NCBI GenBank assembly: GCA_022750115.1 | Contig: JAKIWI010000010.1 | Coordinates: 1-60,370, forward strand | DNA: 60,370 bases | Direction of reading: 5' to 3' | Source: Thermoplasmata archaeon | GTDB taxonomy: Archaea > Thermoplasmatota > Thermoplasmata > Lutacidiplasmatales > UBA184 | Shown: piece by piece, positions 1-60,370 of the stretch | How the letters are laid out: every line of letters begins with the position of its first letter | Position numbering within the stretch: the first letter of the stretch is position 1 | Notes under the pieces: generated by a model | Told to the model about the DNA's origin: nothing | What the model saw: the letters and a program-made list of their open reading frames with translations, nothing else | Databases searched by the model: none | Made by a program: the position numbers and the translations under genes

Positions 1-118
1 CCCCCGGCCTCTGCTTTGCGAAAGCAGCGATCTTCCGCTGATCTACGTGCCCGCGGTCCGCCGGAGGGAGGCGGCCGCTTAAGGGTTGCCGGAAAGAGGC
101 TTTCCGTAGAGCGCGAGG
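1..118. other. No gene seen at window edge
   Basis: This is the 3' side of the leftmost minus-strand gene. I see no convincing coding sequence, RNA gene or terminator in it. Confidence 0.5.
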
Positions 119-733
119 CTAAGCGAACGCCACCGAGAGCGACGAGAACCGCTCCGAATCGCCGGGGGATTTCGAGCTCCTCGTGGCCGGCGCGGCGCCT
201 TGGGTTGCCATCGATCCCCCCGAGCTCGGAGGGCGCGCCGTGCCGGCGGTCCGGCTCACGGGGCGAGGTCGGGCGGGAAGGAGCACCCGCCGGTCGGAGT
301 CGTAGCGGAACAGCTCCGTGAAGCGGCCCCAGTTGACGATGTTCTGGACGAACTCATCGGCCGGAGCCGTGGTGAAGTCGATCAGCCGCACCATCTCCTC
401 TTCGGTGAGCATCCGCTCGGGCGAGCTCTCGAGGGCGCGGACCAGCGCCTTGAACAACGTCGTATGTTTGAGGTGCTCGCGGAGCATCGCCTTCCGGTCG
501 CGGATCGTCGCCGCGAGCACCTTCTTTCCCTGTTCGGTGAGCGTGGCGCGGCCGTCCTTGACTCCAACCAGACCGAGGAGTTCCGCGAACTCCAAAGCGG
601 GGAGGATCTCGTCGATCTCGAGGTCCAAGTCGCCGGCGAGGCGGGCGACGTCCTCCGCCCCCTTATGGTCGCTCAGAAGGACGAGGAGCCCGACCATCTC
701 GCTCGGGCTGCATTTCGGGTATGGCGTTGGCAT
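119..733 (-). CDS. AAA-associated C-terminal-domain protein of an ABC importer
   Basis: The protein has 204 residues and resembles the AAA_assoc_C domain usually fused to the C-terminus of nitrate/sulfonate-type ABC ATPases. Its start MPTPYPKCSPSEMVGLLVLL leads into a winged-helix-like helical region, with an acidic LTEEEMVRLIDF stretch near residue 110. The low-complexity tail after about residue 150 is probably disordered. I chose the ATG at 733 because a purine-rich GGGAAGGGAG lies just before it; the open frame further upstream is arginine-rich shadow. It follows the ATPase gene by about 95 bases on the same strand, so a domain that is normally fused is here a separate protein. A regulatory role on the transporter is inferred from family context. 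Confidence 0.75.
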   Translation of the reverse strand: MPTPYPKCSPSEMVGLLVLLSDHKGAEDVARLAGDLDLEIDEILPALEFAELLGLVGVKDGRATLTEQGKKVLAATIRDRKAMLREHLKHTTLFKALVRALESSPERMLTEEEMVRLIDFTTAPADEFVQNIVNWGRFTELFRYDSDRRVLLPARPRPVSRTAGTARPPSSGGSMATQGAAPATRSSKSPGDSERFSSLSVAFA

Positions 734-827
734 GCGGCTCCCTTCCCTTAGCTCGGAACGCCGAGTCCTCCGGCATCCATAATGGTTCTCCCGGGGGTGG
801 AACGATGGCGAAGCCCGACACCTCGCT

Positions 828-1667
828 TCACGGCCGCGCGCCCCCCTGCGGCAGGGGCTTTCCCCCGTCGAGAGCCGCCTCCGCCGCAGGAGGGCCGGCC
901 GGGGGGCTCGCGCCGCCCTCGGTGATGAGCGAGTAGACGTAGTCCGTGAGCTGGTAGAACGCCTCCGATTTCCGGTCGCGGGGTCGGGGGAGATTGACGA
1001 GGACACCGGACAGGACCCGGCCCGGCCGGCGCGAAAGGACGATCACTCGGTCGGCCATCTGGAGCGCTTCCTCGATGTTGTGCGTCACGAGCACGACCGC
1101 TTCCGGCGGCAGTTGCGGGTCGCGCCAGAGCTGGAGCACCTCCTCGCGAAGGCTCTCCGCGGTCAGCGGGTCGAGCGCGCTGAACGGCTCGTCCATCAGC
1201 AGGACGGCGGGCTCGACGGCGAGGGCCCGCGCGAGGCCGACGCGTTGGCGCATCCCCCCGGACAGCTCGCGGGGGTACGCCTCCTCGAATCCAACGAGGC
1301 CGGTCACCGAGATGTACCGCTCGACGGCCGAGGCGGTCCGCTCCTTCGACCACCCGCGCGCTTCGAGGCCGAAGGCGACGTTCTGCTGGACGGTGAGCCA
1401 GGGATAGAGGGCGAAGCTCTGGAACACCATCGCCATCTCCGTGATGACCCGGTCCACCGGTTTTCCGCGGAACCGGATCGACCCCGCGCTCGGGTGATCG
1501 AGCCCGATCATCAGCCGAAGCAGGGTCGACTTCCCGCAACCCGACGGTCCGACGATCGCGAGGAAATCGTTGTCGGCGACCGAGAACGAAACGTCCTTCA
1601 TGATGTTGATCGAGCCGTGGCGGCTCGCGAACGACTTGTCGACGGAGTCGACCTCGATCAGCGTCAT
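828..1667 (-). CDS. ABC transporter ATP-binding protein, NitT/TauT (SsuB-like) type
   Basis: This 279-residue cytoplasmic ATPase would drive import through the adjacent permease. Walker A is GPSGCGKST at 40-48, the Q-loop glutamine is at about 83, the signature LSGGMRQR is at 135-142, Walker B VLLMDEP is at 155-161 and the H-loop histidine is at 196, so all catalytic elements are intact. The sequence resembles nitrate/sulfonate/taurine transporter ATPases. The substrate cannot be told because no substrate-binding protein is encoded in the window. The gene lies about 20 bases after the permease stop. The C-terminal tail after residue 255 is proline- and alanine-rich and replaces the usual fused AAA-associated domain, which is encoded by the next gene. 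Confidence 0.93.
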   Translation of the reverse strand: MTLIEVDSVDKSFASRHGSINIMKDVSFSVADNDFLAIVGPSGCGKSTLLRLMIGLDHPSAGSIRFRGKPVDRVITEMAMVFQSFALYPWLTVQQNVAFGLEARGWSKERTASAVERYISVTGLVGFEEAYPRELSGGMRQRVGLARALAVEPAVLLMDEPFSALDPLTAESLREEVLQLWRDPQLPPEAVVLVTHNIEEALQMADRVIVLSRRPGRVLSGVLVNLPRPRDRKSEAFYQLTDYVYSLITEGGASPPAGPPAAEAALDGGKPLPQGGARP

Positions 1668-1688
1668 CGTTCCCTCCGACCGGCTCCC

Positions 1689-3434
1689 TCAATCGATCCG
1701 GTATTTCTCGACGGCGACGCGGTAGCGGGGCTTCCAGAAGAGCTCGTTCAAGGCGACGACCGAGCCGACCATGGCGAACAGCGCCCCGACCATGAGGGGG
1801 AGCCCGGCCTTCCCCGCGGCGTTGCCCACGTCGATGAGCTCGCCAATCCCGAGCAACTGGAACGTGTGGCTGCGGGCGGTGAAGTACTCGGCGACGATGA
1901 GGGTGTTCCAGCCCCCGCCGAACGCCGTGATCGAGCCGGTGATGAACGCCGGGAGGATCGCGGGCAGCACGAGCCGACGGTAGTACTGCCACTTGCTGAG
2001 GCCGAAGGCGCGCGCCGCTTCCTCCAGGTCGGGCGGAATCCCTCGTAAGCCCGAGAGGATGTTGAAGAACAGATACCACTCCATCCCCGTCAGGAGCATG
2101 AACACCGCCGCCCCCTCGAACCCGACGACCGGCACGAGGGCGAGAATGAAGACGGGGAACAGCGCCGTCGCCGGGAAGCTCGCGATCACCTCGACGAGCG
2201 GCAACCCGACCCGGTAGGCCCGTGGTCGCCGTACGAGGGCGATCGCCAGCGGGAGCGCGATGGCGACCGAGATCGCGTAGGCCGCCAGCAGTCGGACCGA
2301 GGACAATCCGAGGGCGAGCGGGACCTGGAGGAGTTGCCCGCGCACGGTCGTGGAGATCGGACCGGTCACCACCTCGAAGACGCGGACGCCCAACGTGATC
2401 AGGATGAGCCAGCCGATGACGAGGACCACCCCGATCACCACGTGCCGGAGCGCGGAGCGCGTGCGCGGCCCTGCCTTGGGGGCCACGCTCGCCGTTCGGC
2501 TCGCGAACGTCGCGAGCGGCGTGCTGATCCGCGTGACCGAGCTCACGACCCCGCGGGTGACGAACCCGGCCGCCCGGCGAAGCGGCCTCGGCGTGCCGAC
2601 TTCGCCGGCTCCGGTCGTCTCGCCCGACGGCGAACTGTCGTAGCGGAACCGTTCGGCCCGGTGCCCGAGGGGGCGCCAGACCAGGAAGTCCATCGCCGCG
2701 ATCAGGGCGATCAGCGCGAGGAACCCCGCGAAGAACGCGCTTCCATCCCCGGATTGGGCCGCCGTATCGAGGTAGCTCCCGATCCCTGGGAGCGTCAGCG
2801 AGTTGGAGCCCGTCGAGACGATCTCGGCGAGGACGAGGAAGTACCAGCCCCCCGTCCACGAAAGGACCGAGTTGTAGACGAGGCGGTTGACGGTCGCTGG
2901 GAAGACGACCTGGCGGAGCCTCTGCAGGCCGTGGACGCCGAATGCATCGGCCGATTCCTTGAGCTCGGCCGGGAACGACTTCAGCGATTCGTAGACGCCG
3001 AAGACCATGTTCCACGACATCGAGGTGAAGATCAGGAAGATCGACGCGAGGTTCGGGCCGATCCAGGAGTTCGGCGTGAGGGCGACGAAGAACACGAGCG
3101 CGATCGGGAAGAACCCGAGGATCGGGACCGACTGGAGGATGTCGAGGATCGGGATCATCACCTTCTCGCCGACCCGGTTCGAGGCCGCGACGTAGCCGTA
3201 GAGGAGCGCGAAGCTGAGGGAGAGGAGGTACGCGGCGAGCATCCGCGTGAACGACAGGCCGAGGTCGACGACGGCGGTCGGGAGGTCGACGCTCACCCCG
3301 TGGAAACCGGCCGCGGAGCTCCCGAGGACGAGCGGGAGACCGAACGCGGCCACCCCGGCCGAACCGTAGAACGCGGCGCGAGTCCACGGAACGGACGACG
3401 ACCGACCGGGGCGGGCCTGGCCTGCTTGCCCCAT
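1689..3434 (-). CDS. ABC transporter double-permease protein
   Basis: The protein has 581 residues from the ATG at 3434 and contains two BPD_transp_1-type permease halves in one chain. The first half spans about residues 20-260 and the second about 330-570, each with 5-6 hydrophobic segments. The EAA-like loop of half one is around ELKESADAFGVHG and that of half two around DLEEAARAFGLSK. The ATG at 3434 was preferred over an upstream ATG at 3551 because an AT-rich TATA-like element (3476-3486) lies 42-52 bases upstream of 3434. It heads an operon of permease, ATPase and AAA-associated protein. Fused permeases of this kind are known for NitT/TauT-like systems of unknown substrate. Confidence 0.9.
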   Translation of the reverse strand: MGQAGQARPGRSSSVPWTRAAFYGSAGVAAFGLPLVLGSSAAGFHGVSVDLPTAVVDLGLSFTRMLAAYLLSLSFALLYGYVAASNRVGEKVMIPILDILQSVPILGFFPIALVFFVALTPNSWIGPNLASIFLIFTSMSWNMVFGVYESLKSFPAELKESADAFGVHGLQRLRQVVFPATVNRLVYNSVLSWTGGWYFLVLAEIVSTGSNSLTLPGIGSYLDTAAQSGDGSAFFAGFLALIALIAAMDFLVWRPLGHRAERFRYDSSPSGETTGAGEVGTPRPLRRAAGFVTRGVVSSVTRISTPLATFASRTASVAPKAGPRTRSALRHVVIGVVLVIGWLILITLGVRVFEVVTGPISTTVRGQLLQVPLALGLSSVRLLAAYAISVAIALPLAIALVRRPRAYRVGLPLVEVIASFPATALFPVFILALVPVVGFEGAAVFMLLTGMEWYLFFNILSGLRGIPPDLEEAARAFGLSKWQYYRRLVLPAILPAFITGSITAFGGGWNTLIVAEYFTARSHTFQLLGIGELIDVGNAAGKAGLPLMVGALFAMVGSVVALNELFWKPRYRVAVEKYRID

Positions 3435-3475
3435 CTTCCGAACCCCGGCGAGCGAACGGAACCCGCGACCGATGC

Positions 3476-3486
3476 GGAGTATATCT
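3476..3486 (-). promoter_or_regulatory. TATA-like box of the ABC operon
   Basis: On the minus strand this reads AGATATACTC. It is the only AT-rich stretch in a GC-rich leader and lies 42-52 bases upstream of the permease ATG at 3434, which would leave a leader of about 20 bases. Confidence 0.5.
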
Positions 3487-3552
3487 GGGTTGGCGCGCGC
3501 GGGCGACGACGGGCCGCTCCGACACGTCGGACTTCTCGTCCGATTCGGCAAC

Positions 3553-3560
3553 GTTTATGA
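3553..3560 (+). promoter_or_regulatory. TATA box of the tRNA-Gln/tRNA-Leu transcript
   Basis: GTTTATGA lies 25-32 bases before the first base of tRNA-Gln, the expected spacing for an archaeal box A. No equivalent box precedes tRNA-Leu, so the two tRNAs are probably transcribed together. Confidence 0.6.
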
Positions 3561-3584
3561 ACGGCCCCTCGCTCGCCCGGCCGT

Positions 3585-3691
3585 AGCCCCGTAGTGTAGT
3601 GGCCAATCATGCGAGACTCTGGATCTCGCGACGCAGGTTCGAACGCCAACCGGCGTCACATCGCCGGGGGCCGGAACTCCTGCCGGGGCTA
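3585..3691 (+). tRNA. tRNA-Gln (anticodon CUG) with a T-loop intron
   Basis: The acceptor arm AGCCCCG (3585-3591) pairs perfectly with CGGGGCT (3684-3690), and A3691 is the discriminator. The anticodon stem CGAGA/TCTCG (3612-3616/3624-3628) carries the loop CTCTGGA, giving anticodon CTG. The T-stem GCAGG (3633-3637) pairs with CCTGC (3679-3683), but 41 bases lie between the two strands instead of 7. Removing 3644-3677 leaves the canonical loop TTCGAAT. The A1-U72 pair is typical of archaeal tRNA-Gln, which is made through Glu-tRNA(Gln) amidation; this agrees with the archaeal GluRS in the window. No CCA is encoded. Only the intron makes the gene unusual; standard scanners may miss it. Confidence 0.9.
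3644..3677 (+). other. 34-nt intron in tRNA-Gln at position 59/60
   Basis: A canonical bulge-helix-bulge can be drawn. The outer helix is the T-stem. The central 4-bp helix is TTCG (3638-3641) with CGGA (3672-3675), including one T-G wobble. The 5' bulge is A3642 A3643 | C3644 and the 3' bulge is A3676 C3677 | T3678. The inner helix is GCC (3645-3647) with GGC (3669-3671), and a further hairpin CCGGCG/CGCCGG (3650-3655/3662-3667) closes the intron. Cutting after the second base of each bulge gives the spliced T-loop TTCGAAT. Confidence 0.87.
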
Positions 3692-3700
3692 CTCTTCCTT

Positions 3701-3715
3701 CCGCCGGTTCGGCGG
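3701..3715 (+). repeat. Perfect hairpin between the two tRNAs
   Basis: CCGCCG GTT CGGCGG forms a 6-bp stem with a 3-base loop, 10 bases after tRNA-Gln and 10 before tRNA-Leu. There is no T-run, so it is more likely a processing or spacing element than a terminator. Confidence 0.4.
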
Positions 3716-3748
3716 TCTCACGATGCGGGGGTGCTCCAGCTCGGCCAA

Positions 3749-3775
3749 TCCGGTCCGGTATCGGGCCGGGGCCTT
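3749..3775 (+). other. 27-nt intron in tRNA-Leu D-arm at position 21/22
   Basis: The bulge-helix-bulge is perfect. The central helix is GGCC (3743-3746) with GGCC (3770-3773). The 5' bulge is A3747 A3748 | T3749 and the 3' bulge is T3774 T3775 | C3776. The inner helix CCGG (3750-3753) pairs with CCGG (3766-3769) and continues as TCC/GGG with one wobble around a six-base loop. The outer helix is CTC (3740-3742) with GAG (3777-3779), a pairing that must switch to the D-stem after splicing. Confidence 0.85.
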
Positions 3776-3823
3776 CGAGGCAGGGCTTAGAACCCTGTTG
3801 CCAAGGGCATGCGCCGGTTCAAA

Positions 3824-3855
3824 GGGCGATGGGCGGAGCGCCCACCGCCGGGAAC
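3824..3855 (+). other. 32-nt intron in tRNA-Leu T-loop at position 59/60
   Basis: The 5' bulge is A3822 A3823 | G3824 and the 3' bulge is A3854 C3855 | T3856. The inner helix GGCG (3825-3828) pairs with CGCC (3846-3849), and the intron has its own hairpin TGGGCG GAG CGCCCA (3830-3844). The central helix TTCA (3818-3821) with GGGA (3850-3853) has three pairs plus an A-G mismatch, so it is slightly relaxed. The T-stem is the outer helix. Position and 3' end (GGAAC before T60) are the same as in the tRNA-Gln intron. Confidence 0.82.
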
Positions 3856-4794
3856 TCCGGCCCCCCGCATCCCCCGCCCCCGGGGGGAGCTCTGGCTAGC
3901 TCGCCCCTCGGGCCGCGGTCCCCACCCCCGACCCCGACGGAAATCCTCCGGCTCTCGACCACGGACCTCGACGGGCTGCTCGACCGCCTCGAGCGGGAGG
4001 TGCCGTCGGCCCCGCCGCTCGTCCGTCTCCCGACCGCGCCGTTCCACGAAGCGGTCGTGTTCGGCGACACCCACGGCGACTACCGTTCGACCGAACGCGT
4101 CGCCTCCCACTTCCTCGAGGCTCCCGAGGAGAGGATGCTGATCGGTCTCGGCGACTACGTCGACCGGGCGCCCGCCGACTGCCCCGGCGGCTCCGTCGCG
4201 AACGCGCTCTACCTCCTGGGGCTGTCCGCCCGCTACCCCGACCGCGTCGTCCTGGTGAAGGGAAATCACGAGCTCGACCGGTGGGTCGGCGTGCTCCCCC
4301 ACGACCTTCCGGAGGAGGTCGAGCGGTTGTGGGGCGCCGGGGGGAGTCGATACCTTCGGATCCGATCCCTCCTCGAGCGGGGGCCGTTCGCCGCGGTGTC
4401 CCCGAGCGGGTGCTACCTCGCGCACGGAGGGTTCCCGCGCACGGAGACCGAGGGCCGATGGGAGTCGATGTTCGACGCCTCGGAAGAGGAGCTCACACTC
4501 GAGGTCGGATGGGGCGAGTGCGGGGCTTCGCGCTCTCGGCGCTTGGTCGTTCGGCCGTTCACGGAGCCCGACCTGGAGACGTTTCTCCGCGTGAGCGGGA
4601 CACGTTTGTTTCTCCGGGGTCACGACCCGGATCTTGCCGGGCAGTGGGTGTTCGGGGCGAGGTGCCTCACGCTCCACACGAGTCGGACCTACGAGCGGTT
4701 CGGCGGGGTGCTGTTTGCCATGGTCCCCTTGGACCGGGCGCTCGATTCGGCCGCCGATGTGGTGCTCGAGCGAATTGTCGCGAAGCGCCCCTGA
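3829..4794 (+). CDS. Calcineurin-like (PPP-family) metallophosphatase
   Basis: This open frame encodes a two-metal phosphoesterase of the serine/threonine phosphatase type. With the ATG at 3829 as residue 1, GDTHGD is at 79-84, GDYVDR at 108-113 and GNHE at 145-148, followed by a conserved LAHGG around residue 200 and LRGHD near 262, so the metal and phosphate ligands are present. The start is unresolved. The ATG at 3829 lies inside the T-loop intron of tRNA-Leu, yet strongly GC3-biased codons extend upstream of the next in-frame GTG at 4003 to about 3940. Either the mRNA starts inside the tRNA gene, a CTG is used, or the protein starts at 4003. The substrate is unknown; it ends convergently with a membrane-protein gene. 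Confidence 0.8.
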   Translation: MGGAPTAGNSGPPHPPPPGGALASSPLGPRSPPPTPTEILRLSTTDLDGLLDRLEREVPSAPPLVRLPTAPFHEAVVFGDTHGDYRSTERVASHFLEAPEERMLIGLGDYVDRAPADCPGGSVANALYLLGLSARYPDRVVLVKGNHELDRWVGVLPHDLPEEVERLWGAGGSRYLRIRSLLERGPFAAVSPSGCYLAHGGFPRTETEGRWESMFDASEEELTLEVGWGECGASRSRRLVVRPFTEPDLETFLRVSGTRLFLRGHDPDLAGQWVFGARCLTLHTSRTYERFGGVLFAMVPLDRALDSAADVVLERIVAKRP

Positions 4795-4810
4795 GGACGG
4801 AGATCCCGAC

Positions 4811-5326
4811 TTACCGGGTCGTACCCGGCCAGGGTCCGGTCTCCGGCCACGCGGCGGGTCGGAACGGGCTCGACCGAAGGGTGAGGGCCTGCTCGGCCGT
4901 CACGAAGTAGAGGCCGACCGACCGCCCGGGGGCCGCGCGATACTGGAACGGCTCGAACCGGGAGTTCGTGCTCGAGTTCGGGATGCGGACGAGCGACCAG
5001 GGGATCAACCGCGGTGCGCCGAACTGCGGACGGAGTTCCACCCCATCGGGCGCGGCGCGCACCGCGTTCGGGCGGAACTGGTTGGTGAAGTAGAGCGCCG
5101 ACGCGACGTTGGCGATGCCGAGGGCGACCAGAGCCCCGACCGCCACCGTCTGGCTGATCGTCGACGCGATCGAGGAGTCGTAGAACACGAGCAGCGCGAG
5201 AACGACCTCGGCGACGACGTCGCCGCCGAACATCATCAGGAGCAGCGGAGGCAGGCCGACGGTGGGAACCCACTCGGACGGCGACGCGCGGGACTGCACG
5301 GGTCTCCGGTAGCGTCCTCGGTCCAA
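4811..5326 (-). CDS. Predicted membrane protein with two TM segments
   Basis: The 171-residue protein has hydrophobic segments at about 27-50 and 60-84, followed by a soluble beta-rich C-terminal half that looks PH-like (ELRPQFGAPRLIPWSLVRI and YFVTAEQAL). I do not recognise a family with confidence. It starts about 30 bases after the tsr3 stop on the same strand and could be the last gene of the aldolase-tsr3 operon. It ends 17 bases from the convergent phosphatase gene. Confidence 0.6.
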   Translation of the reverse strand: MDRGRYRRPVQSRASPSEWVPTVGLPPLLLMMFGGDVVAEVVLALLVFYDSSIASTISQTVAVGALVALGIANVASALYFTNQFRPNAVRAAPDGVELRPQFGAPRLIPWSLVRIPNSSTNSRFEPFQYRAAPGRSVGLYFVTAEQALTLRSSPFRPAAWPETGPWPGTTR

Positions 5327-5356
5327 TGAAGGAGTCGGTCGGGACGTCGCCCGACG

Positions 5357-5941
5357 TTACGCCGAGTCGGAGGCGCTCCAGCCACCGGCCTCGGCCGCCA
5401 GTACTCCCGCGGCGCCTGCCGCGTTCGCGTAGGACTGGAGCGGCGCCGCGTTGAGGTCGAAGAACGAAGCTCCGCCGGCGAACGGCGCCAGGAGCCTCCG
5501 AGCGCGCGCGGACTCGCCGAGCACGACCAATGACGCCGCCAGCGCTTCGGCGGTGTTCAGCTCGGCCAGCCGGCCGTGATGCTGGGGGTTCGCGGCGACG
5601 AGCCACGGCAAGCGACGGCGGACGGGCATCCGGGCGAGCCAGGGAATCTCGGCCGGGTAACGCCCGTGCTTCCCGATCCGGTTCCACGAGCAGTCCACGA
5701 CCACCACTCCGGAGCGGAGCGCGGCCGGGCGGTCCTCCCGGCTCAGGGGCACGGTGGCATGCGGGTCGAGAACGACCGCCGAGGACGGCGGGGCACGGGA
5801 GATCGGGACCTCCTCCGCGAAGCCGGCGCGCAGCAACCGGCGGCCGGAGCACTTCCTCGGGTCGTCCTCCTCGGCGAGGACGATCAGGAGCGGGACCTCG
5901 GTCCTAGGAGGGGGGTTCGGCGTACTCGCGGAAGATCCCAT
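5357..5941 (-). CDS. tsr3: Tsr3-like rRNA aminocarboxypropyltransferase
   Basis: Tsr3 transfers the aminocarboxypropyl group from S-adenosylmethionine to an N1-methylpseudouridine of small-subunit rRNA. The family hallmarks are visible: DDPRKCSGRRLLRAGF near the N-terminus, VVVDCSWN in the middle, and LPWLVAANPQHHG followed by LNTAEALAASLVVLG. The length of 194 residues is usual for archaeal members. The start overlaps the 3' end of the aldolase gene by 38 bases; I found no better in-frame start, so the first residues are uncertain. Tight packing suggests co-transcription with the aldolase. Confidence 0.88.
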   Translation of the reverse strand: MGSSASTPNPPPRTEVPLLIVLAEEDDPRKCSGRRLLRAGFAEEVPISRAPPSSAVVLDPHATVPLSREDRPAALRSGVVVVDCSWNRIGKHGRYPAEIPWLARMPVRRRLPWLVAANPQHHGRLAELNTAEALAASLVVLGESARARRLLAPFAGGASFFDLNAAPLQSYANAAGAAGVLAAEAGGWSASDSA

Positions 5942-6875
5942 GCAGCTCCCGGGTCAGGGCGAGGGCGTCGGCGTACGGCCGTTGCCAGAGGTTGCGGCCG
6001 AAGATGATCCCGGTCGCGCCGGCGTCGAGGGACGAGCGGACCTTGGCGAGCAGCTCCGGATCGCCGACCTTCTCCCCTCCCGAGACGAGTACGAGCGAGC
6101 GGCCGGCGGAGACGACGACCTTGCGGAACGACGCATCCGGGCCGAGGGCGAGGGTGTTGTAGGGCGGAGGGCTCTCCTTGTCCTTCTCGGACGCGACGGG
6201 ATAGTTCAGCTTCACGATGTCCGCGCCGAGCTCGAGCGCCACGCGGGCAGCGTAGTCGATCGCGTAGAGGCTCTCCTTGCCTCCCTTCTTCCCGACGAAC
6301 TCGCCGCGCGGGTACGCCCACACGATGACGGGCATGCCGAAGCGGTCGGCCTCGGTGCGCACCTGGCGGAACTGCTCAAGATCCCGGTCCTGGGCGGGGG
6401 ACCCGACGTAGACGGTGTAACCGACGGCGTCGGCGCCGAGCCGGACGGCGTCCTCGACGCTGCCCGTGAGAGGGCTGAACGCCTGGCCGTCGGGCGGAAT
6501 CGCGGTCTTCCCGTTCAGCTTCAGGATGAGCGGGACATCGCCCGCGTACTCGTGGAAGTACTTCTCGGCGAGGCCGATGTGGAGCGCGATGGCGCTGAAA
6601 CGACCCTCCCGGGCCAGCCGGAACTGGTAGCTCGGGTCGGCGGCGTCGGGGTTGACGAAGAAGTCGACCGGCCCGTGCTCGAGCCCCTGGTCGATCGGAA
6701 GGACGAGGAGCGTGCCACCGCCGGGACCGTGGCCGTAGAGGAGGCGCTTCAACCGACCGAGCTTGCCGGGCGACAGACCCAGGGAACTCAGGGCGGGGCG
6801 GCGCGCTCGGGGGGGTGGTGAGGCGCCGCCCGACGACATTGACGGCACACCCGAACGGCCGGCGGACTCCGACAT
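5904..6875 (-). CDS. Archaeal class I fructose-bisphosphate aldolase (DhnA/FbaB type)
   Basis: The 323-residue protein resembles archaeal-type class I aldolases of the DeoC/LacD fold, which act in gluconeogenesis and glycolysis. Landmarks are LPIDQGLEHGPVDFF, the central LKLNGKT strand, ADIVKLNYP carrying the likely Schiff-base lysine, and the phosphate-binding stretches VVSAGRS, LVSGGEK and GIIFGRNLWQ. The first 30 residues are a serine/proline-rich extension not expected in the family, so a downstream start is possible. A related aldolase acts in archaeal shikimate synthesis; without neighbours from that pathway I prefer the fructose-bisphosphate role. Confidence 0.85.
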   Translation of the reverse strand: MSESAGRSGVPSMSSGGASPPPRARRPALSSLGLSPGKLGRLKRLLYGHGPGGGTLLVLPIDQGLEHGPVDFFVNPDAADPSYQFRLAREGRFSAIALHIGLAEKYFHEYAGDVPLILKLNGKTAIPPDGQAFSPLTGSVEDAVRLGADAVGYTVYVGSPAQDRDLEQFRQVRTEADRFGMPVIVWAYPRGEFVGKKGGKESLYAIDYAARVALELGADIVKLNYPVASEKDKESPPPYNTLALGPDASFRKVVVSAGRSLVLVSGGEKVGDPELLAKVRSSLDAGATGIIFGRNLWQRPYADALALTRELHGIFREYAEPPS

Positions 6876-6907
6876 GGACCCGACACTCCAAACACCGAGC
6901 CCGCCGA

Positions 6908-6916
6908 TTTAATGGT
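6908..6916 (-). promoter_or_regulatory. TATA-like box of the aldolase operon
   Basis: On the minus strand an ACCATTAAAT-like stretch lies 33-41 bases before the aldolase ATG. It is the only AT-rich stretch in the region. Confidence 0.4.
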
Positions 6917-6980
6917 TCGGCCGTCGGCGGTCCGCGTGCGACAGTGACCCACTCAACGAGTAAAATGACCGCCCCAGGAA

Positions 6981-7006
6981 GGAGAGGCCGCGGGCGCGGC
7001 CTCTCC
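6981..7006. repeat. Perfect 12-bp inverted repeat, possible terminator hairpin
   Basis: GGAGAGGCCGCG and CGCGGCCTCTCC are separated by two bases. The repeat lies about 50 bases past the stop of the minus-strand secreted-protein gene and upstream of the aldolase promoter. It could stop or stabilise the upstream transcript. No U-tract follows on the minus strand. Confidence 0.45.
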
Positions 7007-7059
7007 CGGGGTTGGTCAGAGGGATGGAAAGGGTTGGTCGACCCGGCCGGGAGGGTGGC

Positions 7060-7479
7060 CTACCGCACGACCACCGTGTCCACGATCGTCGTCGCGGTGT
7101 TTTGCGCGAGGACGGTCGTCAGGACGTGGAAGGTTCCCGCCATCATCGGGATGCACGCGAAGTTCTGGGTCGTCTGGGGCGCGCAGCCACCGGGGAGCCC
7201 GACGACCGAGATGTGCATCGAGGCGGAGCACGCGGACTGGATCGCACTGGGGAACGCGATGCCGATGTGGCCCGCCATCGGGCTGTAGGCGCGGAGCACC
7301 GTCGGGGTGAACGACGCCGTCAGCGTCGCCGGGCAGGCCGTATGGAGCGCCGGCGCGAGGGCGGCGTTCGACGTCCCGCTGGACGTCGCCGCCCCGCCGA
7401 TCCCAGCGAGAGCGAAGCAGACCAGGAGGCCCGCCACGCCCGCGAGCGCGATCCCGCCGCCGAAGCGCGAGCCCAGCAT
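7060..7479 (-). CDS. Secreted hypothetical protein with signal peptide
   Basis: The 139-residue protein begins MLGSRFGGGIALAGVAGLLV, a signal peptide or N-terminal anchor, followed by small, Ala/Thr/Ser-rich sequence with five cysteines after residue 45 that could form disulfides outside the cell. I do not recognise a family. The ATG at 7479 overlaps the TAA of the upstream gene (TAATG), which indicates translational coupling. A longer frame starting upstream is discarded because it would run through the preceding gene. Confidence 0.7.
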   Translation of the reverse strand: MLGSRFGGGIALAGVAGLLVCFALAGIGGAATSSGTSNAALAPALHTACPATLTASFTPTVLRAYSPMAGHIGIAFPSAIQSACSASMHISVVGLPGGCAPQTTQNFACIPMMAGTFHVLTTVLAQNTATTIVDTVVVR

Positions 7480-7718
7480 TACGCGCTCACCCCCGTCGGG
7501 TAGCGGCGCCGCGTGACGGCCGCCGCGAATCGCCCACGGTCCTCCGACCACCGGTACGCCGCCACTGCGGTCCGGATCTCCTCCGCGTCGTCGCGGAAGA
7601 ACTGTCCCTCATGGCAGAGGGACATCCCCTCGCAGAGACACACCGCGCAGCTGCGCAGGTGGTACTCGAACGAGTCCGCGGTGGACGCAAGGTCCTGCTC
7701 GAGGACCAGGAGATTCAC
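7479..7718 (-). CDS. Small Cys-rich hypothetical protein
   Basis: From the GTG at 7718 the protein has 79 residues and contains CAVCLCEGMSLC near residue 25, a cysteine cluster that may bind a metal. The GTG start is preferred because GGAGG precedes it at 7 bases; another GTG directly upstream has spacing 4. The stop overlaps the start of the secreted protein. I do not recognise the family. Confidence 0.55.
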   Translation of the reverse strand: MNLLVLEQDLASTADSFEYHLRSCAVCLCEGMSLCHEGQFFRDDAEEIRTAVAAYRWSEDRGRFAAAVTRRRYPTGVSA

Positions 7719-7895
7719 CACGGTGCCTCCGGGCGCGGAAAGTCGACGATCGGCTCTGGGGCGTTCGGGTTTCGGAGTCGCGGGGTATCCATTGGGCCCA
7801 CCAGATACTCTGTATGTGTCGACGTTTCGGCATTCTTGTCGCACCGAGGGGGGTCTCAACGTCAGAGATTGGTCTAAGTAGTTTGTCGCGCGATA

Positions 7896-7913
7896 CTGCG
7901 ACAGGTGTCGCAG
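7896..7913. promoter_or_regulatory. Perfect inverted repeat, likely operator
   Basis: CTGCGACA GG TGTCGCAG is an 8-bp perfect dyad. It begins 26 bases before and ends 8 bases before the ATG at 7922, where transcription would start, and a TATA-like TCTAAGTA lies at about 7873-7880. A dimeric regulator bound here would block initiation. Confidence 0.5.
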
Positions 7914-7921
7914 GTCTGACG

Positions 7922-8551
7922 ATGACGCGACAGCATAGGGCCGAACTCGAACGCGCCGTCCAGTCGCTGGAGCGCGAGGACTCGAAGCGGAGCGCCGCCA
8001 CCGTCGAGAAAGAGCTCTCCGAGCGAAGCCCGATCGCCTACGGGGAGTGGAAGGAGGAGACCCCGACGCTCCGCTCCCGGTTGCGGGCCATCCAGCGGTG
8101 GCGCTCGGGGGGACGGGGGCGGAGCGGAGGGACGGTCGCTCACCTGTTCCCCTACCTGTGGCCCGTCGGAGAACGCCAGCGCAAGGAGGTCGAGCCCGAG
8201 TTCGCCGCGTCGCCGGTCATGGCGACCGGTTCGTGGCGGATCTACCTCTACAACTGCTCGCCGGAGGTCGTCCGGGACGTCCGGCTCAGCCTCGACCAAA
8301 CCGAGGTCGACTACGCCCCCTCCATCCTGGTCGGACGGTTCCTCGAGGTCCATTGGCAGCGGATCGACGCGGTGCGGGGTGTGGTGATGTCCGGGGGGAG
8401 TGACCCGCTCTCGAAGCACAGGCTGCAGGCGGAGTTCGTCATCGCGAAGGGCACCAAGCTGGCCCGGGTGGCGGGGGACCTCGTCCTCGACAGCAACCAG
8501 GGCTGGGTCCATTTCGCGTCCGAGGACGGCCGCAAGCGCGAGATCGAGTGA
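7922..8551 (+). CDS. Hypothetical soluble protein behind an operator
   Basis: The 209-residue protein has a charged helical N-terminal half (about 1-60), then a beta-rich C-terminal half with SWRIYLYNCSPEVVRDV and repeated hydrophobic strands. No signal peptide or TM segment is seen. The ATG at 7922 is chosen because it lies right after the dyad at 7896-7913; an upstream in-frame ATG at 7814 would put the operator inside the gene. I recognise no family. It is monocistronic. Confidence 0.65.
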   Translation: MTRQHRAELERAVQSLEREDSKRSAATVEKELSERSPIAYGEWKEETPTLRSRLRAIQRWRSGGRGRSGGTVAHLFPYLWPVGERQRKEVEPEFAASPVMATGSWRIYLYNCSPEVVRDVRLSLDQTEVDYAPSILVGRFLEVHWQRIDAVRGVVMSGGSDPLSKHRLQAEFVIAKGTKLARVAGDLVLDSNQGWVHFASEDGRKREIE

Positions 8552-8636
8552 AATCAGGGGAGGGGGCATCCCCCACCGACATCCGAACGGTTAACCGCCG
8601 GAGCCCGTAGTCTGGGGGAGGTCAGTTCCCGACGCG

Positions 8637-9521
8637 ATGCGTCCCCAGGTGATCATCTACGCCACCGTCGCCCTGTCGGCGGTCCTGTTCGTCGTGAACC
8701 TGGACGTGGCCCTCCAGGGGGGAAGCCACGCCGTCCTCTCCCAGGCGATCTACACGATCACCGACCTCGTGGGAGGGGCGCTGATCCTCTGGGGGTTCGT
8801 CGCCTCCCAGAAGCCCCCGACCTACGACCACCCGTTCGGCTACGGGAAGGAGCGGTTCTTCTGGTCGTTCACGGGCTCCCTCGTGACGTTCACGATCGCG
8901 GGCCTGCTCGTCATCGTCGACTCGGTCGGTCAGATCCTCGACCCGGCGCCCGTGACCCACCTTCCGGAATCGCTCGCCGTCGTCGGGATCACCCTCCTGT
9001 TCAGCCTGATCGGGATCCTGGTCACCCTCCGGGAACTCCGCCGGGGGAAGGAGACGCTCACCAACCTCCTCGAATCGGCCCACCAGGGGCTCAAGACGAT
9101 CTTCTACCAGGACGTGGTCTCGGTGTTCGGCTCGATCGTCGCCTTCGCGGGAATCGCGATCGTCTACGTCACGCACCAGACCAAGATCGACGGGATTGCG
9201 GCCTTCGGGATGGGGATCCTCCTCGTCCTGACCGGGCTCCTCCTGGCCGCCGAGAGCCGGCCGCTCCTCGTCGGGAAGGCGGTCTCGCCCGAACAGGCGA
9301 GGACGATCCTCCAGATCGTGGAGCGGGACACCCGGGTCCGCAAGGTGCGCGGGTTCCAGTCGATGATGCTCGGCCCCGAGGACGTCCTCGTGGCGCTCCG
9401 GGTCAACTTCCAGGACGGCCTCAACACCGACCAGATCGAGAGCGCCATCGACCAGGTGTCGCTGGCCCTCCGCCAGACGTTCCCCGCGATCCGGCACCTG
9501 GTGATCGAGCCGGAGTCGTAG
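8637..9521 (+). CDS. Cation diffusion facilitator (CDF) transporter
   Basis: This 294-residue inner-membrane protein has about six TM segments and the CDF hallmark HPFGYGKERFFW at 65-76. The metal-site residues are visible as D43 in TM2 and H149/D159 in TM5. The C-terminal domain after about residue 210 is the usual cytoplasmic ferredoxin-like dimerisation domain. Substrates of the family are Zn, Fe, Mn or Co; the sequence does not settle which. A GGGGGAGG stretch precedes the ATG. Confidence 0.93.
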   Translation: MRPQVIIYATVALSAVLFVVNLDVALQGGSHAVLSQAIYTITDLVGGALILWGFVASQKPPTYDHPFGYGKERFFWSFTGSLVTFTIAGLLVIVDSVGQILDPAPVTHLPESLAVVGITLLFSLIGILVTLRELRRGKETLTNLLESAHQGLKTIFYQDVVSVFGSIVAFAGIAIVYVTHQTKIDGIAAFGMGILLVLTGLLLAAESRPLLVGKAVSPEQARTILQIVERDTRVRKVRGFQSMMLGPEDVLVALRVNFQDGLNTDQIESAIDQVSLALRQTFPAIRHLVIEPES

Positions 9522-9533
9522 GTCGGACGGCCG

Positions 9534-10823
9534 TCAGGAGAGGGGTGCCGACCCGACCGTCGGCGGAGTGGGCGGCGCTTGGGCAGCCGCCCGAAGGTCG
9601 CGGTATCGGACGATCGTCAGGACGACCAGCGCCGCCGCGATCGTCGTGAAGAAAACGTCGAGGCCCTCTGCGCCGTAGTGCGCGTACAGGGCGGTCGACG
9701 CCAGGAGCCCGATGAGCATCCCGAGGGAGATGGTGAGCGAGTAGATCGCCATCGTCGTCGCCCGCGAGAGCGTCCGGCTGAGGTCGGCGAGCGCGGCGAG
9801 GGCAGCCGGCCCGTACGCGAGGGCGGGGAGGGCGCTCGCGCCGAGCAGTACGAGAGCGGGGATCGAAAGTCCGTACGTCGCGAGCAGACCGGCGCTCGCG
9901 AGCACGCCCACGAATCCGACGGTGCCGATCGACATGAGACGGAATCGTCCGTACCTGTCGGCGGCGCGCCCGAACAGCGGCTGCGTGACGAGCAGCAGCG
10001 ATCCACCGATCCCGATGGCGGCGGACAGCTCGAGCGCGGGCACGCCGTTGCCGGTCGCCGCGGCTCCCAAGAACACGAACAGTGTACCGAGCAGGAGGTA
10101 GATCACGAGCCACGGGAGCGTGACGACGAGCACGTCGCGACGTACCGCGGTTCGCAGGAGGAACGAGACGTCCACGACCGACTGTCGGATCGTACCTTCG
10201 CGGTCCGCCCGCGTGGTCCAGCGCGCGAAGACGAACCCGGCGGCCAGGAGGATGGTGGCACCGAGGAAGACGAGCGGGAGTCGGTCGTTGGGGAGGGTAC
10301 CAAGAGCGGCGAACCCGAGCGCGAACCCCGCGATCCAACCGAGGAGATTCACCGCGTCGAACTGACCCATCGCGTAGCCGCGATGGCCGACGTCGGCGCG
10401 GTCTCCGACGACCGCCAAGCTCGCGGCGAGGATCGCTCCGCTCGAGACGCCGAAGATCAGGTTGGCCCCGCCCAAGGCCCACGGGTTCCGGGTCGCCGCG
10501 ACGACCGACATCACGACCGCCGCGCCGGCCGTGCCCGCGAGCAGGACCGGAAAGCGCCCGTACCGGTCGGCGAGGATTCCCGACAGCAGCACGGTCGAGA
10601 ACTCTCCGATCGGCGCGAGCGCGCTCACGATGCCGATCGTGCCGACCGCGCTCGCGTCGAGCCCGACGGAGCGGCTCGCGATGTAGGAGGCGAAGACGGC
10701 GAGCGTCAGCCCGAAGGAGAGCCGCACGAAGAACGTCGCGCCGAAGACGGCGCGCATCGCCCGTCCCGAGGCGAGCGGGTCCGCGGCCGGGGCCACTTCG
10801 AGGGGGGCGAGCGCTCCGCTCAC
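9534..10823 (-). CDS. MFS transporter
   Basis: The protein has about 12 hydrophobic segments and two copies of the MFS loop signature, GILADRYGRFPVLL in the N-half and LFGRAADRYGRFRLM in the C-half. From a GTG at 10823 it has 429 residues; an ATG at 10757 directly before TM1 is an alternative. The longer upstream frame is rejected because it overlaps the VOC gene. The GTG lies 11 bases after the VOC stop on the same strand, which suggests an operon. The substrate is unknown; drug or metabolite efflux is typical. Confidence 0.88.
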   Translation of the reverse strand: MSGALAPLEVAPAADPLASGRAMRAVFGATFFVRLSFGLTLAVFASYIASRSVGLDASAVGTIGIVSALAPIGEFSTVLLSGILADRYGRFPVLLAGTAGAAVVMSVVAATRNPWALGGANLIFGVSSGAILAASLAVVGDRADVGHRGYAMGQFDAVNLLGWIAGFALGFAALGTLPNDRLPLVFLGATILLAAGFVFARWTTRADREGTIRQSVVDVSFLLRTAVRRDVLVVTLPWLVIYLLLGTLFVFLGAAATGNGVPALELSAAIGIGGSLLLVTQPLFGRAADRYGRFRLMSIGTVGFVGVLASAGLLATYGLSIPALVLLGASALPALAYGPAALAALADLSRTLSRATTMAIYSLTISLGMLIGLLASTALYAHYGAEGLDVFFTTIAAALVVLTIVRYRDLRAAAQAPPTPPTVGSAPLS

Positions 10824-10833
10824 CAGGACAGCC

Positions 10834-11217
10834 TCACTCGGGATGGCGCTCGATGAGCTCGATCCAAACGTCGTTCGGGTCGAGCAGGAATGCGATGCGG
10901 CTCGTCCCGCCGGCGAGCGAGTACGGCTCCTTCGCGACGCGCGCGCCCTTCGCCTTCGCCGAAGCGACGGCCTCCGCCACGTCCGGAACGTCGAACGCCA
11001 GGTGGTCCAGCTGCTCGCCAACCTCGAACACCGGCTTGTCGTCCCAGTGGGTCAGTTCGACCCGGGCTCCGGTCTCGGGGTCGCGGACGAAGGCGATCTC
11101 GGCCTTGTTCTCCTCGATCCGCCGTCGCCGCTCGAACTCGAGGCCGAGGACCTCGGTGTAGAACCGGATCGTCGCGTCCATGTCGCGGACGGTGATGGAG
11201 GTGTGCGAGAATCGCAT
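10834..11217 (-). CDS. VOC-family (glyoxalase I-like) protein
   Basis: The 127-residue protein has the paired beta-alpha-beta-beta-beta repeats of the vicinal oxygen chelate fold: MRFSHTSITVRDMDATIRFY at the start with a first metal ligand H4, VELTHW, DHLAFDVPDV with a second histidine, and DPNDVWIELIE with a terminal glutamate. It resembles lactoylglutathione lyase, but archaea usually lack glutathione, so another substrate is likely. The ATG at 11217 is preceded by GGAAGGGA. It is upstream of the MFS gene. Confidence 0.87.
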   Translation of the reverse strand: MRFSHTSITVRDMDATIRFYTEVLGLEFERRRRIEENKAEIAFVRDPETGARVELTHWDDKPVFEVGEQLDHLAFDVPDVAEAVASAKAKGARVAKEPYSLAGGTSRIAFLLDPNDVWIELIERHPE

Positions 11218-11280
11218 GGTCGTCCCTTCCACCGAACGACCGGGGTCCCTCCCCAAAGCGTTTCGCTTCGGGGCGCGGCG

Positions 11281-13005
11281 CTACGGGTGGCCGTAGCAGA
11301 CGCGGACGGGCGAACTGCGCGGCGTCCAGTCGTCCTCGGTGCGGACGAAGCCGAACCGCTCGAACTGGAGCACCTCGCCCGGCGCGGCGTCCCGGAGCGC
11401 GGCCTCCGCCACGCCGACCAGATGCTGCCCTTGGAGGTCGAGGAGGTCCACGCTCACCGAATGACCCTCGGGGATCCACTGCAATCTCGGAACTCGGCGG
11501 TTCTCTCGCCCCGCGAAGGTCCCGGCGACCGGCCCCGAATCCGGGATGGTCGCCGGGAGCTCGACGTTCGCGAGGTCCTTGAGGCGGATCGTCTCGCCCG
11601 CGTGGGCGACCACATCCGACCTCGCGAGCAGGAAGCTCCCGCTGAGCGGAAGGGTACGGTCCCCCAATTCCTGCCGCTCGGGGTGGTTCGGTAGCGTCAC
11701 CGAGATCAGGTCGGCCGGGAAACCCTCGACCTGCAGAGTGACGGGGTCGGCGGCGAACATGCGGCGCCGAGCGATCGGGTCGATCCGGGTGCGGTTCTCC
11801 GCGTAGAGTGTCTCGGCCGGCACCTCGATGTCGGCGAGGGAGAGCCCGAACGACATCGTGAACGACCGCATGGAATCGACCGTGATCCCCCGGCGGACGA
11901 GGGAGGCGAGCGACCAGGTGCGCGGGTCGGCCCAGCCGTCGTACACCCCGCTCTTGACCTCGACGTAGGACTTGCTCTTCGAGATCTTCGCCTCGCGGAC
12001 CCGCAGCAGCCCCCAGTGGAGGAACGGGGGGCCCCGGATCCCCAATAGATCCCAGACGTGGCGCTCCATCCGGTCCTCCATCACGAGGTCCTTGCCGCGG
12101 AGCACGTGGGTGATCCCGAGCTCGATGTCGTCGACGGCCCACGAGAACTCGAGCAACGGCCAGACGCGCCATCGGTGGCCAACGCGAGGGTGGTCGAGGT
12201 CGCTGATGCGAAACAACACCCGGTCGCGGAACGCCGGGTCGGGGCCCTGGAGGTCGGTCTTGAGACGCAGGACCGCCTCGCCCGGAGCGAACTCCCCGGA
12301 GAGCATCCGCTTCCAGAGCGCCTGGGTCTCCTCGATGGTCTCGGTGCGCTCGGGACAGGCGACCCCGGCGCGACGATTCGCCTGGAGAAGCTCGGATGGA
12401 CAGACGCAGACGTAGGTCGCTCCGAGAGCGATCACTCGCTCGGCCCACTGGTAGTGGGTCGCGAGGCGGTCCGACTTGTACAGGACTCCGTCCACATCGA
12501 CGCCGCAGCGTCGGAGATCCTCCTGGATCACTCCGAACAGTTCGGAGTCCACCCGCTTCTCCTCCGAGCCGACCGTGTCGTCGAACACGAGGAGGAGGCG
12601 GCCGTCGTAGCGCCGCCGGTAGTAGTCGTTCAAGAACACCATGCGGGCGTTGCCGATGTGCAGCGCCCCGGAAGGGAACGGGGCGAGCCGCAGGACGACC
12701 TTCCCCTTCGTCGCCTCCGGGAGTTCGGGGAGCTCGTCCGCCGCCCGAACCGGGCGGGCGGCGACCGTCTCGGGACCCCCCAACCGACCGAGCTCGACCG
12801 CTTGGTCGGCGGGGGAGATGCCCGAGACCGCCGCGATCGTCGACTCGACCAGTCCTCGCACCTCGGCGGCCCGAGGGCGCAGCGTTGGGTCCGTCGCGAG
12901 AAGTCGGGCGAGGATCGGACCGGACTGGGGCGCCCCGCTGTGCGCCGAGGCGTTCTCGAGCACGAGCCGCCGGACTCGTTGGGAGAGGTCGAGGGGCGAC
13001 GCCAT
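11281..13005 (-). CDS. gltX: Glutamyl-tRNA synthetase, archaeal (GlxRS) type
   Basis: The 574-residue enzyme charges tRNA-Glu and, in archaea, tRNA-Gln. The class I motifs are HIGN at 116-119 and KISKS at 340-344, with the archaeal N-terminal helical extension and a beta-barrel anticodon-binding C-terminus (from about 430) rather than the bacterial alpha-helical cage. The ATG at 13005 fits the family start (MASPLDLSQRVRRLVLENA). The nondiscriminating role is inferred from the archaeal type; it fits the tRNA-Gln in this window with its A1-U72 pair recognised by GatDE. Confidence 0.95.
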   Translation of the reverse strand: MASPLDLSQRVRRLVLENASAHSGAPQSGPILARLLATDPTLRPRAAEVRGLVESTIAAVSGISPADQAVELGRLGGPETVAARPVRAADELPELPEATKGKVVLRLAPFPSGALHIGNARMVFLNDYYRRRYDGRLLLVFDDTVGSEEKRVDSELFGVIQEDLRRCGVDVDGVLYKSDRLATHYQWAERVIALGATYVCVCPSELLQANRRAGVACPERTETIEETQALWKRMLSGEFAPGEAVLRLKTDLQGPDPAFRDRVLFRISDLDHPRVGHRWRVWPLLEFSWAVDDIELGITHVLRGKDLVMEDRMERHVWDLLGIRGPPFLHWGLLRVREAKISKSKSYVEVKSGVYDGWADPRTWSLASLVRRGITVDSMRSFTMSFGLSLADIEVPAETLYAENRTRIDPIARRRMFAADPVTLQVEGFPADLISVTLPNHPERQELGDRTLPLSGSFLLARSDVVAHAGETIRLKDLANVELPATIPDSGPVAGTFAGRENRRVPRLQWIPEGHSVSVDLLDLQGQHLVGVAEAALRDAAPGEVLQFERFGFVRTEDDWTPRSSPVRVCYGHP

Positions 13006-13027
13006 CGGTCGCCGAGCCGGGGCCGCT

Positions 13028-13870
13028 TTAAGACGGTTCGGCCCGCGAGCGTCGACGGAGCCCCGCGACCGGCGGGGGGAGGGCGTAGCGGGCCCGCTCG
13101 GCCGCAATCGCCTCCGCGAGCGTGAGTTCGCCGTGGAGCACCCGGCTCGCGACGGTCTTCGAGATCGTGAAGGAGCCCCCACTGCCCTCCCGGCTCATGC
13201 GTTGGACGTTCGTGATCTCGCCCGCCGTGACGGCGAGCCGAGGTTCGCCGTGGACCACCGGGCCGCTGCCCCCCGCGATCGCCCGCGCCGCCGTCGCGTC
13301 GCGGAGGCGCCGCTTCCCCTTGGGGGTGGTCCCTCGTTCGTCGATGAGCTCGACCGGGCGGTGCAGCGGGGCCAGGGAGGTCACGATCCGGTCGCGGGCG
13401 ACTGGGTCGCCCCGCCCGACGCGGAATCGGATCGGGTGGCCGGGGAACCGCCGGCGGAGCAGCGAGCCGAATCGTCCGACGGCCTCGGGATTTTCCATGT
13501 TCCCCTCGGCGATCGGAAGCCCCGCGGCGAGCACCGCGTAGCCGGGGCGAGGGCCGGGGTCGATCCCGACGATGAGTTCGTCCGCAGATCCCCCGAGAGC
13601 GAGCGCGTGGCGAACGGCCGCGAGGAGCGCGGTCTTGTCCGACTCATCGACGACGGCGAGCACCCGCGGATGCCGAATCAGAGCGACTTCCTCCGGCGAG
13701 GTCAGGACCGCGGCGACCGCGGAAGGCAGTCGGTCCCCCGGCCAGACCGAGATGCTGGGAACCCGAATCTCGCGCATCCACGCCACGAGATCGGCGTACA
13801 GCGCCGGGTTTCTCGTAGCGATGGCGACGCGCCGGTTCGGCAACGCACCGTCGACGGAGATATACGGCAT
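13028..13870 (-). CDS. RuvC/RNase H-fold-like hypothetical protein
   Basis: The 280-residue protein has a first strand with VGIDPGPRPGYAVL at about residues 100-113, the pattern of RuvC/RNase H-fold nucleases whose first acidic residue binds metal. Further acidic residues occur in VELIDERGTTPKGKRRLRDA, which again resembles resolvase-like families. The N-terminal 90 residues are a separate alpha/beta domain. Conserved archaeal proteins of this kind have no assigned function that I can state. The ATG at 13870 is used; the promoter region is shared with the divergent zinc-ribbon gene. It ends just before gltX on the same strand. Confidence 0.65.
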   Translation of the reverse strand: MPYISVDGALPNRRVAIATRNPALYADLVAWMREIRVPSISVWPGDRLPSAVAAVLTSPEEVALIRHPRVLAVVDESDKTALLAAVRHALALGGSADELIVGIDPGPRPGYAVLAAGLPIAEGNMENPEAVGRFGSLLRRRFPGHPIRFRVGRGDPVARDRIVTSLAPLHRPVELIDERGTTPKGKRRLRDATAARAIAGGSGPVVHGEPRLAVTAGEITNVQRMSREGSGGSFTISKTVASRVLHGELTLAEAIAAERARYALPPPVAGLRRRSRAEPS

Positions 13871-13876
13871 ATACTT
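13857..13876. promoter_or_regulatory. Bidirectional AT-rich promoter region
   Basis: The stretch contains two ATATAC/TATAC elements. GATATAC at about 13859 lies 26 bases before the GTG of the zinc-ribbon gene, as expected for a leaderless transcript. The second element overlaps the ATG of the divergent RuvC-like gene. Confidence 0.5.
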
Positions 13877-13885
13877 TGGGGGGTC

Positions 13886-14194
13886 GTGGCGACTTGTCCT
13901 CAGTGCGCCCGCCCCGTCGACGACGGTGCGCTGTTCTGCGGGGAGTGCGGGCACACGATCCCCCAGGGTTCGGATCCAGCGCCGGCGCTTCCCGCAGTTT
14001 CCCCCCCGGTCCCGACGTACCTCACGCTTCCCCCGCCGCCCCCCGATTGGATCCCGCCCTCGATGCGCGGAGTTGCCCGCCACTGTGTCCGCTGCAACAC
14101 CCTGATATCGGCGGTCGCGGTCGTTTGCCCGGTATGCCAGGCGCCGCAGCCGGGGGCCGCCGGGGCCGGCGGGGCCGCCGCACCGGTCGGATGA
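13886..14194 (+). CDS. Zinc-ribbon protein with two CxxC pairs per end
   Basis: From the GTG at 13886 the 102-residue protein has an N-terminal ribbon CPQC...CGEC and a C-terminal ribbon CVRC...CPVC, joined by a proline-rich linker. The ribbon of type CPxC-x(n)-CxxCG is common in archaeal proteins of unknown function. The leaderless GTG fits the TATA at 13859. Its stop overlaps the ATG of the RNase P subunit gene (ATGA), so the two are co-translated. Confidence 0.75.
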   Translation: MATCPQCARPVDDGALFCGECGHTIPQGSDPAPALPAVSPPVPTYLTLPPPPPDWIPPSMRGVARHCVRCNTLISAVAVVCPVCQAPQPGAAGAGGAAAPVG

Positions 14195-14595
14195 TCCGGG
14201 TCGCCGGCGAGCGGGTCTCCGCGCTCTTCGCCCTCGCCGAGTCCGAGGCGCGCCGGCGACCGACGGGTCTCGCCGACCGGTACGTGCGACTCGCCCGGAA
14301 GGTCGGCATGCGCTACAACGTGCGACTCCTCCCCGAGTACCGCGAGCTGTACTGCCGAGGATGCTCGGCGTACTGGGTCGAGGGGCGGACCGTCCGAACG
14401 CGCCTTCGCAGCGGCCATCGGGTCCGAACGTGCCTCGTGTGCGGGCGCGTTCGCCGCGCGTCGATCGCGTCCGGGTCGACGGCCGCTCCGGACCTACCGA
14501 CGTCCGCCGACCCGCCCATCGCCGAAGCCGTCTCCGCCGAGGTCGAGCTCGACTCCGACGAGGACGAGGCTTCGGGCGCGGGCGAAGAGGAATAA
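14191..14595 (+). CDS. rnp4: RNase P protein component 4 (Rpp21/Rpr2)
   Basis: The 134-residue protein contains the helical ALFALAESEA...LADRYVRLARKVGMRYNVRL region and the zinc ribbon CRGC...CLVC of Rpp21/Rpr2, a subunit of archaeal RNase P that matures tRNA 5' ends. The acidic tail after residue 110 is outside the conserved core. The gene overlaps the zinc-ribbon gene by 4 bases and lies 26 bases upstream of tRNA-Leu(CAA), a fitting neighbour. Confidence 0.9.
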   Translation: MIRVAGERVSALFALAESEARRRPTGLADRYVRLARKVGMRYNVRLLPEYRELYCRGCSAYWVEGRTVRTRLRSGHRVRTCLVCGRVRRASIASGSTAAPDLPTSADPPIAEAVSAEVELDSDEDEASGAGEEE

Positions 14596-14621
14596 CCCCG
14601 GAGGTGCACCCGGGGTCGAAC

Positions 14622-14704
14622 GCCGGGGTGGCCGAGTGGCCAAAGGCGGCAGACTCAAGATCTGCTCTCGCAGGAGTTCCCAGGTTCAAATCCTGGCCCC
14701 GGCA
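14622..14704 (+). tRNA. tRNA-Leu (anticodon CAA), no intron
   Basis: GCCGGGG (14622-14628) pairs with CCCCGGC (14697-14703), and A14704 is the discriminator. The anticodon arm is GCAGA CTCAAGA TCTGC, giving CAA. A class II variable arm follows. The T-arm CCAGG TTCAAAT CCTGG is uninterrupted. No CCA is encoded. It serves as an internal comparison for the intron-bearing tRNA-Leu(UAG). Confidence 0.96.
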
Positions 14705-14736
14705 CCTCCGCCCGACGCGAACTGCCCGTCGATTCG

Positions 14737-15000
14737 CTAGTACACGCTCGACCGGTGAGCGAACCGAGTGAGGGTGATGACCGCGGCGTCGACTTGGTAG
14801 ATTCCCCGGAAATCACCGACGCGCAGCCGCCACATCCCTCGGAGGCCACGAAGGGGGCGGGTATCGAGCCCGGGCCGCGCGCGTCGAGGATCCCTCGCCA
14901 ATTCCGCAATCGCCGCGGCGAATCGCTCTTGGACGGGCCGCTCCCAGCCCCGGAACTCTTTCTCGGCGCTGCGGGTGAGCAGGATCCGTGCGGACGGCAC
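14737..15000 (-). CDS. RelE/ParE-family toxin
   Basis: The 87-residue basic protein has the RelE pattern: ILLTRSAEKEFRGW at the N-terminus, a central RPLRGLRGMWRLRVGDFRGIYQVD and a C-terminal basic histidine-containing FAHRSSVY. Such toxins cut mRNA in the ribosome (RelE) or block gyrase (ParE). It starts 4 bases after the antitoxin stop, so the pair is one operon. It lies just after tRNA-Leu in the opposite direction. Confidence 0.88.
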   Translation of the reverse strand: MPSARILLTRSAEKEFRGWERPVQERFAAAIAELARDPRRARPGLDTRPLRGLRGMWRLRVGDFRGIYQVDAAVITLTRFAHRSSVY

Positions 15001-15003
15001 GGG

Positions 15004-15213
15004 TTAGAGCTTGAGCTGCGCCTTGACACGGTCCCAGTCGACGGTCTCCTCCTCGCGGAGGCGGCGGAGGTGCTCCTGGATGAATCCCGCAGGGGGAATC
15101 TCGTCCATGAGGTCGTTGAGGACCTGGTCGAAGCTCGCCCCGCCGGCTTTGTATCCCCGCAACCGGCGGAGGGTGTCGGCCTTCACGGGGACCGTCGTCA
15201 CCGCGCTCGCCAT
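15004..15213 (-). CDS. Antitoxin partner of the RelE-like toxin
   Basis: The 69-residue protein starts MASAVTTVPVKADTLRRLRG, which looks like a strand-helix DNA-binding N-terminus of the ribbon-helix-helix or VapB type. The C-terminal helix (EHLRRLREEETVDWDRVKAQ) would bind the toxin. The second ATG (15213) is preferred over 15225 because homolog-like sequence begins there. It lies directly upstream of the toxin gene. Confidence 0.78.
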   Translation of the reverse strand: MASAVTTVPVKADTLRRLRGYKAGGASFDQVLNDLMDEIPPAGFIQEHLRRLREEETVDWDRVKAQLKL

Positions 15214-15223
15214 CAATGGTCTC

Positions 15224-15245
15224 AACGCTTTGCGTTAACTTAACG
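15224..15245. promoter_or_regulatory. Two overlapping palindromes at the toxin-antitoxin promoter
   Basis: AACGC TTT GCGTT (15224-15236) and CGTTAA C TTAACG (15233-15245) are both perfect inverted repeats and share GTT. They sit 11-32 bases before the antitoxin ATG, where autoregulatory operators are expected. Confidence 0.6.
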
Positions 15246-15337
15246 GTAGCGGGGGCGGTGGTAGCGGAGCGCGTGGCTCCTGCGGGAGCGGGCCGAGCCG
15301 GCGCCGGGCGAACCCCGAGCCCGAAATCGGGGGCGGC

Positions 15338-16390
15338 TCAACCGGGCCTAGGGCCGGATCCGAGCCGTTTTCGAACGATCGGCGCCACCCCGGTCCCCAG
15401 GAGTTCGATCGAGTGCATCATCTTCGCGTGCGCGACGGTCGATACGCCCATCTGGAATGTGATCCGGGAGATCCCGCCCAGGTCGGAGTTCACCGTGAGG
15501 ATCTTTTTCGCCACGGACTCGACGTCGCCGACGAGGAGCGCCCCGTCGGGGCCGGTCTCCGCATCGAACCGCGCGCGGGTCGTAGGGGACCAGCCGCGCT
15601 CCTTCCCAATCTCCGTGAAGGTGTGCGCATAGCCCGGGAAGAAATCGTCGGCCGCCTTCTCGGCCGTGTCGCCGAGGAATCCGATCATGTGGAGCCCGAC
15701 GCGCAGCGACTGGGGCGGGTGCCCGGCCCGTCGCCCGGCCTCCCGATACAGGTCGACGAGCTGGCGAAACCGCACCGGCGCGCCGCCGATGATGGCCACC
15801 ATCAGGGGGAGTCCGAGCGTGCCGGCGCGAACGAACGAGGCGGGAGTCCCACCGACTCCGACCCAGATCGGCAGCGGGTCCTGGACCGGTCGCGGGTAGA
15901 TCGCCTGGTCCCTCAGGGCCGGGCGGTGCTTACCGGACCAGGTCACGCGGGGATTCGCGCGAATCGCGAGCAAGAGGTCGAGCTTTGAGGCGAACAGCGA
16001 GTCGTAGTCGTCGAGGTCCAGGCCGAACAACGGGTAGGACTCGACGAACGAACCTCGGCCCGCGACAATCTCGGCCCGCCCGTTCGATATGAGGTCGAGG
16101 GTGGCGAACTCCTCGAAGACGCGGACCGGGTCCGCGGCGCTGAGGACCGTGACCGCGCTCGTGAGCCGGATGCGCTGGGTCCGTGCGGCGGCCGCCGCGA
16201 GGATCACCGACTGCGCGGAATCGAGGAACTCCGGGCGATGATGCTCGCCGATCCCGAAGACATCGAGGCCCACTCGGTCGGCGAACTCGATCTCCTCGAG
16301 GAGCTCGTGCATCCGCTCGACTGGCTTCGGCGGGCTGGTGCTCGACGGGTCCGCTATCGCCGCCGCGAAGCTGTCGACGCCGAGTTCCAT
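15338..16390 (-). CDS. LLM-class flavin-dependent monooxygenase
   Basis: The 350-residue protein has a luciferase-like TIM-barrel pattern: LEEIEFADRVGLDVFGIGEHHRPEF near residue 30, LTSAVTVLSAADPVRVFEEFATLD near 76-100 and PLPIWVGVGGTPASFVRAG near 173. These bind FMN or F420-type cofactors. The N-terminus MELGVDSFAAAI is typical. It is divergent from the peroxiredoxin gene with a short shared promoter region. The substrate cannot be inferred. Confidence 0.9.
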   Translation of the reverse strand: MELGVDSFAAAIADPSSTSPPKPVERMHELLEEIEFADRVGLDVFGIGEHHRPEFLDSAQSVILAAAAARTQRIRLTSAVTVLSAADPVRVFEEFATLDLISNGRAEIVAGRGSFVESYPLFGLDLDDYDSLFASKLDLLLAIRANPRVTWSGKHRPALRDQAIYPRPVQDPLPIWVGVGGTPASFVRAGTLGLPLMVAIIGGAPVRFRQLVDLYREAGRRAGHPPQSLRVGLHMIGFLGDTAEKAADDFFPGYAHTFTEIGKERGWSPTTRARFDAETGPDGALLVGDVESVAKKILTVNSDLGGISRITFQMGVSTVAHAKMMHSIELLGTGVAPIVRKRLGSGPRPG

Positions 16391-16496
16391 CGCGAGTCGG
16401 ATCGGGCACTCGACGATTTGAGCACCGCGACTGGGGTAACGTCACGTTCACCGGCGGGCCCCCGACGGGGTCACGGCGTGGCCCGGCAAGGACGGA

Positions 16497-16505
16497 TTCT
16501 TATAT
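16497..16505 (+). promoter_or_regulatory. TATA box of the peroxiredoxin gene
   Basis: TCTTATATC is centred about 27 bases before the ATG at 16528, implying a leaderless transcript. Confidence 0.65.
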
Positions 16506-16527
16506 CGGCGAGTTCACCAGTCGGGCG

Positions 16528-17016
16528 ATGCCGCACTCAAAGGGCGTCGGCAAGACCGACCCGATTCTCCCCGCTGGGACGAGGGCACCCGCATTCACCC
16601 TCCATACCACGCCCGATCAGTCGGTGTCGCTCCGCGACTTTCGTGGGCAGCCCGTCGTGATGGCGTTCTATCCGGCCGATTGGAGCCCAGTGTGCAGCGA
16701 CCAGATGGCGCTCTACGCCCAGGTCATGCCCGAGTTCAAGAAGTTCCACGCTGAGGTCCTCGGGATCTCCGTTGACGGCATCTGGTCGCACCTGGCCTTC
16801 GCCAAGGACCGGAAATTGAACTTCCCGCTCCTGTCCGATTTCGAGCCGAAGGGGGCCGTGTCGCAGTTGTACGGGGCGTACAACCCCCGCATCGGCGAGT
16901 CCGAGCGCGCCTTGTTCGTCATCGATGCCGACGGCGTGATCCGGTGGAGCTTGCTCTCTCCCGATGGGATCAATCCCGGGGCCGACGGCATCCTCGCGGC
17001 GCTCGAGTCCCTCTAG
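16528..17016 (+). CDS. Peroxiredoxin (AhpC/TSA family), 1-Cys type
   Basis: The 162-residue protein reduces peroxides. The peroxidatic cysteine is C56 in FYPADWSPVCSDQ, where the usual Thr is replaced by Ser. It is the only cysteine, so a resolving cysteine is absent and an outside thiol must recycle it. The DsbA-like gene 27 bases downstream is a candidate partner by position, which is inference. Confidence 0.92.
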   Translation: MPHSKGVGKTDPILPAGTRAPAFTLHTTPDQSVSLRDFRGQPVVMAFYPADWSPVCSDQMALYAQVMPEFKKFHAEVLGISVDGIWSHLAFAKDRKLNFPLLSDFEPKGAVSQLYGAYNPRIGESERALFVIDADGVIRWSLLSPDGINPGADGILAALESL

Positions 17017-17043
17017 CCGGGTCGACGGACGGAGGGAGCCGAC

Positions 17044-17604
17044 TTGCCCGCCAACTACCAACCTCCCCGTCTCTCGATTCCCGTCCGGGCCGAGGACCAC
17101 TCCGAGGGCCCGGTCGATGCCCCGATCGTGCTGGTGGAGTTCGGGGACTACCAGTGCCCTCACTGTGGCGCCGCCTATCCGGTCGTTCAGAAGGTCCAGA
17201 AGAAGCTCGGGTCCGAACTTCGGTTTGTGTTCCGCAACTTCCCCCTCACCTACGCGCATCCGCAGGCGCTCTGGGCGGCGGAGACCGTCGAGGCGGCCGG
17301 AGCGCAGGGCAAGTACTGGGAGATGCACGATTTCGTCTTCGAGCACCAGCCGTCCCTCGGGCAGCCAACGATCTTCCTCGACGAGGCGAAGCGGTGGGGG
17401 CTCGACGCGAAGCGTATCGAGAAGGAGGTCGCCGCTCACGTCCACCTGGCCCGGATCCAGGAGGACTACTCCGGCGGCATCCGAAGCGGAGTGAACGGGA
17501 CGCCGACGTTCTTCATTCAGGGCGTTCGGTACGACGGACCGCCCGATGTCACCCCGCTCGTCGCCGCCCTCAAATCGTCGGCGAAGCCGACACGGCGCAA
17601 GTAG
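17044..17604 (+). CDS. DsbA-family thiol oxidoreductase with CPHC site
   Basis: The 186-residue thioredoxin-fold protein has FGDYQCPHCGAAYPVVQ with C38 and C41, an inserted helical domain and the cis-proline loop NGTPTFF. No signal peptide is seen, so a cytoplasmic role is likely. It begins with TTG, preceded by GGAGGG. It lies directly downstream of the peroxiredoxin gene and convergent to a related single-Cys protein. Confidence 0.9.
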   Translation: MPANYQPPRLSIPVRAEDHSEGPVDAPIVLVEFGDYQCPHCGAAYPVVQKVQKKLGSELRFVFRNFPLTYAHPQALWAAETVEAAGAQGKYWEMHDFVFEHQPSLGQPTIFLDEAKRWGLDAKRIEKEVAAHVHLARIQEDYSGGIRSGVNGTPTFFIQGVRYDGPPDVTPLVAALKSSAKPTRRK

Positions 17605-17641
17605 CGGCGCCGGCCCATCGACCGCTGGGCGGTCGACCGGC

Positions 17642-18181
17642 TCACTTCGGGACGGTGCTCTTGAGCGCCTCGAGGAGCGGCAGGAACTCGTACTTCCCAA
17701 CGTGGAGCGTCCCGTTCACGAAGAAGGTCGGCGTGTCCCCCACTCCGTCGTCCTCCGCGAGGTCAATGTCGTCCGCGACGCGCCGGGCGGCGTCGCCGTT
17801 CGCGAGGTCCCGCTCGTAGTGCGCCATCTCCACCGGGAGGCCGCGCGCGATCTCCCGGATCTCGGCGTCGCCGAGCTCGTCCTGATGGTCGAACAGTCGG
17901 TCGTGCATGAGCCAGAACTTCCCTTGCATGCCGGCGGCCTCCGCCGCCTCGGCGGCCGGCCGGGAGCGGGGGTGGAGGTGGGGCTGGGGGAAGTTCCGGA
18001 ACGCGAAACACAGGTCGTCGCCGAGCTCCCGCACCAGTTCGCGCACGGTGCCAACGACGTGCCGGCAGTGGGGGGCATCGTACTCGCCGTATTCGACCAG
18101 TTTGTAGCGGGCGCTGAGCGGGCCGAGGACGTGGTCCCGCTCCTCGATTGGCAGGGACAACTCAGGAAGTTCTTCGGGCAT
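17642..18181 (-). CDS. DsbA-like protein lacking the first active-site Cys
   Basis: The 179-residue protein aligns by eye with the neighbouring DsbA-like protein (FAFRNFPQPHLHP, EAAEAAGMQGKFWLMHD, DTPTFFVNGT), but its site reads DAPHC, with Ala36 in place of the first cysteine and only C39 retained. It cannot do disulfide exchange by the usual two-Cys mechanism; a monothiol or glutaredoxin-like role is possible. The pair is convergent and probably arose by duplication and divergence. Confidence 0.85.
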   Translation of the reverse strand: MPEELPELSLPIEERDHVLGPLSARYKLVEYGEYDAPHCRHVVGTVRELVRELGDDLCFAFRNFPQPHLHPRSRPAAEAAEAAGMQGKFWLMHDRLFDHQDELGDAEIREIARGLPVEMAHYERDLANGDAARRVADDIDLAEDDGVGDTPTFFVNGTLHVGKYEFLPLLEALKSTVPK

Positions 18182-18284
18182 GGTCGGTCATCTGCGGAGC
18201 GCGCCGTGGGATGACACTTTCGGATTCGCGGAACGCGCGCGTCCGAAGGATAGTTCAACCGGGGAGCCCCATGTGAACCCCGGC

Positions 18285-18857
18285 ATGACCCAAGGTGGAC
18301 CCGTCGGAGGGCGAGAAGCGCCCGCCCAGCGTCGAATTCGTCGGCGGACCCTGGTCGTAGTGCTCGCGGTGATTGGCCTGATCGCGGTTGCCGGCAGCTG
18401 GGAACTCTACATCCAACTGAGCAGACCTTCGGGAGGGTGCGGTGCTCCGCCGGGCGGAAACACACCGTTGGGCGGCTCCTCGTTCGCCATCGGTAGCGCA
18501 ACTCCAGCGGGCGGGCCCGGGAACCATTCCTACACCATGGCGGTCAATCCGAGCGATCGAGACCAGTGGGTCTACCTCGCCTTCCAGGTCGTTGACTCGC
18601 GGGGATCGAACCTCACGCCAGGATCGGGTTGGAGTGTGGTGGCGTTCGGGGTGTCGGGCCAGCTCATCGCCAACTACTCATTCCAGACGCAGACCTGGAG
18701 TTCGGGCGCGACGGTTCTGATGACGAGCGGCGAGTCCATGTCGCTCCGCCTGGGGAGTTCGGACCTTCACGGCCTGGGGGACAAATTGGTCGTGGAAATC
18801 TCGAATCCCAACCCGTGTACGTTCAGCGGCGGATCGGTCTCCGCCCCCCTCCCATAG
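18285..18857 (+). CDS. Membrane-anchored secreted hypothetical protein
   Basis: The 190-residue protein has a basic N-terminus (RRIRRRT) followed by one TM segment (about 22-42) and a beta-rich, Ser/Gly/Thr-rich outer domain with two cysteines (CGAPPGG and NPCTFSGG). Similar extracellular domains of unknown role are common in Thermoplasmata-like genomes. The ATG at 18285 is used; a GTG four codons upstream is an alternative. Confidence 0.7.
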   Translation: MTQGGPVGGREAPAQRRIRRRTLVVVLAVIGLIAVAGSWELYIQLSRPSGGCGAPPGGNTPLGGSSFAIGSATPAGGPGNHSYTMAVNPSDRDQWVYLAFQVVDSRGSNLTPGSGWSVVAFGVSGQLIANYSFQTQTWSSGATVLMTSGESMSLRLGSSDLHGLGDKLVVEISNPNPCTFSGGSVSAPLP

Positions 18858-18901
18858 TCGACCGATGGATACCCTCCAGGGCTGCTCGATCGCGGCGCGA
18901 G

Positions 18902-19978
18902 TCAGGCTATCGGGGTCGCGAACGTGGGGATGTATCCCGCTGGGAGTGTGCCCACGATGGGGATGGAGTGCCCGCACGAGCGGCAGCGATTTCCGGGTCC
19001 CAGAGCCCAGTCCTGGATCGTGAAGCCGTAGCGCCGGACCGCCATCACGCCGCACGCGGGACAGTACGTGTGTTCCAGCTTGTGCCCCCACACGTTCCCG
19101 AGGTACACGTACTCGAGCTCCTCCTCCTTCGCGATCGCATGCAGCGCCTCGAGCGTCTTGATCGGGGTGACCGGCAGGTCGAGCATCCGGTAGTCGGGAT
19201 GCCATCGGAGAAGATGGAACGGCGTCGATGGACCGAGCTGGTCTCGGACGAAGCGAGCTAGCTTGCGAAGCGCCTCCTTGTCGTCCCCGACCTCGGGAAC
19301 GATCAGGTTGGTGACCTCCACGTGGACGCCCTTTTCCTGGAGTCGAATCGCGGAGTCGAAGATCGGCTCGGGTCCCTTTGCCGAGATGTACTTCCGGAGG
19401 AACCCCGGTTCTCCGCTCCCCTTGAAATCCACGCTGACGGCGTCGAGGTGGGGGCCGATCAGCTCGACCGCCTCGGGGGTCATGTAGCCGTTCGTGACGA
19501 AGTTCGCGAACAGCCCCGCCGCCTTCGCCTCCCGGATGATGTCGAGGGCGAACTCCGCGAAGATCGTCGGCTCGTTGTAGGTGAAGGTCACGCCGTCGCA
19601 CTCGAACCGCTGCGCCATCGCGACCGCGGCGGACGGCGACAGCGCCCGCCCCTGGACCACGTGCTCTTGGGAGATCTCCGCGTTTTGGCAGTACTGGCAG
19701 CGCCAATTGCAGCCGACCGTCCCGATCGAGAACACCCGGCTGCCGGGATGGAAGTGGGAGAGCGGTTTCTTCTCGACCGGGTCGACCTGCGTCGCCGCGG
19801 CGCGACCGTAGGTGAGCAGGACGAGCTTCCCGCTCTCGTTCTTCCGAACGTAGCAGAATCCGTGCGAACCGGACGGTATCACGCAGTACCGCGCGCACGC
19901 CGTGCAGCGCACCTTCCCGCCGGGGAGTGGTTCGGAGAGCATCGGCGTGCGGCCGATCGCAACGGACGAAGCGGACAC
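18902..19978 (-). CDS. amrS: AmmeMemoRadiSam-system radical SAM protein (AmrS-like)
   Basis: The 358-residue protein has the cluster motif GCNWRCQYCQNAEIS with C90, C94 and C97, preceded by the CTACARYC cysteines and followed by a C-terminal CPAC...CRSC ribbon. This layout is that of the AmrS/PflA-like COG1180 family. The partners AmmeMemo (AmrB/AmrA) are not in the window. The physiological reaction is not established in a way I can state. It is monocistronic and divergent from the CCA enzyme gene. Confidence 0.9.
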   Translation of the reverse strand: MSASSVAIGRTPMLSEPLPGGKVRCTACARYCVIPSGSHGFCYVRKNESGKLVLLTYGRAAATQVDPVEKKPLSHFHPGSRVFSIGTVGCNWRCQYCQNAEISQEHVVQGRALSPSAAVAMAQRFECDGVTFTYNEPTIFAEFALDIIREAKAAGLFANFVTNGYMTPEAVELIGPHLDAVSVDFKGSGEPGFLRKYISAKGPEPIFDSAIRLQEKGVHVEVTNLIVPEVGDDKEALRKLARFVRDQLGPSTPFHLLRWHPDYRMLDLPVTPIKTLEALHAIAKEEELEYVYLGNVWGHKLEHTYCPACGVMAVRRYGFTIQDWALGPGNRCRSCGHSIPIVGTLPAGYIPTFATPIA

Positions 19979-20082
19979 CCGGAGAGCTCCCCCAATAGGA
20001 GGGCGTCGTCTCCGATAACGACTCGGTCTCGGGGCCAGCGGACGTCGGAAGGTTTCATCGTTCGCAGCGCATCGCGCCGCCT

Positions 20083-21489
20083 ATGACGGACGACGTGGCG
20101 GCCGCCGCCGACATCGAGCGGCGAGTCCTCGCCCGCATCTCCCCTACTCCCGAGATGCTCGCTCGCGTCGCGAACATCCGTGACCAATTGGTCCAGGCTG
20201 CCCAGAATGCCGCACAAGAGCGGAAGAGTCCGCTCGAGCGCGCGCTGGTCGCTGGAAGCGCGGCCCGGGGGACATTCTTGGTCGACCGATTCGACTTCGA
20301 CCTGTTCTTGCTCTTCCCCACGACCCTCGACCGGGCCGGACTGGAGGCGCAAGGCATGGCGATCGGGCGCGCGATTCTGTCGAACCCGGAGGTCCGCTAC
20401 GCGCAGCACCCCTACCTCCGCGGCCGGTTCGAGGAGTTCTCCGTCGAGGCCGTTCCGGGCTACGCCGTTCCGGACGGGGCTCACCCGATCACCGCGGTGG
20501 ACCGCACTCCGTTCCACCAGCAGTGGCTCTCGGTCCGTGAGACGCCCGAGCTCGTGGGGCAGGTGCGACTCGCCAAGCAGTTCCTGCGCGCGCACGGCAT
20601 CTACGGCTCGGAGGCGAAGACCGGCGGGTTCTCCGGTTACCTCGTCGAACTGCTGGTGATCAAGTTCGGAGGACTGCGGCCCCTACTGGAGGCGGCGCGC
20701 AACTGGACGATCCCGACCAAGATCGCGCACGACGCGGCATCGAAGCCGCGGGTCCCAGACGAGGTGGCGCTCGTCGTCGACGACCCCGTCGACCCCGCCC
20801 GAAATGTCTCCACCGCCCTCACCCGTCGGAACATGGCGGCGTTCATCCTCGCCGCCGACCGGTATCTCCAGTCGCCGACCGAGGGGGCGTTCGAGGCGGC
20901 GTCCCCCGCTCCGCTGTCCCTCGACGACGGGATCGCGCAGTCGTCGCGGCGCGGAACCCACGTCGCGGTGATGCGGTTCGTCCGCCCGAAACTCGTCGAC
21001 GACATTCTCTACCCCCAGCTGCAGAAGGCCGAGCGCGCGGCGTCCACCGAGGCGGAGCGTCTCGGATTCACCGTCCTCGGGACCGCGAGCGCGGCGGCCG
21101 ACGAGGAGCTCGTTGTGTTGGTCGAGGTCGACCACCGAACGTTGCCGGCGGTCCAGGTCCGCCGCGGCCCGCCCGTGGGACTCGCGCGCGCCGACGACTT
21201 CCTCGCCAAGTGGCTCGACCCGGGCGCGAACGTCGTCCAGGGGCCCTACCTCACCGAGGAAGGCCAGCTCGCCGTCGATACGATCCGCGCCGAGCGCCAT
21301 CTCGAGGCCTTGCTCGCGGAAGCGTGGCCACGACTCCCCGTGGGGAAGGACCTGCGCGCCGGGCCGCCCCCGACGGTCGGGCCTCTCAACGAAACACCGA
21401 GCTCGACGGCCCTTTCCCAGGCGCTGGTCGGATTGTTCGGCAAGCGACTCGCGGGGCTTCGGACCGCTTCGCGGCCGACCCAGCGTTAG
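20083..21489 (+). CDS. cca: Archaeal (class I) CCA-adding enzyme
   Basis: The 468-residue nucleotidyltransferase adds CCA to tRNA 3' ends, which are not encoded by any tRNA gene here. The head motif GSAARGT is at 58-64 and the catalytic carboxylates are in DRFDFDLF (D71, D73). A third acid is in EEFSVEAVPGYAV. The LVGQVRLAKQFLRAHGIYGSEAKTGGFSGYLVELL region is the hallmark of archaeal CCA enzymes. The 3' end overlaps the convergent small membrane-protein gene by 4 bases. Confidence 0.95.
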   Translation: MTDDVAAAADIERRVLARISPTPEMLARVANIRDQLVQAAQNAAQERKSPLERALVAGSAARGTFLVDRFDFDLFLLFPTTLDRAGLEAQGMAIGRAILSNPEVRYAQHPYLRGRFEEFSVEAVPGYAVPDGAHPITAVDRTPFHQQWLSVRETPELVGQVRLAKQFLRAHGIYGSEAKTGGFSGYLVELLVIKFGGLRPLLEAARNWTIPTKIAHDAASKPRVPDEVALVVDDPVDPARNVSTALTRRNMAAFILAADRYLQSPTEGAFEAASPAPLSLDDGIAQSSRRGTHVAVMRFVRPKLVDDILYPQLQKAERAASTEAERLGFTVLGTASAAADEELVVLVEVDHRTLPAVQVRRGPPVGLARADDFLAKWLDPGANVVQGPYLTEEGQLAVDTIRAERHLEALLAEAWPRLPVGKDLRAGPPPTVGPLNETPSSTALSQALVGLFGKRLAGLRTASRPTQR

Positions 21490-21848
21490 AGCCGCAGAAC
21501 GTCCAGGAGCAGGAACCAGATCCCAAGCCAGCCGAACGCTTCCGTCAGGATCAGCCCGACCCAGTCGCCCTTCGTGTACTCCTCGGCGGCGGGGCGGAGC
21601 CGCTGGATCAGGAACGGGGAGAAGGCGATCACCGCGACCCCGATCGCGGCCGGGACGACGTAGGGAAGTCCGGCTCGGTCGAGGGCCCACGAGACCACCG
21701 CGAGGGCGACGGCGAGCCCGATGGCGAGCATGGTCGCGAACGTCTGCTCGAACTCATGGCGGAGGAATTTCTCGACCTCGAAATCGGGGAACTGGAAGCG
21801 GGTCTCCGGAGTGTCCTCGTCGAGCTTGCGGCGGGCCTTCTTCGCCAT
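21486..21848 (-). CDS. Small archaeal membrane protein
   Basis: The 120-residue protein has a charged cytoplasmic N-terminus (about 1-38) followed by hydrophobic segments at about 40-60, 64-82 and 97-118. I do not recognise the family. Its start follows the lipA stop by two bases on the same strand, so it is likely the last gene of the cdc6-lipA operon. Confidence 0.72.
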   Translation of the reverse strand: MAKKARRKLDEDTPETRFQFPDFEVEKFLRHEFEQTFATMLAIGLAVALAVVSWALDRAGLPYVVPAAIGVAVIAFSPFLIQRLRPAAEEYTKGDWVGLILTEAFGWLGIWFLLLDVLRL

Positions 21849-21850
21849 GA

Positions 21851-22792
21851 TCAGCCCGACCGGGCGCGCGCGGCGCGGTAGAGCTGTTCCGCGTGGTAGG
21901 AGCTGCGGACGAGCGGCCCCGACTCGACGCCCGCGAACCCGGCGCGGGTCGCGAGGCCCACGAACCGCTCGAACTCCTCGGGCGGAACATACCGGGCGAC
22001 GGGGAGGTGGTCGGGGGACGGCCTCAGGTACTGACCCAAGGTGAGGAGGTCGACGCCCGCGTCGCGCAGCTCGTCAAACGCTCCCGTGAGCTGCTCCTCG
22101 GTTTCGCCGAGACCGAGCATGACCGAACTCTTCGTGACGAGCGTCGGGGGCCCGAGCCGCCGCGCCGCTCGCAGGACCTCGAGGGAGCGGTCATGCCCCG
22201 CGCGCCGGTCGCGGACGCTCGGCGAGAGCGACCGGACCGTCTCGAGGTTGTGAGCGAGGACATCGGGATGACTGTCGAGGACCGTCGCGAGACTCGATTC
22301 ATCGCCCGCCAGATCCCCGATCAGGAGTTCGACCAGGGTCGAGGGCGAGCGAGCCCGAATCTCTCGGACCGTCTCCGCGAGGATCGCAGCGCCCCCGTCG
22401 GAAAGGTCGTCCCGGCAGACCTGCGTGAGGACCGCGTAGCGGAGTCCCCACTCGGCGATGCCCTGGGCGACGCGAGCGGGTTCCGACGCGTCGACCTTGC
22501 CGCGGGGCCAGTGTGTCGTGACGGCGCAGAATCCGCACCTCCGTGTGCAGTCCGTTCCGAGGAGCATGATCGTCGCCGTGCCGGCGGACCAGCACTCGGG
22601 AAGGTTCGGGCAGCGTGCTTCCCGACAGACGGTCCCGAGCCCAAGGCGGGCCACCGTGTCCCGAACGCTCTGGTAGTCGGCCCCATGCGGCGGGCGGACG
22701 CGGATCCACTCCGGGAGCCGCGGCCCGACGAGGGACGTCGACTCCGCCGTCGACGCGCTCGCCACGGACGATTCCGAACCCGGGAGGCCCAT
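21851..22792 (-). CDS. lipA: Lipoyl synthase
   Basis: The 313-residue radical SAM enzyme inserts two sulfurs into octanoyl groups. The auxiliary cluster cysteines are C56, C61 and C67 (CREARCPNLPEC) and the SAM cluster is CTRRCGFC (C82, C86, C89). The LipA landmarks VLTQVCRDDLSDGGA and HNLETVRSLSPSVRD are present. Its ATG overlaps the cdc6 stop (TAATG). No lipoyl protein or ligase is in the window. Confidence 0.96.
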   Translation of the reverse strand: MGLPGSESSVASASTAESTSLVGPRLPEWIRVRPPHGADYQSVRDTVARLGLGTVCREARCPNLPECWSAGTATIMLLGTDCTRRCGFCAVTTHWPRGKVDASEPARVAQGIAEWGLRYAVLTQVCRDDLSDGGAAILAETVREIRARSPSTLVELLIGDLAGDESSLATVLDSHPDVLAHNLETVRSLSPSVRDRRAGHDRSLEVLRAARRLGPPTLVTKSSVMLGLGETEEQLTGAFDELRDAGVDLLTLGQYLRPSPDHLPVARYVPPEEFERFVGLATRAGFAGVESGPLVRSSYHAEQLYRAARARSG

Positions 22793-23943
22793 TAGGGTTT
22801 GCCAGCGACGACGCGTTTCGCGACCTTCTCGCGGAGGAGCGTCTCCAGAAAGCTCGCCGGCACCTCGTCCATGCCGAGCCGCGAGGACTGTCCGGAGCCC
22901 GTTGGCTCGACCTGCACGATCCCTTCGCGCTCGAGCTCCTTCACCGCGCGCCAGAACGTCACCCGACTCACCGGAGCGGCGCCGAACTCCTCGGCCACGG
23001 CGGAGTACGCCGTGCGGACCCGCTCGGTCGGGATGCGCGCCTTCGGCCCGCGAAGCGAGCGGGCGAGTGCCAGGAGGATGAGCAGGGGCGCCTCGGGCAA
23101 CTCCTCGAGCTTGCTTTCGGTGAGCGTCGGGTACCCGGAGCCTTTCGCCGCGCGGACATGTTCGGGTTCGATGGACGACGCACCAGCCTCCTCGGCGATG
23201 CGGGCGGCGTTCGTGAGCAGCTCGAGAGCGAACCGAGCGTCGCCCGACCCGCTCGCGAGCGCGGAGATCTGTTCGACCACCTCGTCGGGAAACGTGCCGG
23301 GCGCGAGCGCGAGCGACGCGCGATATCGGACGATCTCGGTCAGGTCCGCGCGGTCGTAGCCTTTCAGCTGGAGCCGGTGCGTCACGCCGAAGCTCGACCG
23401 GCTCGCGGGGTCGAGGTAGGGAAGCACGTCCTCGGAGGCCACGAGGAACAGGGAGATCGACCCGAGGTTGACCTCGGGGGAGCGCGTCAGCAGGTAGACG
23501 AGCTTCGTCTCTTGGCGGACGAGGGCGCTCACCTCGTCGAGAACGACCAGGAGGTGGCGGGGCGACTTGCGGATCCCCTGCTCGAAGACGTCCAACATCT
23601 CGGCGAGCGCGTAGCCGCGGTCCGGTAGGGAGACCCCCACCGCGCGCAGCAGATGGTGGAGGACCGTCCGGTCGCTCGACCGGCGCCAGCAGTTGACGTA
23701 GACGCGCTGCACCCCGATCCCGCCGAGCTTCCCGCCCTTCTCGAGGTCGGAACCGAGGCGGTGGGCGATGGCGGTCTTGCCCGAACCGATCCCCCCGGTC
23801 ACGAGCTGGTGGTACGCCCCTCCCTTCGTCAGCGCGTCGCGGTAGCGCTTGCGCAGGAGGTCGAGTTCCCCATCCCGCCGGACGAGCCGCGGGGGGGCGA
23901 AGCTCGAGTCGAGCGTCTCCTCGGCGCGCAGGATCTTGCCCAC
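22792..23943 (-). CDS. cdc6: Orc1/Cdc6 replication initiator
   Basis: From the GTG at 23943 the protein has 383 residues, normal for archaeal Orc1/Cdc6. Walker A is GGIGSGKTA at 50-58, Walker B is VVLDEV at about 133-138, and a sensor-like LFLVASEDVL follows. The C-terminal winged helix begins around residue 290 (EAPLLILLALARSL). A longer upstream frame is arginine-rich and overlaps tmk, so it is rejected. A replication origin may lie near, but I see no clear ORB repeats in the short intergenic space. Confidence 0.93.
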   Translation of the reverse strand: MGKILRAEETLDSSFAPPRLVRRDGELDLLRKRYRDALTKGGAYHQLVTGGIGSGKTAIAHRLGSDLEKGGKLGGIGVQRVYVNCWRRSSDRTVLHHLLRAVGVSLPDRGYALAEMLDVFEQGIRKSPRHLLVVLDEVSALVRQETKLVYLLTRSPEVNLGSISLFLVASEDVLPYLDPASRSSFGVTHRLQLKGYDRADLTEIVRYRASLALAPGTFPDEVVEQISALASGSGDARFALELLTNAARIAEEAGASSIEPEHVRAAKGSGYPTLTESKLEELPEAPLLILLALARSLRGPKARIPTERVRTAYSAVAEEFGAAPVSRVTFWRAVKELEREGIVQVEPTGSGQSSRLGMDEVPASFLETLLREKVAKRVVAGKP

Positions 23944-23972
23944 GATGATACCGGCGCGGCCGACGCGCGGGG

Positions 23973-23980
23973 GGTAAATC
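23973..23980 (-). promoter_or_regulatory. TATA-like box of cdc6-lipA
   Basis: GATTTACC on the minus strand lies about 30-37 bases before the GTG of cdc6. It overlaps the 3' end of tmk. Confidence 0.45.
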
Positions 23981-24593
23981 AGCTTCCCGTTCGGCGGCGG
24001 CGCGTGGCGCCCTCGGTCAGTGCCCGGTCGGCCAGCTCGACGAGCTCCCGGGGGGATTTCTCCGCGTCGAGCACGAGCCAGCCACCGCGGTCCGCCATCG
24101 ACCGGTAGGCCCGCGAGACCCGTCGAAGTGTCGCGAGTCGCTCCAAGGGCGAGCGCGACCCTCCCCGCCGGTGCACCCGCTTCAGGGCCTTCGCGGGGGG
24201 TAGGTCCAACCAAACGACGACATCCGGCTCGAGCGCCACCGCGCGCTGCATCTCTTCGAGCGCCCGTCGCGCGCGCGGCTCGAGAGCGCTTCCCTGGTAG
24301 GCGAGGGTCGAATAGAATGTCCGGTCGGCGACGACGTCCGACTTCGCGAGCAGCGCCTCGAGCTGGGGGCGGTGGAGCGCCCGGTCGAGCGTGAAGAGGG
24401 CGGAGGAGAGTCGCGGGTCGTCGTCGTTCGCGCTCGCGGCTCGGGCGCCGAGCGCGCGGTCGGTCGGCTCGCGCCAGAGCGCGACGCGGCGTCCGCGGCG
24501 GCGCCACCGGGCGACGAGACTCTTGGCGAGCGTCGACTTGCCGCTCCCGTCGATCCCCTCGAGGGCGATCAGCCTCCCGCGCGCCCGCGTCAA
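23979..24593 (-). CDS. tmk: Thymidylate kinase
   Basis: The 204-residue enzyme phosphorylates dTMP. The P-loop is GIDGSGKST at 13-21 and the DR motif is in VVADRTFYSTLAYQG. The LID-like region is SRSPLERL. The start is TTG at 24593, which overlaps the TGA of the TatD-like gene (TTGA); the long upstream frame is a shadow of that gene. Confidence 0.92.
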   Translation of the reverse strand: MTRARGRLIALEGIDGSGKSTLAKSLVARWRRRGRRVALWREPTDRALGARAASANDDDPRLSSALFTLDRALHRPQLEALLAKSDVVADRTFYSTLAYQGSALEPRARRALEEMQRAVALEPDVVVWLDLPPAKALKRVHRRGGSRSPLERLATLRRVSRAYRSMADRGGWLVLDAEKSPRELVELADRALTEGATRRRRTGS

Positions 24594-25462
24594 TCCGGCA
24601 CCGCCTCGGCGGGGTCCGGTCGGAACCCGTAGACGCTCTCGACCGACTTCACGAACGGGATTTGTAGCCGTTCGATGAGGTCGGGGGTGCGCTCGGCGAC
24701 GGCTCGAGCGCGCCTCGGCACGGTCTCGATGTCCAGGACCGCGCCGGGTCGCCGCGGGTCGTCGAGGAAGTCGGTCTCCCAGAACCACGACCCTGGGGAG
24801 CCGAGGGACTCGTCGCACAGCTCCCGCCGGGCGAGGTAGGACGGCACCGCGGTACCGACGAGGTCGGGCGGGAAGAGGCGACGCTGGTAGTGCTTCACGA
24901 GACGGCCCGCGGGAAACTCGACCGACCGGGCGAGGCGCGCCAGTTCTCGGACCGCCTCCGGATCCAGGTCCTCCGAATGGATCACGACCGGGCAACCGAC
25001 GTCGCGGCCGACCTCGAGGGCGTGGACGAACACCTCGTCCGCCGCGGCGCGGACCTCGGGGCTTGTCGGGAAGTGCGGGCGACCGACCTCGCCGAGGGCC
25101 ACCGCGCGACCCTCCCGGACCCAATGGCCGGCGAGGTCGAGGGCGGCCCGGTGGAGGTCGCGGGCCGCGGGAACCCCAATCAGCTCGCCGGCGGCGATGA
25201 GGTCGACGGGATAGGGCGCGACGACGTTGTAGACGACGACGCCCGCCTCTCGGAGAATCGTTTGGGACAGGCGCTCCGTGGTCTCGAACTGGGACTCGTA
25301 GCCGGCGAGCGTCGTGATGGGGCCAGGGGCGTAGGCCTGGGTCGCGAGGAAGAGGTGGGTCCCGCCTGCCTTACGAAACCGTCGCGCCGCCGCCACCCCC
25401 TCGCCGTTCGGCGAGAGGTGGCAGTGGTGGTCGACGACGGGGAGGTCGGGAGGGAGCGTCAC
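24590..25462 (-). CDS. TatD-related metal-dependent hydrolase
   Basis: The 290-residue protein has the amidohydrolase fold with an HxH metal site at H13/H15 in VVDHHCHLSP, GEVGRPHFP near residue 130 with the second glutamate, a histidine in PVVIHSEDL, and a final aspartate in WETDFLDDPRRPGA. It resembles archaeal TatD-like proteins (COG1099). The GTG at 25462 matches the conserved start. It lies 22 bases after the TBP gene on the same strand, and its stop overlaps the tmk start. Confidence 0.85.
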   Translation of the reverse strand: MTLPPDLPVVDHHCHLSPNGEGVAAARRFRKAGGTHLFLATQAYAPGPITTLAGYESQFETTERLSQTILREAGVVVYNVVAPYPVDLIAAGELIGVPAARDLHRAALDLAGHWVREGRAVALGEVGRPHFPTSPEVRAAADEVFVHALEVGRDVGCPVVIHSEDLDPEAVRELARLARSVEFPAGRLVKHYQRRLFPPDLVGTAVPSYLARRELCDESLGSPGSWFWETDFLDDPRRPGAVLDIETVPRRARAVAERTPDLIERLQIPFVKSVESVYGFRPDPAEAVPD

Positions 25463-25484
25463 GCGGGCCGACCGAGGGTCGGCC

Positions 25485-26033
25485 TCAGCGGAGGAGGCTC
25501 GCCCCGCGAAGCTCCTTGGTGATCTTCTTGACCGCGACCTCGACGTCCGAAGGCTTTCGGGCGCCGGTGCAGACGAGCTTTCCCGAGCCGAACAGGAGCA
25601 CGACCACACGAGGTTCTTCGATGCGGCAGACGAGACCGGGGAACTGCTCGGGCTCGTACTCGACCCGGTCGAGACCCAGCGTGACGGCGATCGCGTTCAG
25701 GTTGATCTCCGACTCGAGGTCGGAGCTCGCGACGATGTTCTGCACCTCGATCTTCGGGTGCATGTTGATCTTCTGCCCGCCCTTGCGGATCTGGGCGGAG
25801 ACCTTCGCGATCGACAGTTCAACCTCGCGCATGCTCTTCGCGCCGGTGCAGACGACCTTGCCGGACCGGAACAGCAGGATCGCGGTCTTCGGCTCCTTCA
25901 ATCGGTAAATGAGGCCGGGAAACTGCTCGGGCTCGTACTCGGCGCCGTCCAGGCCGAGCGCGATCGACTGGAGGTCGAGCTGGTCTCCGAGGGAGGTTGA
26001 GGCGACTACGTTCTCGATTCGAATCTTCGCCAT
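25485..26033 (-). CDS. tbp: TATA-box-binding protein
   Basis: The 182-residue protein consists of two imperfect repeats, each with EPEQFPGL followed by a strand and (V/L)VCTGAKS or LVCTGARK. This is the saddle fold of TBP, which binds the TATA box. The ATG at 26033 gives the family start MAKIRIENVVAS. It is the archaeal marker that fixes the domain of the organism. Confidence 0.97.
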   Translation of the reverse strand: MAKIRIENVVASTSLGDQLDLQSIALGLDGAEYEPEQFPGLIYRLKEPKTAILLFRSGKVVCTGAKSMREVELSIAKVSAQIRKGGQKINMHPKIEVQNIVASSDLESEINLNAIAVTLGLDRVEYEPEQFPGLVCRIEEPRVVVLLFGSGKLVCTGARKPSDVEVAVKKITKELRGASLLR

Positions 26034-26053
26034 GCGGGCCCACTCGCCGAACG

Positions 26054-26075
26054 GTATATAAGGCGGTTTATAAGC
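26054..26075 (-). promoter_or_regulatory. Tandem TATA boxes of the TBP gene
   Basis: Read on the minus strand, CTTATATAC (26055-26063) is 22-30 bases before the ATG and a second CTTATAAAC (26067-26075) lies further upstream. Two boxes may give two start sites or allow self-regulation by TBP. Confidence 0.65.
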
Positions 26076-26165
26076 GCGCGCGCCCACAATTCGGTGGGTC
26101 CACCGAAGGCCACCGGGGGGCATCCGAAGGAGCGCTCCCCTCCGGATCGGGGGCGAGTGCGGGCG

Positions 26166-26921
26166 CTAGGACCGCGATTGGATCGGTGCGACGCCGAGCC
26201 GGTTCCGGATGGCCATCGGAGGGTAGTAGGCGAGTAGGATGACGAGCGCCGCGATGTCTCCGATCGACCGTCCGAACACCTCCGCCGCCAAGCCCCCACC
26301 CAGAGCGGCCCCGATGTTCGCAGAGCCGATGCTGAACCAGGCGATGAGGCTCCAGCTGACCAGGGCGACGCGGTAGCGAATCGTCCGGTCCTTGGTCCGG
26401 AACACCAGCGTGAAGTAGGCGAACGAGGCGAGGAACTCCGGCACGATCAGCAGGATCGCAAGGACGCCGAGGATGGGCCCGCCGACGGGAGTGGTGTACG
26501 TGACGCCCACGGTGCCGGCGGTGACCACGACCGACGTCGCGTCCCCGGCCGTGAGATAGTACAGGAGCAGAACGTAGAGCGTCCCGTACAGCACCGCGAG
26601 TGGGACGACGAACCCGCGGCCCGTGTAGAGATAGACGAGGTAGCCGACGAGGCCCCAGAGGAGCGCGCAGGCCAGGAGGATGTTCAGGTCCGTGATCGTG
26701 ACCGCGAGCGCGAGCGCTGGGGTCGTGAACGCGGCGACGAGGCTCAGGAGTCCCCCGATGGCGGTCGCGCCGGAGAGCGCAATCCAGAACAAAGTGAACT
26801 GGGACGCGGCGAAGCGGGATTCCGGCGACACGGCCCGTCGGGAGATCCGCCATCCGACGAACAGATAGAGCGCGGCGCCGACCAGCGACGCGATCCCGGC
26901 GCCCAATGCCGTGTTATCCAT
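26166..26921 (-). CDS. Seven-TM integral membrane protein
   Basis: The 251-residue protein has hydrophobic segments at about 8-25, 42-64, 69-101, 106-126, 148-174, 186-210 and 219-237, which predicts seven helices. A retinal-binding lysine is absent from the last helix, so it is not a rhodopsin. I do not recognise a family. It starts 13 bases after the PAS gene stop, suggesting a sensory unit with it. Confidence 0.75.
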   Translation of the reverse strand: MDNTALGAGIASLVGAALYLFVGWRISRRAVSPESRFAASQFTLFWIALSGATAIGGLLSLVAAFTTPALALAVTITDLNILLACALLWGLVGYLVYLYTGRGFVVPLAVLYGTLYVLLLYYLTAGDATSVVVTAGTVGVTYTTPVGGPILGVLAILLIVPEFLASFAYFTLVFRTKDRTIRYRVALVSWSLIAWFSIGSANIGAALGGGLAAEVFGRSIGDIAALVILLAYYPPMAIRNRLGVAPIQSRS

Positions 26922-26933
26922 GCGCCATCGACC

Positions 26934-27380
26934 TCACACCAACTCTCGGAGACGGTTCGCCATCAGAAGTTCCGCGAGCGTGTACGCTCCCTTCTCCGCG
27001 CCCGCCGGCGAGGGCGCGACACGTAGGTCGCGGAGGACGGCCCCGAACTCCGCCTCCTTCCGACTGGGAAGTCGCACGATGGTGAGCTCCATCGGCCAGC
27101 CTTTCCCGGCCGCCGATGCGCTTTCCGCGGTCACAGAGTCGGAGAGGGGCGGTTCCCGGGAGGCGGAACGGAACGCGTCGTCGACTCGGGCCTGGGACGG
27201 GCCGCTGAGGAGGCTCGAGAACGGCCGCCCACCCAGTTCGGGACCGAACGCCGCAAACGTACGGAGTGCCGCGGCGTTCGCCCGACGGATCCGCCGTTCC
27301 CGGTCGAGCACGAAGAATGGAATCGGCGCCACGTCGAAGAACGCGCGGAACGTCGCTCCGTCGTCCGTCGGCGCGCTCAC
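26934..27380 (-). CDS. PAS-domain protein
   Basis: The 148-residue protein from the GTG at 27380 begins with a PAS domain (FRAFFDVAPIPFFVLDRERRIRRANAAALRTF) covering about residues 10-115. No histidine kinase, GGDEF or other output domain follows. PAS domains sense light, redox state or ligands. It lies between the ATPase and the 7TM gene on one strand. Confidence 0.85.
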   Translation of the reverse strand: MSAPTDDGATFRAFFDVAPIPFFVLDRERRIRRANAAALRTFAAFGPELGGRPFSSLLSGPSQARVDDAFRSASREPPLSDSVTAESASAAGKGWPMELTIVRLPSRKEAEFGAVLRDLRVAPSPAGAEKGAYTLAELLMANRLRELV

Positions 27381-27436
27381 GCGCCGCCCTCGGGACCGGC
27401 CCCAGCGATGGCCGGCTGCGAAGTCAGGTCGGACAC

Positions 27437-28987
27437 CTAGACGACCCGGAGCAGGTCGTAGGGGACCTGCCCCGACCCTTCCGCGAGAACGAGGCCCGAG
27501 GTCCACGGTCGCGAGCCGTAGACGAACACGCGCCCCTGCCGCACGCGAAGGTGCAGGTGGGTCGACGCCAGAGGCCGGAGCGACTCGAGGAGCGGAGCGC
27601 CGCTCCGTCCGAGGGCGACGAGGTGCATCGGGGAGCTGCCGATCATGGATTGGACCATCGCGGGGAAGTTGTCGACCTGTTCGGGGGTGATGGGCGCGCG
27701 GAGCGCGGCGGCGAGCGAGGCAAACCCACTGAGGTAGGCGATCGCGAGGATCGGAGCGCCCGTCACCCCGCCTCCCGAGAGGAAGCGTCGGACCTCGGTG
27801 TCGGGTGGCTCGGTCGAGCCGGGGTGCGGGGGCGACGAGGGAAGAAGTCCCCGAACCGGGAGGAGGAGCGGTTCCAGCTCCGGCGCTCCCTCTTGGGCGG
27901 CGCCGGCGAGCTGGCCCGTCACGTCGATGACCCGGATCCCCTGCTCGAGCCGGGCCGGGGCGGCGGTGCCTTTCAGAGAGTCCCACACCTCTTTCGCCGA
28001 CAGGGAGGGGGAGGGAATGATCAGGGTCCGCCCCCGGGAGTTGGTGACGGCGGCGACCATCGGGGCGATCAGCATCTGGAGGACCTGGTCCGGTAGGTCG
28101 GCGTCGGTCTCGAACAGGGTCGTCTTGCCGATGGGGAGCCGACCAAAGTTTTCGGCGAAGGAGCGCGAACCCGGCCAGAGATGGCCCGGCATCGTGTCGG
28201 GCTCGGGCTCGTACTTGCCCTTGTGAAGCTCCGAGTAGGGCTTCATCGGCTCGATGCACTGGAACCGCGCGCCCTCGACGGTGTACGGGTAGTAGCCGTT
28301 CGCGATCCGGATCCCCCGCAGCTTCGGGAGGTGGAGCCAGCGCTCGAGGCGGTCGTTCCCGACCTCCCGCTGGGTCACGATGACCCCGTTGACGAGGTAG
28401 TCGAGCTGCGTCTCGTCGCGGCGTTCGAGGACGATGACAACGTGCGAGCGGCCCTTCGAGAGCTGGCGGAGGAGGATCCGCTCGACTTCCGCGCGGTCCG
28501 GCAGGTCGATGGGAGCGGGTCCGAACCCGCCGAGGTACTGCTCGACGAGGGCGTCCCAGGAATCGATGACGATGATCGAGGCGGCGTCGGCCGGGAGTCG
28601 GCTCCACGCTTCCTGGATGGGGGAGGGCAGCCAGAGGAACTCGGCGAGGTCGTCGTGCTCCTTCGAGTCGCCCTGGACGAGCTCGTTGGTCTTCGCCGCC
28701 GTTCGCGCGACGTCGCGGAGCTTTCCCTCGAGCGAGCCGGTGTCGACGATCTGGATGCTCGATGTCCCGTTGTCGCCGAGCCACGGGAAGCCCCGCAGGA
28801 GCTCGGCCTGGGTGACCCGGCTCGTGAGCAGCATCCGATGTCCCGCCGCCGCTTCCAGGAGCGCGAGGCAGAGCGTCGTCTTACCGGAGCCCGGCGGTCC
28901 CCGAACCAGGAGCGACTGGGGTCCGGGCAGCGCGAGGAATTCGCGGAGCTCGGCCGGCAGGCGTTGCGCGTGGCTCACGGAAACCAA
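27437..28987 (-). CDS. RecA-superfamily ATPase, KaiC/GvpD-like
   Basis: The 516-residue protein has one N-terminal P-loop domain: Walker A RGPPGSGKTT at about 29-38 and Walker B ASIIVIDSWDAL at about 135-146. The pattern resembles GvpD-like and KaiC-like proteins. The second half (after about 260) has no clear second P-loop and looks like a regulatory domain. The start is a TTG at 28987 or a GTG three codons later. It is the first gene of the ATPase-PAS-7TM cluster. Confidence 0.8.
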   Translation of the reverse strand: MVSVSHAQRLPAELREFLALPGPQSLLVRGPPGSGKTTLCLALLEAAAGHRMLLTSRVTQAELLRGFPWLGDNGTSSIQIVDTGSLEGKLRDVARTAAKTNELVQGDSKEHDDLAEFLWLPSPIQEAWSRLPADAASIIVIDSWDALVEQYLGGFGPAPIDLPDRAEVERILLRQLSKGRSHVVIVLERRDETQLDYLVNGVIVTQREVGNDRLERWLHLPKLRGIRIANGYYPYTVEGARFQCIEPMKPYSELHKGKYEPEPDTMPGHLWPGSRSFAENFGRLPIGKTTLFETDADLPDQVLQMLIAPMVAAVTNSRGRTLIIPSPSLSAKEVWDSLKGTAAPARLEQGIRVIDVTGQLAGAAQEGAPELEPLLLPVRGLLPSSPPHPGSTEPPDTEVRRFLSGGGVTGAPILAIAYLSGFASLAAALRAPITPEQVDNFPAMVQSMIGSSPMHLVALGRSGAPLLESLRPLASTHLHLRVRQGRVFVYGSRPWTSGLVLAEGSGQVPYDLLRVV

Positions 28988-29147
28988 CGGGCAGCGGGGC
29001 TGTCCCCGTCGCCCGTGACAGAAATGCGAGTGACAGGATTAAGAACTCTTCGTCGGAAGGTCGTCGGGAAATCTCGGAAACCGAGTCGAACTCTGCGCCA
29101 ATCCGGCGGGGTATCTCTCCCGATGCGCGCGAATTGACGCGGGGGGC

Positions 29148-29741
29148 TCAGGACCCAGGGGAGGGGGGCGGCCGGAGGTAGGTCCGAAGGATCCGCAGCG
29201 TGAATCCCCAGAGGACGCGACCGTTGTCGACGACCGCCGCCACCTTCCGAGGACCCATCGGCGTCGTGCGCTCGACCGATTCGACCTCCGCGAGTCGGGG
29301 GAGGGGCAGCCAAAAGATGTGAGCGACCTCGGCCGGGCTCGGTACGAGTTGCGCGGGTCGGGAACCGAGGCGGGCCGCGAAGACCGCGACATCCAGCCCG
29401 AACAGGTCCGCCCGTTCGACCCCGAGCAGGCGCAGCGGCAGGTCGACGTCGTGGCTCCCGAGTCCGACTTCTTCCGTGAGCTCTCGGATCGCCGTCGCCG
29501 CGAGCGTGGCGTCCTCGGGGTCCGTGTGACCCCCTGGAAGGGCGACATGGCCCGACGCGAGGTCGTCCGTCCGGACGGTCCGTTCAATGAGGAGCACCTC
29601 GACGTCTCGATTCCCGTCCCGAAGGACCATGGTCACGGCCGCGCCGGCCCTTCCTTTCGGGAGGTCGTCCGCCGGCCAGCGTTCCACAACGGCTCGGGCG
29701 GTCCCGTCCGACGAGCCGTCCGAGCGACCTAACTCTGCCAA
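29148..29741 (-). CDS. Nudix hydrolase, CoA pyrophosphatase-like
   Basis: The 197-residue protein has the Nudix box G-H-T-D-P-E-D ... RELTEEVG, with the upstream VALPGG context of the CoA pyrophosphatase subgroup. The C-terminus is RILRTYLRPPPSPGS. It would cleave nucleoside diphosphates linked to another group, perhaps CoA. The start overlaps the 3' end of the small coiled-coil gene by 13 bases. Confidence 0.88.
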   Translation of the reverse strand: MAELGRSDGSSDGTARAVVERWPADDLPKGRAGAAVTMVLRDGNRDVEVLLIERTVRTDDLASGHVALPGGHTDPEDATLAATAIRELTEEVGLGSHDVDLPLRLLGVERADLFGLDVAVFAARLGSRPAQLVPSPAEVAHIFWLPLPRLAEVESVERTTPMGPRKVAAVVDNGRVLWGFTLRILRTYLRPPPSPGS

Positions 29742-29905
29742 TCGAACCGCACCTTCTCCTTCACGACCTCGGAGTCGAGAGGGTGCTCGTTCCGCGGTTG
29801 GAGAAAGCGGGCCTCGATCGCTTGCAGACGGCGCCGAAGGTCGGCGACCTGTCGCTCGAGCTCTTCGAGCCGCGCCGTCGTTCGGTCGGGAGCGGGCGAG
29901 GCCAT
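29729..29905 (-). CDS. Small coiled-coil protein
   Basis: The 58-residue protein has a coiled-coil helix (ARLEELERQVADLRRRLQAIEARFL) at about 11-35. Similar short proteins of the SlyX or bZIP-like kind occur in many genomes. The ATG at 29905 is used. It overlaps the Nudix gene by 13 bases. I do not recognise its function. Confidence 0.5.
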   Translation of the reverse strand: MASPAPDRTTARLEELERQVADLRRRLQAIEARFLQPRNEHPLDSEVVKEKVRFDWQS

Positions 29906-29949
29906 CGGCACTCGGAGACCCCGCGGGTAGAAAAGCCGCCCCGCTCCGT

Positions 29950-30750
29950 CTAGGTCGGTGGCCGGGAGTCGGCTCGCTCCGTCCACGTCTGGATGGCTTC
30001 CAAAGTCTCGTCGGGACGCTCCACGGGCACCATGTGACCGGTCTGCGCCAGCAGCCGGACCTGGGTCCCGGTGATCGTCTGCCGAAGGAGTCGGGCGTGC
30101 GACGGGTCGACGACGTGGTCGTCCATGCCCTGCACGACCAAGGTCGGGGCGCGAAGCGCCGTTAGGCGGCCCCGGAGGTCGAACGACCGGACCGATTCCC
30201 CCCATCGCAGCATGCCCGTGAGGTCGCGGTCGCGCAGCGAGTCCCGAACGCGGTCCGCCACGTCCAGGTGGGCCTCGATCCAGTCGGGGTAGTAAATGTC
30301 CTTCAGCATCCGGAGCGCGAACGCCTCGAACCCCTCCTCCCGATAGGTGTCCGCCCAGCGCTGCCCGATGCTGCGCGTGTGCGCGTCGCAGTGCCCGGCG
30401 CTTCCGATCAACACCAGGGAGCGGACCCGGTTCGGATGGGAGAGGGCGAGAGTGAGGGCGAGGAACCCACCCGCGCTCATCCCGACGACGTGGGCGCGGT
30501 CGATGTTCTCCCGGTCGAGGAGCGCCACCAGGTCCCCCGCAAGCTCGGCAAATCCCATCGTCGAATCCGCGGGGTACGGGGACTGTCCGTGGCCGCGGAG
30601 GTCGGGCGCGAGCACGCGGTGCCCCACCGCGAGGCGGGGGAGGATCGCGTTCCAGACCGCGTGGTCGCCGCCGATCCCGTGCACGAGGAGGATCGCCGAG
30701 CCCTCGCCTTCCTTCCGGACGAACAGCTCCACCGGAGCGGCTTTCTCCAT
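29950..30750 (-). CDS. Alpha/beta hydrolase
   Basis: The 266-residue protein has the alpha/beta fold with the nucleophile elbow G-M-S92-A-G, the oxyanion strand LLVHGIGGDHAVW, the acid in GMDDHVVDP and the histidine in TGHMVPVERP. This is the layout of esterases and haloalkane-dehalogenase-like proteins; the substrate is not evident. It is divergent from the ThiI-like gene. Confidence 0.9.
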   Translation of the reverse strand: MEKAAPVELFVRKEGEGSAILLVHGIGGDHAVWNAILPRLAVGHRVLAPDLRGHGQSPYPADSTMGFAELAGDLVALLDRENIDRAHVVGMSAGGFLALTLALSHPNRVRSLVLIGSAGHCDAHTRSIGQRWADTYREEGFEAFALRMLKDIYYPDWIEAHLDVADRVRDSLRDRDLTGMLRWGESVRSFDLRGRLTALRAPTLVVQGMDDHVVDPSHARLLRQTITGTQVRLLAQTGHMVPVERPDETLEAIQTWTERADSRPPT

Positions 30751-30843
30751 CGCGTCGGCGGCGCACTTAGGCCCGGTATTTTAGCGGACTCGCCGGAGCA
30801 CGCTCAAATACGCCGGACGGGCTCCTTCGGTCGTCGGGGGTCC

Positions 30844-31470
30844 ATGTCGCGTGGCGTGATGCTGATGAGCGGCGGGATCGATTCGCCCGTCGCTCTCCAC
30901 TTCATGCTCCGTCAGGGCCACGAGATGACGTGCGTCCACATGGACAACCGTCCGTTCACGGACGATTCGCCGCTCGCCAAGGTCGTCGACCACCTGGAGC
31001 TCCTCCGGGTCCGGTACAACCAGAAGATCCCGCTCGTCCTCCTGCCGCACGGCCCGACCCAGATCAAGCTCATGCGGGAGACCGACCGGCACGTCGGCTG
31101 CGTACTCTGCCGCCGGTTCATGTGGCGCTCCGCCGAGCGGCTGGCGGTCCGGGAGGGGGCCACGTTCCTCGCGACGGGCGAATCTCTCGGCCAGGTCGCG
31201 AGCCAGACGCTCAGCAACATGCGAACGGCGACCGCCTCGGTGTCGCTCCCGATCGTCCGGCCGTTGATCGGCTTCGACAAGAGCGAGATCGAGACGGTCG
31301 CGAAGTCGATCGGCACCTACGGGATCTCCACGCGCCCGGGGCTGTGCTGCCAAGCCGTGCCCTCCAAGCCGGCGACGCGCTCCAACCTCGTCCAGATCGC
31401 TGCCGAAGAGGAGCGCATCGACGTCGACCAGATGCTCGACGACGTCCTCCGGCACGCGACGGTCCTGTGA
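30844..31470 (+). CDS. thiI: ThiI-like tRNA sulfurtransferase without THUMP domain
   Basis: The 208-residue protein has the PP-loop SGGIDS at 9-14 and the ThiI motif TGESLGQVASQTLSNM, as well as cysteines in GCVLC and GLCCQA. ThiI makes 4-thiouridine in tRNA. The N-terminal ferredoxin-like and THUMP domains are missing, so the protein covers only the AANH half. The ATG at 30844 is clear. Its stop overlaps the next gene by 4 bases (GTGA). Confidence 0.88.
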   Translation: MSRGVMLMSGGIDSPVALHFMLRQGHEMTCVHMDNRPFTDDSPLAKVVDHLELLRVRYNQKIPLVLLPHGPTQIKLMRETDRHVGCVLCRRFMWRSAERLAVREGATFLATGESLGQVASQTLSNMRTATASVSLPIVRPLIGFDKSEIETVAKSIGTYGISTRPGLCCQAVPSKPATRSNLVQIAAEEERIDVDQMLDDVLRHATVL

Positions 31471-31763
31471 GTTACTACACCCTCGCGCTCTGCGCCTCGA
31501 AGGGCGCCTTCGAGGCGATCCCGCTGCCGAAGCTCTCCCTCGACCTCGCCGACGCGAAACGTCGACTCGAGACCGCGGGCATCGGCGTGACGGACGCGCG
31601 GGTCATGCTCATCGCCGCCATGGAGCGCGAGGTCACCCTGAGCCGCGACGGGCGCGTCCTCATCAAGAGCCTGGACGCCGACGAGGCCGCCCGGGTCTTC
31701 GACAAGCTCCGCCGGGTGATCGGGCTTCCGGATGTGTCGTCCGCCCCCGCCGCACCCGGCTAA
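31467..31763 (+). CDS. Conserved small hypothetical protein, coupled to thiI
   Basis: The 98-residue protein begins with a GTG overlapping the thiI stop. It has strand/helix elements (YTLALCASKGAFEAIPLPKLSLDLADAKRRLETAGIG) and a C-terminal helix. I do not recognise it. The tight coupling suggests that it assists the truncated ThiI or is its missing RNA-binding partner, which is inference. Confidence 0.7.
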   Translation: MSYYTLALCASKGAFEAIPLPKLSLDLADAKRRLETAGIGVTDARVMLIAAMEREVTLSRDGRVLIKSLDADEAARVFDKLRRVIGLPDVSSAPAAPG

Positions 31764-31804
31764 TCGTTATCGCCGTCGCGAGGCTCGCTCCCGGTGGGAC
31801 GACC

Positions 31805-32959
31805 GTGCGCGAGACGTGGGTCGTTGGCGCGGCGTCGACGCGCTACGGGCGCCTGCCGGACAGCGGACGCGAAGCGGCGACCCGCGTCGCGCTGGAAGCG
31901 ATGGACCGGTCTGGGATTGACCCGAAGCGGATCGGACAGACCTACGTGTCGAATGCGTTCGGGGTCGCGGAACGCCAGGCGCACATCGGCCCCCTGATCA
32001 ACACCGCCCTCGGGATTCCCGACGTTCCCTCCGCGACGATCGAGTCGGCGTGCTCCTCGTCGAGCGCCGGGCTCCACGAGGCGTTCGTGCATGTGGCCTC
32101 CGGGTTCGCGGACGCCGTCCTCGTGGTCGGGGTCGAGAAGCTCTCCCACCTCGACACGCTGACCGCGACGAGCTACTTCGCGATGGGGGCCGATTATCCG
32201 TTCGAGACCCGCAATGGCGCAACCTTCCCCGGGCTCTACGCGACGCTCGCCAACGTCCACGCGCGGAAGTACGGCACCCGCAGCGAGGAGCTCGGGGCGA
32301 TCGCGGTCAAGAATCACGCGAACGCGGCCCGCAATCCCCACGCGCATTTTCAGAAGGAGATCTCGATGGACACCTACCTCGGTTCGCCCATCATCGCCTC
32401 CCCGCTCCGTCTCTACGACTGCTGCCCGTTCTCCGACGGGGCCGCCGCAGTCGTCGTCGCTGCGCGGGAGGTCGTCGGCGCCCCGTCCGCCGAGCCTCTC
32501 GTGATCCGGGCGTCGGCAAGAGCCGGCTCCATCGCGGACATGCAGGACCGCCCGGAGCTCACGGGGTTGGCCGCCACACAGACCGCCGCTGTCGCGGCGT
32601 TTCGACAAGCCGGGATTGGGCCGGAGAAGGTCGATTTTCTCGAGGTGCACGACTGCTTCACGATCGCCGAGGTGATGGCACTCGAAGACCTCGGATTCTA
32701 CGCCAAGGGGTCGGCGGCGAAGGCGTCCGCCGACGGGGAGACCGCCCGGGACGGAAAGCTCCCCGTGAATCCTTCTGGGGGGCTGAAGGCGAAGGGTCAC
32801 CCGGTCAGCGCCACGGGGGCCGGACAGGTCGTCGAGATCTTCGAGCAGTTCAACCACGAAGCCGGCGCCCGGCAGGTCCCGCGCACCGAGTGGGCGCTCG
32901 CCCACAACGTCGGCGCGACGGGAGGCTCGTGCTCGGTGCACCTGTTCCAGCACCGATGA
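31805..32959 (+). CDS. Thiolase-family protein (acetyl-CoA acetyltransferase/SCP2-like)
   Basis: The 384-residue protein has the active-site cysteine in ESACSSSSAG (C83), HDCFTIAE, GGLKAKGHPVSATG with the catalytic histidine, and a C-terminal GGSCS. These match archaeal thiolases. The start is GTG at 31805. The next gene is a DUF35 OB-fold partner in a 4-base overlap, a conserved pair that forms a complex with thiolase. With the ligase and dehydrogenases it would act in fatty-acid oxidation or mevalonate entry. Confidence 0.93.
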   Translation: MRETWVVGAASTRYGRLPDSGREAATRVALEAMDRSGIDPKRIGQTYVSNAFGVAERQAHIGPLINTALGIPDVPSATIESACSSSSAGLHEAFVHVASGFADAVLVVGVEKLSHLDTLTATSYFAMGADYPFETRNGATFPGLYATLANVHARKYGTRSEELGAIAVKNHANAARNPHAHFQKEISMDTYLGSPIIASPLRLYDCCPFSDGAAAVVVAAREVVGAPSAEPLVIRASARAGSIADMQDRPELTGLAATQTAAVAAFRQAGIGPEKVDFLEVHDCFTIAEVMALEDLGFYAKGSAAKASADGETARDGKLPVNPSGGLKAKGHPVSATGAGQVVEIFEQFNHEAGARQVPRTEWALAHNVGATGGSCSVHLFQHR

Positions 32960-33366
32960 CGCTGGAGGAGGCGAAGACGGCCGGGCACACGATCGCGGCC
33001 TTCCGACACGCGTACGAGGAGGAGAATCGCCTCCTCGGATTCCGCTCGGGCTGCGGCTTCGTCACGGCCACGTGGGGGTTGGTTTGCCCGAGCTGCGGTC
33101 AGCGGGACCTCGCGGAAGTCGAGCTCTCGCACGGCGGCCAGATCCTCGCGTTCAGCGTGCAGACCGTCCCCTCGGACGAGTTCCTCAACGAGGCGCCGTA
33201 CGCCTACGTCGTTGTGGAGCTCGACGGTGGCGGCCGGGTCACGGGCTGGATCGCCTCGATCGCGAAGGAGTCGGAGCTCTCCGTAGGAGAGCGGGTCGAG
33301 TTCGTTTCGAGTTACAAGCCGGGCGTGCAGTTCCGGCGCGTCGCGTCGGCCGGGGGAACCCGATAG
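32956..33366 (+). CDS. DUF35 OB-fold/zinc-ribbon partner of thiolase
   Basis: The 136-residue protein has a rubredoxin-like ribbon at the start, with one CPSC pair (residues about 40-43) and an unusual GCG in place of the first pair, followed by an OB-fold (ILAFSVQTV...GRVTGWIA). The family bridges thiolase and HMG-CoA synthase in archaea. It overlaps the thiolase stop (ATGA) and the ligase start (TAGTG). Confidence 0.87.
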   Translation: MTLEEAKTAGHTIAAFRHAYEEENRLLGFRSGCGFVTATWGLVCPSCGQRDLAEVELSHGGQILAFSVQTVPSDEFLNEAPYAYVVVELDGGGRVTGWIASIAKESELSVGERVEFVSSYKPGVQFRRVASAGGTR

Positions 33367-35087
33367 TGGTGGGGTCGGAGTCCCCCGTCCCCGCCGACGC
33401 GCCGTGGTTTTCGCACTACCCCTCCAACGTTCCTCACCGGATCGACGTCCCCAACGTCCGGCTCCCCGACCTGATCGAGCCGAACGCCGAACGGTGGGCC
33501 GATCGTGCGGCGCTCGTCTACTACGGGAGCCGCTGGAGCTACCGGAAGTTCTGGGAGCTGACGGGGAAGGTCGCCTCCCAGCTCGCCGCCGACGGGTTCG
33601 GGCCGGGCGATCGGCTGGCGCTCTACCTGCCGAACACGCCCGCGCACCCGATCGCGTTCTTCGGGGCGCTCCGGCTCGGAGTCACGATCGTCCACGTGAG
33701 CCCGCTGTACATCGGCCAGGACCTCACGAAGGTTCTGACCGACTCGCGGCCGAAGGGGATCGTCACGCTCGAGATCCTCTACCCCAACCTCGCCAAGGTC
33801 GCCTCCGAGGTCTCGGTCCCCCTCGCCTACGTCGCCCAGACCCGCGAGTTCTACCCGTGGCCGAAGCGGGCGTTCGTCAACCTGGTCCTCCGCCGCCAGG
33901 GGCGGACCACCACCGTGCCCGTCGGGTCGAACATCCGACCTTGGTCGCACCTCGTCGGGGGATCCGGGTCCTTCGTCCGCCCGAAGACGGATCCCGCGAC
34001 GGAGGTCGCCGTCTACCAGTACACGGGAGGCACCACGGGTCGCCCGAAGGCGGCGATGCTGTCCCATCGCAACCTCGTCGCGAACGCGCTGCAGTGCCAA
34101 GCCTGGTTCTCGGCGCAGCCGCCGGGAACGTCGGTCGTTCTCGCCTCCATCCCATTCTTCCACGTCTACGGAATGACGGTCGCGCTGAACTACCCGCTCT
34201 CGCACGGCGCGACGATCGTCCTCCAGAACCGGCCCGACCCCGATGAGATCCTCAAACTGATCGGGAAGTACCATCCCAGCGAACTCCCCGGAGTCCCCGC
34301 CCTCTACGCCGCGATCTCGAACCATCCGAAGGTCGGGCGCTACGATGTGCGGTCGATCAAGGTCTGCGTGAGCGGCTCCGCTCCGCTACCGGCCGAAGTC
34401 GCGAAGCGGTTCGAGGCGCTCACGGGGGGGAGCCTGATCGAGGGGTATGGCCTGACGGAGGCGTCGCCGGTCACCCACGCCAATCCGATCGGGGGCGAAC
34501 GGAGAGCCGGCTCGATCGGACTCCCGCTGCCGCTCACCGACCAGCGCGTGTTCGATCTGGTTGACCGGGCGATGCCGATGGCGGCCGACGAAGTGGGTGA
34601 GCTCGCCGTCCGGGGTCCCCAGGTGATGCTGGGTTATGCGAACGCCCCCGAGGAGACGAAGGAAGTGATGCTCGGCGACTGGCTCCTCACGGGGGACATC
34701 GCGCGCATCGACGCCGACGGCTACGCGTTCATCGTGGACCGCAAGAAAGACCTCGTCGACGTCGGCGGGTTCAAAGTCTACCCTCGCGAGGTCGAGGAGG
34801 TGCTCTACCAGCACCCGGCGGTCGCCGAGGCCGCGGTGATCGGGGTCCCCGATGCGCGGCTCGGTGAGGTCGTCAAGGCGTTCGTCGTGCTCCGGGCCGG
34901 TCAGCGAGCGACGGAGCCCGAGCTGATCGAGTTCGTCCGCGCGCGCATCGCCCACTACAAGGCGCCGCGCGCGATCGAGTTCCGAACGGAACTCCCGAAG
35001 AGCGGGATCCAAAAGGTGCTGCGCCGGATGCTGCGCGACGAGGCGCTGGCCGCTACAGCCCCCGTCCGAGAAGGTCCCGCGCGATGA
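33366..35087 (+). CDS. Long-chain fatty-acid-CoA ligase (FadD-like)
   Basis: The 573-residue adenylate-forming enzyme has the P-loop TGGTTGRPK at about 220-228, GYGLTEASP in the centre, TGDIARIDADGYAFIVDRKKD and the catalytic C-terminal lysine in KSGIQKVLRR. It activates fatty or carboxylic acids to CoA esters. The GTG at 33366 overlaps the preceding stop (TAGTG). The 3' end overlaps the convergent acyl-CoA dehydrogenase by 35 bases. Confidence 0.93.
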   Translation: MVGSESPVPADAPWFSHYPSNVPHRIDVPNVRLPDLIEPNAERWADRAALVYYGSRWSYRKFWELTGKVASQLAADGFGPGDRLALYLPNTPAHPIAFFGALRLGVTIVHVSPLYIGQDLTKVLTDSRPKGIVTLEILYPNLAKVASEVSVPLAYVAQTREFYPWPKRAFVNLVLRRQGRTTTVPVGSNIRPWSHLVGGSGSFVRPKTDPATEVAVYQYTGGTTGRPKAAMLSHRNLVANALQCQAWFSAQPPGTSVVLASIPFFHVYGMTVALNYPLSHGATIVLQNRPDPDEILKLIGKYHPSELPGVPALYAAISNHPKVGRYDVRSIKVCVSGSAPLPAEVAKRFEALTGGSLIEGYGLTEASPVTHANPIGGERRAGSIGLPLPLTDQRVFDLVDRAMPMAADEVGELAVRGPQVMLGYANAPEETKEVMLGDWLLTGDIARIDADGYAFIVDRKKDLVDVGGFKVYPREVEEVLYQHPAVAEAAVIGVPDARLGEVVKAFVVLRAGQRATEPELIEFVRARIAHYKAPRAIEFRTELPKSGIQKVLRRMLRDEALAATAPVREGPAR

Positions 35088-36246
35088 CCACGCGCTGAAT
35101 CTCGTTCGTACCCTCGAAGATCTCGCTGATCCGGGCGTCGCGGTACGCCCGCTCGATCGGCGTCCCCCGGATGTAGCCGAGACCGCCGTGGATCTGCAGC
35201 GCCTCGTCGATGACGTCGGCCGCCCACTCCGAGGCGAGGCACTTCACGATCGCCGCCTCGCGGGTCTTCGTCGCGCGGTCAAGCCGCGACCATTTGGATG
35301 GGTCGTTCCCGAGCCGGTCCAGGTTCGCCGCGGCGTGGTAGACCATCAGGCGCAGCGCGTGGATCCCCATCGCCATGTCGGCGAGCTTGAACTGGATCGC
35401 CTCGAACTCGCTGATCGGCAGCCCGAACTGCGTGCGGTTCTGGGAGAAGGAGAGCGCCTCTTGGCACGCCGCCTGCATCCCGCCCAAGCTTGCCGCGCCG
35501 AGGGAGACGCGACCCACATCGAGCGCGGTCATCGCGACGTGGAACCCTTTCCCCACTTGATGGAGGACGCGGTCCGGACCGACGGCGACGTGGTCGAGGA
35601 TCAGCTCGGCCGTCGATGTACCGTGGAGGCCCATCTTCTTCTCGCAGCGGCCGACGGAAAAGCCGGCCATCCCCTTGTCGAGGACGAACGCACTGACGCC
35701 GCCCGATGGGCCCAACTTGGCGTCGTTCGCGGCCATCACGATCACCGAGTCGGCCTCCTTGCCATTCGTGACGTAGATCTTGGTGCCGGTGAGCTTCCAG
35801 CCGTCCCCGTCCTTCTCGGCCACGGTGCTGACCGCGCCGGAGTCGCTGCCGGAGCCGGGCTCGGTGATGGAGAACGCGAGGAGTTTCTCGCCCCGCGCCG
35901 CTGGCGCGAGCCAGCGCTGCTTCTGCTCCTCCGTTCCGTAGCAAAGCAGGGACGTCGAGCCGAGCGAGGTGTGGGCGGCGACGATTGTCGCATGGGACGC
36001 GTCGACGCGCGCGAGCTCCTCCAAGAGGATGCAGTACCCGACCTTTCCGAGACCGAGTCCACCGTACTCTTCGGGGATGGGGACGCCGAAGTACCCCTCC
36101 GAGCGCATCTTCCGAATGCTCGATTCGGGAAACGTCTCGGACTCGTCCATCGCCGCGACGATCGGCCGGACCTCGGCCTCGACGAACGCTCGGACGGCCT
36201 GCCGGAAGGCGTCTTGGTCCGGCGTGAACGAGAACTCGAACGGCAT
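35053..36246 (-). CDS. Acyl-CoA dehydrogenase 1
   Basis: The 397-residue flavoenzyme has FSITEPGSGSDSGAVSTVAE and the catalytic glutamate E378 in EIFEGTNEIQ. The motif positions match short/medium-chain dehydrogenases. It passes electrons to ETF, whose genes lie 8 kb away. Its 3' end overlaps the ligase gene, and it is 2 bases after the enoyl-CoA hydratase on the same strand. Confidence 0.95.
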   Translation of the reverse strand: MPFEFSFTPDQDAFRQAVRAFVEAEVRPIVAAMDESETFPESSIRKMRSEGYFGVPIPEEYGGLGLGKVGYCILLEELARVDASHATIVAAHTSLGSTSLLCYGTEEQKQRWLAPAARGEKLLAFSITEPGSGSDSGAVSTVAEKDGDGWKLTGTKIYVTNGKEADSVIVMAANDAKLGPSGGVSAFVLDKGMAGFSVGRCEKKMGLHGTSTAELILDHVAVGPDRVLHQVGKGFHVAMTALDVGRVSLGAASLGGMQAACQEALSFSQNRTQFGLPISEFEAIQFKLADMAMGIHALRLMVYHAAANLDRLGNDPSKWSRLDRATKTREAAIVKCLASEWAADVIDEALQIHGGLGYIRGTPIERAYRDARISEIFEGTNEIQRVVIARDLLGRGL

Positions 36247-36248
36247 CG

Positions 36249-37070
36249 CTACTTTCCCGTGAACTTCGGGGGCCGGTGTTCCACGAACGCGAGGATCCCT
36301 TCGCCGAGGTCCTCGCTTCCGAGGACCTCCGTCTCGAACTGCTCGGCCTCGACCCGCATGCCTTCGTGAAGCGGGAGCTCGAGACCGAGGCGGATCGCCC
36401 GCTTCGCCCCGGCAACCGCACGCGGCGCCTTCTGGGCGATCGTGTGCGCGAGGTCGCGCGTGGCCCGGAGTTCTTGGCCGGCCGGAACGACCTTGTTGAC
36501 GAGCCCGATCCGGCCGGCTTCAGCGGCCGGCAGCAGGGTGCCGGTGAACACCATTTCCATCGCCTTCGCCCGACCGAGCACCCGGGCGAGGCGCTGGGTC
36601 CCCCCGTACGCCGGGAGGAGGCCATAGTTCACCTCGGGAGCCCCGAGCTTCGCCGATTCGCCGGCCACGCGGAGGTCGCAGGCGAGGGCGAGCTCGAGAC
36701 CACCGCCGAGCGCGAGGCCGTTGATCGCCGCCAGGACCGGTGGGCGGAGCGCGCTCAGCCGCTCGAAGAGTTCCCGACCCCGTTGGGCAATCTTGGGAGC
36801 GTCGTCCATGCCCAACGTCGCGATCTCCTTCAGGTCGGCCCCGGCGCTGAAGTACGCGCCATCGCCGGTGACGATGACGGCCCGCACGGCCGGGTCCGCC
36901 TCGATCCTCGTCACGTGCTCGGCGAGTTGAGCGAGAAGCGCGGTGCTGAGCGCGTTGACCTTGGGATTTCGGAGGACCAAGACCTCGACGTGGTCCCCAT
37001 CGTCTTTCCGACCGACGAGTTCGGTTTCGGTCACGGCGCCGCTCCATCGAGCGAACCCGTTGACCTCCAT
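36249..37070 (-). CDS. Enoyl-CoA hydratase/isomerase (crotonase)
   Basis: The 273-residue protein has the oxyanion-hole region FSAGADLKEI, the glutamate-bearing LGGGLELALACDLRVA and GAPEVNYGLLPAYGGTQRL, so both catalytic glutamates of hydratases are present. The ATG at 37070 is used. It is the first gene of a two-gene operon with the acyl-CoA dehydrogenase. The GATATATC at 37126 may serve both directions. Confidence 0.93.
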   Translation of the reverse strand: MEVNGFARWSGAVTETELVGRKDDGDHVEVLVLRNPKVNALSTALLAQLAEHVTRIEADPAVRAVIVTGDGAYFSAGADLKEIATLGMDDAPKIAQRGRELFERLSALRPPVLAAINGLALGGGLELALACDLRVAGESAKLGAPEVNYGLLPAYGGTQRLARVLGRAKAMEMVFTGTLLPAAEAGRIGLVNKVVPAGQELRATRDLAHTIAQKAPRAVAGAKRAIRLGLELPLHEGMRVEAEQFETEVLGSEDLGEGILAFVEHRPPKFTGK

Positions 37071-37125
37071 AAGCCGGCCGTGAACCGGCCGCGGGCGCCG
37101 ACGACGGGCGGCGCGCGAGCAGGCT

Positions 37126-37133
37126 GATATATC
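37126..37133. promoter_or_regulatory. Palindromic TATA box for divergent genes
   Basis: GATATATC is its own reverse complement. It lies 20-27 bases before the GTG of the agmatinase-like gene and 56-63 bases before the enoyl-CoA hydratase ATG. Confidence 0.55.
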
Positions 37134-37152
37134 CGGCCGAGGTCCGCGCGAC

Positions 37153-38025
37153 GTGCAGCGCCCGAACGGGTTCGCCGACGCTTTGGCGACGTTCGAGGAC
37201 GCCAAGTTCGTCATCGCGGGAGTGCCGTTCGACCGGACGACCTCGTTCCGACCGGGCGCTCGGTTCGGTCCCGACTCGATCCGCCAGCACTCTTGGAACT
37301 TCGAGGCGTACGACCTCGAGACCGGGATCGACCTCTCGGAGGTTCCGATCCACGACCTTGGGAACGTCGAGGAATTCGGGTTCGCGAAGGACATGGTCGA
37401 CTCGGTCCGCGAGGAGATCCGACCGATCTATGCGGCCGACAAGATCCCGATCGTGCTCGGCGGCGACCACGCATGTTCGCCGCCGTGCGTGGAATCGTAT
37501 CCGACGGGAAAGTCGCTGGGCGTTCTCTACCTCGACGCCCACATGGACTTCCGGTCGAGCTACCTGGGCGACGCGCGGAGCCACGCCTGCTCCTCGCGAC
37601 GCATCGTGGAACGCGTCGGGGCCGAGAACGTCGTGGTCCTCGGCGTGCGGTCGGTCTCCAAGGAGGAGGTCGACGACAACAAGTCGATCGGCATGGCGTC
37701 GATCACGGCGCACGAGGTCTTTCGCGACGGGATCGAGTCGTCCGTCCGCAAGGCGCTCTCCCTCCTGAAGACGGAGCGAATCTACGTGTCACTCGACATC
37801 GACGTGATCGACCCTGCCTACGCAGGAGGGACGGGGACGCCGGAGCCGTTTGGGCTCACCCCGCGCGATGTGAAGCAGGTGCTCGGCGCGGTCGCTCCCC
37901 GCCTCGCTGGGTTCGACATCATGGAGGTCTCCCCGCACTACGACAGCGGGAACACGAGCCTCCTCGCCGCCCGCCTGGCCCGTGAGGCGATCGTCCGCTG
38001 CGTCGCTGCGGGTCGCGCGCACTAG
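37153..38025 (+). CDS. speB: Agmatinase/arginase-family ureohydrolase
   Basis: The 290-residue enzyme has all metal ligands of the ureohydrolase family: GGDHA at 103-107, DAHMD at 128-132 and SLDIDVIDPA. It hydrolyses agmatine to putrescine or a related guanidino compound. The GTG start with a TATA about 27 bases upstream fits a leaderless transcript. It is followed by Bud32 at short distance on the same strand. Confidence 0.92.
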   Translation: MQRPNGFADALATFEDAKFVIAGVPFDRTTSFRPGARFGPDSIRQHSWNFEAYDLETGIDLSEVPIHDLGNVEEFGFAKDMVDSVREEIRPIYAADKIPIVLGGDHACSPPCVESYPTGKSLGVLYLDAHMDFRSSYLGDARSHACSSRRIVERVGAENVVVLGVRSVSKEEVDDNKSIGMASITAHEVFRDGIESSVRKALSLLKTERIYVSLDIDVIDPAYAGGTGTPEPFGLTPRDVKQVLGAVAPRLAGFDIMEVSPHYDSGNTSLLAARLAREAIVRCVAAGRAH

Positions 38026-38035
38026 GAGCCGCGCC

Positions 38036-38686
38036 GTGGCGGAGACGACCGAAGGGCGGCCGGTCGCGCGCGGCGCGGAAGCCTCGATCCGGGCCGTCGA
38101 GTGGCTCGGTTGGCCGGCGTATCTGAAGGACCGGGAGTCGAAGACCTACCGACCCAAGTCGCTCGACGACCGTCTGCGGAAGGAGCGGACGCGAACCGAG
38201 GCGCGGCTGCTCATCGAGGCGCGGCGGCTCGGGGTCCGAACGCCGATCCTGTACGACCTCGACCTGGTCAAGCACCGGATCGTCCTCGAAGCGCTCGCCG
38301 GCTCGACCCTCAAGGAATTGATCAGCGCGCACCCGGAGGACGCCGCACCGCTCCTCGAACCGATCCAGGCGTTCGGTCGAACCTTGGGACGACTGCACGC
38401 AGGAGGCATCTCGCACGGCGACCTCACGAGCTCGAACGTCATGTTCCCCGACGGTCCGGCGGGAGAGCCGGCCTTCATCGACCTCTCGATGGGATCGCGA
38501 AGCGCGGGCGTCGAGGAGCTGGCCATTGACCTCCACCTCGTCGAAGAGGACCTCCAGGCCCTCCATCCGCAGGGGGACGCGCTCCTCCGCCGCTTCTACG
38601 AGGGGTACGAAGCCGGCAACGCGACCGGGGCCGCCGCGGTCCGCGCCCGCGCCAAAGAGATCCGGGGCCGCGTCCGGTACGCCTGA
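38036..38686 (+). CDS. bud32: Bud32-type kinase of the KEOPS complex
   Basis: The 216-residue protein has the short kinase fold: the ATP lysine in AYLKDR (K31), a RTEARLL glutamate, HGDLTSSN at 127-134 and DLSMG in place of DFG at 149-153. Bud32 stimulates Kae1 in t6A synthesis on tRNA. It starts with GTG, preceded by GGAG. Kae1 is not in the window. Confidence 0.94.
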   Translation: MAETTEGRPVARGAEASIRAVEWLGWPAYLKDRESKTYRPKSLDDRLRKERTRTEARLLIEARRLGVRTPILYDLDLVKHRIVLEALAGSTLKELISAHPEDAAPLLEPIQAFGRTLGRLHAGGISHGDLTSSNVMFPDGPAGEPAFIDLSMGSRSAGVEELAIDLHLVEEDLQALHPQGDALLRRFYEGYEAGNATGAAAVRARAKEIRGRVRYA

Positions 38687-38705
38687 ACGCCCGCTCGGTC
38701 GGGCG

Positions 38706-40187
38706 CTAGCCGAGGGGAGCCGCGCGGCGGCCGTGGACGAGCGCCCTCGGAAGGCTGTCGATCAAGTCGGTGGCGAGGAGACCATCCCCGAGGCGAGCCG
38801 AAGCATGACGGCCGGCGTCGTCCACGATCTGGGTCGCGAGGCGCGCCGCGAGGATGGGGGGAAGACCAGCTCCCAGCAGCCGACCGATCACGCCCGCGAG
38901 AACGTCGCCCGAGCCACCCACGTTGACCGACGGACCGTGAGGGCCGGAATGGGCCGTGCGGTCGCCGCCCGCGATGACGTCCTCGCGTCCCTTGAGAACC
39001 ACGGTGATCCCGCGTTCGCGGGCGACCGAGGCCACGCGGGAGACCCGCATCGCAGGGTCGGTTTCGGGGCGACCGCCAAAGACCCGCGCGAACTCGCCCT
39101 CGTTCGGCGTCGCCACGATCGGAGAGTCCCCGCGCACCCGCCCCGCCGAAGGCAGGGCATCGAGGGCGTCCGCGTCGACGACCAGGGCGACGGTACCGGC
39201 GAGTTCCGTGAGGAGGAGCTTCGCGGCTTCGATGGTCTCCGCAGCGCGACCCAGGCCCATTCCGACGACGACCGCGCCCACGCGGGCCTCTCGGACGGCC
39301 ACGAGAATCGCCGGGACGTCGTCGGCCCGCAGCCGCTCGGAGCCGCACGCGACCACGACAAGGTCCGGAGAGGTCGCTCGAATCGCCGTGGCCGCCGGCT
39401 CCGGCGCGTACACCGTCGCCCGCTCCGCGCCGGCTCGGAGGGCCGCCAGAGCCGCGAGCGCCGGGGCGCCCGAGTACGGACCACCCCCGATGACGGCGAT
39501 TCGGGTGGAGCGGCCCCGCGCCGTCGGTGCGGGGTACGCGAGATAATCCCCCGGTCCGGTCCGGCCAAACGCGGTGTCCGGGATTCCGATCGAGCGGACC
39601 CGGATCGAGCCCGCGTTCTCCGGGGTGAGCCCGACCTTCGGCGCGGAAAACGTCACGGTCCATTTCGGTCGAACCGCGTTCGGGCCGCCGAGACCTGTCG
39701 GCAGGTCGACCGAGAGGATCGGCATGCCCGCCGCCGCGAGCGCCTCGGCCGCGCCGAGGATCGTGCCCCGAAGCGTTCCCGACTGGCCCGTGCCGAGCAT
39801 CGCATCGACGACCAGAGCCGACCCGCGGAGGTCGGCCGCGCTCGGCGCTCCATCGTGAACCGAGACCACGGTCGCGATCTTCTCGAACCAACGTCGAGCG
39901 GCGATCGAACGAGTCGCGGCCGCTCCGGAGACGAGCCATAGTTCTGGTGCCCGACCCGCCACGACGAGATAGTGCGCGAGCGCGAAGCCGTCGCCCCCAT
40001 TGTTGCCGGCTCCGGCGACGATCGAGATCCGCGCGCTCCGATCCGGGACAATCTCCTCGACGGCCTCGGCGAGCACGCGTCCCGCCTCGCCCATCAGCTG
40101 TTCGAGCGATGCGCCGAGGGCGACGGCGTTCCGTTCGGCGATGGCAAACTCGAGGGTTGTCCTCGGTGGGCCGTCGGCGGCCGCCAT
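38706..40187 (-). CDS. nnrD: Bifunctional NAD(P)H-hydrate epimerase/dehydratase (NnrE-NnrD)
   Basis: The 493-residue fusion has an N-terminal epimerase half (GAGNNGGDGFALAHYL, about 60-75) and a C-terminal ADP-dependent dehydratase half (VIGGGPYSGAPALAALAALRAG, NVGGSGDVLAGVIGRL). It repairs hydrated NAD(P)H. The ATG at 40187 follows the aIF1A stop by 5 bases. Confidence 0.95.
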   Translation of the reverse strand: MAAADGPPRTTLEFAIAERNAVALGASLEQLMGEAGRVLAEAVEEIVPDRSARISIVAGAGNNGGDGFALAHYLVVAGRAPELWLVSGAAATRSIAARRWFEKIATVVSVHDGAPSAADLRGSALVVDAMLGTGQSGTLRGTILGAAEALAAAGMPILSVDLPTGLGGPNAVRPKWTVTFSAPKVGLTPENAGSIRVRSIGIPDTAFGRTGPGDYLAYPAPTARGRSTRIAVIGGGPYSGAPALAALAALRAGAERATVYAPEPAATAIRATSPDLVVVACGSERLRADDVPAILVAVREARVGAVVVGMGLGRAAETIEAAKLLLTELAGTVALVVDADALDALPSAGRVRGDSPIVATPNEGEFARVFGGRPETDPAMRVSRVASVARERGITVVLKGREDVIAGGDRTAHSGPHGPSVNVGGSGDVLAGVIGRLLGAGLPPILAARLATQIVDDAGRHASARLGDGLLATDLIDSLPRALVHGRRAAPLG

Positions 40188-40192
40188 GGGCG

Positions 40193-40624
40193 CTACGCGG
40201 GAGGCGGCGTGTCGGGGGTGACTTCCGGGGTCGAGAAGACGTCGATCGAGGCGGGCAGGAGGCCGCGGCGCGCGAGGTAGGTCGCCTGCGTGCGGCTGTA
40301 CCGGAACAGGATGTCGGACTTCCCTTCCTGAAAGCCCCAGGGACGAAGGATGAGGAGGTCGCCCTCGCGGATCCACATCTTCTTCTTCATTTTCCCGGTG
40401 ATCCGGCCCATCCGCGGGATGTTGTCCTCGCACATCACGCGAATGCGGGCGGCACCGAGCAATTGGCTCGCGACACCGAAGATCTCGCCGCGGGCGCGCC
40501 GCGGCATCGGAAGTCGACCGACCTCCTCCCCACCCTCCGCGACGACGACGACGCTCGCCGGAGCATCCGGGATCTCCGGGGCGGCCGCCGGGGTCGCCGG
40601 ATCGGGGGATTCGGGCACTGCCAC
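40193..40624 (-). CDS. eif1A: Translation initiation factor aIF1A
   Basis: The 143-residue protein has the S1-like OB core (FGVASQLLGAARIRVMCEDN, IPRMGRITGKMKKKMWIREG, ILFRYS) of archaeal IF1A. Its N- and C-terminal tails are longer and proline-rich. It is the first gene of an operon with the NnrE-NnrD fusion. Confidence 0.95.
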   Translation of the reverse strand: MAVPESPDPATPAAAPEIPDAPASVVVVAEGGEEVGRLPMPRRARGEIFGVASQLLGAARIRVMCEDNIPRMGRITGKMKKKMWIREGDLLILRPWGFQEGKSDILFRYSRTQATYLARRGLLPASIDVFSTPEVTPDTPPPA

Positions 40625-40644
40625 GTCACAACTACCGACGGAGC

Positions 40645-40652
40645 GTATATCA
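40645..40652 (-). promoter_or_regulatory. TATA box of aIF1A
   Basis: TGATATAC on the minus strand lies 21-28 bases before the ATG at 40624. It overlaps the stop of the upstream amidohydrolase gene. Confidence 0.55.
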
Positions 40653-41522
40653 CGTACCGGTGGTCGGTGGCCAGACTCTCCGCGGGTTCTCGTCGAGAAT
40701 CCGAGTCTTCGATTCGGGGGGGATCGGGAGCTCGCGGAACGCCCGCAGATTCTCCCCGATGTCCCGCACCCCGGGACCGGGCCAGTCGCTGCCGAACAGC
40801 GCCTTGTCGGCGAGCTTGGCGAGGTTCGGGAAGTACGACAGCAGCTTGCTCGGAGGGACGCTCGAGAGCTCGAGGTACACCCTCTCGAAGCGTCGCGCGA
40901 GGAAGACCGCCTGCTCCATCCAGAGCGGCCGGCCGCCGTGGGCGAGCACGATGGTGAGCTTGGGGAAATCGATCGCGACGTCTTCCAGGAGGAGGGGCTC
41001 CGCGAACCGGTTGCGCGCCCCCGGGAACACCGACGTCCCCGTGTGGACGATCACCGGAATGCCGAACCGTTCGCACCGCTCGTAGATCTCCCGCAGCCTC
41101 GGATGCGGGCCGCCGGCGTACGCGTTCGGTGCGAACAACTGGTGCGACGGGTGGATCTTGAGCCCGCGGATATGGAGGTCGTGCACGAGCCGGTCGACCT
41201 CGGCGCCGGGCTCCCGATGCGTGGGGAGCACCGAGCCGATCGCGATCAGCCTCCGCGGGTCGGCGCGGCAGTACTCCGACACGAACTCGTTGACCTTCTC
41301 GGTGTAGCCGACGATCTCGGGCGCGACGTAGTTGACGAGGACCGCCCGCTCGATTCCCGAGCGATCCATGTACTCGAGGAACTTCGATGGAGATCGGGCG
41401 TAGGCCTCGAGTTCCGCGCCGGCCCCGGAGTGGCCGACGAGCGCCCGCGCGTTGGGCAGCATCTCCCAGATCGGGTTGATGTGCACGTGGCAGTCCGTGA
41501 CGCCCATCCGGCGTCGCGACAC
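40650..41522 (-). CDS. Amidohydrolase-family protein (COG2159-like)
   Basis: The 290-residue protein has the TIM-barrel metal site: HVH in TDCHVHINP, IKIHPSHQ-like LKIHPSHQLF, IVHTGTS, LAHGG and GSDWP at the end. The family includes decarboxylases and lactonases; the reaction here is unknown. An ATG at 41507 is an alternative start. It is divergent from the membrane PH-domain gene. Confidence 0.87.
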   Translation of the reverse strand: MSRRRMGVTDCHVHINPIWEMLPNARALVGHSGAGAELEAYARSPSKFLEYMDRSGIERAVLVNYVAPEIVGYTEKVNEFVSEYCRADPRRLIAIGSVLPTHREPGAEVDRLVHDLHIRGLKIHPSHQLFAPNAYAGGPHPRLREIYERCERFGIPVIVHTGTSVFPGARNRFAEPLLLEDVAIDFPKLTIVLAHGGRPLWMEQAVFLARRFERVYLELSSVPPSKLLSYFPNLAKLADKALFGSDWPGPGVRDIGENLRAFRELPIPPESKTRILDENPRRVWPPTTGT

Positions 41523-41653
41523 GGAACCGAGTATTTGGCCCGGGCCGTTCGTGGACCACGCCGCCCCGGTTCGCAGCGCGTCGCGGATCCGGCCGAGGTG
41601 CTCGAGAACCGTGAGATTGCCCCCTTCGACGGACGCGACCGCCGAGAACGAGG

Positions 41654-41660
41654 GTTTATT
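41654..41660 (+). promoter_or_regulatory. TATA box of the PH-domain gene
   Basis: GTTTATT lies 24-30 bases before the GTG at 41684, giving a leaderless transcript. Confidence 0.55.
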
Positions 41661-41683
41661 GGGGAGGAATCCAACGCCGGACC

Positions 41684-42325
41684 GTGGCTGCGTCCTCTCC
41701 CGCGAAATCCTTGCCCAAGTTGCTCAAGGCGACCTACCTCGCCGACGGAGAACAACTCCTGCGCGAGACCCGCGCGACGCGACTCTACTACTTCCCCGGC
41801 CCGGTGTTCTGGTTCGTCCTCGTCCTCATCTTCGACTATGTGGCCTTGAGCGTTCGATACCCCAGCTGGCCGCAGCTAGGCGGGTTGTCGTCCGCCTTCG
41901 CGAAGCTGCCCACCATCGGCGGAAGCAGCCCGGGGTCGTACCTCGTGATCCTCGGCCTCCTCCTGACGATTTTCGTCCTTCTGTGGATCCTGGTCCGGTT
42001 CCTCCGCTGGGCGACGAACGTCTACGCGGTCACCACGAGCCGCGTGATCCTCCAACGCGGCATCCTCGGCCGCGACTTCGATGAGATCCCGATCGCGCAA
42101 GTGCGCGGCGTCGACGTCCACCAAAGCGTCGGGCAGAGGATCCTGCGGTTCGGCAGTGTGACGGTGTCCGCCGAGGGGGGAACCGGTCGGTCGATCGGCA
42201 ACGAGATCTGGCACGGAATCCCGAAGCCGTTCGAGTTCCAGCGGCTCGTCGAGAACGCCACGCAGGGACTCTCCCGCAACGTCGGTTCGGGCAACGTGGG
42301 CGGCCCATCGACGAGCGGCCGGTAG
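41684..42325 (+). CDS. Membrane protein with bacterial-PH-like domain (DUF304 type)
   Basis: The 213-residue protein has two TM segments at about 38-58 and 85-108, then a C-terminal PH-like domain (VYAVTTSRVILQRGILGRDFDEIPIAQVRGVDV) typical of bPH2/DUF304. The role of the family is unknown, probably at the membrane. Start is GTG. Confidence 0.82.
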   Translation: MAASSPAKSLPKLLKATYLADGEQLLRETRATRLYYFPGPVFWFVLVLIFDYVALSVRYPSWPQLGGLSSAFAKLPTIGGSSPGSYLVILGLLLTIFVLLWILVRFLRWATNVYAVTTSRVILQRGILGRDFDEIPIAQVRGVDVHQSVGQRILRFGSVTVSAEGGTGRSIGNEIWHGIPKPFEFQRLVENATQGLSRNVGSGNVGGPSTSGR

Positions 42326-42366
42326 CGCCTTTAAGCGCGGCCCCCGTTCCGCCGCCGGTTCTCCGG

Positions 42367-43668
42367 ATGGCGGACGACTTCGACGTCATCGTGGTCGGCG
42401 CCGGGATGGCCGGCTCCGCCGCGGCGATCCGGCTCGCGCAGGGCGGCGCCAATGTCCTCCTCATCGAGCGCGGGTCGGAGCCGGGCGTCAAGAACCTCTC
42501 CGGCGGCATCCTCTGGGGCCACGACCTCGACGCGATCCTCCCGAACTGGTGGGAGTCGATGCCCGTCGAGCGGCACATCGTTCGCAAGCGGTTCGGCTTC
42601 CTGACCCCCGACGGCGCGGTCTCGTTCTCGCTTTCGGACCATTCCTGGGGAAAGCCTCCCTACGTCGCGCACGCGGTGCTCCGCGCCCGGACCGACAAGT
42701 GGCTCGCCGAGCGCGCGGAGGCGGCCGGGGTGACGGTGGTCCCCTCGGTGCCCGTCGAACGGCTGAACTGGGAGGGGACGCGGGTCCACGGGATCGTCCA
42801 GGCCGGCGAGACCATGACCGCCCCGGTCACGATCGTCGCGGACGGGGCGAACTCCCGCGTCTCGCTCGGCAGCCCGATCCGTCCGAACCCGAGGCTCTCC
42901 GGCGAGGCGACGGAGCTCGGGATCAAGGAGGTGTACAAGCTCCCGAAGGGCGTCATCGAGGACCGGTTCAACGTCCGCGACGGCGAGGGCCACGCCGAGG
43001 AGTGGGTCGCCGGCATCTTTCCGCCCGGCGTCATGGGCGGCGGATTCTTCTACACGAACCGGGACACCGTCTCGCTCGGGATCATCCTGAACATCGCCTC
43101 GATGTTCGGCAAGAACGTCCAGTCCCACGAGCTCCTGGAGCGGTTCAAGCTCCACCCCGAAATCGCGGGCCGCCTCGATGGCGCCGAGCTCGTGGAGTAC
43201 GGGGCGAAGTTGATCTCGGGCGGCTGGGCGAGCCGACCGGCGTCGTTCCACGGCGACGGCTGGATGATCGCCGGCGACGCGGCGGGCTTCGTCTACTCGA
43301 ACGGCCTCGTCATCCAGGGGATGAACTACGCGGTGCGGACCGGGCTCCTCGCCGCGGAGACGGCCCTCGACGCCAAGAAAGCGAACGACCCGAGCGCCCG
43401 GACCCTCGCGGGCTACACCCGGCGGCTCGAAGCGACGGGAGTCCTCGGAGACTTCCGGGACTTCGAGGGCCTCGACCGCGTGAAGTGGAACCCGAGGTTC
43501 TACCGGGAGTACCCGGACCTCGCCTACCGGCTCCTCCACGACCTGATGACGGAGACCGGGGCGCCGAAGGAGCACGCCCGAAGGACCGCGTGGAAAGCGC
43601 TCCGCCGCTCGAAACTGCCGATGGTCCGAGCCGCCCGGGACCTGCTCGAGCTCACCCGGGAACTCTGA
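42367..43668 (+). CDS. fixC: FixC/ETF-quinone-oxidoreductase-like flavoprotein
   Basis: The 433-residue FAD protein has the Rossmann motif VGAGMAGSAAA at 10-20, NLSGGILWGHDL, and GWMIAGDAAGFVYSNGLVIQGMNYAVRTG at the FAD C-site. It resembles FixC and geranylgeranyl reductases. The convergent etfA/etfB genes next to it make a role in electron transfer from ETF more likely than lipid reduction. FixX is not seen. Confidence 0.87.
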   Translation: MADDFDVIVVGAGMAGSAAAIRLAQGGANVLLIERGSEPGVKNLSGGILWGHDLDAILPNWWESMPVERHIVRKRFGFLTPDGAVSFSLSDHSWGKPPYVAHAVLRARTDKWLAERAEAAGVTVVPSVPVERLNWEGTRVHGIVQAGETMTAPVTIVADGANSRVSLGSPIRPNPRLSGEATELGIKEVYKLPKGVIEDRFNVRDGEGHAEEWVAGIFPPGVMGGGFFYTNRDTVSLGIILNIASMFGKNVQSHELLERFKLHPEIAGRLDGAELVEYGAKLISGGWASRPASFHGDGWMIAGDAAGFVYSNGLVIQGMNYAVRTGLLAAETALDAKKANDPSARTLAGYTRRLEATGVLGDFRDFEGLDRVKWNPRFYREYPDLAYRLLHDLMTETGAPKEHARRTAWKALRRSKLPMVRAARDLLELTREL

Positions 43669-43680
43669 GCCGGCCGGGTC

Positions 43681-44655
43681 TCAGAGTCCGCGCGCCTTGC
43701 GAACTTCGCGCGTGAGGGCGGGGACGATCTGGAGCGCGTCCCCGACGATCCCGTAGTCCGCGACCTGGAAAATCGGGGCGTGGGGGTCGGAGTTCACCGC
43801 GACGATGACGCGCGAGGAGACCATGCCGACGATGTGCTGGATCGCTCCCGAGATCCCGAGGGCGATGTACAGTTGCGGCGAGACCGCCCGTCCGGTCTGG
43901 CCGACCTGGTAGGAGCCCGGTCGCCATCCCGCGTCGGTCACCGCCCTCGAGGCGCCGACCGCCGCGCCCAGGGATTCGGCCAGCTCCTCGACGAGCCCGA
44001 AGTTCTCCGGAGACCGAAGGCCCCGTCCGCCCGAGACGACGATGGACGCGTCCCCGAGCTCGGGACCCTTCCCCCCGGCCGTCGGAGTGAAACCGGTGAC
44101 CTCCACGGGCCGGGAGGACTTCGGCGAGTCCGGGATGGCGAGCGGCTCCGACGACGCCGGGGGGCTCCGTGCGGGGGGCAGTGGGAACGCATGGGGCTTG
44201 AGGGAGAGGACATGCCGGGGACCGGGGAGTTCGAGCTCCTCGGTCGCCCGACCGCCGAACACGGGCCGTCGGACGTGGAGGGACCCCGACTCGTCGCGTG
44301 TGACTTCGGTGACGCTCGTCGCTGCGGAGGCCCCCCAGCGGATCGCCGTCCGACCGACTCCGTCGCGACCGCGGGCCGTACCGGGGAACAGGATGGTGGT
44401 GGCGGGCGCCGCGTCGGCCGCCGCCGCCGCCAAGGCGCCGAGCTGGGCGGTGGACGGGTGCTCGAACTCCGGGCCATCGGCCGTCAGGACCTTGTCGACG
44501 GCGAGCTCGGTCGCCGCCGTTGAGTCCCCCGGGCCAACGAGGAGACCGACGACCGGCCCACCCCCCGCGAGCGCGCGGGCGGCCCCGGCGGCCTCGCCAC
44601 AGACCGACGCAATGCCCCCGGGCACGCGCTCGAGGACGACGACGACCCCGCTCAC
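43681..44655 (-). CDS. etfA: Electron transfer flavoprotein alpha subunit
   Basis: The 324-residue protein has the C-terminal FAD domain signature [56 protein letters not shown] and a [20 protein letters not shown]. The start is GTG at 44655 overlapping the etfB stop (GTGA). It accepts electrons from the acyl-CoA dehydrogenases. Confidence 0.95.
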
Positions 44656-45449
44656 GGGAACACTTTCGCCTCCTCGCGGAGGATTCGGACGAGCTTTTGA
44701 GCGGCGTCGTCCGGACTCGAGTACTCGATCATCTTCGCCCCCGTGCGAGGCGGGGGGAGCCGGAACGCGACCCGCCGAGCGAGCAGCGACGCCGAGGGGG
44801 CGATCGCGGCCGCGACGTCGGCGACCGGGATTCGCTCGATCGGGGCCTTGCGGGACTTGAGGATGTTCGGAAGCTTCGCTGTCCTGGGGTCGTTCCATGC
44901 CTGCTGGAGGGACACCAGGGCGGGCAAGGTCACCCGGACCCCCTCGAGCCCCCCCTCCACGGACCGTTGGATCGAGAGCCGCTCGATTCCTCCCTCCCAC
45001 CGAACGTTGACCGCGACGCCGAAATCGGGGAGGCCGAGGAGTTCCGCGACCGCCGGGCCGACGATACCGGACTCGTCATCGCCCGCCTGTTTCCCACACA
45101 GGACGAGGCTCGCCGGGTGGCGGGCGACGGCCAAGCCGAGGGCACGAGCGACCGCGAGGCCGTCGGGGGGCGTCCCGGGAGGGGCCTCCACGGACGTGGC
45201 GGCGTCGCACCCGAGCGCGATGGCCGAGCGAAGAACCTCCTCGGCGCGCGCGATCGGCCCGTAGGAGAACGCGCGCACCGTCGTCCCGGGCGCGGATTCG
45301 CGCAGCAACAGGGCCTGCTCGATGGCGGACTCGTCGTAGCCCGCGGCGACCCACTTGACCCCCTCCGGGTCGAGCTCCTGGCCGGAGGCGTCGGGACGGA
45401 GGCGCGTCTCGGCGTCCGGGACCGGTTTGACGAGGACCGCGATCTCCAC
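44652..45449 (-). CDS. etfB: Electron transfer flavoprotein beta subunit
   Basis: The 265-residue protein has the EtfB pattern ([59 protein letters not shown]). It forms the heterodimer with EtfA. It starts 13 bases after the acyl-CoA dehydrogenase 2 stop, so dehydrogenase and ETF are one operon. Confidence 0.96.
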
Positions 45450-45462
45450 AGGACGCCCCGCT

Positions 45463-46611
45463 CTAGCTGAGGCGCTGGAGAAGTTCGCGCGCGATCACGA
45501 TCCGCTGGATCTCGTTCGACCCCTCGTAGATCTGGGTGAGCTTCGCGTCGCGGAGCAGCTTTTCAACCGGGTACTCCTTCATGTAGCCGTACCCGCCGAA
45601 CACCTGGATCGCCTCGTCGGCGACCATCATGGCGGCGTCGGAGGCGAAGCATTTCGCCATCGACGACTCGAGCGAGCCCCGCTCGCCCTGGTCGATCGTC
45701 CATGCCGCCTGCCAGGTGAGAAGTCGCGCGGCGTTCAGCGCCTGCGCCATGTCGGCGAGCTTGATCTGGATCGCCTGGTGTTCGGAGATCGGCTTCCCGA
45801 ACGTCACCCGGCGCTGCGAGTACTCGGCGGCGTGGTCGAGCGCGGCCTGGGCGATGCCGGTCGCGAGCGCGCCGATCGGGGTCCGCGTCTGGTCGAGCGT
45901 CCGCATCGCGACGGAGAACCCTTCGTCCTCCTTCCCCAGCCGGTTGGCCACGGGAACGCGCGCACCCTCAAACCGGACGGTGGAGGTGGCGGAGGCGCGG
46001 TGGCCCATCTTCTCCTCTTCCTTCCCGGGGGTGACGCCCTCCGTGTCGCGCGGCACCGCGAAGGCTACGATCCCCTTGTGCCGGAGCGACGGGTCGAGCG
46101 TGGCGAAGACGGTGTAGAGCGAAGCGAACGGGGCGTTCGTGATGAAGCACTTCTCGCCATCGAGGACGTAGTGGTCTCCATCCCGTCGCGCCCGTGTCTT
46201 CAGCGAGCCCGCATCGCTCCCCCCGCTGGGTTCGGTGAGGCAGAACGAGGCGAGGTTGTAGGAGGCGCAGAACGACCCCAGAAGTCGGGTCTTCTGCTCC
46301 TCGGTTCCGCCCAGGATGATCGGCTCGAGCGCCAGGCAGTTCGCGATGATCGAGGTGGTCATCCCCGCACAGGCCCGGCCGAGCTCCTCGACGATGAGGC
46401 ACTGGTCAAACAGCGAGAGCCCGGTCCCGCCGTACTCGGTCGGGACATTGAGGTTCATGAGGCCGAGCTCCCAGGCCTTTCGGTAGATCTCTTCCGGGAA
46501 CCGGTTGGTCCGGTCGCACTCGGCGGCGTGGGGGGCCATCTCGGTCCGCGCGAACTTGCGGGCCATGTCGCGGAGGCTCGCCTGCTCCCCGGTGAGAGAG
46601 AAGTCGACCAT
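45463..46611 (-). CDS. Acyl-CoA dehydrogenase 2
   Basis: The 382-residue flavoenzyme has FCLTEPSGGSDAGSLKT, the FGGYGYMKEYPVEKLLRDAKL region and the catalytic E363 in IYEGSNEIQ. The ATG at 46611 is preceded by a TATA about 28 bases upstream. It is the first gene of an operon with etfB and etfA, direct evidence that it feeds ETF. Confidence 0.95.
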   Translation of the reverse strand: MVDFSLTGEQASLRDMARKFARTEMAPHAAECDRTNRFPEEIYRKAWELGLMNLNVPTEYGGTGLSLFDQCLIVEELGRACAGMTTSIIANCLALEPIILGGTEEQKTRLLGSFCASYNLASFCLTEPSGGSDAGSLKTRARRDGDHYVLDGEKCFITNAPFASLYTVFATLDPSLRHKGIVAFAVPRDTEGVTPGKEEEKMGHRASATSTVRFEGARVPVANRLGKEDEGFSVAMRTLDQTRTPIGALATGIAQAALDHAAEYSQRRVTFGKPISEHQAIQIKLADMAQALNAARLLTWQAAWTIDQGERGSLESSMAKCFASDAAMMVADEAIQVFGGYGYMKEYPVEKLLRDAKLTQIYEGSNEIQRIVIARELLQRLS

Positions 46612-46635
46612 CGACGGCCGCGCCCAGCGGGACTC

Positions 46636-46643
46636 GCTATAAG
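46636..46643 (-). promoter_or_regulatory. TATA box of acd2-etfBA
   Basis: CTTATAGC on the minus strand lies 25-32 bases before the ATG at 46611. Confidence 0.6.
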
Positions 46644-46698
46644 GCATTTCGCGGATAGACGGCGCGTGCCGCGTTCTCGACGTGCCGGACCCGTCGCG

Positions 46699-47415
46699 AT
46701 GCGCACCGAAACCAGGGTCGGACGGTTCGCCCGGATCGACGTGGGCAGGGCGCGGCGAACCGGTGCCCCGGAGGTCATCCTGGGCGAGGGGAAGCAGGAC
46801 GGACACCTGCTCGCGATTCTCGCGGCGCTCCAATCGGAGGGACGCGCTGCCGTGGTCTCCCGGCCCACCGAGTCCCAAACCCTCCGGCTCCGGACGGCGG
46901 CCCGGTCCGGGGAGCTCCACGTTTCCCCGCTGGCCGGTGGCCGCGTGTGGCGCCTGACCGGGAAGCCCGACGTACCCCCTCCCGCTGGAACGATCGGCCT
47001 CGTCACGGCGGGGACGGCGGACGTCCCAATCGCGGAGGAGGCCCGGGCCGTCCTTTCCACGGCCGGAGTGGCGACCGTCGAAGCCTACGACGTCGGGGTG
47101 GCGGGTCTGCACCGAGTGACGCGGGCCGCTCGACGGCTCGAGAAGCGCTCGCCCCACGCCTACCTGGTCTTCGCGGGCCGCGAGGGGGCTCTCCCGACGG
47201 TCTGGGCCGGCCTGGTCCGCGCTCCGGTCGTCGGAGTCCCGACGTCGGTCGGCTATGGCCGGGGAGGCAAGGGGGAGGCCGCCCTCGGCGCGATGCTGCA
47301 GTCTTGCGCCCCGATCGCCGTCATGAACATCGACGCCGCCGTCCCCGCCGCGCTGTTCGCCCTGCAGCTTCTCGCCGGGGCCGCCCGAAACGGGTCGTCC
47401 CGACCTCCCGGGTAG
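46699..47415 (+). CDS. larB: LarB-like/PurE-related protein
   Basis: The 238-residue protein has a C-terminal AIR-carboxylase-like domain (IGLVTAGTADVPIAEEARAVLSTAG, LVFAGREGALPTVWAGLVRAPVVGVPTSVGYG) typical of LarB, the first enzyme of nickel-pincer cofactor synthesis. LarC and LarE are not in the window. The ATG at 46699 is used. Confidence 0.88.
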   Translation: MRTETRVGRFARIDVGRARRTGAPEVILGEGKQDGHLLAILAALQSEGRAAVVSRPTESQTLRLRTAARSGELHVSPLAGGRVWRLTGKPDVPPPAGTIGLVTAGTADVPIAEEARAVLSTAGVATVEAYDVGVAGLHRVTRAARRLEKRSPHAYLVFAGREGALPTVWAGLVRAPVVGVPTSVGYGRGGKGEAALGAMLQSCAPIAVMNIDAAVPAALFALQLLAGAARNGSSRPPG

Positions 47416-47447
47416 CCTTTTGATGGGTGGCGGTCCTCCCCGGCCCG

Positions 47448-48353
47448 ATGCCTCGGCCCGTTCTCACGGAGGACGCCGAACAGCTCGACCGGGACGACCG
47501 CGAGCAGATTCGGCACACGGAAGGAAAGCTCCGTGAGCTCTACGGACGGCGCGCCGCGCTGATCGACCTCGTTCACCAGCATTCGGACGCCCAGAAGGAC
47601 CTCTACGACGAGCGCCAGCGTCGACAGGCGGCGGTCGAGGACCTCTACCAGTCCCACCAGGAGATGGGGCGGCGGCTCACCGACCTCCGGCGAGCCCGCG
47701 ACCAGGGCCGGGGCAAACTGGAGGAGGCGATCGTCGCCACTCGCATGATCCGCTCGGAGATGCCCAAAGGGGACCACGCCACTCCGGATCAGATCCGCCG
47801 GGAGATGGCGGATCTCGAGCACCGCCAGCAGACCACGGCCCTACCGATCAAGGAGGAGAATTCTCTCATCGACCGACTGCGGAGCCTCAAGACGCAGTTG
47901 ACCGCGGCCGAGCGAGACCGCGCGCTCATTGACGGCGTCGTGGCAAAGCGGAAGGCGCTCGAGGACGCGGTCCGGCTCCGCAAGGTCGAGCTCGACCAGA
48001 TCCAGGGCGAGTTCGAGCAGGTCCGCGTCGAGAGGGACCGTGCGATGACCGGGATCCGGACTCGCCTGGTCGATGTCGGGGGCCTACTGGCCCAGCTCCG
48101 GGAGAAGGCGAAGGCTCGGGGCGAGGCGATGGCCAAGGTCGACGCGATGTCCGAGGAGATCCGCAATCTCGAGCGCGACGTCAACGCCCGCATCCGCGCG
48201 ACGCGGGACCGCCGCGTCGAGGCGAAGCGCACGATCGGCGACTACAACCGCCAGGTCCGGGACTCCGTCTCGGGCGAGCGCGGGTACGCCCAGGCGGCCG
48301 ACGCGCAGCTCGAGGAATTGATGAAGCGCGGCCGGGTCACCCTGCGGGGCTAG
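47448..48353 (+). CDS. Long coiled-coil protein (COG1340-like)
   Basis: The 301-residue protein is almost wholly charged helix with heptads from about 10 to 280 (e.g. KLRELYGRRAALIDLVHQ, DLEHRQQTTALPIKEENSLI). It resembles archaeal coiled-coil proteins of the COG1340 type, of unknown function. The ATG at 47448 is preferred over a GTG at 47427 because a TATA-like CTTTTGA lies about 26 bases before it. Confidence 0.8.
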   Translation: MPRPVLTEDAEQLDRDDREQIRHTEGKLRELYGRRAALIDLVHQHSDAQKDLYDERQRRQAAVEDLYQSHQEMGRRLTDLRRARDQGRGKLEEAIVATRMIRSEMPKGDHATPDQIRREMADLEHRQQTTALPIKEENSLIDRLRSLKTQLTAAERDRALIDGVVAKRKALEDAVRLRKVELDQIQGEFEQVRVERDRAMTGIRTRLVDVGGLLAQLREKAKARGEAMAKVDAMSEEIRNLERDVNARIRATRDRRVEAKRTIGDYNRQVRDSVSGERGYAQAADAQLEELMKRGRVTLRG

Positions 48354-48362
48354 TCGGCTCGA

Positions 48363-49322
48363 TCAGGCCGCGGTCGTCGCGGCGACCGTTGGCGGGAACA
48401 GGTCGACGACCTTCACGAGGAAGATGAGCGTCTGGCCGGCGACTTCCTGGTTGAAGTCCTCGGTGTAGGTCCCCGCGGTCACGTTGACGTCCGTGAGGAT
48501 GTAGCGGGTTGCCGCCTGTCCGCCGCAGGTCGGCCCCGTGGAACTCGTCCCCTGGATGTGGCCGGCGTCGGCGGACGAGAGCTCGTTCTCGACCGTGATC
48601 TGGCCCGACCCGTTCGGGGTGGAGGTCACATTGGTGACCATGGCGGGCCAGCCGTTCGGGTGCGAGACCTGACCGACCTGGGCGAGATTCTGGACGCTCA
48701 CCGAGGTCGAGTTGGCACTGAGGATCTGGACCGTCCAGCCATAATGGGGGTCGGCAAACGTCGCTCCGGTGGTGGCGAGGATTCCCGGATAGACCTTCTG
48801 GAACTGGGTTCCGAGGTAAGTGGCGAACACCGGGACCTTGATCTCGAGGGGCTGGACGACCGAGCAGGCGTAGTGGGCGTACCCGAGGGCGGGCGGCACC
48901 ACGACGGTGTGGGTGACGTTGGTCTGGATGCCGACCAGTCCTTGCCAGAAGCCCGGGACGACCTGGACGAAGCTGTAGTTGTTCAGCGTGTAGTTGGCCT
49001 GGTTGATATGCCCGACGTGGACGCCGAGCTCGGTGTAGGACGAGGGACCGCCCCGGAACCCGAATTGGAGCGCCTTCGGCCACGTCGCGTTGTTGGTGGC
49101 GACTTGGTAGACCGAGGTGTCGAACACCTTGCCCTGCTCCGGACCGGAACCAAGGATTCCGATGTAGGTCACCGTCGCGTTGTCGCCGATCTGAACCAGT
49201 CGCGGGGGAGAGCTCGCCGCGGGGTGATTCTTGTAGTACAGGTAGCCCGCGCCAGTGCCGGCGCCAACGACGACGACGACGATGAGGATGACGAGGGGCC
49301 AATAGGAGGGCTCGTTCGCCAT
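48363..49322 (-). CDS. Membrane-anchored FKBP-type peptidyl-prolyl isomerase
   Basis: The 319-residue protein has an N-terminal TM anchor at about 9-30, then an FKBP-like domain: VTYIGILGSGPEQGKVFDTS, and PGFWQGLVGIQTNVTHTVVVPPALGYAHY. A second domain of about 130 residues with N-glycosylation-like NxT/S sites follows. It would assist folding outside the cell. The nearest AT-rich box (CATTTATATG, about 49437-49446) implies a leader near 90 bases. Confidence 0.85.
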   Translation of the reverse strand: MANEPSYWPLVILIVVVVVGAGTGAGYLYYKNHPAASSPPRLVQIGDNATVTYIGILGSGPEQGKVFDTSVYQVATNNATWPKALQFGFRGGPSSYTELGVHVGHINQANYTLNNYSFVQVVPGFWQGLVGIQTNVTHTVVVPPALGYAHYACSVVQPLEIKVPVFATYLGTQFQKVYPGILATTGATFADPHYGWTVQILSANSTSVSVQNLAQVGQVSHPNGWPAMVTNVTSTPNGSGQITVENELSSADAGHIQGTSSTGPTCGGQAATRYILTDVNVTAGTYTEDFNQEVAGQTLIFLVKVVDLFPPTVAATTAA

Positions 49323-49477
49323 CGTCGATTTCCGTTCGGACCGGGCTTAGAGGAGGGGGGTCAGCTTGTCGCGTGTCTCGTCACGGAGATCGGAGAGACA
49401 GGTGTTCCTCATTCCCCCGCCCCCGAACCGGGGGGCCATATAAATGCCCGCCCCGGGGCTACCGTCGACGGAATCGC

Positions 49478-49756
49478 CTAGTTGGGAAAGCGCGCGCGGA
49501 GCCAGCGCCACGCACGGCCGCCGGGCGAACCGGCGTCCACGGCCCAGCACGGAAACGTCAGCCCGGCGGGGCCGACGAGGGCGAGGAGACTGAAGAACGG
49601 TACCGCGAACGAGCCCATGACGGTCGGCGCCGCAGGGAGCATCGCGACGAAGTTCGGCGCTCCCCCCCGCACGACGATGGCGGCGGCCCCGGCAATGCCG
49701 GAGCCGACCCCGATCAGGACGGGGCGCGTGAGGGGAGATTGGGTGTCGGATGCCAT
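49478..49756 (-). CDS. Small membrane protein beside the mobile-element junction
   Basis: The 92-residue protein has hydrophobic segments at about 12-28 and 45-68. The ATG at 49756 is supported by TATA CTTATAGC at 49784-49791. A longer frame from 49840 would run into the mobile element and is rejected. It is the last backbone gene at the left junction. Confidence 0.6.
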   Translation of the reverse strand: MASDTQSPLTRPVLIGVGSGIAGAAAIVVRGGAPNFVAMLPAAPTVMGSFAVPFFSLLALVGPAGLTFPCWAVDAGSPGGRAWRWLRARFPN

Positions 49757-49762
49757 CGGAGA

Positions 49763-49774
49763 GAATACGTATTC
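49763..49774. promoter_or_regulatory. 12-bp palindrome in the promoter of the 92-residue protein
   Basis: GAATACGTATTC is a perfect palindrome between the TATA box at 49784-49791 and the ATG at 49756, where a repressor would cover the start site. Confidence 0.5.
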
Positions 49775-49783
49775 GTACGCACT

Positions 49784-49791
49784 GCTATAAG
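49784..49791 (-). promoter_or_regulatory. TATA box at left element junction
   Basis: CTTATAGC on the minus strand, 28-35 bases before the ATG at 49756. It is separated from the element's 13-bp direct repeat by 6 bases. Confidence 0.55.
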
Positions 49792-49797
49792 AATCCA

Positions 49798-49810
49798 CCG
49801 CGACCGTCGG
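49798..49810 (+). repeat. Left direct repeat (possible target duplication)
   Basis: CCGCGACCGTCGG, identical in sequence and orientation to 60199-60211. Beyond it lies AAGAATCC (49789-49796), which occurs inverted at 60215-60222. Confidence 0.85.
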
Positions 49811-49824
49811 CTCCGTATCTAAAC
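49808..49824 (+). repeat. Left terminal inverted repeat
   Basis: CGGCTCCGTATCTAAAC is the exact reverse complement of 60185-60201. Because the outer three bases also belong to the direct repeat, the true end cannot be placed exactly. Confidence 0.85.
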
Positions 49825-50075
49825 GTCCGAAGTGTTTCAAAAGCCGGGTGGTCTGTTTCTAAACTGGCTGCGGTCGTCGTCAGCGCTCGGAGATCGAATC
49901 CGCGGGATCGGCAGCTTGCACTACGGCCGAGAAAGGCGCACGCTGACGGACCGCCGGCACCAATTCGGCGGCCTACGGACGTTCGGGCCGACCCCTTGAT
50001 CGACGCGCGAGGGGAGCAGTAACAACGGGGGCTTGGTACCCCCGGGTTCATCTCGGGCGGCCATGTCCGGGTCGA
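49825..50075. other. Non-coding left end of the element
   Basis: No convincing gene is present. It holds one copy of the subterminal motif GTTTCTAAAC (49855-49864). Confidence 0.5.
49855..49864 (+). repeat. Subterminal motif copy, left
   Basis: GTTTCTAAAC differs by one base from the end motif GTATCTAAAC and recurs at 60139-60148 and 60159-60168. It may be a transposase-binding site. Confidence 0.5.
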
Positions 50076-50312
50076 ATGTTGAGAGAGCGTGATTCCGCCT
50101 ATCTTTTCAGTCCGGAGTTTGGGCAGCGGTGGTCCGAGGAGATTCTCGCGGGGCTTGATCCGGTCCCCCTCCCGTGCACTCGACGCGGGTGTTACCGATA
50201 CGCCCTGTGCCACTACTATCACGTGCCTCCCGTCGAGGGGTACCTCGGTTACTGCGATTGCAGTGAACAGGTGTGGTATCCCGTCGACGATCCAGAGGTC
50301 CAGAAGACGTGA
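50076..50312 (+). CDS. Small Cys/His-rich hypothetical protein
   Basis: The 78-residue protein has CTRRGCYRYALCHYYH and GYCDC, a spacing that could bind one zinc. It lacks a recognised family. It is the first gene inside the element. Confidence 0.5.
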   Translation: MLRERDSAYLFSPEFGQRWSEEILAGLDPVPLPCTRRGCYRYALCHYYHVPPVEGYLGYCDCSEQVWYPVDDPEVQKT

Positions 50313-50372
50313 ATCCGAGTCACGAATCGGATAGGGGCAACCTTGGCGACTCCGCCTGGCGCCGGGGGAGGG

Positions 50373-50380
50373 CTCTAAAT
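50373..50380 (+). promoter_or_regulatory. TATA-like box
   Basis: CTCTAAAT lies 26-33 bases before the ATG at 50406. Confidence 0.5.
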
Positions 50381-50405
50381 CCCCGAGCGCGGTCGTGCGT
50401 GAACG

Positions 50406-50879
50406 ATGCCCGAAGAGACCGACGAACCATTTGGGGTCGCAATCATGCAGTCCCTCGCACCGGCGATTCGGAACGGGCGAGCCCTGATTACGGAGGGGCT
50501 CGCGCAGATGGAAGCGCAGGGCAAGACTTGGAATCCGGAAGAAGATCCGCTGGTCAAGCCACTCACCGCGCTCGCAAAGGAGTGCCGAGATCAGGCTGCG
50601 TTCGCTAGGAGGGCGGCAACTATGGGCGGAGTCCTAACCCTCGCCGGGGCGATCGTTCCTGGCGGTGGTCACTTGTCGGACGCCGGGGAGGCCGCCGCGG
50701 AACTGTCGAGGCTCGCGAGCGCGTGGGACGACTCGGCGAAGGCTGCGGAGGATCTTCTCCGGGATGTCACCAGCACAATGGTCGAAAGGCGCGATTCCTC
50801 GGTCAAGGCCGTCCGGGCGTTCAAGGCGTTTTTCGACGAGCAGGCCGGCCTTCTCGCTCCAAGCCCTTCTCCGACCTAG
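50406..50879 (+). CDS. Helical hypothetical protein of the element
   Basis: The 157-residue protein looks all-helical, with a small Gly-rich hydrophobic stretch (GGVLTLAGAIVPGGGHL at about 80-96) in the middle that could insert in a membrane or act as a hinge. No family is recognised. A TATA 26 bases upstream supports the start. Confidence 0.55.
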   Translation: MPEETDEPFGVAIMQSLAPAIRNGRALITEGLAQMEAQGKTWNPEEDPLVKPLTALAKECRDQAAFARRAATMGGVLTLAGAIVPGGGHLSDAGEAAAELSRLASAWDDSAKAAEDLLRDVTSTMVERRDSSVKAVRAFKAFFDEQAGLLAPSPSPT

Positions 50880-51127
50880 TAGCCGCAACCAGTCTCGCGG
50901 CGACCCAGAGGGGGCCGGTACCTCGTCCGACTTACCTCGGGGCATGGTACCGCCGAGCGTGGTACCCCCGACAGCTCCTCGCCCGCCTCGCGCGCTTGGT
51001 TGCATCCGACACCTAAGAGTGATTCCGATGCGAGTTCGGATCCCTACCATTCCCGATTGTGGCACCGTCCGTGAGGCTTCTACTGCGGACAAAGTGCGCG
51101 AAAGGGTTGGCGCGGCGATCCAAGCAT
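50880..51127. other. Intergenic stretch without clear features
   Basis: No open frame with coding bias and no RNA fold is evident. It lies between the convergent ends of the 157-residue gene and the wHTH operon. Confidence 0.4.
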
Positions 51128-51538
51128 CTACAGTTTGAACCCGCCGTCGACGAACTTCTCGCCGGTGTTCGTGACGTACCACGCCTTGCTGCCGGCCTTC
51201 TTCTCCTTCGACGTGGCCATGTACCCGCGACGGCCGTTCTGGTAGAGTAGGTCGGCGGGGTTCGTCGGCAGGGGCTCTTTCGCCTGCCCGAATCCCTCTA
51301 CGAGGTCGTCAGTGGTGATCTGGCCGACGTTCCCATTCCGCTCCATCCAGACGGCCACCGCGAGGGCGATGTCCACGGCAGACTTCGGCGAGCCCTTGTT
51401 CAGGAACTCCCTGATCGACTCCGGCTTGGCACGCGCGGCGGGTGAGATCGGCGCTGCTCCCACGGTGAACTTCGCCTCGAGGGCGGTCACGCGGCCCTCC
51501 AGCGCGGTCAGACGCAGATCCGTCAAGTCGGCGCTCAC
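51128..51538 (-). CDS. Small protein with coiled-coil N-terminus and winged-helix-like C-terminus
   Basis: The 136-residue protein begins with a short coiled coil (LTDLRLTALEGRVTALEAKF), then a helical REFLNKGSPKSAVDIALAVAVWMERNG and a C-terminal TSKEKKAGSKAWYVTNTGEKFVDGGFKL that fits the wing of a winged helix. It is coupled by a 4-base overlap (ATGA) to the gene before it. Confidence 0.65.
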   Translation of the reverse strand: MSADLTDLRLTALEGRVTALEAKFTVGAAPISPAARAKPESIREFLNKGSPKSAVDIALAVAVWMERNGNVGQITTDDLVEGFGQAKEPLPTNPADLLYQNGRRGYMATSKEKKAGSKAWYVTNTGEKFVDGGFKL

Positions 51539-52173
51539 GCGAGCACCTCCGCCGGTCGCCCTGCGATGCCGGCGAGCTCTGCCGCGAGTCGTCGAGCCTC
51601 AACGCGACCGGCCTCCGAGAGCGTATACGTCCGCCCGCGTTTGATTCCACCGACGAGAACAAGGCCCTTCTTGACCAGTGTGTCAAGGTAGGTGTCGACC
51701 CGCAGGAGCGAGTATCCGGTCTGCCGCAGCGCCTTAACGAGGAAGAAACCCGTCGTGCCCTGCTGGTCGACCACGTCGAACGCCCCGAGCAAGACGACGG
51801 CCGCGTCGCTCACACGTTCCGAGCCGGAGGCGTCGGGGGGAAACTTGGGGCTGAGGACGAAGACATCTCCGATCCGCTTTGTCACGGATTTGAAGATAGA
51901 TGACTCGGGAATCGGGGCCACGTCCCCAGTCCCACCCCCAAACGTGTCAAGTTGTCCGACGGAGACTCCGGCGGGTCCATCCGAGGCATGTGCTCCACCA
52001 GCCGGCGTGACAGGCATAGCATCCTGCAATGGACCCCCCACCGCGTTCGATCCCAGCTGCGGGGACAGGCCCCGCTCCTCCAACACCTTCAACAGGCGGT
52101 CGACCTCTTCACTTGTTTCGCCTTCAACGGAGAGGTCGAACCTCCGTGTCAGGACTCGCACGCGAGCTACCAT
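51535..52173 (-). CDS. Winged-helix-like hypothetical protein
   Basis: The 212-residue protein has an N-terminal strand-rich part (VRVLTRRFDLSVEGETSEEVDRLLKVLEERG), a linker, and a C-terminal region (VKALRQTGYSLLRVDTYLDTLVKKGLVLVGGIKRGRTYTLSEAGRVEARRL) that reads as a winged helix-turn-helix. TATA CATATAGC at 52194-52201 supports a leaderless start. It may regulate the element. Confidence 0.68.
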   Translation of the reverse strand: MVARVRVLTRRFDLSVEGETSEEVDRLLKVLEERGLSPQLGSNAVGGPLQDAMPVTPAGGAHASDGPAGVSVGQLDTFGGGTGDVAPIPESSIFKSVTKRIGDVFVLSPKFPPDASGSERVSDAAVVLLGAFDVVDQQGTTGFFLVKALRQTGYSLLRVDTYLDTLVKKGLVLVGGIKRGRTYTLSEAGRVEARRLAAELAGIAGRPAEVLA

Positions 52174-52514
52174 TGCATCGCGGAGTGCGGCCGGCTATAT
52201 GAACGACACCCCGGCCGGCTGGGTCATGAAACACGTTTGACGGGCGTTAAGCGCTCCAGCTCTGGCAGGATTCGGCGCTTCCGAAGGACTGTGTCGTCGG
52301 GAAAATATGGGCCGTTCCGAAAAGAAGGCGATGGTCCGTCACGCTGTGAACCGTCTATGGGGTGTTTCAAGCAATGCGCCCGCCGACTAGCCCACCCTGC
52401 GAGCGGGGCCGACGGAGCTGGCGACCATCCTCGAGGAGTAGCGTTCCCGATCGACACCGGACCCGCGACCCCGGTCGACGTGAGGGGCTCGGGGGCCACA
52501 CCCGGCAGACCAAG
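52174..52514. other. Intergenic stretch, no gene supported
   Basis: Apart from the TATA box at its left edge I see no reliable gene. A 27-codon frame MGRSEKKAMVRHAVNRLWGV at 52308 has a plausible start but is too short to support. Confidence 0.4.
52194..52201 (-). promoter_or_regulatory. TATA box of the wHTH operon
   Basis: CATATAGC on the minus strand, 21-28 bases before the ATG at 52173. Confidence 0.6.
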
Positions 52515-53042
52515 TCAGTTTACGGAGATCAGAACTGTTTCAGATTGGGCCGCCGGTCCCGAGTTTTCCGCTTCGAGGAGGAAAGAGACCTCGGCCTGGG
52601 CTTGAGCCCCGCCTTCGGCACAGAATGGAACTTGCATCGGGAACCTCACCCCGCCGAGCCCGGAGTAGTAAGGGGCTACTGACCCGACGGTGAACCCCCC
52701 GAGCGAGGAACCGCTTACTCCTTCGATCTCGTGGTACGGGCCAGCGCAGGGGGTTGGCTCCGCCGTATCAATTGGGATTGAAATCTCCTCTCCCGCCCCA
52801 TAGGGAAGGAGTTCGGGGCACCCCGAGCAGGTAAAGTTAGTCGAGAGGCCGCTGGATCCGTTCCCTACGAAGACGACTGCGACCTGCTCGAGAGTCACCC
52901 CATTCGACGGGGGATGCTTCGATAGGCCGAATGCGGCGGGGTCGAACACCACCGTACTGAGGACGATAATCGCGACGACGACGACTACTGCCGCAACTGC
53001 GAAGATCCTCTTCCCACGAGCCGGAGTCCCCATTCCCGACAT
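52515..53042 (-). CDS. Membrane-anchored secreted protein of the element
   Basis: The 175-residue protein has an N-terminal TM anchor (IFAVAAVVVVVAIIVLSTVV at about 13-32) and a beta-rich outer domain with four cysteines (CSGCPELL, CAGPYH, FCAEG). The start MSGMGTPARGK has two ATGs. A TATA-like TCTAAGTAG upstream (about 53063-53071) contains the GGTCTAA motif also seen before the transposase. Confidence 0.65.
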   Translation of the reverse strand: MSGMGTPARGKRIFAVAAVVVVVAIIVLSTVVFDPAAFGLSKHPPSNGVTLEQVAVVFVGNGSSGLSTNFTCSGCPELLPYGAGEEISIPIDTAEPTPCAGPYHEIEGVSGSSLGGFTVGSVAPYYSGLGGVRFPMQVPFCAEGGAQAQAEVSFLLEAENSGPAAQSETVLISVN

Positions 53043-53130
53043 CCTATCGTCGACAAGATCGCCCTACTTAGACCTACGCGAGTACCTACTCTATGCCCGT
53101 TTCAAAGACCTGCTGTCGCGTCGAGTTCGG

Positions 53131-53322
53131 ATGCCCGCGCGAACTCTCGAAGCTGTCTCGACCTGCCAAAAGACCATCCCGAGTCGGGCGAACTCCAAGT
53201 CGCTGCGGGCGACGATCCCTGCAATCGTCGTTCAGATTCTCCAGCTCGAACCTGGCGAGAAGATCCGGTGGGTCGTCGAGACCTCGACTGGTGGCGTGAC
53301 GGTGCGCCGCGAACGCCGCTAG
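53131..53322 (+). CDS. AbrB/SpoVT-like DNA-binding protein
   Basis: The 63-residue protein ends with RATIPAIVVQILQLEPGEKIRWVVETSTGGVTVRRE, the swapped-hairpin pattern of AbrB/MazE-type DNA-binding domains (about 25-62). These act as antitoxins or transition regulators. A toxin is not evident next to it. Confidence 0.65.
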   Translation: MPARTLEAVSTCQKTIPSRANSKSLRATIPAIVVQILQLEPGEKIRWVVETSTGGVTVRRERR

Positions 53323-53450
53323 GGTTGCGCCAACTTTGAGCCCGCCACGTCCCTGACCGCCCCCGTAGAGAGCTTTGTCGGTACAAATGTAGGGCAACAT
53401 TCGCATTGTTGATATAGCTACAACGTTTGCCGACGTTTGCTGAGGGACCC

Positions 53451-53996
53451 ATGTCCGAGCAAAGCGCCACAAAGCAGATCGTCCGCATCCCCGTCCGCCT
53501 GAAGGACGGCAAAATCGAGATCGTCGAACTCGAGAACCCGAGTGAAGCGTCAATTCGCGCAGTACTGGCGTTCTCCCTTGAGCCCGCCAATCCCGAGGTG
53601 CCCTCCTCGCGGTTGTCTCAGGCGTCCGCCTCAGGAACCATTCGCCGCGCGCGTTCTCGAGGGGGCAGGGGCGGACCCAGGGTGCCTCACTGGCGAGAAA
53701 TCCGCGACTGGATCCTCGCGAAAGCTGGACCGGGAGACTTCCGACACACGACGGCTCAGATTCACGAGGAGTTCATTGGACGAGGGCTCTCGTTCGACCA
53801 GACGGATCTCGCACAGGTGCGCCTCGCCAGAGCGGTCGGATCGAGCCATCGCAGGGCTCGGAAGGAAATCGCACGGGCAGAGCGCGGCCAGTGGGTTGGT
53901 CGGCCGGATGGCGTCCGCAATCAGGGAGCGACAACGATCTGGACGTTCATCCGTGAAGGGCCCGGCCGCGTCGCGAATCTGCCCGAGAACCGCTAG
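53451..53996 (+). CDS. Hypothetical protein between two AbrB-like genes
   Basis: The 181-residue protein has a beta-rich N-terminus (KQIVRIPVRLKDGKIEIVEL), a basic linker, and a helical C-terminal half (HWREIRDWILAKAGPGDFRHTTAQIHEEFI...). It may bind DNA. The ATG at 53451 is used. A TATA-like GATATAGC lies at about 53411-53418. I do not recognise a family. Confidence 0.5.
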   Translation: MSEQSATKQIVRIPVRLKDGKIEIVELENPSEASIRAVLAFSLEPANPEVPSSRLSQASASGTIRRARSRGGRGGPRVPHWREIRDWILAKAGPGDFRHTTAQIHEEFIGRGLSFDQTDLAQVRLARAVGSSHRRARKEIARAERGQWVGRPDGVRNQGATTIWTFIREGPGRVANLPENR

Positions 53997-54161
53997 AACG
54001 CACGAACGCGGAACGACGAGGGAGGACTTCCGAAAATGGTGAGAGACGCGGACCGATTCCGGGGGGTCTTGCTGAGGGACCTTCCGAGCCGGATCCGCGT
54101 CGATACCCGATCAACGCGGCACAACTTAGATGCGCAGCACGGCGGTCGGAAGGCCGTCGGG

Positions 54162-54344
54162 CTACTGCGACTTTCCCCTCGGCTTGGACTTGCGTACGCT
54201 GAGGACGCCAGCCCGTACGGAGAAATCGAGCGGCTCCTTGTCCCTCCACCCGAGCCGTTCGATCTCTTCCGGCGGGATCTGGATCGTCCAGCGGTAGTAC
54301 ACTTTGCCGTCAACCTCGCGGTTGCGGCCTCGCTTGAGCTGCAC
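54162..54344 (-). CDS. AbrB-like DNA-binding protein 2
   Basis: The 60-residue protein has YYRWTIQIPPEEIERLGWRDKEPLDFSVRAGVLSVRKSK, the AbrB-like pattern. It is divergent from the transposase, with an AT-rich promoter between. It may repress the transposase promoter. Confidence 0.65.
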   Translation of the reverse strand: MQLKRGRNREVDGKVYYRWTIQIPPEEIERLGWRDKEPLDFSVRAGVLSVRKSKPRGKSQ

Positions 54345-54372
54345 GATATAACCACGTCGGGGAAGTATTAGT

Positions 54373-54444
54373 AATTAGGGGTCTAACGCGACGTTCAATT
54401 AGAGGTCTAAGTGATTATGTACTCCCACCGCAATAGAGGTCTAA
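54373..54444 (+). repeat. Three copies of AATTAGRGGTCTAA before the transposase
   Basis: AATTAGGGGTCTAA (54373-54386), AATTAGAGGTCTAA (54397-54410) and AATAGAGGTCTAA (54432-54444) are direct repeats spaced 24 and about 34 bases. The third lies within the first codons of the transposase frame. They are candidate operators or tandem promoter elements. Confidence 0.65.
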
Positions 54445-55769
54445 GGACGTACCGGGGGTGGGCAAGATTGTACGAGGACGGCCTCGATGATGATCGGGTT
54501 GAGCGCGGGAGGGCGCTCTCGCAGATTCCGGGGGCCGTCACCGAGACGGAACTGAATGTCTTCGCAGTCAAAGCCCAGAGCAAGGGCGGGTACTATCGGG
54601 TCGAGATTGAGGGCTACTTCGGTCAGTGCGAATGCGAAGACTTCACCTCACGCGGTGGGAAGACGTGTAAACACCTCCTCGCGGTCCGGTTTTTCCTCGA
54701 GAAGCGAGCGACAGGCAAGCACGCGGACACCCCCGCCGAGATTCCGAAGCGGCGCTACTCGGAGCAGTGGAGGGCATCCGACCAAGCCCAGACGAACGAG
54801 TATCCGCTATTCGGAAAGCTAGCCGCGGGACTCGCCGCCACAGTCCCAGAGCCGCCTTATCGCACAGGCAGGCCGCCAATCTCTATCCGCGACGGACTCT
54901 TCTGTGCGCTGCAGCGGGAGTACCTCGGGAAGTCACTCCGACGTGCGGGGAGCCACTACGAGATCTCCCTCGAGAGGGACCTGATTCGGCGCGTACCGGG
55001 GTACTGCCACGTCTCGAAGCTCCTGAATCGTCCGGAGTTAACCCCGATCCTTCAAGAGCTGATCACGAAGTCCGCCCTACCGTTCATCTCGATCGACCGT
55101 GGTTTCGCTCCCGACTCGACGGGGATCCGGACGACATCGTTCGGGGAGTGGATGGCAGAAAAGCACGACGACGACCGAGAACACCACTGGCTCAAACTCC
55201 ACGCGATCATCGGGACGAAGTCCCACATCGTTGCCTCCGTCGTCATCGGCGAGAAGAACAGCGCAGACTCGCCGCAGTTCGACGCGCTCGTCCGCGGACT
55301 GCTGACCGGGGGATTCCACCCCGACGAGATCTACGCAGACAAGGGCTACCTCGCTCACTCGAACTTTGAACTCGCTGAGGAACTCGGAATCGAACTTTTC
55401 GTCCCCTTCAAATCGAACTCGAAGCCGCGTTCCACCACGAGGGTCGCGAACAGTGCCGGCCAAAAGTCTCACTCGAAGCTTTGGACGAGGTCGTACTGGT
55501 TCTATCAGGAGCACCGGACCGAGTGGGAAGGGAAGTACCATCAACGATCGAACGTCGAGGCGGTGTTCTCATCCATCAAGCGGAAGTTCGGGGAGACACT
55601 CCGATCCCGAACTCCGACGGCTCAGGTCAACGAGCTTCTCTGCAAGGTACTCGCCTACAACATCACTCGGGTGATTCAGGGCAGCTTTGAATTCGGCTCG
55701 AAGATCGATTTCGGTCCGAGCGTTGCCGCACTGGGGGAAGATGGGCGAGGGGCATCCGCCTCCCCATGA
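54411..55769 (+). CDS. SWIM zinc-finger/DDE transposase
   Basis: The 452-residue protein has an N-terminal SWIM zinc finger (YFGQCECEDFTSRGGKTCKHLLAVRFFLE, about residues 70-97, CxCx(n)CxH) and a C-terminal DDE transposase domain: first Asp in SIDRGFAPDSTG, second in YADKGYLAHS, Glu in RSNVEAVFSSIKRKFGE. This is IS4/IS5-like. The start (GTG 54411 or ATG 54417) is uncertain because a repeat motif lies within the first codons. It is the only recombinase in the element. Confidence 0.88.
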   Translation: MIMYSHRNRGLRTYRGWARLYEDGLDDDRVERGRALSQIPGAVTETELNVFAVKAQSKGGYYRVEIEGYFGQCECEDFTSRGGKTCKHLLAVRFFLEKRATGKHADTPAEIPKRRYSEQWRASDQAQTNEYPLFGKLAAGLAATVPEPPYRTGRPPISIRDGLFCALQREYLGKSLRRAGSHYEISLERDLIRRVPGYCHVSKLLNRPELTPILQELITKSALPFISIDRGFAPDSTGIRTTSFGEWMAEKHDDDREHHWLKLHAIIGTKSHIVASVVIGEKNSADSPQFDALVRGLLTGGFHPDEIYADKGYLAHSNFELAEELGIELFVPFKSNSKPRSTTRVANSAGQKSHSKLWTRSYWFYQEHRTEWEGKYHQRSNVEAVFSSIKRKFGETLRSRTPTAQVNELLCKVLAYNITRVIQGSFEFGSKIDFGPSVAALGEDGRGASASP

Positions 55770-55982
55770 GTCTTTTTGAGGCACGCCGCCGCTCGGTCAT
55801 CTGGGCGGCGGGAACCTGAAGCAATCCGAAGTTCCCGAGCTGCACTACATCGTCGCGCGGATCCGAGAGCATTCCGATCTCGCATATCAGGCTCAAATCG
55901 TCACCGGGGCGGAGGGGTCGCCGATGTTAGTGGAGCTAGGGGGCAAGTCACATAACCCGGCAGTTGAGTACGGAATACTGTC
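55770..55982. other. Spacer downstream of the transposase
   Basis: No gene seen. A CATAAC box at about 55952-55957 may serve the GTG at 55983. I found no inverted partner of the GGTCTAA repeats here that would define an independent insertion sequence. Confidence 0.4.
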
Positions 55983-56948
55983 GTGCCCGAGCTCTATCGC
56001 AACATCTACTTCTACCACGTTCACGCGGAGTTGGACGACGGCGGAGATGCTAGCGCGGTCGCCCTCGCACCGCTCCTGAGAAAGGCAGCTGCGATCCCGT
56101 TCGATGGAACTCCGAGCCGTTACCTTGTAAGTGGGGACGGCGACGCCACCGCGCTTTGGCTGAAGGACGGCCACGGTACCTCGGTTGCAGGACGCCTGAC
56201 TAAGACTCGGAGATCCGGACTTCCAGGCGCAGAGCGAGGAGGCCAGGAACGCGATATACCGCTCGACGACGGTGAGGGTCTGCTCGAGCCCTGCCACTTC
56301 GAGTTGTTCGACGGCCAGTTCTTGGCTTACGAGTACAACCACTACGGCCCTCGGGCGAGCGTCCTCCCATTCTATATCGAACGGAAGCTTCCGGAGGACG
56401 TCTCTCGAATCTTCATTCATCCGATCCTCCGCCCAAACGTGGCGGGTCGACTGCGAGAGATTGGCGAAGTCAAGCTGCTCCGACTCGCAGTGGCTAGAGA
56501 TCGAATCGAGGAAACTCGCCGGCTCTCCCCCTCTTTGCACACCGCATTCGAGGCCGCTGCGAATACGACCACGGCGGAGGTCGTAGAGCTCACCCTGCGT
56601 GGAGAAAAGCACTCTCGGGCAAAATGGTCGCTCCCATTTGGAGTCAGGAAAATTGCTGCCTACCTGAGGGTCCCTGAGGCTATGGAGGGGACTCAGGAGT
56701 TCGTGATCGAGGCTGACAACACAAGGACGGGCGAGGCGGACACCTTCGATCTCTTGCGTGAAGCTCTCGTGCTGAACAAGGCCGTTCAGTACCAGCAGGA
56801 CGGAAAGTCTCGGAGGGTAGTATCAGCGAGTGCTTACCGGGCGATCGAAGCCGCTCGGGACGAGGTTGCCGGTGCCTTGGCCTCTTATAGACACTCCCTG
56901 TCCTGCCCCTCGGTGAGACCAAGTGGTCGAGCCGAAGGAGCATCCTAG
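55983..56948 (+). CDS. Hypothetical protein upstream of a 4-TM protein
   Basis: The 321-residue soluble protein has strand-rich N-terminal part (NIYFYHVHAELDDGG), the region LFDGQFLAYEYNHYGPRASVLPFYIE at about 108-133, and a helical C-terminus. Proteins with a similar EYNxxGPR pattern occur widely, but I cannot name the family. The start is GTG. Its 3' end overlaps the membrane-protein gene by 26 bases, so the two are an operon. Confidence 0.65.
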   Translation: MPELYRNIYFYHVHAELDDGGDASAVALAPLLRKAAAIPFDGTPSRYLVSGDGDATALWLKDGHGTSVAGRLTKTRRSGLPGAERGGQERDIPLDDGEGLLEPCHFELFDGQFLAYEYNHYGPRASVLPFYIERKLPEDVSRIFIHPILRPNVAGRLREIGEVKLLRLAVARDRIEETRRLSPSLHTAFEAAANTTTAEVVELTLRGEKHSRAKWSLPFGVRKIAAYLRVPEAMEGTQEFVIEADNTRTGEADTFDLLREALVLNKAVQYQQDGKSRRVVSASAYRAIEAARDEVAGALASYRHSLSCPSVRPSGRAEGAS

Positions 56949-57429
56949 GCCAAAGTCGCTCTATCTGGTCTCAACGATTGTCAGCCTCGCACTCGTTACC
57001 TGGGCGCATTACTACCCGGGTTCCGCGGCCAGTCTCATTCGAGGGAGCGAGACCCAAGTTTACTCGGCTCTGGCGACAATTGGCGCCACGCTTCTCGGGT
57101 TCGTGATCGTTGCCCTCACCGTCCTGCTGGCGCTACCGGAAACTCCAGCCCTGAAGACACTCCGAAGGAGCCCATGGTTTCCCCGGGTTTATGGCACCTT
57201 CATCGACACGATTGGATGGCTCGCACTCACGACGGCTGCTTTCGTCGTCGCACTCGTTCTAGCTCCGACGGCGCCCTGGATCCTGCCGGTAAACGGAATC
57301 CTCCTCTGGGTCGGATTGATGGCGGCAATTTGGCTCGTGCAGTCAGTCTGGATCCTGAGCTGGATGGTCAGGCTCGCCCTCCCCCCAAGCCCACCGCCTA
57401 GTGTGGACCTTTCGGGCCGGTCAGGTTAG
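56923..57429 (+). CDS. Four-TM membrane protein
   Basis: The 168-residue protein has TM segments at about 14-30, 45-70, 92-115 and 121-150 (YSALATIGATLLGFVIVALTVLLALP is the second). The start is GTG inside the upstream gene. As a partner of a soluble protein it may form a membrane effector, which is inference. Confidence 0.68.
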   Translation: MVEPKEHPRPKSLYLVSTIVSLALVTWAHYYPGSAASLIRGSETQVYSALATIGATLLGFVIVALTVLLALPETPALKTLRRSPWFPRVYGTFIDTIGWLALTTAAFVVALVLAPTAPWILPVNGILLWVGLMAAIWLVQSVWILSWMVRLALPPSPPPSVDLSGRSG

Positions 57430-57615
57430 TTGGTGATTCTGTGCGCGCCGTTCTTGAACGAGGCCCCGCCGGTCCCAATGTCGCGTTTTTCTTATCCCAC
57501 GGCTTGTGAGCCCGCGCGGGTAGGGCCTTCGGCGGGACCTGGCCCACAAGCACCGCGGCCTCTCGACCGCCCCGGCTTTATAACCAAACCAACGGCTAGG
57601 GATCCTGGAGGGACC
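57430..57615. promoter_or_regulatory. Spacer with TATA box at 57576-57584
   Basis: CTTTATAAC lies about 36 bases before the ATG at 57616, with GGAGG as ribosome site 5 bases before the ATG. Confidence 0.6.
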
Positions 57616-58182
57616 ATGCCGACGGATCTGGAGATGGCGGCTTCGATCGAGACTGAGCTTTCCCCGCGGTTCAGAGCCATTCTATCGCAGCTTCCGGGTT
57701 GGCTCGATCCGGGTGGGCTGTCCGTCTCGCAACTCTGGCGGATGGTTGACCAAGCAGCTTGGGATTCCCAAAACCGGTTCGGGGTCAGCAGCCACGCGCA
57801 AAGCGATGCGGCCATACTGCTCGGCTTTGTCGAGAGGGTCCGACAGGCGGGGTACTACCCCCGGGGACCCGCCTCGCCGCCGAAGGATTCGTTTCACCGC
57901 TGGCTCTGGAAGCTAACCCTGAATCTCAGCGCGGAGATGACGAGTCTGCTCGAGATTTGGAGGCCGCCGGCGGCAGTCTACCGCCAGCCCCCCTACTATG
58001 TCGTGTTCTACGCGGCTATTCTTGTGACGTCTGTGGGAGCACTGGCTCTTACCGGCTATCGAGGCGCTGCGGGGCTCCTCGCAATTGCTGGGGTCGTGAT
58101 GGTGTATCTCACCCTAGGGGATCGGTTTTGGGTCTTTGTCCGCCGGCCTTCGATTGGAAGGCGTCGGGGAGACTCGGACTAG
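57616..58182 (+). CDS. Hypothetical protein with C-terminal TM hairpin
   Basis: The 188-residue protein has a soluble helical N-terminal part of about 120 residues (LSQLPGWLDPGGLSVSQLWRM) and two C-terminal TM segments at about 132-151 and 156-173. A hydrophobic pair at the end is a common layout for membrane-disrupting effectors, but nothing else identifies the function. Confidence 0.65.
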   Translation: MPTDLEMAASIETELSPRFRAILSQLPGWLDPGGLSVSQLWRMVDQAAWDSQNRFGVSSHAQSDAAILLGFVERVRQAGYYPRGPASPPKDSFHRWLWKLTLNLSAEMTSLLEIWRPPAAVYRQPPYYVVFYAAILVTSVGALALTGYRGAAGLLAIAGVVMVYLTLGDRFWVFVRRPSIGRRRGDSD

Positions 58183-58406
58183 GCGCCTTCGCGGGGCGGA
58201 ACTCGACTTGGCTCGCCCTTCCTAAGAGCAGGGAGTGTCCCCGCGTTTCCCGACTGGAGCAACTCGCCCTCGCAGCTCCCCGAGGCCGCCGCGCCGACTC
58301 CCGCGTGACGGCGAGGCGAGATGACAACAGGACCCGAGCGCAGGCTTCGGTGCTGGTCCGCCACCTTACCCCTTTATCGCGGGGTTAACGTAAGCCCCTG
58401 TCCAGA
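58183..58406. promoter_or_regulatory. Spacer with TATA box at 58372-58378
   Basis: CTTTATC lies 29-35 bases before the ATG at 58407. The rest shows no gene. Confidence 0.5.
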
Positions 58407-59189
58407 ATGGAAGAGTCGAGGGCACGGAGCGTTCGGACTTGGGCAACGGTCGGCTTGCTTGCCATCGCGGCGGTCTCGTTCGTCGCCTCGTATGTGGTCC
58501 CCGCGGTCCGGGGCGGGAACTCGCCCGCACTCACTGACCTGGTTCTGGCGGCTGTGCTGCTCCTCGCGATATTGTTGGGCCTGGTAACCTTTCCGACGAA
58601 ACAAGTCTCAGTCTACCTTGCGAAGCGATCGCTCCGAAAAAGCGTGCCGGCGCCGGCCGACATCTCTCGAGATCTGTTGGCTCACCTAAAGACGGCTCGG
58701 AGGATATGGGAGGTCGGCGGCCCTCACCAGTACTCGGACTCGTTCGAGTATTGCGCTGAAGCGGTGCTCAACCGTCTCCCGACTGATTCCCGCATAGTTG
58801 GAGACGATCGCAAACAGATCTTCCGAGAGCAAGCGTACTCCCTACTGACGGGCTGGCGAATTGCCGGCGAGCTCCAAGAACACCTATTGTCCGAAGTCGA
58901 CGGCTTGGTTCAGGAGTATGCACCCAAACTCGACACGAACACAGTGGTGGCGCTCCTCTTCGATCTCTACACCTTGGCGCTATCTGGGACCAAACTGGCG
59001 AACCAGTTCGTGCAATCGGTCGCGAATGCCGGGCCTGACGCGCTCGACAAAAGCACCCGAGACCAATGGCGAGAATTTGCCGACAAGGCAAACCGACTGG
59101 GCCAAGACATCACGACGTTGGGCGACAAGGTCAACACCGTGACGCGAGCCAACGACAGCTTCTACCTACCCCAAGTGAAGCACCTCTAG
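58407..59189 (+). CDS. Two-TM membrane protein, putative effector
   Basis: The 260-residue protein has TM segments at about 11-31 and 43-63, then a cytosolic helical domain of nearly 200 residues (e.g. DSFEYCAEAVLNRLPTD, QAYSLLTGWRIAGELQEHL). It lies 21 bases upstream of the cyclase-like gene on the same strand, so the two form an operon. The layout recalls the TM-effector of Pycsar systems; no nucleotide-binding motif is visible by eye. Confidence 0.7.
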   Translation: MEESRARSVRTWATVGLLAIAAVSFVASYVVPAVRGGNSPALTDLVLAAVLLLAILLGLVTFPTKQVSVYLAKRSLRKSVPAPADISRDLLAHLKTARRIWEVGGPHQYSDSFEYCAEAVLNRLPTDSRIVGDDRKQIFREQAYSLLTGWRIAGELQEHLLSEVDGLVQEYAPKLDTNTVVALLFDLYTLALSGTKLANQFVQSVANAGPDALDKSTRDQWREFADKANRLGQDITTLGDKVNTVTRANDSFYLPQVKHL

Positions 59190-59210
59190 ATCGATCCGGA
59201 GCGGGCTCTG

Positions 59211-60113
59211 ATGGGTGACCCGAAGTCTTTCTTCGGAAACGCGACGGTGGTCGGAGCCGACGGAAAGCCGGCGGTATTCGAGGAGCGACCAGCACCCGCG
59301 CCGCCACCCACTGGCCAGAACTCGGCTCGACGAACTCAGGGGCTCGTCCTTGTGGCGGACCGGCTCGGAACAGTCGCAGATCGATCTCCTGCAGAGTGGA
59401 TGCACTTTCTCGACCTGAGGCGGAAGCTGTTGAACAAGGCAAAGGCAACTGCAGCTTCAGATGTAACGGTGATTCACGGCGGAACATCCGGGACGATTCA
59501 GTACTCGACGAGCAAAGTCGTGCCATGGGGATTCGGCTTCTCCGACACGGTCGCAATCTGTTTTGAGGTCAGCATGGACCCCCCAGACGTCCTTCGAGCC
59601 GTCGGTCAGGAAGTACAAGCGCTGTTCCTGGCCGCCCTAGGACAAGGAGACTTGCTCAGAGGCGCCGCCGCGTGTGGGGAATTTTACGCGGATGGGGAGA
59701 TAGTCTGTGGCCCCGCAGTGAACGAGGCGGGGAAACTATTCGACCTAGCCGACTGGGCCGGGATCGTTCTGGGACCATCGACGGGGAAGTCGCTCGATCC
59801 GGGCTTGAATCTCGAACCCACCTTTCCGTTTCGACGTTGGAGCGTGCCACTCCATGTGAGACATTCGGCTGAAATCGAGTGGCAGGAGCTGTGGGCCCTT
59901 GACTGGGCCACGGGGAACGGGAAGTTGTTCCTCGACGCGGGACTCTGGGCCCCAACGATTGAAGACACTGTGCTACCGCTCTTCGGGGCGAATCCCCACC
60001 CGCCTGAGGATCAGAAACGACGCAACACCCTCGCGTTCATTCGCGGGATGCAGCGTGCGCAATCCGAGAGAACTCTCGAGGCGATGGCGAGATTCGAGCA
60101 GCGGCGGGGGTGA
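59211..60113 (+). CDS. Class III nucleotide-cyclase-like protein
   Basis: The 300-residue protein has a disordered N-terminus (about 1-42), then a cyclase-like domain: LVLVAD50 as first metal Asp, FGFSD112TVAICFE as second, LLRGAAACGEFYADGE at 148-163 and CGPAVNEAGKLFDLADWAGIV at 166-186, which fits the G-x-x-VN-x-A-(A/G)-(R/K)-L motif of class III cyclases with Lys replacing the usual Arg. The C-terminal 110 residues are unassigned. Catalysis is inferred, not shown; a degenerate or regulatory role remains possible. It is the last gene before the right end. Confidence 0.65.
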   Translation: MGDPKSFFGNATVVGADGKPAVFEERPAPAPPPTGQNSARRTQGLVLVADRLGTVADRSPAEWMHFLDLRRKLLNKAKATAASDVTVIHGGTSGTIQYSTSKVVPWGFGFSDTVAICFEVSMDPPDVLRAVGQEVQALFLAALGQGDLLRGAAACGEFYADGEIVCGPAVNEAGKLFDLADWAGIVLGPSTGKSLDPGLNLEPTFPFRRWSVPLHVRHSAEIEWQELWALDWATGNGKLFLDAGLWAPTIEDTVLPLFGANPHPPEDQKRRNTLAFIRGMQRAQSERTLEAMARFEQRRG

Positions 60114-60138
60114 CGCCGGAGTTCTCTCGATTATGGAT

Positions 60139-60168
60139 GTTTCTAAACCCGCGCCCTTGTTTCTAAAC
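60139..60168 (+). repeat. Two subterminal motif copies, right
   Basis: GTTTCTAAAC occurs at 60139-60148 and 60159-60168, spaced 20 bases, close to one helical turn multiple. Together with the left copy it marks both ends of the element. Confidence 0.55.
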
Positions 60169-60184
60169 CAGCCCGTTTTGTCGA

Positions 60185-60201
60185 GTTTAGATACGGAGCC
60201 G
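60185..60201 (-). repeat. Right terminal inverted repeat
   Basis: GTTTAGATACGGAGCCG is the reverse complement of 49808-49824. Confidence 0.85.
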
Positions 60202-60211
60202 CGACCGTCGG
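60199..60211 (+). repeat. Right direct repeat
   Basis: CCGCGACCGTCGG equals 49798-49810. It is followed by CAC and GGATTCTT, the inverted partner of the AAGAATCC left of the element. Confidence 0.85.
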
Positions 60212-60370
60212 CACGGATTCTTCGACGTTAGGGCGGGACGTCCGAGGGTGGTTGATGGCTGGTTGGGAAACGGGCTCAGGCCAGGGGGCCCCGCAGCAGC
60301 CCGTCCGGGGCAGGGTGAGCTCTCAACGAATCGGCGCGTCTCGGATCGTTTGTCGGAACAGTCGAATTCG
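60212..60370. other. Right backbone flank, no gene seen
   Basis: After the junction the sequence is again GC-rich. No coding frame or RNA fold is clear in the remaining 159 bases. Confidence 0.4.

Follow-up and report, generated by a model that had tools for sequence, protein, structure and literature searches.

According to a review, Euryarchaeota with alpha4 or alpha2 splicing endonucleases carry introns in fewer than 10% of their tRNA genes, as a single intron at the canonical place (PMC4090602). Enzymes of the alpha'2 type, which are without the ASL, are described as having a strict motif specificity that is limited to the canonical bulge-helix-bulge (BHB) (PMC12397907), and the same restriction is given in PMC4033280. 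The alpha'2 enzyme of A. fulgidus was reported to act on full-length precursors, from which it can take out BHL introns at 37/38 (PMC6379350), homodimeric endonucleases have been credited with cutting BHL-like motifs, and the homodimeric enzyme of Ferroplasma, which belongs to the Thermoplasmata, cuts a mini-BHB at 30 °C (PMC8707768). Multi-intron tRNAs are listed for Methanopyrus kandleri and Methanothermobacter thermautotrophicus (PMC4033280). The archaeal mode of tRNAscan-SE was used in the genome paper on Lutacidiplasmatales, and the word "intron" is absent from its main text (PMC9287336). In the literature that we searched, which consisted mostly of papers outside subscription, no report of non-canonical tRNA introns in Thermoplasmatota was recognised.

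Here we describe a tRNA-Leu(UAG) gene of a soil archaeon of the order Lutacidiplasmatales (Thermoplasmatota). It lies in a window of 60,370 nucleotides, the whole stretch of DNA analysed, which is contig C3 of a 2.12-Mb draft genome estimated to be 90.4% complete. The GC content of the window is 0.66-0.71 over the first 48 kb, and a drop from about 0.69 to 0.61 is seen at 52001-60000. A search of the draft genome for 16S rRNA found none, and its taxonomic placement is based on the nearest neighbours of its splicing endonuclease, on genome size and GC content, and on kinship to the compared genomes. Judging from the sequence and its orthologues, we put at roughly 0.95 the probability that two introns are spliced out of a working tRNA-Leu(UAG). 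Taken singly, the gene is of a kind already described; several archaeal groups are known to have non-canonical and multiple introns in their tRNAs. It exemplifies a load of non-canonical introns that extends across the Lutacidiplasmatales, and the interest lies in this clade pattern more than in the gene.

The tRNA-Leu(UAG) gene and the adjoining tRNA-Gln(CUG)

The gene was recovered by an intron-aware finder that accepts an intron at 37/38 as well as in the 5' half and the T loop, and that was supplied with no location (Table 1). An earlier note, made from the sequence alone, had proposed tRNA-Leu(UAG) with 27 nt at 21/22 and 32 nt at 59/60, and the finder returned identical boundaries, anticodon and lengths. 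Once the introns are removed, the exons form the canonical cloverleaf of one isoacceptor. Across the splice junction of intron 2, the finder output reads ...GGTTCAAA|TCCGGC.... Over the whole window the highest scores were those of Leu(UAG) (30.65), Gln(CUG) (30.59) and Leu(CAA) (29.6), followed by a call at 26.05; one dinucleotide-shuffled copy of the window gave a top score of 25.45. False calls elsewhere reached 26.25 next to another tRNA and 28.1, the highest met, on the strand opposite tRNA-Lys(UUU), so that the finder score alone is no proof and the comparative evidence is weightier. A Leu covariance model, which included the gene's own spliced sequence, also recovered 3725-3869 at 62.7 bits with large inserts at 21/22 and 59/60.

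Table 1. Features of the tRNA-Gln(CUG)/tRNA-Leu(UAG) locus, in positions of the window
Feature	Position	Strand	Remarks
Box A candidate TTTATG	3554..3559	+	about 26 nt upstream of tRNA-Gln
tRNA-Gln(CUG), 34-nt intron at 59/60 (3644-3677)	3585..3691	+	finder score 30.59
tRNA-Leu(UAG) gene, two putative introns	3725..3869	+	finder score 30.65; Leu covariance model 62.7 bits
Exon 1, positions 1-21	3725..3748	+	ends ...GGCCAA
Intron 1, 27 nt, D arm, at 21/22	3749..3775	+	BHB; exactly absent in G071, G062
Exon 2, positions 22-59, anticodon TAG, long variable arm	3776..3823	+	begins CGAGG...
Intron 2, 32 nt, T loop, at 59/60	3824..3855	+	absent in G036, G038-G043
Exon 3, positions 60-73	3856..3869	+	

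Standard tools do not report this gene. ARAGORN is shown to misread such genes: in the window it gives a wrong Gln (a 75-nt gene at 3585-3659) and no Leu at 3725-3869, and the Leu gene is also missed with its intron option. At the gathering threshold of Rfam, neither tRNA-Leu(UAG) nor tRNA-Gln(CUG) is reported. Because both fail to detect the gene, ARAGORN and Rfam are unusable as a check on it. The expectation that most annotation would miss the gene is borne out for these two, but it may not hold for tRNAscan-SE 2.0, whose archaeal mode seeks non-canonical introns by default (PMC8450103).

The neighbouring tRNA-Gln(CUG) has a 59/60 intron of its own, which the earlier note overlooked and which is found in 47/47 Gln(CUG) copies parsed beside Leu(UAG). 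The TTTATG upstream of tRNA-Gln, which is a probable box A, has similar TTTAT/CTTAT motifs upstream in each of 8 genomes, and by eye no box A was seen in the 33-nt spacer between the two genes. Thus, tRNA-Gln(CUG) and tRNA-Leu(UAG) probably form one transcript. On the other side, a listed phosphoesterase-like reading frame (window 3829-4794, + strand) starts inside the tRNA-Leu gene; its true start is probably downstream of 3869.

Splice motifs and relatives with and without each intron

Intron 1 and its flanking exon bases can be folded into a full h-B-H-B-h' motif, with outer helix CTC/GAG, bulge AAT, central helix GGCC/GGCC, bulge TTC and inner helix CCGG/CCGG; the GGCC/GGCC helix between three-base bulges was found just as it had been described before. 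For intron 2, the T stem serves as outer helix and the TTC of the T loop pairs with the 3' end of the intron, with bulges AAG and ACT and then an inner hairpin. Its central helix, TTCA/GGGA, has three of four pairs, with an A-G mismatch at position 57, and is weaker than the canonical one. This is short of a strict 4-bp BHB and makes a relaxed BHB, which is compatible with membership, relaxed forms being known among archaeal BHB-intron tRNA genes. Archaeal EndA cuts after the second base of each bulge, and cuts placed in this way reproduce the previously proposed junctions at both introns. When folded by itself, intron 2 forms a hairpin with one unpaired base before it and six after it, a fold that several of the genome's other 59/60 introns resemble.

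The Leu model was run over 31 genomes. A two-intron model, run over 106 genomes of the order, gave matches at E 1e-12 in 85 of them. Matches of 145-153 nt were obtained in 74/106 genomes (63/78 in the window's genus, 6/6 in g17 and 5/6 in g18), 121-nt matches in two genomes of the window's genus (G071 and G062), and 116-120 nt matches in the seven matched genomes of g14, g15 and g16; the match was 87 nt long in G034 and 98 nt in G020. At this threshold and with strict filters, 21/106 genomes were unmatched, and the two of them that were read (G019 and G021, from another family of the order) have a Leu(UAG) without either intron. In G020, Leu(UAG) has a single 13-nt intron at 59/60 and the first intron is absent, which makes three further genomes in the order that are without one or both introns.

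Besides the window, 50 loci were read, 49 of them parsed and one (G012) by eye. Among the window and the parsed loci, 40 have both introns, seven the first only (G036 and G038-G043), two the second only (G071 and G062) and one neither (G034). G012 also has both by eye, and its tRNA-Leu(UAG) (L329) carries C at position 33, where U is nearly universal. The seven genomes without the second intron belong to three other genera of the window's family. The gene of G071 and G062 (...CTCGGCCAACGAGGCAGGG...) is the predicted product of removing intron 1, and that of G038 and G040 (...GGTTCAAATCCGGC...) is what excision of intron 2 is predicted to give; the remaining five first-intron-only genomes read ...GGTTCGAATCCGGC....

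The introns themselves change rapidly while their splice helices are kept. Among the 47 carriers of intron 1, there are 46 distinct introns of 24-35 nt, and the four central pairs hold in 47/47. Moreover, G038-G040 have GGTC on the exon strand and GACC on the intron strand vs GGCC/GGCC elsewhere, so that a change in the exon is compensated by one in the intron. All 47/47 also keep the first inner pair, as C-G or G-C, and pairing becomes weaker outward (second outer pair 40/47, fourth inner pair 36/47). In 8 aligned sequences of intron 1, 99.0% of 96 cells are paired, vs at most 60.4% when the partner is slid, and covariation is 0.339 vs 0.193 for shuffled sequences, with 0/500 shuffles as high. 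The 42 carriers of intron 2 all have different introns; three of the four central pairs are found in 42/42, and A57 is opposite G in 40 of them and opposite T in the other 2. Gaps put the inner helix of intron 2 out of register in the 8-sequence alignment; this helix was therefore left out of the covariation count, and geometry taken from the intron ends was used instead. The three pairs at 54-56 are found in 45/45 of the 59/60 introns vs 12.7% of windows in those introns, a figure that is biased toward the intron reading and counts as support only, because the finder rewards pairing when choosing boundaries.

Two real introns are thus supported by orthologues that are without exactly one or the other at the predicted junctions, together with covariation of the splice helices. 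The locus could instead be a decayed pseudogene with insertions, with a good copy elsewhere doing the work, and in a draft genome that is 90% complete such a copy might be missing in a gap. However, no second Leu(UAG), for which the earlier note had advised a check, was found in the draft genome by searches that located other isoacceptors, 14 isoacceptors carry the same 59/60 interruption, and the exons are near-constant over 40 genomes while the introns change: 6/86 positions of the mature sequence vary among the 39 two-intron loci that were parsed outside the window. We consider the pseudogene highly improbable and largely refuted by this exon conservation. Still less credible is an artefact of assembly or binning: the compared genomes are mostly draft assemblies, but the same two sites are interrupted in 40 parsed genomes with 46/47 first and 42/42 second introns distinct, and Leu(UAG) adjoins tRNA-Gln in most parsed genomes.

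We infer the direction of gains and losses across these relatives. G071 and G062 have similar second introns, so that the two genomes probably share one loss of intron 1; indeed, its absence there is most simply explained by one loss, because intron 1 is otherwise usual within the genus.

Non-canonical introns across the order and the predicted splicing

In the window's genome, genes were located for 46 isoacceptors, and at least 23 introns were found in 21 of these 46 tRNA genes: 14 at 59/60, 5 in the D arm and 4 at 37/38. The gene is no isolated case: 19 of the 23 introns found in the genome lie off 37/38 and are non-canonical. The earlier note's view that multi-intron tRNAs are known mainly from Thermoproteales and are unusual in a euryarchaeal-looking genome is qualified by the multi-intron tRNAs already listed for two Euryarchaeota (PMC4033280). 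Two genes of the genome have two introns, Leu(UAG) and Lys(UUU). All 14 isoacceptors with a 59/60 intron close to a normal T loop. In these introns, the base facing position 57 is C in 6/6 G57 genes and G in 7/8 A57 genes (Fisher p 0.005).

Every tRNA match was read in the window's genome, and for G018, G020, G021, G023 and G026 only matches of intron-suggesting length or score were fetched, the rest being taken as intronless from their length. Among the fetched and parsed candidates only, 33 introns were counted in G020, 14 in G021, 15 in G023 and 3, all at 37/38, in G026. Intron counts are lower bounds, because the finder is restricted to the 5' half, 37/38 and the T loop and requires T33 and TTC. 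Indeed, two genes with C33 escaped it, Glu(UUC) of the window's genome and Leu(UAG) of G012. The finder made no call in L214, L227, L255, L258, L259, L260 and L263, and the one in L262 looks false; the counts leave out one candidate each in L234 and L248 and include an intron of G021 Ser(GCU) despite a poor motif.

Several other tRNA genes deserve mention. tRNA-Lys(UUU) (L202, G000:C16:760-1273) has introns of 31 nt in the D arm and 32 nt at 59/60. The same arms are interrupted in G018, G020, G021 and G023, so that this two-intron state looks old. G020 has three-intron Leu(UAA) and Arg(CCG) genes (L158, L242), whose introns at 37/38 and 59/60 are AT-rich and only 13-14 nt long. In another family of the class, G028 has two-intron Leu(UAA) and Leu(GAG) genes (L159, L160), and the multi-intron trait thus reaches beyond the order. 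The tRNA-Trp of the window's genome (L119, G000:C6:35000-35600) has an 88-nt intron at 37/38 whose core resembles by eye those of G018, G021 and G026, and which is reminiscent of the known tRNA-Trp intron with a C/D guide RNA inside it. tRNA-Glu(UUC) (L015, G000:C19:16471-16545) has C at position 33, not the near-universal U. tRNA-Ala(CGC) is split by a contig break, with its 5' part at window 1-52 (- strand); an overlapping 3' part with an uninterrupted T loop closes contig C18 (L332). A second, cut copy of Arg(CCG) lies at the end of C19.

One EndA gene was found (L031:718-1776), of 353 residues with two PF01974 domains, an architecture of the fused alpha'2 type. Among proteins of known structure, its best relatives are archaeal EndAs, and its best sequence matches come from Thermoplasmata genomes, including Candidatus Lutacidiplasma silvani (82%). 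In this one gene with its two domains, no separate beta subunit, third unit or CSL/ASL loop was detected: aligned with M. jannaschii or A. fulgidus, it has no insert of 11-18 residues at the CSL/ASL site, and there is no long insertion relative to distant Thermoplasmata kin, the insertions that mark the closest kin among 27 aligned EndAs being about one residue. It therefore does not appear to belong to the broad-specificity class ((alpha-beta)2 or epsilon2). A Tyr, a His and a Lys, which we presume to be the catalytic residues, are invariant in the alignment of 27 EndAs. PF01974 was matched in 27 of 31 genomes, exactly twice in 25; G005 has one match and G011 three, probably due to broken contigs, and the four of the 31 genomes in which none was found are 59-73% complete. 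The two-domain EndA is common to intron-rich and intron-poor relatives, its frame being identical in type in the intron-poor G026 and the intron-rich G020. RtcB is present too (577.5 bits), so the genome has genes for both endonuclease and ligase.

Taken together, a precursor with two introns, probably co-transcribed with tRNA-Gln(CUG), may be processed as follows. Each intron with its flanking exon bases would fold into a BHB, in which EndA would cleave the two bulges, and the exons would then be ligated by RtcB. At intron 1, G23 A24 G25 would pair with CUC at precursor 16-18 and, after removal of the intron, re-pair with C10 U11 C12 into the mature D stem, as read from the sequence. At intron 2, U54 U55 C56 would pair with the 3' end of the intron, with the T stem as outer helix, and the T loop would close only once this intron is spliced. 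Transcription, cutting, ligation and the order of the splicing events are predicted for this precursor.

It seems quite likely that the single fused alpha'2 EndA removes both introns. The T-loop intron might instead need another activity or a modified enzyme, EndA taking out intron 1 only. The A57-G mismatch, seen in 40/42 orthologues, leaves only 3 standard central pairs, as in 8/14 of the 59/60 introns of the genome, and alpha'2 enzymes are described as strict (PMC12397907, PMC4033280). However, 3-pair central helices also occur at 37/38 (2/4 in the window's genome and 3/3 in the intron-poor G026), only one EndA gene was found in the genome, the near-constant mismatch looks tolerated or selected rather than decayed, and homodimers are credited with BHL-like motifs (PMC8707768). 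A second activity is therefore an unlikely explanation, and removal of both introns by the one EndA is preferred.

Intron origin and comparison with known systems

The introns might have spread by copying between tRNA genes within the genome, as proposed for Thermoproteales, which is compatible with splicing by EndA. The mean similarity of 59/60 introns exceeds that of shuffled introns in the window's genome (0.072 vs 0.016, sd 0.015), in G018 (0.039 vs -0.013, sd 0.014) and in G020 (-0.197 vs -0.252, sd 0.022), and a pair as similar as the best real one arises in 3, 1 and 9 of 100 shuffles, respectively. Moreover, Arg(UCU) and Arg(UCG) of G020 (L231, L233) have 13-nt introns at 59/60 that differ at one base. 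However, the lists of the window's genome and of G018 contain no near-identical pair, and the pair in G020 is only 13 nt long. The excess similarity may also come from shared folding, because shuffling does away with the hairpin on which every intron depends. Copying is thus possible but doubtful.

Two aspects are new: a lineage-wide load of 59/60 and D-arm introns alongside an unaltered alpha'2 enzyme, and a series of natural orthologues in which each intron is present in some and absent from others. In at least three families of the order (f1, f2 and f3), genomes break the one-canonical-intron rule of the review (PMC4090602). If EndA alone removes T-loop introns with a 3-bp helix and the 13-nt introns of G020, the link between endonuclease architecture and intron repertoire would fail, an outcome that we hold to be slightly the more probable one, and the spread of introns would then be limited by something other than this architecture. 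With none, first only, both and second only represented in one order, gain and precise loss of tRNA introns become directly traceable. Intron gain, loss and enzyme specificity are thus directly testable, given near-constant exons, fast introns and natural gene pairs that are one intron apart.

Crenarchaeal tRNA introns come close to what is seen here, with several BHB introns per gene, non-canonical sites including 59/60 and a high load (PMC4090602, PMC4033280). In contrast, the crenarchaeal lineages have an alpha2-beta2 endonuclease and many near-alike introns across tRNAs, whereas an alpha'2 enzyme and weak similarity between introns are found here. Atabeyarchaeia and Freyarchaeia, archaea of wetland soil, share the high load, the non-canonical positions and several introns per gene; they differ in being Asgard archaea with introns in 92-95% of their tRNA genes, compared with 21/46 here (PMC11291895). 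Methanopyrus and Methanothermobacter also have more than one intron in a euryarchaeal tRNA gene, but these cases are listed for single species whereas here most genomes of a family are affected, and the Methanopyrus endonuclease is heterotetrameric, not a fused alpha'2 (PMC4033280). Finally, the endonuclease of Ferroplasma acidarmanus, from the same phylum, is of the same fused two-unit type and cuts a BHB outside tRNA at 30 °C, with 288 residues vs 353 here (PMC8707768).
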